DNA of 40,273 nucleotides, from assembly GCA_947459365.1 (NCBI GenBank), contig CANHDG010000004.1, positions 1 through 40,273 on the forward strand, in the 5' to 3' direction. Source of the stretch: Saprospirales bacterium (GTDB taxonomy: Bacteria > Bacteroidota > Bacteroidia > Chitinophagales > Saprospiraceae). Position numbers and translations under genes: made by a program. Positions 1 through 40,273 of the stretch are shown here, piece by piece. Each line of letters begins with the position of its first letter. Position 1 is the stretch's first letter. The notes under the pieces were generated by a model that searched no databases, was not told the DNA's origin, and was given only the letters and a program-made list of their open reading frames with translations.

Positions 1-1911
1 CAGTTTAACGGTGGCGTGGCACATGACCTTACCGCTGACCCCTATAATCCCACTTACCTCGGAAAATTCGATCAGCTCGGCTATATCCACGATGGTTACG
101 CTGAAAACGATACCCTTTATGGATGCCACATCTATACAGGACTGCTCTCCATCGTAGATATGAGCGATAAACAAAATCCAGTTCTGCTTGGAAGCATCCA
201 AACACCTGGCAAGTTTACCCACAACGCTTGGCTTCTGGACGACCGCAAACACATAGTCACCACCGACGAAACCACTCCTTCTTTTTTAACCTCGTATGAT
301 ATTTCTGACCCTACCGATATCAAGGAACTAGATCGTTTTTCAATCGACAATGGTTTCGGATCGATTGGACACAATGCGCATATAATCAATGATTTCTCAG
401 TTACCTCTTGGTATACTGGTGGTGTAATAATTACGGACTGCAGCCGTCCTTCAAACCTGGTAGAGGTAGGTAATTACGATACCTGGCAAGGAGCTGGCGC
501 CAATTTTGATGGATGCTGGGGAGCTTATCCTTACTTCCCTTCCGGCACCATGATCGCAAGCAACATCAGCCCAGGACAATTGTTTATTCTTACTCCCACC
601 TACAAGCGGGCCAGCTTCTTAGAGGGCTCCATCAAAAACGGCTGTAATGGCTTGCCAATGGCCGATGCAAAAGTAGAAATCATCGGCGGGCCAGCTTCCT
701 CCACCACCACTTCCAGCAACAACGGAGAGGCGAAAACAGGGATGGCGAATGAGGGAGAATTCACCGTGCGCATTAGCAAGACCGGTTTTATCACCCAGAC
801 ATTTACCGCTAACTTTATATCCGGAGAAGTAGTCAATTTTGATGTTACCTTACAGCCCGAGTCAGTTTACGACGTAAACGGCTCTGTAACAGACGGTAGC
901 AACAACACCCCGCTCTCCAATGTACCCGTAACCTTGAGCAATCCTAATCAATCCTACCAAACAACGACTGAAGCTGACGGCAGCTTTGAACTGAGCTGTG
1001 TTGCCTCTGGAACCTACCAGGTATCTGCTGGACTATGGGGATACATCTCCGCGACCCAGTTTGTTACTGTGAACGCAGGCCAACCGATCAACTTAACGCT
1101 TCAGAAAGGATACTACGACGATTTCAACCTAAATTATGGATGGACCACTGAAGCCACCGCTTCTGCTGGTCTTTGGGAACGCGGCGAACCCATCGGAACC
1201 GATTTCAACGGAACGCCTAGCAACACCGATACAGATGTACCCACCGATATAGGCGATCAATGCTACGTCACCGGAAATGGAGGCGGTGGAGCAGGTGCTG
1301 ACGATGTGGACAATGGAAAAGTAACCCTCTCCTCCCCAGCCATGCAACTCGGAACCGCGTTAAATGCGGTTCTAGACTTCCAATACTGGTTCTTCAACAG
1401 TGGGGGCAGCGGAAATCCCAACGATTATTTTGAAGTTCGGGTGTCCAATGCCACTCAAAATGTTCAAATCCTGAGTACCGCCAATTCAGCCTCCCAGTGG
1501 GTGCCTGTTAGTGGAGTTAAACTAGGCGATTTTATCAGCTTGGATGACCAAGTCCGTGTACACTTCATCACAGAAGATCTTACTCCAGGTCATTTAGTGG
1601 AAGCCGCGGTAGATGAATTCCTCGTTACCCCTATCTTCACCAGCAACACCTCCACCCCAACGTTCGATTACCAGCTAAGCAGCAACCCGAACCCAAGCCG
1701 CTCAAGCTTCCAATTGAAGTACCAATGGCCAGTGGAATCTAACCTGCAACTCGACGTCATCAATATGATGGGCCAGATTATTGAGCAACACGACCTATCA
1801 GACCGGGAAGGCATGCTTCAAATCGGCCAAAATTGGGCACCAGGCTTTTATGCCGCTCGTTTGATGGATGAAAAAGGCCGCGTACAAACGATCAAACTGA
1901 TCAAACAATAA
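1..1911 (+). CDS. Secreted choice-of-anchor-B/LVIVD-like protein with T9SS sorting domain (5' partial)
   Basis: The reading frame is open from base 1, so the N-terminus lies outside the window; the GTG at 16 in the ORF track is not a real start. The first ~200 residues contain beta-propeller-type segments (LLSIVDMSDKQNPVLLG, SYDISDPTDI, VIITDCSRPSNLVEVG) as in LVIVD/choice-of-anchor-B proteins. Two carboxypeptidase-regulatory-like beta-sandwich domains follow (about 205-280 and 285-365), then a jelly-roll-like region. The last ~80 residues (SSNPNPSRSSF, LDVINMMGQ, GFYAARL, KLIKQ) look like a type A T9SS C-terminal sorting domain. The product should be exported by the Gld/Por machinery encoded at 21-27 kb and end on the cell surface or in the medium. 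Substrate or ligand is unknown. Family assignment is by motif reading only. Confidence 0.8.
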   Translation, partial: QFNGGVAHDLTADPYNPTYLGKFDQLGYIHDGYAENDTLYGCHIYTGLLSIVDMSDKQNPVLLGSIQTPGKFTHNAWLLDDRKHIVTTDETTPSFLTSYDISDPTDIKELDRFSIDNGFGSIGHNAHIINDFSVTSWYTGGVIITDCSRPSNLVEVGNYDTWQGAGANFDGCWGAYPYFPSGTMIASNISPGQLFILTPTYKRASFLEGSIKNGCNGLPMADAKVEIIGGPASSTTTSSNNGEAKTGMANEGEFTVRISKTGFITQTFTANFISGEVVNFDVTLQPESVYDVNGSVTDGSNNTPLSNVPVTLSNPNQSYQTTTEADGSFELSCVASGTYQVSAGLWGYISATQFVTVNAGQPINLTLQKGYYDDFNLNYGWTTEATASAGLWERGEPIGTDFNGTPSNTDTDVPTDIGDQCYVTGNGGGGAGADDVDNGKVTLSSPAMQLGTALNAVLDFQYWFFNSGGSGNPNDYFEVRVSNATQNVQILSTANSASQWVPVSGVKLGDFISLDDQVRVHFITEDLTPGHLVEAAVDEFLVTPIFTSNTSTPTFDYQLSSNPNPSRSSFQLKYQWPVESNLQLDVINMMGQIIEQHDLSDREGMLQIGQNWAPGFYAARLMDEKGRVQTIKLIKQ

Positions 1912-1936
1912 GCTGGATCCAGATTCCACAAATACT

Positions 1937-1975
1937 AAAAAGGGTGAGAGGAGCTGTTCCTCTCACCCTTTTTTT
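1937..1975 (+). terminator. Rho-independent terminator, probably bidirectional
   Basis: A 14-bp perfect stem (AGGGTGAGAGGA on the left arm, TCCTCTCACCCT on the right) closes a 5-nt loop. It is followed by a run of seven T on the + strand, and flanked by five A upstream, which gives a T-run on the - strand. It lies between the + gene ending at 1911 and folP ending at 2025 on the - strand, so it can serve both. Confidence 0.9.
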
Positions 1976-2024
1976 GGCAATTTTTCCATTTGTAATTTGC
2001 AGCACTATCAAATGCCCCCTCTTA

Positions 2025-2885
2025 CTACTCGGGATAAAGTGTCCTGAAAAGGGTTCTAACCTCCACGGCCTCTTTCACATCGTGTACCCGCAGGATATCT
2101 GCTCCCTGTTGCAAAGCCACCATGTGCAAGGCACTGGTACCATTGAGTGCCTCAGAGGCTGTGCTACCAAGGGTCTTGTAAATCATAGATTTCCTGGAAA
2201 TACCAGCCAAAACGGGCAGCTGAAGCACCGTTTTTAACTCCCCCATACGCCGTAAAAGCTCAAAATTGTGCTCAATTGTTTTCCCAAAACCAAAACCAGG
2301 ATCAATTAAAATATCCTTGACCCCCAACTCTCGGAGCAGAATCACTTTTTGAATCAAAAAATCCAAAACCTCCACCACCACATCCGAATACATCGGGGCA
2401 AGTTGCATGGAGTCTGGACGACCTTGCATGTGCATCAATACATAAGGAACCCCCAAAGCAGCTACCGTCTCCAACATAGCCTCATCCAGTTCACCAGCAG
2501 AAATATCATTGATAAGGGAGGCCCCTGCTTCTGCCGCCGCTGCCGCCACCTCAGCCCTCCAAGTATCAACCGACAAGACCGCCTCCGGCAGCGCCACATG
2601 GAGTGCTCGAATGACGGGAATTACCCGGCGGAGCTCTTCCTCCACCGACACCTCCAGAGCTCCCGGTCGAGAGGAAGCCCCTCCCACATCAATTAACCTG
2701 GCACCCTCCTCCCATAATTGCTTCCCGCGAGTAACAGCCTGCTCCAAAGCATCAAAACGCCCCCCGTCGTAAAAAGAATCCGGAGTGGTATTCAATATAC
2801 CCATCACCAAGGGTACAGAGCAGTCAAGTAATGTTCCGTTGCAATTCAAAACCGGCACAAAGCCCTTTTCTATCTCATTCCTCAC
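2025..2885 (-). CDS. folP: Dihydropteroate synthase
   Basis: Condenses p-aminobenzoate with 6-hydroxymethyl-7,8-dihydropterin pyrophosphate in the cytoplasm to give dihydropteroate, a step of folate synthesis and the sulfonamide target. The 286-residue length fits the family. Visible motifs: NTTPDSF (32-38), DVGGASSRPG (66-75, usually D-[IV]-GGESTRPG), SVDTW (105-109), INDISAG, DPGFGFGK (195-202), GISRKS (228-233) and RVHDV (266-270). The start is a GTG at 2885, only 3 nt after the stop of the upstream regulator gene, so the two are probably cotranscribed and translationally coupled. No better upstream start exists because the frame is closed by the neighbour's end. Identity is secure; the GTG start is the less certain part. 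Confidence 0.96.
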   Translation of the reverse strand: MRNEIEKGFVPVLNCNGTLLDCSVPLVMGILNTTPDSFYDGGRFDALEQAVTRGKQLWEEGARLIDVGGASSRPGALEVSVEEELRRVIPVIRALHVALPEAVLSVDTWRAEVAAAAAEAGASLINDISAGELDEAMLETVAALGVPYVLMHMQGRPDSMQLAPMYSDVVVEVLDFLIQKVILLRELGVKDILIDPGFGFGKTIEHNFELLRRMGELKTVLQLPVLAGISRKSMIYKTLGSTASEALNGTSALHMVALQQGADILRVHDVKEAVEVRTLFRTLYPE

Positions 2886-2888
2886 CGA

Positions 2889-3203
2889 TTATGTAAGCAT
2901 ATTTTCTAATTGTAAAAAAATAGGTACCAAGCCCGTCCCCTTCTCCGATAACCGGTACTCAATGTGCAACGGCTTTTCCCGAATGACGGCTTTGTCCAAT
3001 AATCCTTGCTCCTCCAACTCATGCAAGGCTGTAGACAAGGATTGCTTGTTCACTCCCTCCATTTCTCGCAAAAGCGTATTAAAACGAAGGGGACCCTCCA
3101 TGGCCAACCGAAACAACTGCGGTTTCCATTTACCAGAAAGTTGCTTCAGCAACTGTTCTGCCGGGCAAATTTCACCGGCCGTAGTACCATTTTTAGTAGT
3201 CAT
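2889..3203 (-). CDS. HxlR-family winged-helix transcriptional regulator
   Basis: A 104-residue MarR-like winged helix protein of the HxlR/YodB type. It has the characteristic N-terminal cysteine in ICPAEQLL (C13), the LSGKWKPQLFRLA helix, recognition-helix region NKQSLSTALHELEEQGLL, and a wing ending in IEYRLSEKGTGL. In YodB/HypR relatives this cysteine senses electrophiles or disulfide stress (established for those proteins, inferred here). It is the first gene of a two-gene unit with folP and is divergent from a DsbA-like oxidoreductase at 3397, which is a plausible target. A TAGTCA-N8-TGACTA repeat overlaps its start codon and could be an autoregulatory site. Confidence 0.9.
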   Translation of the reverse strand: MTTKNGTTAGEICPAEQLLKQLSGKWKPQLFRLAMEGPLRFNTLLREMEGVNKQSLSTALHELEEQGLLDKAVIREKPLHIEYRLSEKGTGLVPIFLQLENMLT

Positions 3204-3216
3204 GTTTTTTTGACTA
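3197..3216. promoter_or_regulatory. Inverted repeat at hxlR start, candidate regulator operator
   Basis: TAGTCA (3197-3202) and TGACTA (3211-3216) form a perfect 6-bp inverted repeat with an 8-nt spacer. It overlaps the start codon of the HxlR-family gene, and a second TTGACT follows directly. The position suits autoregulation. Operator function is inferred from symmetry and location only. Confidence 0.35.
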
Positions 3217-3396
3217 ATTGACTGGAATGAAGAAATACCTGAACTTTGTGCAAGATTTACAAAAAGACGGGCTCACAACGTACTCCCATCTAATTCCTCC
3301 GAAAATAGATTCGGCTAACCCTGAAAAATACAGCAGCAAATTAGGATAATTATCACATTTTCCAGCAAAAATAAAACTTAAATTTTACCTAAAGAA

Positions 3397-4461
3397 ATGC
3401 TTAGTCAAAATCCCGTTTTCAACAAGTGCCTTGGTTATCCTCAACAAGCATTTTTCGGGATTGTTTTCACCATCCTGGTAATTGGCATGGCCATTTCACC
3501 CGCCTGCACCCAATCCAACCAATCAAATAACTTAAAAATGCCACCCAGCAACCCGCTACTTTGCGATCCAGGCACCGGCATCTGCGCCTTGCCATCAGTA
3601 CAGAACCCACTACTTCCAGCTACCCCAGCTAATGTAGAGAACAAAGTGAAGGTTATCTATTTCACTGACCCTATCTGCTCCTCCTGCTGGGGAATCGAGC
3701 CCCAACTTAGACAACTCAAACTGGAGTATGGACATGCCGTAGAAGTTGAGTACCGAATGGGTGGTCTCTTGCCCGACTGGAGTTACAACAGTAGTGGAAT
3801 AAGCAAACCCTCTGATGTGGCACACCACTGGGACGAAGCAAGTGCCTACTATCAAATGCCTATTGATGGAGATATTTGGTTGGAAGACCCACTTTCTTCG
3901 TCCTTCCCCCCTTCTATTGCCTTTAAAGCTGCTCAAGTCCAAGACCCCCAGAAAGCCCTCTCGTTTTTGCGGAGAATTCGGGAAATGGTATTTATGGAAA
4001 AGAAAAACATTGCCAAATGGGAACACCTGAAGAATGCCGCGCTCGAAACCGGGCTGAACCCTATACAGTTAAAAAATGATCTGGAAACCATCGGCAAACA
4101 GCGGTTGGAAGAAGATTTGACGCTGGCAAAAACCCTGGGAATTCGAGGCTTCCCAACCTTATTGGTGTACGATTCCAACCAACAATACCAAATTGTTTAT
4201 GGCTCAAAACCCTATTCAGCCATTGAACAAGCCTTGAAAAAAGCCCAACCCAAGCTCGAAAAACACCCTTATAGCCGAACGCTGCCTGCTCTGTTTACAC
4301 AATTCAACAGCCTAACCACCCGTGAATTTGCTGAATTGAGTGGCCATCCAACAGAAACCGCGGTGCAATTGCTAGAAAAAGCCGCCCATGATGGAACCCT
4401 GCAAAAACAATCCATTAAAAACGGAACCATCTGGAGACTCAACGCCAACGCCGAGAACTAA
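3397..4461 (+). CDS. Exported DsbA/FrnE-like thioredoxin-fold oxidoreductase
   Basis: A 354-residue protein with an N-terminal hydrophobic segment (about 19-36), then a thioredoxin-fold domain with TDPICSSCWGIEP, a CSSC redox motif at 94-97, and the cis-proline loop GIRGFPTL near 248-255. An all-helical insertion between them is typical of DsbA/FrnE/SpxH-like proteins. The last ~55 residues look like a small helical domain with a winged-helix flavour (LTTREFAELSGHPTETAVQLLE). The segment ISPAC could be a weak lipobox, but the -3 residue is atypical. Likely role is thiol-disulfide exchange in the periplasm. It is divergent from the HxlR-type regulator, suggesting redox-controlled expression. 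The exact subfamily is not settled. Confidence 0.85.
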   Translation: MLSQNPVFNKCLGYPQQAFFGIVFTILVIGMAISPACTQSNQSNNLKMPPSNPLLCDPGTGICALPSVQNPLLPATPANVENKVKVIYFTDPICSSCWGIEPQLRQLKLEYGHAVEVEYRMGGLLPDWSYNSSGISKPSDVAHHWDEASAYYQMPIDGDIWLEDPLSSSFPPSIAFKAAQVQDPQKALSFLRRIREMVFMEKKNIAKWEHLKNAALETGLNPIQLKNDLETIGKQRLEEDLTLAKTLGIRGFPTLLVYDSNQQYQIVYGSKPYSAIEQALKKAQPKLEKHPYSRTLPALFTQFNSLTTREFAELSGHPTETAVQLLEKAAHDGTLQKQSIKNGTIWRLNANAEN

Positions 4462-4496
4462 ACCTAAAAGACAAAAGTTAACCTATACTTCATGTT

Positions 4497-4541
4497 GTTC
4501 TGAGAGCGGTTGTAGGTCACCCTCTACAGCCGCTACAGAAC
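4497..4541. repeat. Imperfect inverted repeat / hairpin without T-run
   Basis: Arms GTTCTG-AGCGG-TGTAG and its complement CTACAGCCGCTACAGAAC pair over about 17 bp with one bulge and one G-T pair, around an 8-nt loop. There is no T-tract on either strand, so it is not a classic terminator. It sits 35 nt after the stop of the DsbA-like gene and may stabilise that transcript's 3' end. Confidence 0.55.
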
Positions 4542-4661
4542 AGAAAAGAAAACCTAATGAACGTAGCGTGCAGAAATTCTAAATTACCATAAAAAAAGAG
4601 TTGCCCAAGGCCCAAAAGTGTACCCCCATTCGCTGCAAAAGAAGGAAATTTGTGCGGTAGA

Positions 4662-5255
4662 ATGAACACCATGAAAAGACGAATCATCTGGAACCTAATT
4701 GGATTAATACTGCCCGTGTGCCTAGGCTTTCTAACAATCAACAGTAAGACTCCCGACCCACTGCCGGAAAGGCAGGGGGTCGATTTTTTGTGGAAAGGAA
4801 AACAATACCATCTGAAAGCCCCCTTAAAGCTAGAAAAAACCTTGGTCTACCAACGTGGAGGCCTGTCTGCAGCAGAACTGGCCCTCACCGCAAATTGTTA
4901 TTATTCCGAGCGACAGTACGTGAAAATTGTTCGCCAAGATGCGGCGGTACAACCTCGGCTAGGCATTGCCATCGGCTTTGAATTTGATGAAAGCCATGGA
5001 GAGTACCCTTACACTCCCGCTGAAGCCGTCCTCCAAATAAAGGACTTTAGTTGGGGAGGAGTAGAATTTGCTACACTGGACACCTTCAATTATACCGGCG
5101 TTTCCAATGCTGTAAGCAACGACTTTAGCTTGGAAATCCTCTCTTGGGAGCAGGATACTATCACGGGTACTTTTTCCGGACTGTTGTTAAACGGTGCCGG
5201 CGATCAAGCAGCAATTGATAGTGGCTACTTCAAAATCGGACTAAAACGAAGATAA
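4662..5255 (+). CDS. Hypothetical exported protein
   Basis: I do not recognise this gene. The ORF track starts at a TTG (4650), but ATG 4662 (or 4671) gives a cleaner signal peptide: basic MKRR, then a hydrophobic stretch to about residue 25. The remaining ~170 residues are predicted beta-rich and polar. The C-terminal segment (DTITGTFSGLLLNGAG, SGYFKIGLKR) resembles the ends of many small Bacteroidota exported or lipoprotein-like beta proteins. LPVC in the signal region could be a poor lipobox. It is convergent with the ABC-F gene, 19 nt away, and has no operon partner. Confidence 0.7.
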   Translation: MNTMKRRIIWNLIGLILPVCLGFLTINSKTPDPLPERQGVDFLWKGKQYHLKAPLKLEKTLVYQRGGLSAAELALTANCYYSERQYVKIVRQDAAVQPRLGIAIGFEFDESHGEYPYTPAEAVLQIKDFSWGGVEFATLDTFNYTGVSNAVSNDFSLEILSWEQDTITGTFSGLLLNGAGDQAAIDSGYFKIGLKRR

Positions 5256-5274
5256 AACCCTTCCTTTTGATCGC

Positions 5275-7188
5275 TTAAAAGCCGCTCTGCTCTACCATTG
5301 ACTCCCAATTTACCATTACTTCAGCCAGCTCTTTTTGCTTACCTTGATACTTCTGGAGCGTAGAATCAGCATCCGAACGGCTATAAAAATCTGGATCGGC
5401 CATCACTGCCTCCATATTTTTGATCTCTGCTTCTAGCTCCTCTATCCGCCGCTCTAATTTCTGAACATTGCGCTGAAGTAGTTTGCGTTCCTCAGGGCTG
5501 AGTGGCTCAGCTGTTTTGACAACTGCTGCGGGAGCGGAACTAGCCTTATTACTGCGCATTTCCACCTGCCGCATATTGTCCAGCTTCCTTTTTTCGAGGA
5601 AATAATTGATATCTCCCAAGTACTCATATAGATGGTGGTCTCTAAACTCTATAGTCCGGGTAGTCAATTCGGAAAGAAATTCACGGTCGTGGCTTACTAC
5701 CAACAGGGTGCCTTCAAAATCCAGGATCGCCTGTTTCAGCATCTCCTTCGAGAGGATGTCAAGGTGGTTGGTCGGTTCATCCAGCACCAAAAAGTTGATG
5801 GGGCGGAGCAACATACAGGCCAAGGCGAGTCGCGCGCGCTCACCACCCGACAAGGCAGCCACTTTTTTATCTACATCCTGTCCAGAAAACAAGAATGACC
5901 CCAGAATACCCCGCAATTTGGTCCTCATTTCAGGAGGAGCATGGTTTTCCATGGTCTCCAGGACCGTTATTTTTGGGTTAAGGGTCTCCGCCTGATTTTG
6001 GGCATAATAGCCCAAGTGAATATTATAACCCAAACCCGCTTTTCCGGAACTGGCTGTTTCAGCGCCGATCAGTATTTTTGCCAAGGTCGTTTTACCTTGA
6101 CCATTCTGCCCTACAAAAGCAATGCGTTCCCCCCTAAGAATTTTAAAATCTACAGCATCCAACACCACTGAATCCCCGTATTTTTTAGTCATTTGCTCGG
6201 CGGAGGCTACAATTTCCCCAGAGCGGGGGGGAGGGGGAAACCGCAGGTTCATCACCGAGGTATCCTCATCTTCAATTTCGATCCGCTCCACTTTATCCAG
6301 CTGCTTTTGCATGGACTGCGCCATCTTGGTTTTGGTTGCTTTGGCCATAAACCGCGCGATGGTCCGCTCTTTGTCCGCCAACACGCGCTGCTGGTTCTCA
6401 TAGGCAGACTGCATTTGCTCTTTCCGCTCCATACTTAACTCCACATACTTAGAGTAGGCAGCTTTGTAGTCGTTCAAGCGACCCAAAATAACCTCCACCG
6501 TCCGATTGGTCACATTATCCAGGAACCGTTTATCGTGACTGATCACTACGGCCATTCCCTGGTAACTCGACAGCCAATCCTCCAACCAAAGAATACTTTC
6601 GATATCAAGGTGGTTCGTAGGCTCATCGAGCAACAACATATCCGGCTTTTGCAACAGCATTTTGGCCAATTCAATCCGCATCTGCCAGCCCCCCGAAAAC
6701 TCATCGGTCAGTCGTTCCAGATCGCTGTTAGCAAAACCCAGTCCACTCAAAACCCGGGCGGCATCAATCTCCATGGTATCGCCGCCTAAGCGTGCCAAGC
6801 GCTCAGTCGTATCCGCCAATTCCTCCAAAATAGCGTGGTAAGAATCGCTTTCATAATCCTCCCTGCTTTCCAATTCCAGCTGAATTTCATGTAAACGCTT
6901 ATCCAAACGCAATACCTCATCAAAAGCCGTGAGCGTTTCTTGTATCACCGTTTTACCTTTGGGCAGCAACATGTCCTGGTGCAGATACCCTATGGTAAAC
7001 TGGGACGGTGTCACCAAGCTGCCTTCTTGTGGAGAAAGTTCGCCCGCCATAATTTTAAGCAGCGTTGACTTTCCAGCCCCGTTGCGTCCTACAAGGCCAA
7101 CCCGCTCTCCTGGCTTGATTACTAAATTGACCCGATCCAACAAGATACGCGGCCCATACTGTATGTAAATATTCGAAAGAGTAAGCAT
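5275..7188 (-). CDS. ABC-F family ATPase (Uup/EttA-like ribosome-associated)
   Basis: Soluble tandem ATP-binding protein with no membrane segments. Two nucleotide-binding domains are visible: the first with Walker A GRNGAGKST (34-42), signature FSGGWQMRIELA and Walker B LLLDEPTNHLD; the second with GQNGQGKTT, signature LSGGERARLALA and LVLDEPTNHLD. An interdomain linker rich in charged residues (KTKMAQSMQKQLDKVE) and a C-terminal coiled coil (EERKLLQRNVQKLERRIEELE) match Uup-type ABC-F proteins that act on ribosomes or DNA. I chose ATG 7188 (637 aa) over the track's 7230 because MLTLSNIYIQYG is the canonical beginning of domain 1. A good promoter lies at 7306-7334, giving a ~110-nt leader. 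Confidence 0.92.
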   Translation of the reverse strand: MLTLSNIYIQYGPRILLDRVNLVIKPGERVGLVGRNGAGKSTLLKIMAGELSPQEGSLVTPSQFTIGYLHQDMLLPKGKTVIQETLTAFDEVLRLDKRLHEIQLELESREDYESDSYHAILEELADTTERLARLGGDTMEIDAARVLSGLGFANSDLERLTDEFSGGWQMRIELAKMLLQKPDMLLLDEPTNHLDIESILWLEDWLSSYQGMAVVISHDKRFLDNVTNRTVEVILGRLNDYKAAYSKYVELSMERKEQMQSAYENQQRVLADKERTIARFMAKATKTKMAQSMQKQLDKVERIEIEDEDTSVMNLRFPPPPRSGEIVASAEQMTKKYGDSVVLDAVDFKILRGERIAFVGQNGQGKTTLAKILIGAETASSGKAGLGYNIHLGYYAQNQAETLNPKITVLETMENHAPPEMRTKLRGILGSFLFSGQDVDKKVAALSGGERARLALACMLLRPINFLVLDEPTNHLDILSKEMLKQAILDFEGTLLVVSHDREFLSELTTRTIEFRDHHLYEYLGDINYFLEKRKLDNMRQVEMRSNKASSAPAAVVKTAEPLSPEERKLLQRNVQKLERRIEELEAEIKNMEAVMADPDFYSRSDADSTLQKYQGKQKELAEVMVNWESMVEQSGF

Positions 7189-7305
7189 CAATAATTGCAG
7201 TTTTGGGGCGGCACTACGAAACAACAGCACCTATTCGCCACCCATAGGAAACGAAGTCAGCCTATTTTTTTTTCGAAAAAAAACAACCCGCTGGATTTAA
7301 GGGCG

Positions 7306-7334
7306 CAAAATTACAGCAATTGTATGAAACCAAA
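7306..7334 (-). promoter_or_regulatory. Bacteroidota-type promoter for the ABC-F gene
   Basis: Read on the - strand: TTTG (7334-7331), 17-nt spacer, then TAATTTTG (7313-7306), an exact match to the TAnnTTTG -7 element with a -33 TTTG. It lies just inside the gap after the DUF4442 gene, so the ABC-F gene can be transcribed independently of that upstream gene. Confidence 0.6.
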
Positions 7335-7372
7335 GCCCCAGGCTCCAACTATCCACCGAAATAAACAGAGAA

Positions 7373-7864
7373 TTAATGCCCTGGATTCCCTTTTTTTCGC
7401 TTGATCGACCAAGTAAACCAAAATTTGGCAGCCAGAGTGCCATCCGGCAATCGCCCTTCCGATACCAACTCAAACTCCACCCCTTCTCCGGTTGCCAACG
7501 CTTCCTCCACAGCAGCTTGTGCCACTTTACCCATTTCACATTGAAACAAGAGCGGCTTATCCGCTTTTTTATAAAAATCAGCCCGCATTTTAACTACTAA
7601 CATCGACATGGGGGCTTGCTCAGTGAGGGCATATAGACATAACAAACCAGTACTGAGCTCCGCGGCCGCGCTTTGTGCAGCAAAATAGATGCTGCGAAAT
7701 GGATTTTTTGAAAACCAGGAATACGGCAAACGGACTACCGCCAGATCTGCCTCAAAAGAGGCCAACCGCAGGCCTGCAAACCAAGCAACCGGCAACTTGG
7801 AAAGTAAAAAGAACCACCATTTCCAGGGCATGGTCAAATTTTGAATCAAGCTTTCTTTTGTCAT
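7373..7864 (-). CDS. DUF4442 (hotdog-fold, thioesterase-like) protein
   Basis: About 163 residues from MTKESL; the track start at 7876 adds four residues. The pattern of an N-terminal tryptophan-rich helix (MPWKWWFF), RLPYSWFSKNPFRSIYFAAQSAAAELSTGLL and a second half with KADFYKKA-type strands matches DUF4442 proteins, which are related to PaaI/YiiD hotdog thioesterases. Substrate is unknown. It follows rarA by about 30 nt and is probably cotranscribed with it; the ABC-F gene downstream has its own promoter. Function is family-level inference. Confidence 0.75.
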   Translation of the reverse strand: MTKESLIQNLTMPWKWWFFLLSKLPVAWFAGLRLASFEADLAVVRLPYSWFSKNPFRSIYFAAQSAAAELSTGLLCLYALTEQAPMSMLVVKMRADFYKKADKPLLFQCEMGKVAQAAVEEALATGEGVEFELVSEGRLPDGTLAAKFWFTWSIKRKKGNPGH

Positions 7865-7895
7865 GTGAATTACCATTTGAAGGGTTGCCGCCTAA

Positions 7896-9182
7896 TTATC
7901 CGGGTTGGTACGGGTATTTGCCCTTCCATTGAGCGAGCAACAAGGATCGCGTGCGGTCTTCTGTCGGATTTTTTCCAGGTTCGTACAATATAGTACCCTC
8001 TAAGGCTTCCGGGAGGTAGGATTGCTGGACAAAATTACCCGGAAAATCATGGGAATACTGGTACCCCGAACCATAATTCAAGGTTTTCATTAGCTGGGTG
8101 GGAGCGTTGCGTAAATGGAGTGGCACTGGAAGATCTCCCGTGCGGGCCACCAAGTCCAACGCTTGGTCAATCGCTAAATAGGAGGCATTACTTTTGGGAG
8201 AGGTCGCCAGATAAACGGCACATTGAGAAAGTACAATCCTGGCTTCCGGCATCCCGATCATTTTCACCGCATCCATAGTAGTAGTAGCGAGCAACAGCGC
8301 ATTCGGATTGGCCAAACCAATATCCTCAGCAGCTAAAATCAACATTCGGCGGGCGATGAACGTAACCTCCTCTCCCCCCTGCAACATACGGGCTAACCAG
8401 TACACTGCTGCATTGGGGTCACTGCCCCGGATACTTTTAATGAAAGCAGAAATGATATCGTAGTGCTGCTCCCCCGCTTTGTCGTACAAGGCAGGATTTT
8501 TCTGTATGAGCTCTGCCACCAGCTGATTGGTCACCACCAAAGGCTTCCCCTCTTCCCGCATATTGCTCACCAACTCCAGGGCATTTAGTAAACGCCGGGC
8601 ATCCCCTCCTGAATACAACAACAAAGCATCGTATTCCTGCATTTGAATGTCTACGCCCGACAAGTACACATCCTGTGTGAGGGCCGTATGAATCAATTCA
8701 ATGAGCTCCTCCCTGGAAAGCGATTGCAAGACATACACTTGGCAACGAGATAACAGCGCAGGAATCACTTCAAAAGACGGATTTTCAGTGGTTGCACCAA
8801 TTAACGTGACAATTCCTCGCTCCACCGCCCCCAACAAAGCGTCTTGCTGGCTCTTAGAAAAACGGTGAATTTCATCAATAAACAGGATAGCACCCTTCGA
8901 TTGAAATAGATTCTGCCGGTCCGCTTGTTCAATAGCTTCCCGCACCTCTTTTACGCCCGCATTAATGGCCGACAACTGAAAAAAAGGCTTGTTAAGTAGC
9001 TTGGCAAACAACTGGGCCAAGGAGGTCTTGCCAACTCCGGGAGGGCCCCAAAGAATGAAGGAGGGAATTTTCCCCCGCTCGACGGCTTGCCGAAGGACTG
9101 CACCCGGTCCAACCAAGTGCTTTTGCCCGACATAAGCATCCAAAGTTTGCGGGCGCATTCGTTCTGCTAGAGGTGGCAACAT
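7896..9182 (-). CDS. rarA: Replication-associated recombination protein A (RarA/MgsA AAA+ ATPase)
   Basis: AAA+ ATPase that acts at stalled replication forks, related to eukaryotic WRNIP1/Mgs1. Walker A GPPGVGKTS (track residues 52-60), Walker B AILFIDEIHRF (104-113), sensor 1 LIGATTENPSF and the arginine finger ALLSRC are present. The C-terminal half has the RarA tetramerisation region (DAVKMIGMPEARI, VYLATSPKSN, HLRNAPT, YSHDFPGNFVQQ). I prefer ATG 9182 (MLPPLAERMRP), which fits the family beginning; the track start at 9200 is six residues longer. It lies 60 nt after lrp on the same strand and may be read from the lrp promoter. Confidence 0.95.
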   Translation of the reverse strand: MLPPLAERMRPQTLDAYVGQKHLVGPGAVLRQAVERGKIPSFILWGPPGVGKTSLAQLFAKLLNKPFFQLSAINAGVKEVREAIEQADRQNLFQSKGAILFIDEIHRFSKSQQDALLGAVERGIVTLIGATTENPSFEVIPALLSRCQVYVLQSLSREELIELIHTALTQDVYLSGVDIQMQEYDALLLYSGGDARRLLNALELVSNMREEGKPLVVTNQLVAELIQKNPALYDKAGEQHYDIISAFIKSIRGSDPNAAVYWLARMLQGGEEVTFIARRMLILAAEDIGLANPNALLLATTTMDAVKMIGMPEARIVLSQCAVYLATSPKSNASYLAIDQALDLVARTGDLPVPLHLRNAPTQLMKTLNYGSGYQYSHDFPGNFVQQSYLPEALEGTILYEPGKNPTEDRTRSLLLAQWKGKYPYQPG

Positions 9183-9242
9183 TGGGCGAAGATACGGCAT
9201 TCAGGTCGCACCCGCCGGCAGAAATTCCTTGAAAACACCTGA

Positions 9243-9725
9243 TTAAGGGTGCACAGAAATACTGGTGCTACTTTTCACCTCCGTCATCACAAAATAACTC
9301 TGCACCCGGCCGATATTATCTAAAGTCGCTAATTTTTCTTTTACAAAACGTTGGTAGGCATCCATATCGGTTACCACTACTTTCAACAAATAATCAAATG
9401 CACCCGCGATGTGGTAGCACTCCATTACCTCCTTCAACTGCAAGACGGCTGTTTCAAATTGCTGAATATAATCCAGGTTGTGCTCTTTGAGCGACACATC
9501 ACACATGACCAACAGCCCTAAGCCTACTTTCTTCCGATTCAGAACGGCCACGTACCGATCAATATAGCCCTCCTTTTCCAAGCGCTTGATGCGCTCAAAG
9601 ACAGGGGTGGTGCTTAAATGCAGCTGCTCTGCCATTTCCTTAATCGTCCTTTTGGCATTGGTCTGCAATAATTCCAACAATTGCCGATCCAGCTCATCCA
9701 GCTGAACCGTATTTTTTTCCACCAC
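9243..9725 (-). CDS. Lrp/AsnC family transcriptional regulator
   Basis: 160 residues: N-terminal helix-turn-helix (LDELDRQLLELLQTNAKRTIKEMAEQLHLSTTPVFERIKRLEKEG, with the recognition helix near 35-50) and a C-terminal RAM/ligand-binding domain (AGAFDYLLKVVVTDMDAYQRF). These proteins form octamers and respond to amino acids. The start is GTG (9725 or 9722); an in-frame TAA lies four codons upstream, so no ATG start is possible. It is divergent from a gamma-lyase gene, and the region between holds a long palindrome and a promoter for each direction. By analogy with Lrp-type regulators next to methionine gamma-lyase genes, it probably regulates that gene and itself; this is inference. Confidence 0.93.
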   Translation of the reverse strand: MVEKNTVQLDELDRQLLELLQTNAKRTIKEMAEQLHLSTTPVFERIKRLEKEGYIDRYVAVLNRKKVGLGLLVMCDVSLKEHNLDYIQQFETAVLQLKEVMECYHIAGAFDYLLKVVVTDMDAYQRFVKEKLATLDNIGRVQSYFVMTEVKSSTSISVHP

Positions 9726-9740
9726 AGCGTATTTTTAGTT

Positions 9741-9770
9741 TATAATTTAGAAATTATTTCTACAATTATA
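9741..9770. promoter_or_regulatory. Long nested palindrome, candidate Lrp operator
   Basis: The inner arms TAGAAAT (9748-9754) and ATTTCTA (9756-9762) are perfectly complementary around one T. The outer arms TATAATT (9741-9747) and AATTATA (9764-9770) are also perfect. It lies between the lrp -7 element and the lrp start codon, a position suited to autorepression. Confidence 0.55.
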
Positions 9771-9778
9771 CAAATATA
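9771..9778 (-). promoter_or_regulatory. -7 promoter element for lrp
   Basis: On the - strand this reads TATATTTG, an exact TAnnTTTG match, 46 nt upstream of the lrp GTG and directly abutting the palindrome. No clear TTG -33 is present at the usual distance. Confidence 0.45.
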
Positions 9779-9807
9779 AAGAAAAATAATCCATACATAG
9801 AATATGG

Positions 9808-9840
9808 TTTGGAAATTTTTTATATTTTTTTTCATCTTTG
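9808..9840 (+). promoter_or_regulatory. Promoter of the gamma-lyase gene
   Basis: TTTG (9808-9811), 21-nt T-rich spacer and CATCTTTG (9833-9840; one mismatch to TAnnTTTG). Transcription would start near 9847, downstream of the ORF track's start at 9804, which supports ATG 9864 as the true start with a short leader of about 17 nt. Confidence 0.45.
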
Positions 9841-9863
9841 TGGATTATTATACACCACCACGT

Positions 9864-11123
9864 ATGAAAAAACAGCTTCAGCCCGAAACCCTCATGATGT
9901 CACACGGCTACAACCCTGAATGGTCAGAGGGTGCCGTGAAATGTCCCATTTTTCAGACATCTACTTTTGTTTTTAAAAAAGCCGAACAAGGCAAGGCCTA
10001 TTTTGAGTTAGCTTATGGACTTCGCACCCAGGAGGCGGATGAATCTCAGGGGCTTATTTACAGCCGATTGAACAATCCAGACATGGAAATCCTGGAGGAG
10101 CGCCTCAAATTATGGGATGGTGCAGAGGCTTGCGCCGTGTTTGAAAGTGGAATGTCTGCAATCACCACCGCCTTGTTTGAGTTTCTGCAACCCGGAGACC
10201 TGTTGCTTTTCAGCAATCCTCTTTACGGCGGAACCGATCACTTTGTCCACCATGTTCTGACAAAATGGGGGATCACCGTTCGTGGTTTCCGGCCGAATGC
10301 AACCAGGGAAGAAATTGTCGAAATCGTTGAATCCAGCGGAAAAAAAGATCGTTTGGGTATGATCTTGATTGAGACACCGGCCAACCCGACCAATGCATTG
10401 ACCGATATTGCTTTGTGCAAATCCATTGCCGACCAATACAGCAGCTCAGGTCGACAAGTAGTGGTAGCGGTAGATAATACTTATATGGGCCCACTATGGC
10501 AACATCCTTTGCAACATGGAGCCGACTTGGTACTTTATTCTGCTACCAAATATATTGGTGGACACAGTGATGTGATTGCAGGCGCTTGTTTGGGAAATAT
10601 GGAACTCATTCAGCGCATCAAAGTACTTCGCACCTTTTTGGGCAATATGATCGCACCACATACTGGTTGGCTATTGCTTCGCAGTTTGGAAACCCTAAAA
10701 ATCAGGATGGAAAAGCAAGCCGAAAATGCCCAAGTAATCGCCAGCCGACTCTCCCAACACCCCAAAATAGCAAAGGTCTTTTACCTAGGACTGCTAACCC
10801 CAGAAGATAGCGTGAACTACGAGGTCTACCACCGACAGTGTTCCTCCCCAGGAGCAATGATTTCATTTGAGGTCGTAGGCGGCGAGCACGAAGCCTTTAC
10901 CTTCCTGAACCACCTTCAAATCGTCAAATTGGCCGTTAGTCTGGGCAGCACCGAATCGCTGGCGCAACACCCTGCCTCCATGACCCATGCAGGGGTAGCA
11001 CCAGAAGATAAAATTGCTTACGGAATCACCGATTCCCTCGTGCGCTTATCCGTAGGGGTAGAGAATGCAGAAGACCTCTGGTGGGACCTGGAGCAAGCAT
11101 TGGAACAGATCCAAAACGTCTAA
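9864..11123 (+). CDS. PLP-dependent Cys/Met metabolism enzyme (methionine gamma-lyase / cystathionine gamma-synthase type)
   Basis: 419 residues from ATG 9864. Fold type I PLP enzyme of the trans-sulfuration family: YSRLNNPD (phosphate-binding Y-S-R), ESGMSAITTALFEF, the NPLYGGT segment, IETPANPT, VDNTYMGP and the Schiff-base lysine in LYSATKYIGGHSD (K229 in this numbering). Possible reactions are gamma-elimination of methionine to methanethiol, ammonia and 2-oxobutyrate, or gamma-replacement. Sequence alone does not decide between them. The insertion LRTQEADESQG before YSR marks a subclade. The T-rich N-terminal extension in the track (MVWKFFIFFF) overlaps the promoter and is rejected. The divergent lrp gene suggests amino-acid-responsive control and a catabolic role. 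Confidence 0.9.
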   Translation: MKKQLQPETLMMSHGYNPEWSEGAVKCPIFQTSTFVFKKAEQGKAYFELAYGLRTQEADESQGLIYSRLNNPDMEILEERLKLWDGAEACAVFESGMSAITTALFEFLQPGDLLLFSNPLYGGTDHFVHHVLTKWGITVRGFRPNATREEIVEIVESSGKKDRLGMILIETPANPTNALTDIALCKSIADQYSSSGRQVVVAVDNTYMGPLWQHPLQHGADLVLYSATKYIGGHSDVIAGACLGNMELIQRIKVLRTFLGNMIAPHTGWLLLRSLETLKIRMEKQAENAQVIASRLSQHPKIAKVFYLGLLTPEDSVNYEVYHRQCSSPGAMISFEVVGGEHEAFTFLNHLQIVKLAVSLGSTESLAQHPASMTHAGVAPEDKIAYGITDSLVRLSVGVENAEDLWWDLEQALEQIQNV

Positions 11124-11151
11124 TAATTAGTGAACAAAATGGCCTTTCGTT

Positions 11152-11175
11152 GAGCCGGGACTTCGTGCCCGGCTC
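11152..11175. terminator. GC-rich hairpin between convergent genes, no T-run
   Basis: GAGCCGGG and CCCGGCTC form a perfect 8-bp stem with an 8-nt loop in the 65-nt gap between the convergent gamma-lyase and lipoprotein genes. Neither strand has a T-tract after it, so a termination role is possible but not shown. Confidence 0.4.
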
Positions 11176-11188
11176 CGGGAGAGGGTCC

Positions 11189-11593
11189 TCAGTAAGGCTC
11201 CCAGACCATCCGAACTTGCTTACCATTCAAGGAACCTTCTAAACTCCATTTCTTTTTCTCAACAACGGAAGCTAAAGAAAAAGAGGTTTGTCCGGATGGG
11301 GTAAATCGAATCAATGCGCAGCTAGCTTCCACCGTATATTTTCCATCAAAAATTTCCGTTCCACCAGAGGTGTACAGCGCGGTCCAATTGAAACGCCCTT
11401 GTCCATCTGACCCCAGCGGCTCGATGCGGCACACCACATTGGAGATGGTACCGCCAGGCGCCAATCGCTCCTGTTCATTTTCAAGCCAAGAAGTACATCG
11501 CCAAGAATTGACCAGCAGCGAACAGGGAGAGGGATCCTCCTTCTGACAAGCGCAGAATAGAAAAAAAAGGGTCAATAACAGTGGTTGGCGCAT
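11189..11593 (-). CDS. Small lipoprotein, function unknown
   Basis: 134 residues with a short signal peptide (MRQPLLLTLFFLFCAC) ending in a lipobox-like FCAC with the acceptor cysteine at residue 16, followed by the QKED spacer. The mature part is beta-rich and has two further cysteines (VVCRIE, ASCALIRF) that could pair. The layout resembles the many small lipocalin-like outer-membrane lipoproteins of Bacteroidota, with a final strand GKQVRMVWEPY. It is monocistronic and convergent with the gamma-lyase gene. I cannot name a function. Confidence 0.75.
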   Translation of the reverse strand: MRQPLLLTLFFLFCACQKEDPSPCSLLVNSWRCTSWLENEQERLAPGGTISNVVCRIEPLGSDGQGRFNWTALYTSGGTEIFDGKYTVEASCALIRFTPSGQTSFSLASVVEKKKWSLEGSLNGKQVRMVWEPY

Positions 11594-11711
11594 TCTAAAT
11601 CGATTTAAAGCACAAGGTACTGATACCTACTAAAACGAACTAATTGCTGTTATCACTCACCGATAGATAAATCGAAATCAAACTATCACCCAAGGTCCAA
11701 AACGAAACCCC

Positions 11712-11719
11712 TACCTTTG
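11712..11719 (+). promoter_or_regulatory. -7 promoter element for the CDF transporter
   Basis: TACCTTTG is an exact TAnnTTTG match 20 nt upstream of the ATG at 11740, so the leader would be about 14 nt. A TTG -33 is not evident at 17-23 nt upstream. Confidence 0.5.
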
Positions 11720-11739
11720 CCTAATTAACCTAGCCCTCC

Positions 11740-12771
11740 ATGAGTAACCACAACATTCGAGTCCAGCAGCTCATTTTAATCCTCGGCATCTTGCTATTTG
11801 CAGGAAAAGTCCTCGCCTACTGGCTCACCCACTCCGTCGCAATTTTAACCGATGCCTTGGAAAGCACGGTAAATGTGGTAACCGGATTGACGGGCTTGTA
11901 CAGCCTGTACGTATCTGCCCGCCCACGAGACCACAACCACCCGTACGGGCATGGAAAGATTGAGCTCATCTCTGCCTCTTTTGAAGGAGCGTTGATTAGT
12001 TTAGCCGGAGTTATGATCATCTATGAAGCTGTTCGGGGCCTCTCTACTCCTCGAGAAATTCATCAACTAGACCTTGGCATCGGGATCCTCGCTCTTTCGG
12101 CCCTGCTGAATTACCTAGCAGGCCAATGGAGCATTCGAACCGGCAAAAAAAACCACTCCCTTGCACTGATTGCGTCTGGGAAACATTTACAATCCGACAC
12201 CTACACCACTGCAGGAATCATTATTGGGCTTTTTGCTGTAAAATGGACCGGTATTTCTCAACTGGATAGTGTCATTGCCATTGCCTTAGCCCTGTATATC
12301 ATCTATGAGGGCATTCTGATTTTAAGGCAAAGTATTGGTGGAATTATGGATGAGGCGGACACCGTTTTATTGAAAGACTTGGTAGGTGTACTTAATCAAA
12401 ACAGGCGCAGTAATTGGATTGATTTACATAATCTCCGGGTCATCAAATACGGACAGATCCTGCACCTGGATTGCCACCTGACCCTACCTTGGTATTTTAA
12501 CGTCCGCGAAGCGCATCGGGAAATTGATCAGTTAGACCAGCTTGTTCGCTCTAACTTCCCACAATCGCTGGAAATGTTTGTTCATACCGATGACTGCCGA
12601 CCACCGTTGGCCTGCGCCATTTGCCCCAAACAAGACTGCGAACAACGTCAGCAGGACCAGCGACAGCGGTTGAAGTGGACCCTGGAGAACATTACCCTCA
12701 ATCAACGGCACCAATATGATCCGGCATTTCCTCCAGGATTAGGCGAAAATACCGCTCCGCCTGCTCCTTGA
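11740..12771 (+). CDS. Cation diffusion facilitator (CDF) family transporter
   Basis: 343 residues with about six membrane segments in the first 200 and a cytosolic C-terminal domain. Metal-site positions are TDALESTVNV in TM2 (the usual second Asp is Asn here) and HLQSD (HxxxD) in TM5; HPYGHGKIE in the TM2-TM3 loop is the family signature. It probably exports a divalent metal (Zn, Fe, Mn or Co) in exchange for protons. The C-terminus carries a cysteine cluster, CRPPLACAICPKQDC, followed by WTLENITLNQRH, which I read as a genuine tail found in related Bacteroidota transporters. The last 74 nt overlap the 3' end of the convergent kinase-like gene. Confidence 0.9.
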   Translation: MSNHNIRVQQLILILGILLFAGKVLAYWLTHSVAILTDALESTVNVVTGLTGLYSLYVSARPRDHNHPYGHGKIELISASFEGALISLAGVMIIYEAVRGLSTPREIHQLDLGIGILALSALLNYLAGQWSIRTGKKNHSLALIASGKHLQSDTYTTAGIIIGLFAVKWTGISQLDSVIAIALALYIIYEGILILRQSIGGIMDEADTVLLKDLVGVLNQNRRSNWIDLHNLRVIKYGQILHLDCHLTLPWYFNVREAHREIDQLDQLVRSNFPQSLEMFVHTDDCRPPLACAICPKQDCEQRQQDQRQRLKWTLENITLNQRHQYDPAFPPGLGENTAPPAP

Positions 12772-13720
12772 ACGCCGACGAAGGGTTGGATTCCCACTGC
12801 AACAGCACTACTTTCAACCGAACATTCGCACGATAAGCCTTGAAAAACTGGAACAAGATTTTGTCTTCCACCTGTGGCATAACCACCCAGTATTGCTGGT
12901 AAGCCTCCAAAAAAAACGATGACAGATCCGCTCTTCCCTGAAAATCAAGGTCCATACACAAAAAAGCCAGCTCGCTTAACACATCGAGCTTCCTGAATGC
13001 TGGACTAAATTCAATACAATCAAAAACGATTGGTTGGCCCGGGAGCAAAAAGATGTTCCGACTGTGCAAATCCCCATGCCCCTCCACCCAAAATCCTGCC
13101 TCCGCTCGTTGAAGGAAACGTTGCCCATGTTGTTCAAAAAAAATAGGCAAGGCAGCCCTGATACGGTGCAACTTCTCGACAGCCTCGGCTCCCAAACACG
13201 CCAGGAGCAGGGAATCAAATCGAAATAAATCGTCAAAATCTTCCCTGATTTGCTCAGGTCGAACTTCTTCCGGTAGCAATAGGCGGTTGGCTAAGTGAAA
13301 GGTTGCTAATTGAGCAGCCAACAACCGGAGATCGTCCAAGGGAACCGTTCCGTGTTGGAGCAGCCCATCCAACTGATACGCCTCCTCCATTCGACGCATT
13401 TGAACAGCATAATCAATTACTGTCCCACCATTAGCAGTCCCTAGGCCAAGAACATTCCCCGACTTTATCAAGGGGAGCACTGCTAAATACATTCCGGGAG
13501 CCAGTCGTTGGTTTAACCTCAGCTCCTCCTCACAATAATACCGACGCTTTTCCAAACTGGAAAAATCTAAAAAACCAAGATCAACCGGCTTTTTGAACTT
13601 AAAGGCAAAGTCAGGGGTGAGCAGTACCCAGGAAATATGGGTCTCCACCATCCGGACTGGCTCTGAACGCCCCGGGAAACCTCCTTGCTCAAGGAGTTGT
13701 AATAGATCCTCTTTCTCCAT
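12698..13720 (-). CDS. Aminoglycoside-phosphotransferase-like kinase (COG2187 type)
   Basis: 340 residues with a protein-kinase-like/APH fold. Visible: a family N-terminal block FKFKKPVDLGFLDFSSLEKRR (40-60) holding the likely ATP lysine, the catalytic loop EGHGDLHSRNIFL (213-225) and the metal-binding FDCIEF (233-238, in place of DFG). In many bacteria this domain is fused to a C-terminal P-loop domain in one protein (COG2187 + COG0645). Here the P-loop partner is a separate gene immediately upstream, overlapping by 32 nt. Substrate is unknown; it should not be assumed to be an antibiotic-resistance enzyme. The 3' end overlaps the convergent CDF gene by 74 nt. Confidence 0.85.
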   Translation of the reverse strand: MEKEDLLQLLEQGGFPGRSEPVRMVETHISWVLLTPDFAFKFKKPVDLGFLDFSSLEKRRYYCEEELRLNQRLAPGMYLAVLPLIKSGNVLGLGTANGGTVIDYAVQMRRMEEAYQLDGLLQHGTVPLDDLRLLAAQLATFHLANRLLLPEEVRPEQIREDFDDLFRFDSLLLACLGAEAVEKLHRIRAALPIFFEQHGQRFLQRAEAGFWVEGHGDLHSRNIFLLPGQPIVFDCIEFSPAFRKLDVLSELAFLCMDLDFQGRADLSSFFLEAYQQYWVVMPQVEDKILFQFFKAYRANVRLKVVLLQWESNPSSAFKEQAERYFRLILEEMPDHIGAVD

Positions 13721-14210
13721 TTTCTAGTACGTATTCCCTGATTTTTGACACTAAAATCGAAAGTGAATCCTCATCAGTGCGCAACGACAGTCGAGGTAGT
13801 GGCAACGGGTCGGCGGCATCTCGAATTTGTTCGTATACCCGATAATCGGCCTCGCTGTCCGGCCTAGGGTGTCCAAGCCGTTCTCGAAGGATGCTTTCGG
13901 AGGCAGTTGCTTCAATCCAGCAAAGGGGTACCCTGAGCTCTTCTGCCAGTTGAATAAAGGCGCGTTGAACCGAAGCCTGGTGAAAAGTGCTGTCCACCAC
14001 TACCGTCTCTCCATGTGAAAGGGCCTTTCGAGCGCGCAAAAGCAGCTCATCATACACCTTTTGTTTGGTTTCTAGGCTGTACTTTCCCCGAAGCTGCAGT
14101 TCGTTCCGAAGCGAATCACTGTTTAAGTGAAGCACCTTTTCACTGATAGCATACGCGGAAGCTAAAGTCGTTTTTCCCGTTCCGGGGAGTCCTGCGATCA
14201 GTATAAGCAT
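13689..14210 (-). CDS. P-loop ATPase/kinase (COG0645 type)
   Basis: 173 residues with an N-terminal Walker A GLPGTGKTT (7-15), the LNSDSLRNEL segment, VVVDSTF (Walker B-like) and a lid region ESILRERLGHPRPDSEADYRVYEQI rich in arginines. This is the zeta-toxin/adenylate-kinase-like P-loop family usually fused behind an APH-like domain. The downstream gene at 12698-13720 encodes that APH-like partner; the 32-nt overlap implies coupled translation. The pair probably phosphorylates a small molecule, but the substrate is not known. Confidence 0.85.
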   Translation of the reverse strand: MLILIAGLPGTGKTTLASAYAISEKVLHLNSDSLRNELQLRGKYSLETKQKVYDELLLRARKALSHGETVVVDSTFHQASVQRAFIQLAEELRVPLCWIEATASESILRERLGHPRPDSEADYRVYEQIRDAADPLPLPRLSLRTDEDSLSILVSKIREYVLENGERGSITTP

Positions 14211-14223
14211 AAGTCACCGCGAA

Positions 14224-14961
14224 TTACCAACTGATTCCCTGCTCCAGGGCTTGGGGATGTAGTTGAAAAAAAATGGATCCCCCAAAGGTAGCACAGGAAC
14301 GAAACGTATAGGTTCGAAGTACTGCCACCGCTGGGTCCGTGGCTGGGCAGCTTTGGATTACTTGTACCCCTTCCAAAGAGGTCACCTCCTGATATAGCCG
14401 ACCATGGTCAGAATGCCCTAACTCGAAGCCCTTTTTGGCTCGATAATGGTCTTTGTAGCGCCGAAAAAGATCATTTCCATCCCAGTAAAGTGCGCCTTGA
14501 ACAGCCTCCACCACCGATTCAAATCCCCAAAACTGCCGGGTAAACAACCGTATAACGGCCAAGGTAGCACTGCGCCTGCGTTGTTCATCACCAGCCTCTC
14601 CGTAGTACTCTTGTAAAATAGGGCTGTTAATCCCTTTAGTGTACCCCGAATCGTTCAATAAATCCTGTAAACCATAAAACCGCTGGGCACGTTGGAAGGC
14701 CGCACTTTTGGAACGTGCATACTGATACATAGTCACGGCCATAGCAAATGCTTCCCGCTCCATCTCTACTATAGGCTGAACGGGATGAATCTGACGGAGC
14801 AATCCCAAATAGGTACTCTCCGCATAAATGATGGCTGCGTACCGCTGAAGCTGCGAACCAGTTAGATAGGGTACACGCTGGCCCGCATAAATAGCGTCAT
14901 CTGCAACTCCTGGCTGGATTCCCTCCAGTGCACCCGCCTTATTGTAAATTAAACTCGCCAT
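14224..14961 (-). CDS. Uncharacterised protein, weakly SleB/cell-wall-hydrolase-like
   Basis: The track starts at a TTG (15036, 270 aa); ATG 14961 (MASLIYNKAG, 245 aa) is more likely and a GACATTTG -7-like box sits just upstream. I do not firmly recognise the family. The arrangement AAIIYAEST, then EMEREAFAMAVTMYQYA, a run of GYTKG, ALYWDGNDLF, and the C-terminal CATFGGSIFFQLH reminds me of SleB/Hydrolase_2-like domains (conserved Glu in an ES motif, WDG motif, G-x-IF ending) found in some Bacteroidota effectors and lysins. There is no signal peptide. It ends 14 nt before the P-loop ATPase gene starts and is probably the first gene of that operon. Confidence 0.6.
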   Translation of the reverse strand: MASLIYNKAGALEGIQPGVADDAIYAGQRVPYLTGSQLQRYAAIIYAESTYLGLLRQIHPVQPIVEMEREAFAMAVTMYQYARSKSAAFQRAQRFYGLQDLLNDSGYTKGINSPILQEYYGEAGDEQRRRSATLAVIRLFTRQFWGFESVVEAVQGALYWDGNDLFRRYKDHYRAKKGFELGHSDHGRLYQEVTSLEGVQVIQSCPATDPAVAVLRTYTFRSCATFGGSIFFQLHPQALEQGISW

Positions 14962-15097
14962 CTTATTCCTGAAATAGGGGTCCTTTAATTTGCCAATTTC
15001 CAAACAAATTTCCGTTGATTGGCTTTTTCCTTTCAAATGTCGGGAAAATAATAGACTTTCGCCTTACTAATTAAGCTCTAACACTAGAATAATAACT

Positions 15098-18000
15098 ATG
15101 GTAGTAATTCATTCACCTCGGCTGATCATTTGCCTTCTTTGCCTTTTGTCCTTTCGCCTCTGGAGCCAAACTCCGGAGCAGTTAAAAGGGATAAATATCC
15201 GGTCCATTGGCCCAGCTGCCATGTCGGGCCGCATCACTGCATTAGCGGTCGATCCTACAAACGACCAAATCATCTATGCCGGTGCCGCCTCCGGAGGTGT
15301 CTGGAGGAGTACTAGCGGAGGCACCAACTGGAGCCCCATTTTTGACAAAGCCCCTACTCAGAGCATCGGGTCGATCGCTATCAACCCCCACAACCCGGAT
15401 GAAATTTGGGTGGGGACCGGGGAGGGTAATCCCCGAAACTCACAGAATTTTGGAGCCGGCATCTTCCGCTCCATCGATGGCGGTAAAAATTGGGTCTGCA
15501 TGGGGCTTCAAAACTCCAGAGCAATCCACCGGATTGTCATTCACCGCGACCACCCAGAAATCATCTGGGCAGGGGTCATAGGGTCTGCCTATGGCCCAAA
15601 TGAGGAGCGCGGGGTCTTCAAAACAACCGATGGCGGGAAAACCTGGCAGAAATCCTTGTTCGTTAATAACCTGACCGGCTGCGCAGATTTAGTAGCCGAC
15701 CCCAGTAACCCTAATAAACTGGTCGCAGCCATGTGGGAATACAAACGCGACCCTTGGTTCTTTAACAGCGGAGGAAAAGGTTCCGGTCTCTACATCACCT
15801 TTGATGGAGGAACCACCTGGGAACGGCGAACTGAAAAAGACGGACTCCCTGAAGGAAACCTGGGCAGAATTGGCCTGGCCATAGCCGCCAGCAACCCAAA
15901 AACCATCTATGCCCTGGTTGAAGCCAAAGAAAATGCGCTGTACAAAAGCACAGACGGAGGCTTTAACTGGCGGAAAATGGCGGACAAAAACCAAGGAGAC
16001 CGCCCCTTTTATTACCATGAGCTCTATGTAGATCCATCCGATGAAAACACCCTCTACTCCGTTCACTCCCAAATCACCAAATCAATTGATGGCGGTAGAA
16101 CCTTCGATGGCTGGGTGAACTATTGGAAAATCCACCCCGACCACCATGCGTTTTGGATCAATCCTAAAAACAGCAAACACATCATCAACGGGAACGACGG
16201 GGGACTTAACATAACCCTCGATGGGGGAGCAACTTGGCGCTATGCAGACAATATTCCTGTCGGACAATTCTACCACATCAACCTGGATAATGAAACGCCC
16301 TACAATATCTATGGAGGACTTCAAGACAATGGCTCCTGGGTGGGCCCCTCCGCCGTATGGAGTTCCAGTGGACTCCGTAACAGCGAATGGCAGGAGGTCT
16401 ACTTCGGAGACGGCTTTGATGTAGTGCCACAACGCGATAACCCACGCTGGATGTTTGCGATGTCACAAGGGGGTAACTTAGCGCATATCGATCGAATTAC
16501 TGGAAAAAATACGTTTATACAACCGCTGCACCCCGAGGGAAAAAAATTACGCTGGAACTGGAATGCTGGTATCGCCCAAGACCCTCACCGCGACCACGGC
16601 CTCTACTTTGGATCACAACACCTACATTACTCTCCCGACCTTGGTGTAAACTGGCAGATCTTATCCCCCGACCTTACCACCAACGATACCTCCAAAATGC
16701 ACCAGGATATTTCTGGAGGCCTCACCATCGATGCTACCAATGCCGAAAACCATTGCACCATTATCGCAATCGCTCCCAGCCCGGTAGATAAGAACACCAT
16801 TTGGGTCGGCACCGACGATGGGAACGTCCAACTTACCCGAGATGGAGGGCAAACCTGGACAAACTTCGCGGATAGACTTCCTGACTGCCCCAAAGCAGCC
16901 TGGATCGCGCAAATCGAAGTTTCCACTAAAAATGCCGGAGAAGCCTTCGTCGTCGTCAATAACTACCGGCAAAACGACTGGGATGCCTACCTCTACCATA
17001 CCCTGGATTTTGGGAAAAAATGGAAACGACTAACCTCTCCTAAAAACGTGCGTAGTTTCTGTCTTTCCGTAGTCCAAGACCCAGTTGAACCTAAACTGTT
17101 GTTCCTCGGAACCGATCAAGGACTTTGCTACAGTACCGACTATGGAAATAATTGGCAGCAGTGGAACATGGAACAGTTTCCATCCGTTCCCGTCCAGGAT
17201 ATGAAAATCCACCCCACCACCGCCGACCTTGTTCTGGGTACCTTCGGCCGGGCTATCTGGATTCTTGACAACCTCTCCCCGCTCCGCAAAATTGCGGCAG
17301 AAGGCGCTTCTATCCTCGAAAAACCCCTCGTCCTCTTTACCCCTCAAGATGCCATCCTCGCGAACTACACCTCCTACAAAGGCGCCCGTTTCGTAGGGGA
17401 TGAAACCTATCGAGGAGATAATAAATCACCCTATGGACAAATTCCAGTCTGGGTGAAAAAACAGAAAAAAGAAGAGAATACCTCCAAAAAGGAAGAAAAA
17501 AAGGAAGAAAAACCAGCACAAGGAAGAGGTCGCGGTCGCGGTGGTGATAAAAAAGAAAAAGCCACTGTCTGGATTATCGATATGAAGGGTGACACCATCC
17601 GTCGTTTTAAAACAGAGGTCGATACCGGCTTTACCTCGATCAATTGGTACCTGGATACCAAAGGAGCCGCATTCCCAAGCAACCGCGAACCAGACAAGGA
17701 TCAACTAGAACCCGGGAATGGGCCCTCCGCTCTGCCCGGAACGTATAAAGTGGTCGTCAAACTAGGTGAAAACCTAGACTCTACCCAAATAAAGGTGTTG
17801 GATGATCCCCGCATGCCAGAGCCGATGGATGTACGGGTTGCCCGAATGGAGGCCCTTCGCTCCTTTAACCAAACCGCAGAAAAAGCTACAAAGGCCTATC
17901 AGCGATTAAAAGACGCTGAAAAAACCATCAACCTTGTAGAGAGCCAATGGGTAAATGTACCCGATAGCCTTAAAAAAGAGGCACTCAAACTCGGCAGCGC

Positions 18001-18286
18001 CCTCAAAGACTCTGTCTCTGTCCTCAAAAACGTGTTCTTTTCCCAAAAAGAAAATGTCAAGGGAATCCAACGGAATCCAGAGGAGCTCAACTCCTACTTC
18101 TGGCAGGCACGGGGTTATATCGAAGACAGCTACGGTCCACCAAGCCCAACCGCCCAATTAGCGATCAAAAAAGTAGAAGATGCCACCAACCAGCTCCTTC
18201 AACGCATCGATGCAGTTCTGGGGACCCAATGGAAAACCTATAGAGAAGCCGCTGAAAAAGTGCCCTACTCGCTCTTTAAAGAGTAA
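15098..18286 (+). CDS. Large secreted VPS10/BNR (Asp-box) repeat protein
   Basis: 1062 residues with a signal peptide (LIICLLCLLSFRLWSQ) and beta-propeller repeats over about 20-740. At least seven Asp-box motifs are readable: STSGGTNW, SIDGGKNW, TTDGGKTW, TFDGGTTW, STDGGFNW, TLDGGATW and TRDGGQTW. Such sortilin/VPS10-like exoproteins are common in Bacteroidota and often labelled glycosyl hydrolase; I see no proof of glycosidase activity. A low-complexity linker near 785-825 (KKEEKKEEK, then GRGRGRGG) separates the propellers from a beta domain and a C-terminal helical region (AEKATKAYQRLKDAEKT). No T9SS sorting domain is evident. It is monocistronic, with a strong terminator behind it. Confidence 0.85.
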   Translation: MVVIHSPRLIICLLCLLSFRLWSQTPEQLKGINIRSIGPAAMSGRITALAVDPTNDQIIYAGAASGGVWRSTSGGTNWSPIFDKAPTQSIGSIAINPHNPDEIWVGTGEGNPRNSQNFGAGIFRSIDGGKNWVCMGLQNSRAIHRIVIHRDHPEIIWAGVIGSAYGPNEERGVFKTTDGGKTWQKSLFVNNLTGCADLVADPSNPNKLVAAMWEYKRDPWFFNSGGKGSGLYITFDGGTTWERRTEKDGLPEGNLGRIGLAIAASNPKTIYALVEAKENALYKSTDGGFNWRKMADKNQGDRPFYYHELYVDPSDENTLYSVHSQITKSIDGGRTFDGWVNYWKIHPDHHAFWINPKNSKHIINGNDGGLNITLDGGATWRYADNIPVGQFYHINLDNETPYNIYGGLQDNGSWVGPSAVWSSSGLRNSEWQEVYFGDGFDVVPQRDNPRWMFAMSQGGNLAHIDRITGKNTFIQPLHPEGKKLRWNWNAGIAQDPHRDHGLYFGSQHLHYSPDLGVNWQILSPDLTTNDTSKMHQDISGGLTIDATNAENHCTIIAIAPSPVDKNTIWVGTDDGNVQLTRDGGQTWTNFADRLPDCPKAAWIAQIEVSTKNAGEAFVVVNNYRQNDWDAYLYHTLDFGKKWKRLTSPKNVRSFCLSVVQDPVEPKLLFLGTDQGLCYSTDYGNNWQQWNMEQFPSVPVQDMKIHPTTADLVLGTFGRAIWILDNLSPLRKIAAEGASILEKPLVLFTPQDAILANYTSYKGARFVGDETYRGDNKSPYGQIPVWVKKQKKEENTSKKEEKKEEKPAQGRGRGRGGDKKEKATVWIIDMKGDTIRRFKTEVDTGFTSINWYLDTKGAAFPSNREPDKDQLEPGNGPSALPGTYKVVVKLGENLDSTQIKVLDDPRMPEPMDVRVARMEALRSFNQTAEKATKAYQRLKDAEKTINLVESQWVNVPDSLKKEALKLGSALKDSVSVLKNVFFSQKENVKGIQRNPEELNSYFWQARGYIEDSYGPPSPTAQLAIKKVEDATNQLLQRIDAVLGTQWKTYREAAEKVPYSLFKE

Positions 18287-18313
18287 AATACCTAGTTATT
18301 AGATAACTTATAT

Positions 18314-18349
18314 AGCCCGCTCTGTTTTCCAGGGCGGGCTCTTTTTTTC
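18314..18349 (+). terminator. Rho-independent terminator after the VPS10-like gene
   Basis: AGCCCGC and GCGGGCT pair, extended by CTG/CAG around a TTTTC loop, and are followed by a run of seven T. It ends transcription of the 1062-residue protein gene. Confidence 0.9.
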
Positions 18350-18376
18350 TATAAGCACCTACCTCCATGAATGCTA

Positions 18377-19144
18377 TTATTGGAAAAACCGATTGGGATA
18401 TAACACCCAAGTAAGACCAATACTACTTTCCGCTACCGAAAATGGATACTTACGACCAACCTGTACCCATTTTAATTGAAACTGTCCGTTGCGACGTCCA
18501 AAATTTAAAGATAAACCAGGTTCAATCACTGAATAAATACGGTCTAGATCTGGGAAACCCTCCAAAACAACACCAAACGGTGGTTTCAAATCTGAATCTA
18601 ACTCAAAGTAGCGAAGGGCGCCTAAACGCAAAGAGGCGTGCAGCTGAACATACCGCGATAATAGAGCTACGCCCGGTTCGAGGTAATACTTCCGAAAACG
18701 CATATCCGTTTGACCCAAGTACACCGGACCCACTCCTGTAACATACTTTTCCTCTGAAAAACTATTCTCTGCTCTTGACTGCTGAAGCGCCAAATGGGCC
18801 GAAAAAAGCCAGCCTATACCTTGACTTTTTTCATACAAATGATACCAACCGCCAGCCGCACCCAGAAAGCGACCTTTTCCATCATTGCCCAAGTATTCAC
18901 TCCCTTCGAAAAATCCTGCTTCCAATGCTCCAAAAAAATGATTAGAAAAAGCATACCCACCTTTGATCTCCCCTCCTGATGAATGGACCTGAATACCACC
19001 TCCTGCCATCAGCATCACGTCGCCTCGCTCCTGAAAACCCGGAGAAAGAGGAAGCGAAGGCGCGTAATAATAATGACTACATCCAGAAAATAGGAACGGC
19101 AAGAGAATTGCCCCAAATCGAAAAAAATGAGTGTTAAGGAGCAT
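18377..19144 (-). CDS. Outer-membrane beta-barrel lipoprotein, paralog B
   Basis: About 255 residues from ATG 19144 (MLLNTHFF); the track start at 19171 is an upstream extension. The signal peptide ends in LFSGC, a good lipobox. The mature protein begins SHYYYAPSLPLSPGF and is made of alternating strands with aromatic ends (GYAFSNHFFGALEAGFF, GAAGGWYHLY, RKYYLEPGVALLSRY, SLRLGALRYFELD, IGLTWVLYPN), as in an 8- to 12-strand barrel. It is clearly paralogous to the protein at 19212: the same order of blocks, including YYAP.LPL.P.F..RGD, KAGYAFSNH.FGA.E.G and RLGALRYF. Function is unknown. Confidence 0.75.
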   Translation of the reverse strand: MLLNTHFFRFGAILLPFLFSGCSHYYYAPSLPLSPGFQERGDVMLMAGGGIQVHSSGGEIKGGYAFSNHFFGALEAGFFEGSEYLGNDGKGRFLGAAGGWYHLYEKSQGIGWLFSAHLALQQSRAENSFSEEKYVTGVGPVYLGQTDMRFRKYYLEPGVALLSRYVQLHASLRLGALRYFELDSDLKPPFGVVLEGFPDLDRIYSVIEPGLSLNFGRRNGQFQLKWVQVGRKYPFSVAESSIGLTWVLYPNRFFQ

Positions 19145-19211
19145 CATAAGGTAATATTTTAAGTAAATCAAATCGAAATCATCAACTAAGTGGTAACAAC
19201 ACCGACCTACA

Positions 19212-20000
19212 TTACTGCGCTATACCTGGTCCTTTGTTCCCGCGAGGATAAAGGACTAAACCAATTCCCACCGTTCGATCAAAGGAATTAAAGGAGTAGC
19301 TGGGAAAGGAATAAACCCATTTTAGCTGCACTCTCCATTGATTGTCCCCGTAAGTGAGCGCAAAACAAGGTTCCATCACGGGGAAAACCCGATACAAAGT
19401 GGGAAAAGATTCCCGCCATCCCGACGTAGCGGCACTTAAGTTGTCCAATAAACCAAAATACCGCAGAGCCCCCAACCGAATAGAGGTGTGAAAATGAAAC
19501 CGACTTCCCAAATACGTAACACCGGGTTCAAAGCTGCTTTTACGAAAGCGGTGTTGCGTAGTCCCACTAAAATAGGGCGTTGGAGACTGAAAATAATTTA
19601 AGGAATAATAGGAATGCTCTGTTCGAGCCACCTGAAAAGCAAATGGAAGTGTAAACAACCAATTATTGCCTCCTCGCGAGCGGAGGGGGTAGTACCAACC
19701 TCCAGCGAAACCAATATATTGGCCCCTTCCCTCATTGAGGTTTGTTTGCTTACCCCCGGCCAAGCCCCCTTCAACAGCCCCAAAAAGGTGATTAGAAAAA
19801 GCATACCCAGCTTTCATCTCTGCCCCCACCTGTGCTTGTACCTGAGTACCAACACCCGTCGAAAGCATCCAGTCACCCCGCTGTTCAAACGTAGGTGCCA
19901 AGGGCAACGCGGGGGCATAATAAGCGTGTTGACAACTGATTCCAACAACACCCAACAGCCCGAGGACAGACCAGAGGGACCTCCATTTAAGCGTATTCAT
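19212..20000 (-). CDS. Outer-membrane beta-barrel lipoprotein, paralog A
   Basis: 262 residues from ATG 20000 (MNTLKWRSL); the track start at 20045 is rejected because it lacks a signal-like N-terminus. The lipobox is VGISC, followed by QHAYYAPALPLAPTF. Strand pattern and motifs match paralog B along the whole length (GYAFSNHLFGAVEGG, FAGGWYYPL, RFRKSSFEPGV, IRLGALRYFG, LVLYPRGN). The gene follows the LytS-like kinase by 66 nt on the same strand, and paralog B follows by 67 nt, so all three may be one transcript. Cell-surface function is unknown. Confidence 0.75.
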   Translation of the reverse strand: MNTLKWRSLWSVLGLLGVVGISCQHAYYAPALPLAPTFEQRGDWMLSTGVGTQVQAQVGAEMKAGYAFSNHLFGAVEGGLAGGKQTNLNEGRGQYIGFAGGWYYPLRSRGGNNWLFTLPFAFQVARTEHSYYSLNYFQSPTPYFSGTTQHRFRKSSFEPGVTYLGSRFHFHTSIRLGALRYFGLLDNLSAATSGWRESFPTLYRVFPVMEPCFALTYGDNQWRVQLKWVYSFPSYSFNSFDRTVGIGLVLYPRGNKGPGIAQ

Positions 20001-20066
20001 GGTGACGTAAATTTCACCATAAGGTAGGTATTTCAATGGAAACACACAAATTAGAAAAGGAGACGA

Positions 20067-21125
20067 CTAAGTCTTTTCAAGATCGAGGTATAAGCTAACC
20101 CGATACAAATTAGGTTCATCTTTAATTTCAAGATGATAGCGATCTGGATAAAGTAATTGTAATCGTTGACGAACATTGACCAAGCCAATTCCTCCGCTTC
20201 GATTAAACGATACGGCAGGCAAATGCCCAGATTTTGCATTTTCAATTACAAATACCAGCTGATCAAATGCTACTTCCAGCTTGAGGTGCACATACCCTCC
20301 CCCATTGATTTGGTGGTTCAAACCATGTTTAAAGCTATTTTCCACAAAGGGTACCAACAAAAGGGGGGCGATTAATTGGTGGCTAACCTGCCCCTCCACC
20401 TCAAATTGAATAGAGGCGCCTTCGGGTTGCCGAAGCCGTTCAAGGTCCAAGTAATTATTCAAGTATTGTATCTCCTTGCTAAGGAGAACTTGTTGTTCGT
20501 TACATTCGTACAACATGTAACGCATAATTTCCGACAACTTAAGGACGATTTCAGGGGCCAGATCGCTTTTTTTGAGGGTGAGTGCATAAAGGTTATTCAG
20601 TGTATTGAATAGAAAATGAGGATTGATCTGACTCTTTAGTAGACGCAGTTCACTCTCCATGGTCCGGGTAATTAGTTCCTTTTTTTCTTGTTGGTACCGC
20701 CACCAGTCCATGATGATATGAAGAACGGTGGTCAAAAGGGCAAGCGATATGTTTCCGAGCAAAAAAAGAGGCTGCTGTTGAATCAGGGCTGCTTGAAAGT
20801 TGACGTATCCAGAAAGAAGTAGGAAAAGGGTAAGCACCTGAATAGGGGTAATCAGCACACTAAAGCCAATTAATAAGAGGAGGTACATAGGAATGCTCTT
20901 TCGCATCCACCGGGGGATCAGGTACAATAAATTGGTATAAGCGATTAGTAAATAAAAAACGAGGGTAATGCTTTCATTTGCCAACGCCAACCCAACGTTT
21001 TGGTTTTGCCCATAATCGAGGAATAACAGGGTGCTATACACCACCAGCCAAAAAAGCAGGTGATAAGCGACCCTACGAGAGAGGAATTCGTAAATTCGAT
21101 CGAGAAAAGAGTGGGTTACTTGCAT
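20067..21125 (-). CDS. LytS/YehU-type sensor histidine kinase, orphan
   Basis: 352 residues with four predicted membrane segments in the first ~140 (LLFWLVVYSTLLF, LVFYLLIAYTNLLYLI, YLLLLIGFSVLI, LLGNISLALLTTVLHII). The His_kinase domain follows with SQINPHFLFNTLNNLY (phospho-acceptor H170) and then an HATPase region (PLLLVPFVENSFKHG N-box, GGIGLVNVRQRL G-box). Such kinases normally phosphorylate a LytTR-type response regulator encoded next door; none is present here. The genes downstream encode two outer-membrane lipoproteins. Signal and partner are unknown. Confidence 0.9.
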   Translation of the reverse strand: MQVTHSFLDRIYEFLSRRVAYHLLFWLVVYSTLLFLDYGQNQNVGLALANESITLVFYLLIAYTNLLYLIPRWMRKSIPMYLLLLIGFSVLITPIQVLTLFLLLSGYVNFQAALIQQQPLFLLGNISLALLTTVLHIIMDWWRYQQEKKELITRTMESELRLLKSQINPHFLFNTLNNLYALTLKKSDLAPEIVLKLSEIMRYMLYECNEQQVLLSKEIQYLNNYLDLERLRQPEGASIQFEVEGQVSHQLIAPLLLVPFVENSFKHGLNHQINGGGYVHLKLEVAFDQLVFVIENAKSGHLPAVSFNRSGGIGLVNVRQRLQLLYPDRYHLEIKDEPNLYRVSLYLDLEKT

Positions 21126-21202
21126 AGCGGATACGACTACAAAGCAACAATAGATTTAGCGAATGGGCCAAATTTTTAGATCAAAGCACCAATTTACTGC
21201 AT

Positions 21203-21237
21203 AAAAAAAGCCGCCCCGGGTATGGGGCGGCTTTTTA
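21203..21237 (-). terminator. Strong terminator of the gldKLMN operon (bidirectional)
   Basis: GCCGCCCC and GGGGCGGC form a perfect stem with a 6-nt loop, flanked by seven A on the left and five T on the right. On the - strand it ends in seven T, 23 nt after the gldN stop, so it isolates gldN from the LytS-like gene. Confidence 0.92.
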
Positions 21238-21259
21238 TTAAAGCACTCTGTAGCTTTAA

Positions 21260-22141
21260 TTAATACTGCCAAAGATCGTGTTCAAAGTTGAAAATCTCAT
21301 TTTTGATCTTTTCAGACTCCATCAACAGATCTACACCAGTCAGGTATTCTTCTAATTTGCGGTCATAAACATTGGACTCCTTGTAGATATAAGAAGCGAA
21401 CTGACGCATTTCGAAAAGGTCTTCCCAAGAGATGGATGCGTTGGTATTTCCACCAGGAGTGAACACGCGCTGGCGAGCGAACATTTCGCGGGCCTGTGGG
21501 TAGTACACCCAGAAAAGAGGACGTTCGAAACGGAAATTACCCTGTTCATCTTTTACGTCAATGAGAGGAGCGATACCCATTACACGAACGTTCATGGTAG
21601 ATGTTTCTTTATCGAAGAACCAAATTTCTTTGATACGGAAACGCTTAACGTCTTCCCAGTTGATATCATTCCGAACGATTTGCACTTTTTCTTCGTACGT
21701 TTCAGGGTCGAACGTCATAACCGTATCGGTCTTTGACAACATACCCAGTACATCATTGGTGCTAAGGCGCTTGGTAAATTTATCATCTTCGGTGCTGTAA
21801 ACAGGTAGTTCACCTTTTGTAGCTGCATCAGAGAGCATTTTGAAGAAAGGCGCTTCTGGGTAGGAGAACGGGAGATTCATTTTCTCGCGAACATCTACAA
21901 TACGCCATACGCGCTTTTCCCAGAAGATATCGCTTTCACGAATCGGCTGGTAAGCAAGGACACGGCGCTGGGCCATCACCTCTTTTTTTACCACGTCATC
22001 GATCGGCATATCACCTGACATCGGCTCGCTCACCTCGGTTTGTTCTTCTACCTCAATCTCTTCTGGATCTTGGGCCATTATTGCCAACGGCATCGTAGCC
22101 ATAAAAAGACAAAGGGAAGTCCACTTTAAGAAGTTTTGCAT
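21260..22141 (-). CDS. gldN: T9SS/gliding motility protein GldN
   Basis: 293 residues from ATG 22141 (the track's 22150 is a TTG). A signal peptide ends near AIMAQDPEE. The mature protein has an acidic N-terminal stretch (EEIEVEEQTEVSEP) and the GldN/PorN core: IRESDIFWEKRVWRIVDVREKMNLPFSYPE, INWEDVKRFRIKEIWFFDKE, MGIAPLIDV, RPLFWVYYPQAR and a C-terminal YIYKESNVYDRKLEEYLTG. GldN binds GldK to form the periplasmic ring of the type IX secretion system. It is the last gene of gldK-L-M-N in the usual order, 91 nt after gldM. Confidence 0.95.
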   Translation of the reverse strand: MQNFLKWTSLCLFMATMPLAIMAQDPEEIEVEEQTEVSEPMSGDMPIDDVVKKEVMAQRRVLAYQPIRESDIFWEKRVWRIVDVREKMNLPFSYPEAPFFKMLSDAATKGELPVYSTEDDKFTKRLSTNDVLGMLSKTDTVMTFDPETYEEKVQIVRNDINWEDVKRFRIKEIWFFDKETSTMNVRVMGIAPLIDVKDEQGNFRFERPLFWVYYPQAREMFARQRVFTPGGNTNASISWEDLFEMRQFASYIYKESNVYDRKLEEYLTGVDLLMESEKIKNEIFNFEHDLWQY

Positions 22142-22232
22142 GACTCGCAAATTGTTTTTATTAGAAAATTTGTTGAAAGGGTTTGGATTGTACTAGCCCT
22201 TGGGCAAATTCAATCCAAACCCAGGAACTATT

Positions 22233-23762
22233 TTATCGGATCTTGAATGCCAAACCACCCAAGTTACGTGGTTGAGCATCTCCAGGGCAACGAGCCTTGA
22301 TGTTATCAAAGAAATACTGGTCGCCGGGACCTGCTGCACGCACAAAGCTCAATACTTTCTCATTGAAGCGAGGGCCTGCGTTCGGAATTTCAGGAGATGG
22401 ATCTTGACGCTTCTTCAAGTAGGTAGCTTCAAAACCAACCACTTCGCATTTTGCTTCGAAGTCAAAGTTTTCCAAAACCGCTGCAATACCAGATTGAGCT
22501 TTGAACTCACCGTTACCCATTGCTTTGGAACGGTGCTGAGCACCCAACAATGGAGTAGGATCCGGAATACGCTTTACGCGGTAATTGAAGGTCTGCGAAG
22601 CACCCCCACCAGAGACAGTAAGAGTGGCATCACCTGGGTTGGTAACGCGTACGGTGTATTTGCCGCCTCCGTTAGGAGATATGGAGATACCACCACCACT
22701 GCCAACTACTTTCACATCGTTAGAGGAAACACCCGCTGCAGATACTGAAATAGGGTTGTCCACACCAATGTAAAACACATTCATTTTGTCCAAAGAGACC
22801 GCCACAGAACGTTGGCCTACTTCGTATTTGAACTCTTTGCTGTAATTTTTGAGTTCACCTGTCAATGGGTTTTTCACATTGATGCTTACGTTGTATGAAC
22901 GCTCACCAACTCCGCTGGTACCCACCTCATAGCGAGCTACACCATCTTTAATAGCTAAAGAGCTTCCACCTACATTGATGCTGATATTGTCTGCCTGCGT
23001 GCTGTAGGCACTCAAAAATACGTCTGCTGCATAGCGGTCACCAGAAATCACATAGCTTTTCTCAGCAGAAATTGCTGGTTGGAACGCATCGAATTTGATT
23101 TCTGTTCCACCAACTTTTTCAGCGCAGTAATTTAAGACTGCGGTTGCTGAGTTTTTGGCATCTGACTGGATCTTACCTAAGATAGGGAACACAGCTGCTA
23201 CTGGCATTTGTTTGAACTTAAATTCTGCCCAGCTATTCATTTTGGTGTTAGCTGGCAAAGAATCCAGTACCAATGGAAGGGCAGAGGCTACCGCTGCATT
23301 ATCATCAGCCAAAGCCAACAATTCTGCGCGGGTCTTCTCGATCCGATCTTGGATACGGAATCCCATACCTTCATTGATAAAGATACGAGTAGTAACGTCT
23401 TTGTTACGGATATCTTTCGGAATAGATGGGTCATCTTTAGATGGACCTTTTGCTACTTGAAAGAGAGTATCACGCACCGCATCGATATAGGCAGAGAAAT
23501 CAGCAGCGATTTGCATTGCCTTTTTCGCATTCTCGCGGTATTTTTCGTTGTTAGGGTTCTTGTAGGCATCGGCCTGTTTGTTGATCCCTTGTAGCAGTTG
23601 CTCATTATTGCGCTCAACGATGCTGCGGCTATTCTTCAAGCCTTTATCTAGGGAGAAGAAGGCATTCATTACCTCGGCCGATACGTTGAGGGCCAGCAGC
23701 GCGGTCAGCACCAGATACATCAGGTTGATCATCAGCTGCCGCGGCTCCTTTGGTATTGACAT
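22233..23762 (-). CDS. gldM: T9SS motor protein GldM
   Basis: 509 residues, close to the family's usual length. A single N-terminal membrane helix (LMINLMYLVLTALLALNVSAEVMNAF, about 9-34) carries the conserved Glu. A long periplasmic part follows with a helical first domain and three Ig-like beta domains (SYVISGDRYAADVFLSAYS; RSVAVSLDKMNVFYIGVDNPISVSA; VKRIPDPTPLLG). With GldL it forms the proton-driven rotary motor that powers type IX secretion and gliding, and it contacts the GldK-GldN ring. The start MSIPKEPRQLMINLMYLVL is typical. It lies 81 nt downstream of gldL. Confidence 0.97.
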   Translation of the reverse strand: MSIPKEPRQLMINLMYLVLTALLALNVSAEVMNAFFSLDKGLKNSRSIVERNNEQLLQGINKQADAYKNPNNEKYRENAKKAMQIAADFSAYIDAVRDTLFQVAKGPSKDDPSIPKDIRNKDVTTRIFINEGMGFRIQDRIEKTRAELLALADDNAAVASALPLVLDSLPANTKMNSWAEFKFKQMPVAAVFPILGKIQSDAKNSATAVLNYCAEKVGGTEIKFDAFQPAISAEKSYVISGDRYAADVFLSAYSTQADNISINVGGSSLAIKDGVARYEVGTSGVGERSYNVSINVKNPLTGELKNYSKEFKYEVGQRSVAVSLDKMNVFYIGVDNPISVSAAGVSSNDVKVVGSGGGISISPNGGGKYTVRVTNPGDATLTVSGGGASQTFNYRVKRIPDPTPLLGAQHRSKAMGNGEFKAQSGIAAVLENFDFEAKCEVVGFEATYLKKRQDPSPEIPNAGPRFNEKVLSFVRAAGPGDQYFFDNIKARCPGDAQPRNLGGLAFKIR

Positions 23763-23843
23763 AGTTTTTTACGTTTTAAGTTTGAATGATACTTGTTTTT
23801 AAACTTACCGGTTAAATGAACCGGATCCGATTAACTATGTCAA

Positions 23844-24437
23844 TTATTGGCGACCAATGTTCGACATTGCAGAAAGCATGTTGCCGTACACGGTGTTCAA
23901 AGAGCCCAAGTTTTTATTAAGAGCAGAAAGCTGATCTTTGTATGCCTTTACATCTTCTGCAGACTTAGACATATCAGCCATTGCTTCATTCATTTTTGTG
24001 TAGAAATTGCTCATGGACTTGATTTGCTCCTGTGTGCCAGAGAAATCAACTTCTTGAAGCGCCTTCAAGGAAGCCATGCTTTTTGACATGGACTGTAATT
24101 CAGTTAACATTCCACCTAACTGACGCTCAACAACGTCACCGTGCAAAGGTATGAACTCTTCGTTCTGCTGCGCACCGCCACCAGAAATTGGCTGCAAACG
24201 AGCATTGTAGTCAGAAAGACCTGGGTAAAGCTTATCCCAGTAGTAATCTGGATCAGGACCCAGGATACCCAACATAAGGAAGATGAAAATCTCGATACCC
24301 ATTCCAAGAATCAGGAATTCAGAGGCATATGGCCAAGATTCCAACTTGAATAAAGCGCCGGCTAGAACGAAAGCAGCACCTACACCAATCAACAAGTTTT
24401 TGAGGTACTTGAAACCTTTAGATTTGACGAAACTCAT
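23844..24437 (-). CDS. gldL: T9SS motor protein GldL
   Basis: 197 residues. Two inner-membrane helices (LIGVGAAFVLAGALFKLESW, about 15-35, and FLILGMGIEIFIFLMLGIL, about 41-60) hold the proton-channel residues, including the Glu in GMGIEIFIF. The rest is cytoplasmic and helical, ending in coiled-coil-like KSMASLKALQEVDF and SALNKNLGSLNTVYGNMLSAM. It forms the pentameric ring around a GldM dimer. The gene is separated from gldK by 285 nt, unusually wide within this operon, and a TACATTTG -7 element in the gap may give it its own promoter. Confidence 0.96.
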   Translation of the reverse strand: MSFVKSKGFKYLKNLLIGVGAAFVLAGALFKLESWPYASEFLILGMGIEIFIFLMLGILGPDPDYYWDKLYPGLSDYNARLQPISGGGAQQNEEFIPLHGDVVERQLGGMLTELQSMSKSMASLKALQEVDFSGTQEQIKSMSNFYTKMNEAMADMSKSAEDVKAYKDQLSALNKNLGSLNTVYGNMLSAMSNIGRQ

Positions 24438-24511
24438 TGTGAAATGTAACTTTTTAGCAGTTTAAGACTGGGTTAAAGCAAATAAAAACGGATTGAATTT
24501 TTTAAACGCTG

Positions 24512-24519
24512 CAAATGTA
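24512..24519 (-). promoter_or_regulatory. Candidate internal -7 element upstream of gldL
   Basis: On the - strand the site reads TACATTTG, an exact TAnnTTTG match, 75 nt upstream of the gldL start. No convincing TTG -33 is present. It could allow gldLMN to be expressed separately from gldK. Confidence 0.35.
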
Positions 24520-24660
24520 AAAATCTGATTTGAATGTTAAAGAAAATTTATCCAATTGCAAATAAATTCCTAATGAACGTCCAATGTAAGGGTTCGAATT
24601 ACTCAAATCAGGGCCTGGAGAACAAGTATTTTATTTGTTATCAGGCGAATTGCATACCCA

Positions 24661-24698
24661 GTCAGGAAGGAAGGATTAAGGAATGCTTCCTCCCTGAC
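24661..24698. repeat. Hairpin in the gldK-gldL gap
   Basis: GTCAGGAAGGAAG and CTTCCTCCCTGAC pair over 13 bp with one mismatch around a 12-nt loop, 25 nt after the gldK stop on the - strand. There is no T-tract, so it more likely stabilises the gldK 3' end or tunes read-through than ends transcription. Confidence 0.55.
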
Positions 24699-24722
24699 AG
24701 GGTACTATTACTAATGGTCTAA

Positions 24723-25979
24723 TTAGAAATCGTTGATAGAACGGCCAAGAAATGCCAACACACAACGGAAACCAACATAGCACTTCGTAGTGTCTTGATA
24801 CTCCCAAGAACGAGAACCGGTCTGTAAGAAGAAGGCTACATCTTTCCACGATCCACCGCGAATTACTTTACGCTTAGAGGTGATTGGATCTTCGTCTTTA
24901 GCATCGTAACGGATATCTGGGTTCAAATCGTGCATGAAAGAGTACGCATTCTCGAAGTATGCAGTCTCCGTCCACTCTGACACGTTACCAGACATACAGA
25001 ATAAACCGTAGTCGTTTGGATAGTACTTATCAACAGGTACGGTATACAAGCCACCATCCTCAGGATAATTACCACGGCCAGGCTTGAAGTTTGCCAACAA
25101 GCAGCCTTTCGCGTTACGAGTGTAATAAGCACCCCATGGATAAGGAGCTAATTCGCGTCCACCGCGAGCTGCCCATTCCCACTCATGCTCTGTTGGCAAA
25201 CGGAAGTCTTCTGACATAGGCTCATCGATTCCACGGTACATGTTCCAAAGTTTGGTTCTCCAATACGTGAAAGCCTTTGCCATTTTCCAGTTTACACCCA
25301 CCACAGGATACTCGTCAAAGGCAGGGTGCCAGAAGTAGTTACGAGTCATTGGCTCATTGTAAGAATACGCATAGTCACGTACCCAAGCCAATGTGTCTGG
25401 ATAGATTTTTACTTTTTCTTTCTTCAGGTGGGAAGTACGGTTAGCATTGCGGTCATGTGCCGCTTTCTGCCAATCCAGCCACTGCATTTCAAAAACCAGT
25501 TTGCTGGTGTTTAATTCTTTTCTTCCGGAGAAGCGCTCATTGCCCTGGAAGAAGAGATCTTCAAGTTCTTGTGCACTTTCCTCCCAATCGATGGGCTCTT
25601 CCCAGTCGATGAGCTGCTTGTCAGCAGAACCATCGCCTTCATCCTCCACATAGTGTTGAAGGGTTTCGTGTGCCAATGAGTCAATAACCCATTGAACAAA
25701 CTGACGATACTCGTTGTTGGTAATTTCGGTTTCGTCCATAAAAAAGCCTTGAATAGAGATGGCTTTTGGACGAGCAACCATTTGTTTGCTAAGATCCTCG
25801 TCACCTGCGCCCACGTGCAAAGTTCCGGATGGAATGTAGAGCATTCCGTAAGGATTAACACCTCTCCATTTCGGACGGTCGAGCACACCAACGAGTTGAC
25901 CTCCTTCTTGGCGGCCGCAAGAGGACAGGATTGCCGCGAAAAAGCTGAGAAGCAGAAGCGATTTTTGTAGTTGTTTCAT
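24723..25979 (-). CDS. gldK: T9SS ring lipoprotein GldK
   Basis: 418 residues from ATG 25979. The track start at 26111 adds 44 residues that run through the promoter region and is rejected, because MKQLQKSLLLLSFFAAILSSC is an ideal lipoprotein signal with acceptor C21. The mature protein has a formylglycine-generating-enzyme/sulfatase-modifying fold (MLYIPSGTLHVGAGDED, DETEITNNEYRQFV, PVVGVNWKMAKAFTYWR, RLPTEHEWEWAARGG, GNVSEWTETAYF, VIRGGSWKD, YVGFRCV). It forms the outer-membrane-linked ring of the type IX secretion system with GldN. It is the first gene of the gldKLMN operon. Confidence 0.96.
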   Translation of the reverse strand: MKQLQKSLLLLSFFAAILSSCGRQEGGQLVGVLDRPKWRGVNPYGMLYIPSGTLHVGAGDEDLSKQMVARPKAISIQGFFMDETEITNNEYRQFVQWVIDSLAHETLQHYVEDEGDGSADKQLIDWEEPIDWEESAQELEDLFFQGNERFSGRKELNTSKLVFEMQWLDWQKAAHDRNANRTSHLKKEKVKIYPDTLAWVRDYAYSYNEPMTRNYFWHPAFDEYPVVGVNWKMAKAFTYWRTKLWNMYRGIDEPMSEDFRLPTEHEWEWAARGGRELAPYPWGAYYTRNAKGCLLANFKPGRGNYPEDGGLYTVPVDKYYPNDYGLFCMSGNVSEWTETAYFENAYSFMHDLNPDIRYDAKDEDPITSKRKVIRGGSWKDVAFFLQTGSRSWEYQDTTKCYVGFRCVLAFLGRSINDF

Positions 25980-26036
25980 GTTGAACACCCGTGTAAAGTT
26001 ACCTACTAAATTTGTTCGGTTTAAAAAAATCAGCCG

Positions 26037-26065
26037 TAAAGGTAGATGATTAGGTTGTATGCAAA
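26037..26065 (-). promoter_or_regulatory. Candidate promoter of gldKLMN
   Basis: On the - strand TTTG (26065-26062), a 17-nt spacer and TACCTTTA (26044-26037; last base differs from TAnnTTTG), about 58 nt upstream of the gldK start. An alternative exact -7 match TACTTTTG lies further upstream at 26116-26109. The porP-like gene has the same TACCTTTA box at 27210-27217. Confidence 0.4.
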
Positions 26066-26089
26066 CAAATGATGCGAAAAAAAATTGTC

Positions 26090-26103
26090 TGAAAATATTT
26101 TCA
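26090..26103. promoter_or_regulatory. Perfect 14-bp palindrome upstream of gldK
   Basis: TGAAAATATTTTCA is fully symmetrical and lies between the two candidate -7 boxes of the gldKLMN promoter region. It could be a regulator site, but AT-rich palindromes also occur by chance. Confidence 0.3.
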
Positions 26104-26201
26104 ATGGCCAAAAGTAGTGAGGTTTGAACGAAAACAGGCCCTTTTTTCGTATTAAACCCTCAAAATTTTAACATTTAGAGTAGAATTCAAAAGATAAACT
26201 C

Positions 26202-27191
26202 CTAGCGAAAACGGGGATTATTGATCACCGGAGGTAATTTACCAGCTCCAACGGGAGGCCCCCACCGATACTGCAATCCAATCTCATGGCTGCCGCGATT
26301 CACGGCGCCTAAACCAGATAATGGCCATTCGTACGCATAGAGTAAGAGGGTCTTTTCATTGAGGCGCATTCCTAAATAGCCCATGATAGCATCGCGGGAA
26401 TTGGTTGTTAATCCTCGAAAACCGACGCCTGCCAAGAATTTTTCAAGGTAAACCGCCTGAAAAGCCCCTTCGAACTGGGTAACCTTCCCATCGGTTTTGA
26501 CCAAAGCGCCCGAGCGAAGCTCTATGTCCTCCCCTACAGGCTGCTGGTATCCAACCTGCAACACGTAATGCCGTTCTGGTTGTAAGCGGAATCGACCTTC
26601 CCCCTGGCTTTTACTTAATTGCGGTGCAAAGACAGGCAGTGCTGCCATACCGGCTTGCCAGTTACGCCACTCCATATATACCCCTACCTCCGCCACTGGT
26701 GCAGCAGCAGATATTCTGCCCTCGGGTAACCATTGATCGTTGTGCTGAAAAGAGGGATCTTGGTAACTACCCTGTGGACTGCGCAATTTTCGGCCATCCA
26801 AACTATATTGCTGCATCCCAGCACTGATTCCAATAGAAATAAGACCTTCTGGACCCAACCAGCGCTGATAACTGTAACTGGCCATTACCTGGGTAGTTTG
26901 GTGAGGCCCCAATTGGTCATTGTCCAATTTGATGCCGACCCCACTGCTGATAAATCGAACCGGAATGGCCGCATCCAAGTGCTGACTTACCGGAGCCCCC
27001 TCTAAGTCCACCCACTGACTGCGGTAGATTCCGTTGGCAACCAAGGTTTCATCCAATCCTGCAGCAGCTGGGTTGTATAAATAGGGGTTGTTCAGCCAAC
27101 CAGCGTACTGCGCCAGTTGCTGCGCCTGTGCCCATTGTCCTCCCAGTAACAACAGTGCAAAAAATCCAATTTCCCGATTGTATAACCTCAT
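26202..27191 (-). CDS. PorP/SprF-family outer-membrane protein
   Basis: 329 residues from ATG 27191; the track's 27368 start adds 59 residues with no signal character. The signal peptide is MRLYNREIGFFALLLLGGQWAQAQ. The mature N-terminus QYAGWLNNPYLYNPAAAGLDETLVANGIYRSQW is the hallmark of PorP/SprF proteins. It is followed by a beta-barrel with repeated strands, including ALVKTDGKVTQFEGAFQAVYLEKFLAGVGFR. These proteins help anchor or deliver specific T9SS substrates at the outer membrane. The gene lies directly upstream of gldK on the same strand, fitting that role. Which substrate it serves is unknown. Confidence 0.9.
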   Translation of the reverse strand: MRLYNREIGFFALLLLGGQWAQAQQLAQYAGWLNNPYLYNPAAAGLDETLVANGIYRSQWVDLEGAPVSQHLDAAIPVRFISSGVGIKLDNDQLGPHQTTQVMASYSYQRWLGPEGLISIGISAGMQQYSLDGRKLRSPQGSYQDPSFQHNDQWLPEGRISAAAPVAEVGVYMEWRNWQAGMAALPVFAPQLSKSQGEGRFRLQPERHYVLQVGYQQPVGEDIELRSGALVKTDGKVTQFEGAFQAVYLEKFLAGVGFRGLTTNSRDAIMGYLGMRLNEKTLLLYAYEWPLSGLGAVNRGSHEIGLQYRWGPPVGAGKLPPVINNPRFR

Positions 27192-27358
27192 CCCTGAAAA
27201 TGGTTGCGGTAAAGGTAATACATGCGATTGGTTGTTTGTTTGTTTTGAAAAAAAACTACCATTGCAAATGCTTCGTACGTGCGACCCTTGGAAGGAAAGG
27301 AAAGAGCCTTTGCCGTTTGGGCAATTATTTGACAAACCACTAAAAGGGGGGAAAGCGT

Positions 27359-28039
27359 TTAGTGACAATCCAAATTTGCAGGCGGAACAGCCGAATTAAA
27401 CAAGCTTAAATCAAGCTGTAGGCCTCTTTGTATCAACAAAGCGCCTGATATTATTAGTAAAATCGGTTGTATGTACCGAAATCGAGCTCGGATGACCGCG
27501 TTAAACCGGGAGCCTACTAGGGTAGCGCCCACCATTAAGGGTAGGGTTCCCATACCAAAAAAGAACATAAATGCGGCCCCTTCAAGGGGATCCGACATAG
27601 CGATGGCTCCTGCTAAAGCGGCATAAACCAATCCACAGGGAACCAATCCATTTAAAAGGCCAAAGGAAAAGGAGGCACCATCAGGGTGGTGTCGTAGTAG
27701 GCTACTCATGTGCTGCTGAAGCCAGGCAGACCATCGCTGCAGAAGGGTCCAGCGATGTAGCAACCGTTCTAACCGCCAAGCAAGAAGCGCAAAGGCAACC
27801 ATAAAAAACCCAGCAAACAGCGAAAGAGCCTGCTGCAAACCAGCAAGAGCGATTGCCTTTCCTGCTAATCCAAAAAAAACACCGAGTCCACTGTAGGTCA
27901 GGATTCTTCCAATCTGATATTCCAAGCTACGAAGCCAAGGCCGCCCGGTACCCCCCCCTATCAACGCCAGTTGAAGGGGGCCACACATACCTAGGCAGTG
28001 CAAACTGCCTGCCAATCCGAGGAGTACTGCAGGAAGCAT
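27359..28039 (-). CDS. TauE/SafE-like (COG2836) membrane protein of the cbb3 operon
   Basis: 226 residues with about six membrane segments. The N-terminal SLHCLGMCGPLQLAL and the internal NGLVPCGLVYAALAGA are the two conserved half-repeats of the COG2836 sulfite-exporter/DsbD-like family, with paired cysteines that could bind copper or exchange thiols. Proteins of this type recur at the end of cbb3 oxidase clusters and are thought to assist oxidase biogenesis, perhaps in metal or redox delivery; this is inferred from context. It starts 6 nt after fixH, so it is the last gene of the cco operon. Confidence 0.85.
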   Translation of the reverse strand: MLPAVLLGLAGSLHCLGMCGPLQLALIGGGTGRPWLRSLEYQIGRILTYSGLGVFFGLAGKAIALAGLQQALSLFAGFFMVAFALLAWRLERLLHRWTLLQRWSAWLQQHMSSLLRHHPDGASFSFGLLNGLVPCGLVYAALAGAIAMSDPLEGAAFMFFFGMGTLPLMVGATLVGSRFNAVIRARFRYIQPILLIISGALLIQRGLQLDLSLFNSAVPPANLDCH

Positions 28040-28045
28040 CTTAAA

Positions 28046-28489
28046 TTAGATTAAAATGGCGGTTTCGTAGTAATAATTTTTCTGAGCCGCTACCCAATTC
28101 AGCTCCACATGCCAACGCCCCCCTACTTTTGATTGGACCGGAATTTGGATCAGACTTTTTCCAGCAATTTCCAAGTATTGGTCATCGGCCACGGAGGCGG
28201 AGCGGTAAAGCTTTACCTTTCCGTCGGTAGCAGTCATCCCTGCAGGCAGCTGGATCAGCACCATTTTCTGTGTTTCATCGTACAAAACGGCAGGCTTCAC
28301 TTCTAATGCCGCGGTATTTTGTTTGCCATTAAGGTGCTCCTGGTAGTTCAAATCCAGGTCGTAATAATCTTTCTGTACCAAACCGGGGTCATGTGTGGTT
28401 GAGATCAGCACCATGGTTACCATGCCAATCGCGAATGTGGCATACACCAAGGCAATTCCGGTTCCCCAATTAAATTTTATCATATTCAT
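28046..28489 (-). CDS. ccoH: FixH/CcoH family assembly protein
   Basis: 147 residues: one N-terminal membrane helix (GIALVYATFAIGMVTMVLISTTHDP) then a periplasmic beta-sandwich domain, as in FixH. The segment LVQKDYYDLDLNYQEHLN after the helix is characteristic. It is involved in maturation or stability of cbb3 oxidase. The ATG overlaps the ccoG stop by one base (TAATG arrangement), giving translational coupling. Confidence 0.9.
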   Translation of the reverse strand: MNMIKFNWGTGIALVYATFAIGMVTMVLISTTHDPGLVQKDYYDLDLNYQEHLNGKQNTAALEVKPAVLYDETQKMVLIQLPAGMTATDGKVKLYRSASVADDQYLEIAGKSLIQIPVQSKVGGRWHVELNWVAAQKNYYYETAILI

Positions 28490-29925
28490 TATTTGTTAGG
28501 TCCCATAAAATTGGTCGTCACTTTGTCGATGACTTTACCATTGCTGATTACTTCTATTTCCAATTCCGTTTTTCGGCCGTTCAATTGATTCAAAGGCATA
28601 TTCACAAAGAAAGCGCCTTCAGCCACTTTGTCTTTTTTAAGCTGATCATGCGATTGCCCCACAAATTCAATTTTCCCTTCTGGTTGCTTCAATTTAAGTT
28701 CGAAAGGCAAATCCTTGCCAGATTTGTTGATCAACTTATAGGTGTACAGATTGGTAATATGCTCTGCGTCCTTTTCTTGATAAAGTTGTCCAGGTGAGCG
28801 AAGAATGATACTTTCAATCATTCCTCGGTTAGCAATCAAGACCACATCAAGTGCTAATAAAGCCATCAGTACAAAACTGTAGGCATACACACGAGGCGTA
28901 AAAATTCGGCGAACCCCACTGTTGATACCTGTTTCAGAATCGTAGCGAATCAATCCTTTCGGTTTGTCTACTTTTTCCATAATCTGATCGCAAGCATCGA
29001 TGCAGGCGGTACAGTTAGTACACTCCAACTGGGTTCCATTTCGAATATCAATTCCAGTTGGGCAAACAGCGATGCAGAGCTTGCAATCGATACAGTCCCC
29101 TTGAACCGATGCTCGAATTTGCTCAACTGGATTTTTCTTGAGTTTTCCCCTAGGCTCTCCTCTTTTATGATCGTAGGCTACGACAATAGATTCCTTTACC
29201 AGCAGCACCCCTTGAAGGCGTCCATAAGGACAAATCGTGGTACAAACCTGCTCGCGCATCCGGGCAAACACCCCGTAAAAAACCCCAGAAAAACCAAGAA
29301 TAGCGAAAAAGCCACCCCAGTGTTGGGTAACTGGTTCCCGCACAATCTTGAGGACCTCGTCCATCGTAATGATATAGGCCAGAAAGTAATTAGATACGAC
29401 AAAAGAGATGGCGAAAAAGACCAGGTGTTTAAGGGTTTTTTTCCGGATTTTCTCTGCGGTCCATGGAGAGGCATCCAACTTGCGCTGCGCTCCGGCATCC
29501 CCTTCAATCCAGTATTCGATTCGCCGAAAAAACATTTCCATGAAGACGGTTTGGGGGCATACCCAGCCACAGAACAACCTACCAAAAACAACGGTAAAAA
29601 GGATGATAAACACAAAAAACGTGAGCAGCACTAGCACGAACAGGTGAAAATCCTGAGGCGTAAACAAGATTCCGAAGAAAATGAACTTACGCTCCAAGAC
29701 ATTAAAGAGAAACAACTGTTCCCCGTTGTGCTTGATAAATGGAAAAACCAGAAAAACGGCGAGGAAAATCAGGCTTACGATGGTCCGGGCATTGTAAAAG
29801 CGTCCGGAGGGCTTTTTGGGATAGAGCCAAATCCGTTTCCCATCTTGATCGACGGTAGCGATGGAATCTCGGTAGGCTTCGGTATCTTCCTCCATTTTTT
29901 GCAACAAGTCAGAATGGGTTGCCAT
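28489..29925 (-). CDS. ccoG: Cytochrome c oxidase accessory protein CcoG (4Fe-4S membrane protein)
   Basis: 478 residues. Membrane helices near 45-65, 90-115, 165-190 and 210-225 (VSLIFLAVFLVFPF, VLLTFFVFIILFTVVFG, LVFFAISFVVSNYFLAYI), the conserved FCGWVCPQTVFMEMFFRRIEYW after helix 2, and a 2x[4Fe-4S] ferredoxin domain (CIDCKLCIAVCPTGID, ECTNCTACIDACDQIM). A C-terminal Ig-like domain (residues ~370-478) follows one more helix. CcoG acts in copper reduction/delivery for cbb3 biogenesis (known in Rhodobacter). It is separated from ccoP by a 192-nt gap with a stem-loop element. Confidence 0.95.
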   Translation of the reverse strand: MATHSDLLQKMEEDTEAYRDSIATVDQDGKRIWLYPKKPSGRFYNARTIVSLIFLAVFLVFPFIKHNGEQLFLFNVLERKFIFFGILFTPQDFHLFVLVLLTFFVFIILFTVVFGRLFCGWVCPQTVFMEMFFRRIEYWIEGDAGAQRKLDASPWTAEKIRKKTLKHLVFFAISFVVSNYFLAYIITMDEVLKIVREPVTQHWGGFFAILGFSGVFYGVFARMREQVCTTICPYGRLQGVLLVKESIVVAYDHKRGEPRGKLKKNPVEQIRASVQGDCIDCKLCIAVCPTGIDIRNGTQLECTNCTACIDACDQIMEKVDKPKGLIRYDSETGINSGVRRIFTPRVYAYSFVLMALLALDVVLIANRGMIESIILRSPGQLYQEKDAEHITNLYTYKLINKSGKDLPFELKLKQPEGKIEFVGQSHDQLKKDKVAEGAFFVNMPLNQLNGRKTELEIEVISNGKVIDKVTTNFMGPNK

Positions 29926-30020
29926 GGTGTTTATTTTTTGAATCGAACTTGAATTGATAAGGATAAGCTGCTTAGTGGAACCGTTAGTTTGTAGGGGGGC
30001 GACTTTTTTCTTCTTCCCCT

Positions 30021-30072
30021 GCTCTCCAGAGAATACCAGACGGTACGTTCTAAAAGTACCCTGCTGGAGAGC
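30021..30072. other. Nested stem-loop in the ccoP-ccoG gap
   Basis: A perfect 9-bp outer stem GCTCTCCAG/CTGGAGAGC encloses an inner stem GGTAC/GTACC with a 9-nt loop. Neither strand shows a T-tract. It sits in the 192-nt gap that interrupts an otherwise tightly packed operon, and is read as part of the ccoG leader. Confidence 0.5.
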
Positions 30073-30117
30073 GTGAAGTAGAAGGTTATAGAAGATGGAG
30101 CAAAGTCCACCGGTCGT

Positions 30118-31062
30118 TTATTTTCCGGTCACTGGAGGGGCAGTTGAAGTGGTATCTGCCGTAGTGGCCTCTACCCATTTCTCCCCTTGTGGAGCTTTCG
30201 CGTTGGGTGGATTAGATCCGACTTTGCTTATGATGTAACTAGCTAGTTTCTGCATATCACCGGGGCCGATTTGTGCTTGCCAAGCGATCATTCCTTTTTC
30301 TGGAACCCCGTATTTAATGGTTTTAAAGACATTCTTTACACCACCTCCGTGGATCCAGTGCTCGTCGGTCAAGTTAGGGCCTACTCCGCCCTCCAGGGCT
30401 TTTCCGTGGCAGGCAGCGCAGTTGGCATTGAATACTACCTCCCCTTGACTCAGGGCACTAGCATCGGTGATTACCGTTACGGACGATTCATCCACCTTAT
30501 TTGCTTGTCCTGCAAGGGCCATAGCGATTTCCTTTCGGGCGGTTTCCACCTCCTTGTTGTACTCTTGCTCTTGGGAAGGGCCATTCCCCCCAAAGTGGTA
30601 GTAATACAAGTAGCCCACCGACCAGATAATGGTTACGATGAACATATTGACCCACCACGGTGGCAAGCTATTGTCCAACTCGCGGATTCCATCGAAGTCA
30701 TGATGAGAAAGAATTTCACCTTCCCGTTCCAATGGAACAGCATCCTCCCAGTATTTTTTGCGGAACTTCGTCCAGAAATCCTCCCCCTCCAGTTCGGCAA
30801 CTTCTTCTGGCAAAGAAAGCCCAGCTTTTTGTGCTTCCAGTTGGAGGATCCGTTGGTACATAAATTTATTCACCCAGAGCATATAGACAATGCCCAGAAC
30901 GACCATCAGGGACGCGGCAGTGACCAGTACCCAGGTCATGATATGGCTAAACTCAGTAACCCCATCCGCTTTTGCGGTTGCTGCCGCAGCCGCAGACTGC
31001 CCCCAAATGGGTGCTGCGACGAGCAGAGCCATCATGAGTATGAAAAATTGGCGTGATCTCAT
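30118..31062 (-). CDS. ccoP: Cytochrome cbb3 oxidase subunit CcoP (one heme-c motif visible)
   Basis: 314 residues with an N-terminal signal/helix, a second helix (WVLVTAASLMVVLGIVYMLWV, 44-64), the CcoP linker HHDFDGIRELDNSLPPWWVNMFIVTIIWSVGYL (120-152) with the third helix, and a C-terminal cytochrome c domain with one CxxCH (CAACH, 215-219) and KYGVPEKGMIAW as the Met-ligand loop. Classical CcoP carries two heme-c domains; only one is visible here. It passes electrons from periplasmic cytochromes to CcoO. It follows ccoQ by 39 nt. Confidence 0.93.
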   Translation of the reverse strand: MRSRQFFILMMALLVAAPIWGQSAAAAATAKADGVTEFSHIMTWVLVTAASLMVVLGIVYMLWVNKFMYQRILQLEAQKAGLSLPEEVAELEGEDFWTKFRKKYWEDAVPLEREGEILSHHDFDGIRELDNSLPPWWVNMFIVTIIWSVGYLYYYHFGGNGPSQEQEYNKEVETARKEIAMALAGQANKVDESSVTVITDASALSQGEVVFNANCAACHGKALEGGVGPNLTDEHWIHGGGVKNVFKTIKYGVPEKGMIAWQAQIGPGDMQKLASYIISKVGSNPPNAKAPQGEKWVEATTADTTSTAPPVTGK

Positions 31063-31101
31063 TGAATTAGATATTTATGGTTGTGCGTTAGGTGTTTCGT
31101 T

Positions 31102-31263
31102 TTATTCGTCCCGAAGCGGCATTTCTGCCATGCGGTTCATTTCTTCTTTATCTCCCAAAAAAGCACGAATCGCGGCGATACAGAAAACGCTGAAAAAGAG
31201 CACCAAGGTGAATATTCCAAACGACTGTATTCCGTCAACGGACTGAAGCAAGTATTTATACAT
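31102..31263 (-). CDS. ccoQ: CcoQ-like small subunit of cbb3 oxidase (not in the ORF track)
   Basis: 53 residues, too short for the ORF track: MYKYLLQSVDG, then one membrane helix (IFTLVLFFSVFCIAAI), a charged tail GDKEEMNRMAEMPLRDE and a TAA stop. Size, single helix and position between ccoNO and ccoP match CcoQ/FixQ, which stabilises the oxidase. The start is 29 nt after the ccoNO stop and the stop is 39 nt before ccoP. Homology cannot be shown from so short a sequence; the call rests on context. Confidence 0.8.
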   Translation of the reverse strand: MYKYLLQSVDGIQSFGIFTLVLFFSVFCIAAIRAFLGDKEEMNRMAEMPLRDE

Positions 31264-31292
31264 GGTTTACGGACTTTTTTAATCGTTAAAAA

Positions 31293-33425
31293 TTATTTCA
31301 CTTTGATGTCGGTACCCAAGCGCTGCAAGTAGGCGATCAAAGCAATCATTTCGGTATTCTCGATGTTGCTGTCTTTAACGCCTTGTTCTGCCAAACGGGT
31401 AGCAATGGCTTTTGCCTGCTTCTGGGCTTCCTCCACCGCTACTTCCTCAAACTTGGCAGGATACGGTGTACCCAACTTGCGCAAGGCATTGATCTTTGGA
31501 CCTAAATCGCTGTAATCCACCTGGGCATCCAACAAAGCAGGATACGCCGGCATGATAGAACCTGGTGACATAGAGGTTGGATCCATCATGTGATTGTAGT
31601 GCCAACTATCTGGGTACTTACCACCGACCCGCAACAAATCTGGACCTGTACGCTTACTTCCCCAAAGGAAGGGGCGATCGTAAATATATTCTCCACTCTT
31701 GGAGTACTCCCCGTACCGCTCGGTTTCACTGCGGAATGGACGGACCATTTGGGAGTGGCAACCTACGCATCCTTCCCGGATATAAATATCACGGCCTTCC
31801 AGCTCAAGAGGGGTGTAAGGCTTTACCGTCGAGATTTTGGGAACCTGGCTTTCAATAAATACCATTGGAACAATCTGCACAATACCCCCGATAGCAATCA
31901 AAATGGTGCTGTACAACAACATCTGTATCGGACGGCCTTCAATCCACTTGTGCCAATAAGCACCTGCTTCTGTAGGCGCTGGTCCGATGGCACGTCCGGG
32001 AGCTTCCGCCGCTTCCTCTGCCAGGAATGAACCCTGTTGTGCCGTTTTAACGAGGTTGTAAACCCCTAAAATGGTACCCACGAAGAACAAAGTGCCTCCA
32101 ATTGCCCGCATGGCGTACATCGGAATCAATTGAGTCACCGTATCCAAAAAATTACCCCATTGCAACATGCCCTCTGGTGTGAACTGCTTCCACATCATCG
32201 CCTGGGTCCAACCCGCAAAATAGAGCGGAACCGCATAGAATACAATCCCAAGCGTACCCAACCAAAAGTGCGTATTTGCCAATCTGATAGAATACAACTC
32301 CGTGCGGTACAAACGTGGCCACAAATAATACAACACAGCAAAGGTCAAAAAACCGTTCCAACCCAACGCCCCAACGTGCACGTGCGCAATGGTCCAGTCC
32401 GTAAAGTGACTGATGGCATTAAAACTCTTAATGGACAGCATCGGACCTTCAAAGGTCGCCATACCATAGGCTGAAATCGCCACCACCATAAACTTCAGAA
32501 TTGGATCTTGCCGAACACGGTCCCATGCCCCACGAAGGGTCAACAAACCGTTCAACATACCCCCCCAAGAAGGTGCTATCAACATGATGGAAAAGACCGT
32601 ACCCAAGGACTGCACCCAATCTGGCATAGAAGAGTACAATAAGTGGTGCGGACCCGCCCAGATATAGATGAAGATCAATGCCCAAAAGTGAATAATGGAC
32701 AACTTATAAGAGTAAACGGGACGATTTGCTGCCTTCGGAAGAAAGTAGTACATCAATCCGAGGTACGGAGTGGTCAAGAAAAACGCCACCGCATTGTGCC
32801 CATACCACCATTGAACCAACGCATCCTGAACGCCCGAAAACAAGGTGTAACTTCCAAAAATCGAGTATGGAAGCTCAAAACTACGAACAATGTGCAGCAC
32901 GGCTACCGTTACCCAAGTCGCTATATAAAACCAGATCGCAACATATAAGTGGGATTCGCGGCGCTTGATGATGGTCCCAAACAAATTGATACCAAACACC
33001 ACCCAAACCAGGGTAATTAATATATCAATCGGCCAAATCAATTCTGCATACTCCGAGCTGGTCGTAAAGCCCATCGGCAACGAAACAGCTGCCAGCAGAA
33101 TCACTACCTGCCATCCCCAAAAGTGAATCCAAGAAAGCGCATCGCTGAACATGCGCGCTTTCAATAACCGCTGCAAGGAGTAATATACCCCCATGAAAAT
33201 ACCGTTGCCCACAAAAGCGAAGATGACCGCATTCGTGTGCAAAGGCCGCAAACGGCCAAAAGAAAAATACGGAATGCCGTACTGGCTCATATTGAGCGAT
33301 GGGTAGATTAAATCCAATGCGATAATGATACCCACCAACATCCCTACGAGTCCAAAGACGAAGGACGCAATCCCGAAGGCGCGTACTATCTTGTTGTCAT
33401 AATGAAACTGTTCAATTCTGCTCAT
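31293..33425 (-). CDS. ccoNO: Fused cytochrome cbb3 oxidase subunits CcoN-CcoO
   Basis: 710 residues. The first ~465 are the catalytic subunit: about 12 membrane helices, low-spin/high-spin heme ligands in LHTN (H63) and AHVHVG (H348, H350), and CuB ligands in WWYGHNAV (H210) and PHHLLY (H260/H261). A linker of ~35 residues (EEAAEAPGRAIGPAPT) joins it to CcoO: one anchor helix, then cytochrome c with CVGCH (553-557) and the Met loop GSIMPAYP. The N-O fusion is typical of Bacteroidota. It reduces oxygen at high affinity and pumps protons. It follows ccoS by 34 nt. Confidence 0.97.
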   Translation of the reverse strand: MSRIEQFHYDNKIVRAFGIASFVFGLVGMLVGIIIALDLIYPSLNMSQYGIPYFSFGRLRPLHTNAVIFAFVGNGIFMGVYYSLQRLLKARMFSDALSWIHFWGWQVVILLAAVSLPMGFTTSSEYAELIWPIDILITLVWVVFGINLFGTIIKRRESHLYVAIWFYIATWVTVAVLHIVRSFELPYSIFGSYTLFSGVQDALVQWWYGHNAVAFFLTTPYLGLMYYFLPKAANRPVYSYKLSIIHFWALIFIYIWAGPHHLLYSSMPDWVQSLGTVFSIMLIAPSWGGMLNGLLTLRGAWDRVRQDPILKFMVVAISAYGMATFEGPMLSIKSFNAISHFTDWTIAHVHVGALGWNGFLTFAVLYYLWPRLYRTELYSIRLANTHFWLGTLGIVFYAVPLYFAGWTQAMMWKQFTPEGMLQWGNFLDTVTQLIPMYAMRAIGGTLFFVGTILGVYNLVKTAQQGSFLAEEAAEAPGRAIGPAPTEAGAYWHKWIEGRPIQMLLYSTILIAIGGIVQIVPMVFIESQVPKISTVKPYTPLELEGRDIYIREGCVGCHSQMVRPFRSETERYGEYSKSGEYIYDRPFLWGSKRTGPDLLRVGGKYPDSWHYNHMMDPTSMSPGSIMPAYPALLDAQVDYSDLGPKINALRKLGTPYPAKFEEVAVEEAQKQAKAIATRLAEQGVKDSNIENTEMIALIAYLQRLGTDIKVK

Positions 33426-33459
33426 ATTAATGTAGAGTAATAAGTGTTTTGCCGTTTAA

Positions 33460-33624
33460 TTATTCTTTTTCCTCTTCCACCGGAAGCGGGTCGTCAAATA
33501 AAATGCGAACCGAGGGCGTGTAATCATCCTCAAATTGTCCATTGCCAGCTGCCCAGAGGTACACCAATAGAAACCCCGCTGCCAGAATCAGGCTCATTAG
33601 AATGAGAAAAAGCATAATTTTCAT
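33460..33624 (-). CDS. ccoS: Cbb3 oxidase assembly protein CcoS (not in the ORF track)
   Basis: 54 residues, missed by the ORF track because of its length. MKIMLFLILMSLILAAGFLLVYLWAAGNGQFEDD shows a single membrane helix with the G-Q-F-[ED]-D motif right after it, which is the CcoS signature; the tail YTPSVRILFDD then ends in acidic VEEEKE. CcoS is needed for heme/copper insertion into CcoN. First gene of the cco operon, 34 nt before ccoNO. Its ATG directly abuts the T-run of a terminator-like hairpin. Confidence 0.92.
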   Translation of the reverse strand: MKIMLFLILMSLILAAGFLLVYLWAAGNGQFEDDYTPSVRILFDDPLPVEEEKE

Positions 33625-33654
33625 AAAAAAGCCGTTTTTTGCTTGAAAACGGCT
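33625..33654 (-). terminator. Terminator-like hairpin directly in front of ccoS
   Basis: On the - strand AGCCGTTTT, a 7-nt loop and AAAACGGCT form a perfect 9-bp stem followed by five or six T and then immediately the ccoS ATG. It can end the upstream radical SAM transcript, or act as an attenuator if the cco promoter is further upstream. Confidence 0.75.
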
Positions 33655-33664
33655 GCAAAATGCA

Positions 33665-33685
33665 CTATTAACCCCTTGTTAATAG
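33665..33685. promoter_or_regulatory. Perfect 8-bp inverted repeat upstream of the cco operon
   Basis: CTATTAAC and GTTAATAG flank a 5-nt spacer; the centre is 51 nt upstream of the ccoS ATG. Size and symmetry fit a dimeric regulator site such as a Crp/Fnr-family protein, which commonly controls cbb3 operons, although the half-site is not the canonical TTGAT. Confidence 0.5.
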
Positions 33686-33733
33686 ATGATTCAAGTCAGG
33701 AAAGACAATGACTTTAGTCGAATGACTCAGAAT

Positions 33734-34759
33734 TTAGGAACGGTAGGGCGAACATCCCTCGGTACAATTCGTACAGATATCAATCTGGTCACGCCCTTTC
33801 AATAATTTGCGGCGAAAGGCATCATAAGCAGGACTCTGCCACAACTGCTTAAAACTACTGGCCCGCAAATCGCCCAGCCGATGGGTGGCATCTTTATCAA
33901 AACAACAGGGAACTACCAGTCCATCCCAAGTAATTACACAGGCGTGCCAAAGTTTCCAGCAATGGTTAGCCAAGGCATGCTTCACTTTCCAAGTGCCGTC
34001 CGATTGCTGCCGGTAGCGGGCATACTTATCCTGTAACGGGATCAAAGGATTTCCGTTTTCATAATCATACACCTGGGCGGACTTCAATTTAACCTCGTCT
34101 ACCCCAATTTCTTTCGCCAACCGAAAAATCTCCGGAATCTGGTGCTCATTGGGGCGGACTACCAAAAACTGGAAGATGATGTGTGGGTGCTTTTTTCCTA
34201 GCTTTTTCCGCCACTTGACCACATTCCGAGCGCCCTGCAGCACGGTCTCCAATTTACCCTCTATCCGGTACTGTGCATAGGTGTACTGAGTAGTGCCATC
34301 TACACTAATCACCAAGCGGTCCAACCCGCTCTCAATGGTCTTCCGCGCATTTTCTTCATTTAAAAAATGCCCATTCGTACTGGTGATGGTATAAACTCCT
34401 TTTTCATGGGCGTACCGGACCATTTCCAGGAATTTTGGGTTAATGTAAGGTTCGCCTTGAAAATAGAAAATCAAAACCATCAAGCGCTGATGCAATTCAT
34501 CCAAGGTTTTCCTAAAAAAATCCTCTCGAAGATTTCCAGTTTCCCGTGTGAACGACCGCAACCCAGAAGGGCATTCAGGACAACGCAGGTTACAAGCGGT
34601 CGTTGGCTCCATGCTAATCGTGATAGGCAATCCCCACTGAATAGGACGCTTTAGCCACCGGGTCAAATAATAGGAGGAAAAGACCAGACCAGCATTCCAA
34701 AGCCGACCAATCGTTAGTTTTTGAATAAATCGCAGGCTGTCGTTTAGGTAAATCTTCAT
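33734..34759 (-). CDS. Radical SAM/SPASM domain protein
   Basis: 341 residues from ATG 34759 (MKIYLNDSLRF); the track start at 34771 is four residues longer. The radical SAM cluster motif is CNLRCPEC (CxxxCxxC, residues 56-63), followed by the glycine-rich QGEPYINP and ISVDGTTQYTYAQYR. The C-terminal SPASM region has Cys residues in NHCWKLWHACVITWDG, VPCCFD and ICTNCTEGC that bind auxiliary Fe-S clusters. Such enzymes modify peptides, proteins or metabolites; I see no precursor peptide nearby. It lies just upstream of the cco operon on the same strand but is probably separated by the hairpin at 33625. Confidence 0.88.
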   Translation of the reverse strand: MKIYLNDSLRFIQKLTIGRLWNAGLVFSSYYLTRWLKRPIQWGLPITISMEPTTACNLRCPECPSGLRSFTRETGNLREDFFRKTLDELHQRLMVLIFYFQGEPYINPKFLEMVRYAHEKGVYTITSTNGHFLNEENARKTIESGLDRLVISVDGTTQYTYAQYRIEGKLETVLQGARNVVKWRKKLGKKHPHIIFQFLVVRPNEHQIPEIFRLAKEIGVDEVKLKSAQVYDYENGNPLIPLQDKYARYRQQSDGTWKVKHALANHCWKLWHACVITWDGLVVPCCFDKDATHRLGDLRASSFKQLWQSPAYDAFRRKLLKGRDQIDICTNCTEGCSPYRS

Positions 34760-34771
34760 CGTTTGGTACAC

Positions 34772-35063
34772 GCTTGGTCATTCCATTGGACACCCCCACA
34801 CCCCGTAAAGGTGAAAAGGGCCACCCAACTCGGAGGCAAAGTTCCAAAAAAACGCGGAACATCTGACGATATCAAAATGAAGCAGGTCATTTTGTTCGCT
34901 TTCTTTTTCTCCAACAATGATTTCCAGATTCGGTTCGGTCGAAACCTGAACAGCTGTTTTTACTCAATGCCTCCACGCGTACCATCTACCCATTCTACCT
35001 TTTCTTTTTTTCGAAAAATAAAAATTACTGACCACCAGCCTCGGCAATACACTATTTTTGTGT
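34772..35063. other. Divergent intergenic region, no gene seen
   Basis: 292 nt between the divergent radical SAM and L,D-transpeptidase genes. Plus-strand ORF 34763-35233 crosses it but has no recognisable protein character and ends inside the transpeptidase gene in another frame. A TATTTTTG box at 35053-35060 ends only 3 nt before the transpeptidase ATG, too close for a normal leader. No small gene was found on either strand. Confidence 0.5.
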
Positions 35064-36086
35064 ATGATTTATCGCTCCATACTTTGGATGACCATCCCAA
35101 TAGCGGGTATTTTCCTGCACTGCCAATCCAGCACCAGCAGCCCTCCAAAGGCGGTCCCTACCGCCCCTGGCACCCCAACCCAAGCACAAATGGAGGTGCC
35201 TTACGCCAAAATTCCCATTCTAAACCCGGTTAAGATTAAAGCGTTTTTTCCATTCCTTCAAACGTTCTTGCAGGAAGTGGACAGCACACCGGGGTATTTA
35301 CTCACCGAACCCCTGCTCTTGAGAGCAAACCCTTGGATCCTCGACCGACTGGTGGCCACTGATTATGACCTTCGACTGGCACAAGGGGAATTTGTGTACG
35401 ACCAACGGGAACTGGAAGTGCTGCTCCCGGGTGATAGCCTGCTGATTCCCAACGCAACTGCTGCGCGAATACTCTCCGAAAAAATAGCCAAGACCCGGAT
35501 TGACATCAATTTACCGGCCTTCGAGTTACGACTCCTTGAAGGAGATAGTCTTTTGCACAAAATCAAAATACGAGTAGGGAAAAACGAAAAAAAATACCTC
35601 GAAATGGCAAAAACAGTGGTAGATCTGCGTACACATACCGGCCAAGGAACGATTATTCGGGTCAATAAAAATCCAGTATTCTATGACCCGGTAGATATGA
35701 AAATCTTCAAAGAAACCAAACGGGATGACCATCGCAAGACAAAGATGCCGCTGATACCATGGCTGGAACCCGAAATTAATGGGATACGATACGGACAACT
35801 GATTCACCCGACCACCAATCCAAAAACATTGGGAAAAACCGCATCCAATGGTTGTATTGGAGCCAGCGAAGCCGACGCTTGGCGCATCTATTATTATGCT
35901 CCTGTGGGTACCCCAGTACAAATCCGGTACCAACTACAAGTGCTCGATGAGAATGGGGATACGATTCACCTTAAAGATATTTACCCAAAGAAAGGCCCCA
36001 AACTGACTAAAAAGACCATTCCAGTGCAAAAAATGGCCGAACAAGTGCCTGCTGATGCCTGTTGGTGCGAAGAGCACCAGAGTTAA
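35064..36086 (+). CDS. L,D-transpeptidase (YkuD domain) lipoprotein
   Basis: 340 residues from ATG 35064 (the track start 35058 is a TTG). The N-terminus MIYRSILWMTIPIAGIFLHCQSS is a probable lipoprotein signal with C20. The C-terminal third contains the YkuD catalytic block: GQLIHPTTNPKTLGKTASNGCIGASEADAW, with the active-site Cys in SNGCIG; the common form is SHGC[IV]R. It cross-links peptidoglycan stems or attaches proteins to them in the periplasm. The middle (FEYDQRELEVLLPGDSLLIPNATAARILSEKI-like region) may contact substrate. The beta-barrel gene begins 6 nt after its stop, so they form an operon. Confidence 0.88.
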   Translation: MIYRSILWMTIPIAGIFLHCQSSTSSPPKAVPTAPGTPTQAQMEVPYAKIPILNPVKIKAFFPFLQTFLQEVDSTPGYLLTEPLLLRANPWILDRLVATDYDLRLAQGEFVYDQRELEVLLPGDSLLIPNATAARILSEKIAKTRIDINLPAFELRLLEGDSLLHKIKIRVGKNEKKYLEMAKTVVDLRTHTGQGTIIRVNKNPVFYDPVDMKIFKETKRDDHRKTKMPLIPWLEPEINGIRYGQLIHPTTNPKTLGKTASNGCIGASEADAWRIYYYAPVGTPVQIRYQLQVLDENGDTIHLKDIYPKKGPKLTKKTIPVQKMAEQVPADACWCEEHQS

Positions 36087-36092
36087 CTATTA

Positions 36093-36851
36093 ATGTTTGA
36101 GACCGATATGCCATTAAAACTCCTTTTTCCAACCCTGCTTTTACTCCTCCCAATTAGTGGATTTGGACAGGATCAGCAGTTCCTAGGCTTGGGCATTCTT
36201 CCCTCCTATGCCCACCTGAGCTCATCCCAGTTTTGGGGACGCCAACCCAATCGCTGGTCCAACAATTACCAAATCACTTATCGGACCCAACTAAGCGCAC
36301 ACTGGTACTTGCAAGCCAGTTTATTAGGCCTGGCAGTAAGCACGCGCTCCGATAAGTATGCCGTTCAGTGGCCCTCCGAATTCGATCCTGTAACAGGGGG
36401 TTACCGACCGGACCCTAGTTTACCTAAATTTACGCGTTTTTCGGAAGTGCATTTTTACCTTGCCGCACCGCTTGAGCTGCTTTATTTCCCGGGGAAACGT
36501 CAAATTTGGGGCGTCTCCTTTGGCTTTTTACCCAATACACCCTTGATTCGTCGAGTGGGCTCCGTCTTTTATTTTTCAGATGGAGGAGAGCAATGCAACC
36601 TCAGCAGCCAACCCTTACCCTTCAGGCCTCGATTGGGGGCAGTTATTGGAATGCCCATCAGCCTTCCCATCGCAAAATATTGGAAACTAGAACTTCAACC
36701 GAAAATAATTACGTACCAATTCGGAGACACACTCAACTCCCAAGTCGCCTTTCAAACAGGAGGATCCGTGCAACTGTTTCGCCAACTGGGACAACGTCCT
36801 TTCGGTTTCCGTAAAAAAAAGAAGCCCCTGTTAAACAACTTGGATTCATAG
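36093..36851 (+). CDS. Hypothetical outer-membrane beta-barrel protein
   Basis: 252 residues, or 247 from the ATG at 36108 (MPLKLLFPTLLLLLPISGFGQ), which has the better signal peptide with cleavage after GFGQ. The mature part consists of alternating strands ending in aromatic residues (NNYQITYRTQLSAHWYLQASLLGLAV, FYLAAPLELLYFPG, IWGVSFGFLPN, WKLELQPKIITYQFGD, QTGGSVQLFRQ), as in small outer-membrane barrels. The tail is basic (RKKKKP). I do not recognise the family. It follows the L,D-transpeptidase by 6 nt, suggesting an envelope role linked to peptidoglycan. Confidence 0.65.
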   Translation: MFETDMPLKLLFPTLLLLLPISGFGQDQQFLGLGILPSYAHLSSSQFWGRQPNRWSNNYQITYRTQLSAHWYLQASLLGLAVSTRSDKYAVQWPSEFDPVTGGYRPDPSLPKFTRFSEVHFYLAAPLELLYFPGKRQIWGVSFGFLPNTPLIRRVGSVFYFSDGGEQCNLSSQPLPFRPRLGAVIGMPISLPIAKYWKLELQPKIITYQFGDTLNSQVAFQTGGSVQLFRQLGQRPFGFRKKKKPLLNNLDS

Positions 36852-36912
36852 GGAGTTAATCCCATGTTCATATAAACACCATTCTGCTATCACCTTTTTT
36901 GCTCAACAGAAC

Positions 36913-37779
36913 ATGCTGTCCTATTTTTTACTTTCGTTAACCAGTTTAATTGGTACTTTTTTTCCTTTTTCGGAAAAAGAAAATACCCCAGAGGCTGTAC
37001 CAATGGCCATGTGCCATGCCCCTGCTCCAGAAAGCATGGCTGCTTTTGCCCATGACCCTGCGTTTCAAGCCCTTCACGAAAGCCCGCTCCCTTTTGAGTA
37101 TGAAGGCATGGGCACCATGATTCAATTTGAAACCCAAACAGGAGAAAAAGGGAATGCTTACCTCGTAAAAGCAAGCTCCAAATCCAATAAATGGCTTTTT
37201 GTGTACCAGGAGTGGTGGGGTTTGAACGACTACATCAAACAGCAATCCGATGTATTTTATAAGGATCTAAAAGGGGAAGTAAACGTATTGGCCATTGATA
37301 TGTATCATGGACAAGTCACTTCCGACCCCAAAGAAGCGGCAAAACTGTTGACCACTACTAAAGAAGAGCGGTTGCAGGAACTCATAAAAGGAGCTGCTCG
37401 TTACGCCGGTAAAAAAGCGCAAATTGCCCAGGTAGGTTGGTGCTTCGGCGGAAGTTTATCCCTGAAGTCCGCCATCGCTCATGGAGATCAGTCTATTGGA
37501 TGCGTCATGTATTACGGCATGCCTGTTCGGGAGGCCAGCGCCCTAGCACCCCTTCAATGCGATGTACTCGGTATTTTTGCGACAGAAGAGCGTATCTCCA
37601 AAGAAATCATTGAAGAATTTGCCCAAAATATGAAAGCGGCAGGCAAAACGCTGAACTACAAAATTTTTAACGCTGCTCATGCCTTTGCCAACCCCTCCAA
37701 CCCCAAATACGACGAACCAGCCGCAAAAGAAGCCTACCAAATGGCCATTCAGTATTTGAAGGGTAAATGGGGGATGTAA
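36913..37779 (+). CDS. Dienelactone-hydrolase-family protein, exported
   Basis: 288 residues with an N-terminal hydrophobic segment (YFLLSLTSLIGTFF). Alpha/beta-hydrolase domain: the nucleophile Cys is in VGWCFGGS, the general-base His in NAAHAFANP, and the family beginning WLFVYQEWWGLNDYIKQQSDVF is clear. At the acid position the family usually has an Asp (GIFA..D); here the segment GIFATEERIS has Glu. Close relatives act on small esters or lactones; substrate is unknown. It lies downstream of the barrel gene with a 61-nt gap and is followed by a terminator. Confidence 0.88.
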   Translation: MLSYFLLSLTSLIGTFFPFSEKENTPEAVPMAMCHAPAPESMAAFAHDPAFQALHESPLPFEYEGMGTMIQFETQTGEKGNAYLVKASSKSNKWLFVYQEWWGLNDYIKQQSDVFYKDLKGEVNVLAIDMYHGQVTSDPKEAAKLLTTTKEERLQELIKGAARYAGKKAQIAQVGWCFGGSLSLKSAIAHGDQSIGCVMYYGMPVREASALAPLQCDVLGIFATEERISKEIIEEFAQNMKAAGKTLNYKIFNAAHAFANPSNPKYDEPAAKEAYQMAIQYLKGKWGM

Positions 37780-37817
37780 AAAGTCAACCAGATTTAAATT
37801 GTTTTTAGAATAGATAT

Positions 37818-37860
37818 CTACGGCAGCCTTTTTGATACCGAGGGGCTGCCGTAGCTTTTT
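37818..37860 (+). terminator. Rho-independent terminator after the DLH-like gene
   Basis: CTACGGCAGCC and GGCTGCCGTAG form a perfect 11-bp stem with a 15-nt loop and are followed by five T on the + strand. It lies between the convergent DLH-like and MFS genes and has no T-run in the - direction. Confidence 0.88.
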
Positions 37861-37899
37861 GGGAAAAAATTAGGCTAGCTGGGGAAATCCAAAAGGTGC

Positions 37900-39117
37900 T
37901 TAACGCTCCAGAAAATCAAGGTCTCGACCATAAGACTCCCTTATCTTCCAGGCAGCTGTAATAGAAAGACCAAACAACAAGATTCCCGTTAACCATGCAC
38001 CCTGCAAATACTCGCCTGACCAGCTGCGCAGGCTACGGAACAACCACAGAATTAAGGGCAAAGCCCCTCTAACCATATTGGGTATACTAATTGCCGCAGT
38101 AGCCCTCAAGTTGGTTCCAAATTGCTCCACACCCATGGTTAAGTACACCATATTAAACCCTGCCCCCACGCCCATTCCAAAACAAATGGCGTAAAAAATG
38201 GAGGGAGCCGTGCCACGTTGAACAAAGAATAAAACCACAAACAATAGGGTGATCCCCATGAAAATAAAGTACGCCTTTTTTCGGCTTTGAAGCACATCCG
38301 ACAGCCAACTGATCAAAATATCCCCCAATCCAATTCCAAGGTACAAGGACACCATTGCCGTCCCAGGATCAATCCCCTCAATCCCCATTGCCTGCCCAAA
38401 CTGATCCGAAAACGTCACCAATACTCCTATAATGTACCAGACCGGTAACCCGATTAGGATACATTGCAGGTACCGAAGAAAACGGTTTGCATCCGTAAAG
38501 AATAATAAAAAGTTTCCTCGGGACACCTCCGTTTGACTGGCTTCTTTGAATAGTTTGCTTTCAAAAACCTGCACCCGCAGGGCTAGCAAAAGCAATCCCA
38601 ATACCCCGCCTATATAAAAGCAAACTCTCCAGTCGAAATACTGCTTGATTATAAAGGCGAACGAAACACCCAACACCCCGAAACCAGCAATCAGACCGGC
38701 CGCCATACTTCGTTTTTCTTTTGGAAGCTGTTCGCTGACCAACGTCAGCCCAGCCCCTAATTCCCCAGCCAATCCAAATCCAGCTACCAACCGTAAAACC
38801 CGGTAAGTCGTTAGGTCAGTCACCATACCATTCAACAAATTAGCCACCGAATACAGAAAAATAGAGCCAAAAAGAACTTGTAAACGCCCTTTTCGATCGC
38901 CCAGCATGCCAAAAAAGATACCACCCAACAACATTCCAACCATCTGAATACTAATCAGCCGCTCTCCCTCCTCTAAAATGGCGGTGGGGCTCAGCCCTAA
39001 ATCTGCCAAACTGGATTTTCGTACAATGGCAAATAGGAGAAGGTCGTACACATCTACAAAAAAGCCTAGTGCGCTGACCAATACGGATAATTGAAGTAAC
39101 TTATGCTTTGAATCCAT
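37900..39117 (-). CDS. Major facilitator superfamily transporter
   Basis: 405 residues with 11-12 predicted membrane helices. The loop 2-3 MFS signature GGIFFGMLGDRKGRLQVLFGS (motif A, G-x-x-x-D-R-x-G-R-[RK]) and a central cytoplasmic loop (ESKLFKEASQTEVSRG) between helices 6 and 7 are visible. The N-terminal FVDVYDLLLFAIVRKSS resembles metabolite:proton symporters of the sugar- or aromatic-acid group (SHS/MHS type); the substrate is not deducible. It is monocistronic. A TATGTTTG -7 element lies at 39150-39157. Confidence 0.88.
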   Translation of the reverse strand: MDSKHKLLQLSVLVSALGFFVDVYDLLLFAIVRKSSLADLGLSPTAILEEGERLISIQMVGMLLGGIFFGMLGDRKGRLQVLFGSIFLYSVANLLNGMVTDLTTYRVLRLVAGFGLAGELGAGLTLVSEQLPKEKRSMAAGLIAGFGVLGVSFAFIIKQYFDWRVCFYIGGVLGLLLLALRVQVFESKLFKEASQTEVSRGNFLLFFTDANRFLRYLQCILIGLPVWYIIGVLVTFSDQFGQAMGIEGIDPGTAMVSLYLGIGLGDILISWLSDVLQSRKKAYFIFMGITLLFVVLFFVQRGTAPSIFYAICFGMGVGAGFNMVYLTMGVEQFGTNLRATAAISIPNMVRGALPLILWLFRSLRSWSGEYLQGAWLTGILLFGLSITAAWKIRESYGRDLDFLER

Positions 39118-39568
39118 TATTTAATCATTCATCGTGCTCAGAATGGGGCCAAACATACATCATCCCATTGAATTACCCTCCATAGAAAGGTTGGCAGGTG
39201 CGTGATCCTTCCTGTTCACTGAACGCACTCACCTTTGCTTGAACTTCTGTGTGCTTTTTCAGCTGAATAAAGCAGTTCATAAAGAGCCCACACCTAGCCC
39301 TTGCTGAACCGATAACCCACGCAACGGAATTCCAAAAGCGGAAATAAAAGTGTCAAATAATAGCAAATACCTGCTGTTTTGAAAAATTTTTACTGGAATC
39401 AAAACCCAAAAATTGAACGAAAAAGGTGTTTTTAAGTTAAAATACGCCCTATTAGTGAAAATAGTCTTACTTCTTTAGTGGATAGTAAAAATTTCGAGAA
39501 CAACCTTTATCTCTTAATTAGTGTTTAACTTTTCTATTTAATTTTTATTAAATAATTAAACAAACATT
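39118..39568. other. 451-nt divergent intergenic region
   Basis: Lies between the MFS gene (-) and the FAS1-repeat gene (+). The right half is very A+T rich (runs such as TTTTTATTAAATAATTAAA next to the ATG). It holds the MFS -7 box and one weak inverted repeat, AGGTGCGTG/CACTCACCT with one mismatch near 39200-39235. No ORF of any quality or RNA gene is seen. Confidence 0.5.
39150..39157 (-). promoter_or_regulatory. -7 promoter element for the MFS gene
   Basis: On the - strand this reads TATGTTTG, an exact TAnnTTTG match, 33 nt upstream of the MFS ATG. No TTG -33 is evident. Confidence 0.4.
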
Positions 39569-40273
39569 ATGAAATTCTTACTCAACACTATCGCAGCTCG
39601 GAAACTGTTATTATTCGGTTTTCTCTTCCTTTCTACGCTGCGGCTACTAGCCCAGACCAACGTGTATGATGACGTTATTGCCGTTAGCCCAGCACACACT
39701 GCCCTCGCAGCTGCCCTTCAACAAGAGGGCCTCGTAGGTGCACTGCAGGATCCGTCTGCTACCCTAACTGTGTTTGCGCCCACTAATGAAGCGTTCGACA
39801 ACCTGGCCGCCGCCCTCGGAACCGACATCAATGGCTTATTGGCACTTCCCAACCTGTCTGACATTCTACTTTACCACGTCCTAGGGGCCACCGTTCCTTC
39901 CTCCGCGGTTACTAATGGTGCCATTGTGACGCCCTTGAATGCCAGCAATACCATTAAAATGACTCGCACGAGCGCGGGAGCAGTGTATGCTAACCAAGCA
40001 CTCGTGAACGCTGCTGATTTGACTACCGATAACGGGGTGGTGCACTCCACCGCCGCGGTCTTACTTCCTGTAGAAACCGTAGTAGATATCGCAATTGACA
40101 ATGGATTCACTTATTTAACAGCAGCTGTTGTAACGGCTGAGTTGCTTCCAGCACTAACGGATCCACTCGCTCAACTGACTGTTTTCGCTCCAGAAAATGC
40201 AGCGTTCGATAACCTCGCTGCCGCTTTGGGTACCGACATCAATGGTTTATTGGCTTTGCCTAACCTCGCTGAC
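39569..40273 (+). CDS. Fasciclin (FAS1) repeat protein, 3' partial (not in the ORF track)
   Basis: The track missed this because it has no stop before the window end. From ATG 39569 there are 235 codons: signal peptide (LLLFGFLFLSTLRLLAQ), then a FAS1 domain (NVYDDVIAVSPAHTALAAAL, TLTVFAPTNEAFDNL, LLYHVLGATVPSSAV, NAADLTTDNGVVHSTAAVLLP) and the start of a second one (TYLTAAVVTAELLPAL, LTVFAPENAAFDNL). The repeats are about 137 residues apart, and the segment AFDNLAAALGTDINGLLALPNL is identical in both. FAS1 domains mediate adhesion. The downstream part, possibly with more repeats and a T9SS tail, is outside the window. Confidence 0.9.
   Translation, partial: MKFLLNTIAARKLLLFGFLFLSTLRLLAQTNVYDDVIAVSPAHTALAAALQQEGLVGALQDPSATLTVFAPTNEAFDNLAAALGTDINGLLALPNLSDILLYHVLGATVPSSAVTNGAIVTPLNASNTIKMTRTSAGAVYANQALVNAADLTTDNGVVHSTAAVLLPVETVVDIAIDNGFTYLTAAVVTAELLPALTDPLAQLTVFAPENAAFDNLAAALGTDINGLLALPNLAD

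Follow-up and report, generated by a model that had tools for sequence, protein, structure and literature searches.

The window, a 40,273-nucleotide stretch of a contig from a Saprospirales bacterium, contains two divergent genes, lrp and a gene for a PLP-dependent enzyme, separated by a gap of 138 bp with 21% GC (Table 1). The lrp product matches PF13404 (AsnC-type HTH) and PF01037 (Lrp/AsnC ligand-binding domain), both above cut-off, and its best solved relative is E. coli Lrp (2gqq, E value of 6e-32), with a full-length match. It fails the Lrp equivalog model NF008370 (133.6 bits versus a cut-off of 233). The source genome carries four Lrp/AsnC genes, namely, the adjacent lrp and three paralogues. 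The start of lrp lies in tandem GTG codons (9720-9725), and GTG 9722 is more likely than GTG 9725 to be the initiation codon because the ATG-GAA-AAA of relatives aligns with the second GTG.

The enzyme acts in Cys/Met metabolism according to its domain (PF01053). An initial annotation, made from the DNA letters, had called it a gamma-lyase. This name was too specific, since the protein scored below the cut-off of the methionine gamma-lyase model TIGR01328 (375.7 versus 549.7 bits) and passed only the broader model NF005455 (541 bits versus a cut-off of 504). Its best solved relative is 5ijg, and the YGCT of the Citrobacter methionine gamma-lyase (2rfv) reads YGGT in the window enzyme. The protein is thus a member of the cystathionine gamma-synthase family and not a proven methionine gamma-lyase, and we use "lyase" hereafter as a family-level name.

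Table 1. Genes, promoter elements, and predicted Lrp-type sites at the lrp/lyase locus (window coordinates; scores are for the motif trained without the window unless indicated)
Feature	Position	Strand	Basis or score
lrp, Lrp/AsnC-family regulator	9243..9722 (start GTG 9722, or 9725)	-	Pfam PF01037, PF13404
Nested palindrome (site 1 plus outer arms)	9741..9770	.	Sequence
Predicted Lrp-type site 1, TAGAAATTATTTCTA, perfect 7-1-7 palindrome	9748..9762, centre 9755	.	12.5 bits; other-genera motif, 13.1 bits
lrp -7-like box, TATATTTG	9771..9778	-	Sequence; fits TAnnTTTG (PMC9723704)
Predicted Lrp-type site 2, AAGAAAAATAATCCA	9779..9793, centre 9786 (+31)	.	12.0 bits
Lyase -33 element, TTTGG	9808..9812	+	Sequence; TTGG kept in genus relatives
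Weak predicted Lrp-type site 3, TGGAAATTTTTTATA	9810..9824, centre 9817 (+62)	.	4.3 bits; other-genera motif, 5.1 bits
Lyase -7 box, CATCTTTG	9833..9840	+	Sequence; TTTG kept in relatives; start inferred at ~9845
Weak predicted Lrp-type site 4, TGGATTATTATACAC	9841..9855, centre 9848 (+93)	.	4.4 bits; other-genera motif, 3.2 bits
PLP-dependent Cys/Met metabolism enzyme, cystathionine gamma-synthase family	9864..11123	+	PF01053

The initial annotation had pointed to two nested inverted repeats in the gap, and both pairs of arms are indeed present in the sequence. The inner palindrome has the arms TAGAAAT and ATTTCTA around a central T (9748-9754 and 9756-9762; centre, 9755), and the outer arms TATAATT and AATTATA (9741-9747 and 9764-9770) are centred at 9755.5. 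The repeats lie, as had been claimed, between the -7-like box of lrp (read leftward, 9778-9771) and its start (9725/9722), and 37 nt separate their end from the lyase -33 element, in agreement with the ~40 nt given previously. The position of the lrp -7-like box is not conserved, as several relatives have it nearer to lrp, abutting site 1. A perfect 7-1-7 palindrome of any sequence occurred in 4.3% of dinucleotide shuffles of the gap, and the whole window contains four. Perfect 15-mer palindromes with AG..CT ends were found in 0.035% of the shuffles, and the exact nested arrangement, a pattern defined post hoc, was found in 0 of 4,000. By itself, the symmetry is mildly unusual and constitutes weak evidence; the comparative evidence is decisive.

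Searches with both proteins yielded a first set of 46 distinct divergent lrp/lyase pairs, and motif discovery was performed on 41 of their gaps, the window being excluded. The unconstrained run produced the layout AG-N9-CT with A/T between, which is that of the E. coli Lrp consensus YAGHAWATTWTDCTR (PMC5554404). Scoring relied on a palindromic motif that was seeded with the Lrp-like word TAGAAAATTTTTCTA and trained without the window; the unseeded, unconstrained run reached the same core. Forced-palindromic discovery from random seeds was discarded, as it returned an A+T-rich TTT..AAA pattern and only the unconstrained run gave AG-N9-CT. The initial annotation had named recurrence of the palindrome in orthologous lrp/lyase gaps as a check, and the AG-N9-CT core is conserved there. 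The nested operator of the initial annotation is therefore retained in its core but not in its outer arms, which we rejected as operator parts: at orthologous sites, each flanking position holds ~0.05 bit, which makes the arms incidental and places them outside the conserved motif.

When applied to the gap of the window, the motif ranked sites 1, 2, 4, and 3 highest, in that order, and these top four sites are spaced by exact 31-bp steps, i.e., three helical turns. A motif built from other genera only selected the identical top four. The four-site score was 33.2, compared to a maximum of 14.8 in 5,000 shuffles. With site 1 held fixed, its 31-bp partner was reproduced in 0 of 5,000 shuffles, showing that the partner sites remain significant. 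Site 1 matches the E. coli Lrp consensus at 13 of 15 positions. Site 3 overlaps the lyase -33 element in a register strongly used in relatives, and site 4 coincides with the inferred lyase start and has a left half that recurs in genus relatives. A palindrome arising by chance in A+T-rich DNA, for which the 4.3% of shuffles could be invoked, is scarcely credible given the exact 31-bp ladder and its conservation over loci; we consider this explanation refuted by the comparative tests.

The position of the palindrome between the -7 box and the start codon of lrp, and its ability to pair, could also suggest that it acts as RNA in the lrp leader, as a hairpin, an attenuator, or a riboswitch. We rejected this very improbable explanation, as the leader folded no better than shuffles (z of 0.07) and had no Rfam match of any weight. 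Moreover, the conserved feature is the spacing of multiple sites over the entire gap and not a stem.

The phasing extends across loci. The score autocorrelation over the 41 gaps peaked at 31 and 30 bp and then at 62, 71, 61, 93, and 41 bp. To allow for the shared ancestry of relatives, a motif from the genus of the window was applied to 23 loci belonging to other genera, and the peak at 31 bp persisted with a z of 57 (shuffle limit, 8.1). A pair of sites phased by 30 or 31 bp (P < 0.01) was detected in 35 of 42 first-set gaps and, with the motif frozen, in 58 of 65 later gaps, counts that are inflated by the relatedness of the loci; many later loci share a family with training loci, so that they count as new loci but not as wholly independent lineages. 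In six of the 65 later gaps, the partner of lrp is a remote member of the enzyme family (27 to 30% identity); with these left out, 52 of 59 gaps were phased. P values for single loci have a floor of ~0.0025 set by the shuffles.

The array may be read by a protein other than the product of the adjacent gene, for example, by a product of the remaining three Lrp/AsnC genes in the genome, as site preferences could be similar within the family. We regard this as improbable, since the array is present with an adjacent lrp and nearly absent without one: no phased pair was found at 37 lyase genes lacking an adjacent lrp, and the frozen motif found one at 18 later lyase genes lacking a divergent lrp (1 of 55 for both sets). 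Furthermore, scoring was possible for two of the paralogues, L002 and L004, and neither had a phased pair upstream. The only lyase gene that had a phased pair and no detected adjacent lrp belongs to a locus (L218) that may end before lrp. Three alphaproteobacterial plasmids carry copies of the enzyme, none of them adjoined by an annotated Lrp.

We also searched genomes with the fixed phased pattern. In the source genome, it matched once, at the gap of the window. A control pattern also matched once, so the uniqueness of the phased pattern is weak evidence. Within the genus, 11 of 42 genomes contained the pattern, and 7 matches, including that of the window, adjoin an lrp homologue by coordinates. 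At two loci of this genus (L138 and L139), lrp retains the phased pair without the lyase gene as its neighbour, and several hundred bases away follows the next open frame, which resembles a metallo-hydrolase. Six lyase-less lrp homologues of Bacteroidota (L023, L026, L028, L039, L041, and L045) have 30/31-bp phased pairs upstream (P = 0.005), and the translations of their divergent neighbours resemble adenosylhomocysteinase, PEP synthase, alanine dehydrogenase, and a PLP decarboxylase.

The ladder keeps a fixed register with the lyase -7 box. With the final base of this box as reference, site centres clustered at -125, -84, -53/-54, and -22/-23 and, less often, at +8, and a site at -55 to -51 was present in 45 of 65 later gaps, compared to 2.2 expected. 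With the -7 box taken at -12 to -5 relative to the transcription start (PMC9723704), sites 1 to 4 of the window fall at about -90, -59, -28, and +4 of the inferred lyase start, and a site at about -59 recurs more constantly over loci than any other feature. Relative to the inferred lrp start, sites 1 and 2 fall at about +12 and -20. Among 63 lyase promoters with one clear -7 box, the expected -33 position was occupied by an Lrp half-site in 42 and by TTG in 10. The lyase promoter of the window keeps TTTGG at -33, whereas orthologous promoters mostly have the half-site there.

Direct computation established the motif and the exact phasing, showed that the phasing is conserved and depends on a neighbouring lrp, and placed it in register with the lyase promoter. 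As the best explanation, to which we assign a probability of roughly 0.85, the four-site ladder would be bound and wrapped by the adjacent Lrp-family protein, most simply as an octamer, with lrp repressed and the enzyme gene controlled through a ligand-dependent shift. Four 15-bp sites 31 bp apart present the same face of the DNA, to which four dimers, most simply one octamer, could bind while wrapping the gap; the full-length match to E. coli Lrp makes the octameric state plausible. Binding should repress lrp because sites 1 and 2 overlap its inferred promoter and start. At the enzyme gene, the strong sites are upstream (about -90 and -59) and the weak ones are at about -28 and +4. Most likely, an amino acid ligand would move the complex between a state in which the upstream sites are held and the promoter is open or helped and a state in which the core promoter is covered and closed. 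The initial annotation had proposed a single Lrp operator that represses lrp and switches on the lyase gene. Very probably, the palindrome does serve the adjacent Lrp-family protein as an operator, in a position from which both divergent genes could be affected, but it is one of four sites rather than a lone one.

The direction of lyase control can be read in several ways. The upstream sites would fit activation, the core-promoter sites would fit repression, and a ligand-driven shift would fit both; with the lyase -33 element and start region overlapped by sites 3 and 4, activation fits no better than repression or a ligand-dependent switch. With the same array and protein, Lrp could therefore be a pure repressor of both genes, covering both core promoters at full occupancy and being released by an amino acid, without any activation. 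We hold this to be possible but less probable. It agrees with the overlaps of sites 3 and 4, with the half-site at -33 in the promoters of relatives, and with the Lrp-type regulator PA2577, which represses its divergent gene (PMC8707732). However, the strongest sites, including the most constant one, lie upstream of the lyase promoter, and the divergent target of Ah-BarR is activated (PMC10201364). More speculatively, the ladder may be fixed across Bacteroidota (-125, -84, -53, -22, and +8), with one Lrp site in place of the -33 element, such that the target promoter would rely on a wrapped Lrp complex that replaces or blocks the sigma contact, and a ligand would shift the complex along the ladder; we consider this generalization rather unlikely.

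The ladder-binding regulator proposed here belongs to a known type of system, the local regulators of the Lrp/AsnC family, with BarR and MdeR as the closest precedents. A regulator gene that diverges from a target gene of amino acid metabolism is found in the window, at the 46 distinct first-set loci, and at 65 later loci, and the 15-bp semipalindromic sites (AG-N9-CT) are phased on one DNA face by 31-bp steps; site spacings of two or three turns have been described in the family (PMC2995911). Divergent regulators of this local kind include MdeR, BkdR, and PutR (PMC8707732). Ah-BarR and Sa-BarR of Sulfolobales are Lrp-type regulators divergent from a PLP-enzyme gene, in their case an aminotransferase gene, with 15-bp semipalindromic sites on one DNA face of the shared gap (PMC10201364). 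One bound octamer of Ah-BarR wraps the divergent gap, with self-repression and activation of the divergent PLP enzyme (PMC10201364), and a similar wrapping may occur in the window. The two BarR systems differ in being archaeal, in having sites spaced by two (some by three) turns instead of a uniform 31 bp, and in having a known ligand, beta-alanine, and experimental tests, whereas the ladder of the window is predicted from sequence. In Pseudomonas putida, MdeR is a local, methionine-responsive Lrp-family regulator divergent from mdeA, a PLP-enzyme gene of sulfur amino acid metabolism (cited in PMC8707732). The comparison covers the gene layout; mdeA encodes a methionine gamma-lyase, whereas the window enzyme is below the cut-off of that model. 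E. coli Lrp, the closest solved relative, shares most of its consensus with site 1 but is a global regulator, whereas the window protein is below the Lrp equivalog cut-off and the phased pattern occurs once in the genome, as does the control pattern.

In our literature searches, we found no studied Lrp operator for Bacteroidota. Our results provide a precise, testable operator map for an Lrp-type regulator conserved in this phylum, in which the palindrome is one rung of a ladder held in promoter register over many genera, with the same layout in about a hundred related loci. Spacing of this exactness opens models of Lrp action by helical phase and wrapping to direct tests, and further local Lrp targets can be sought with the motif.
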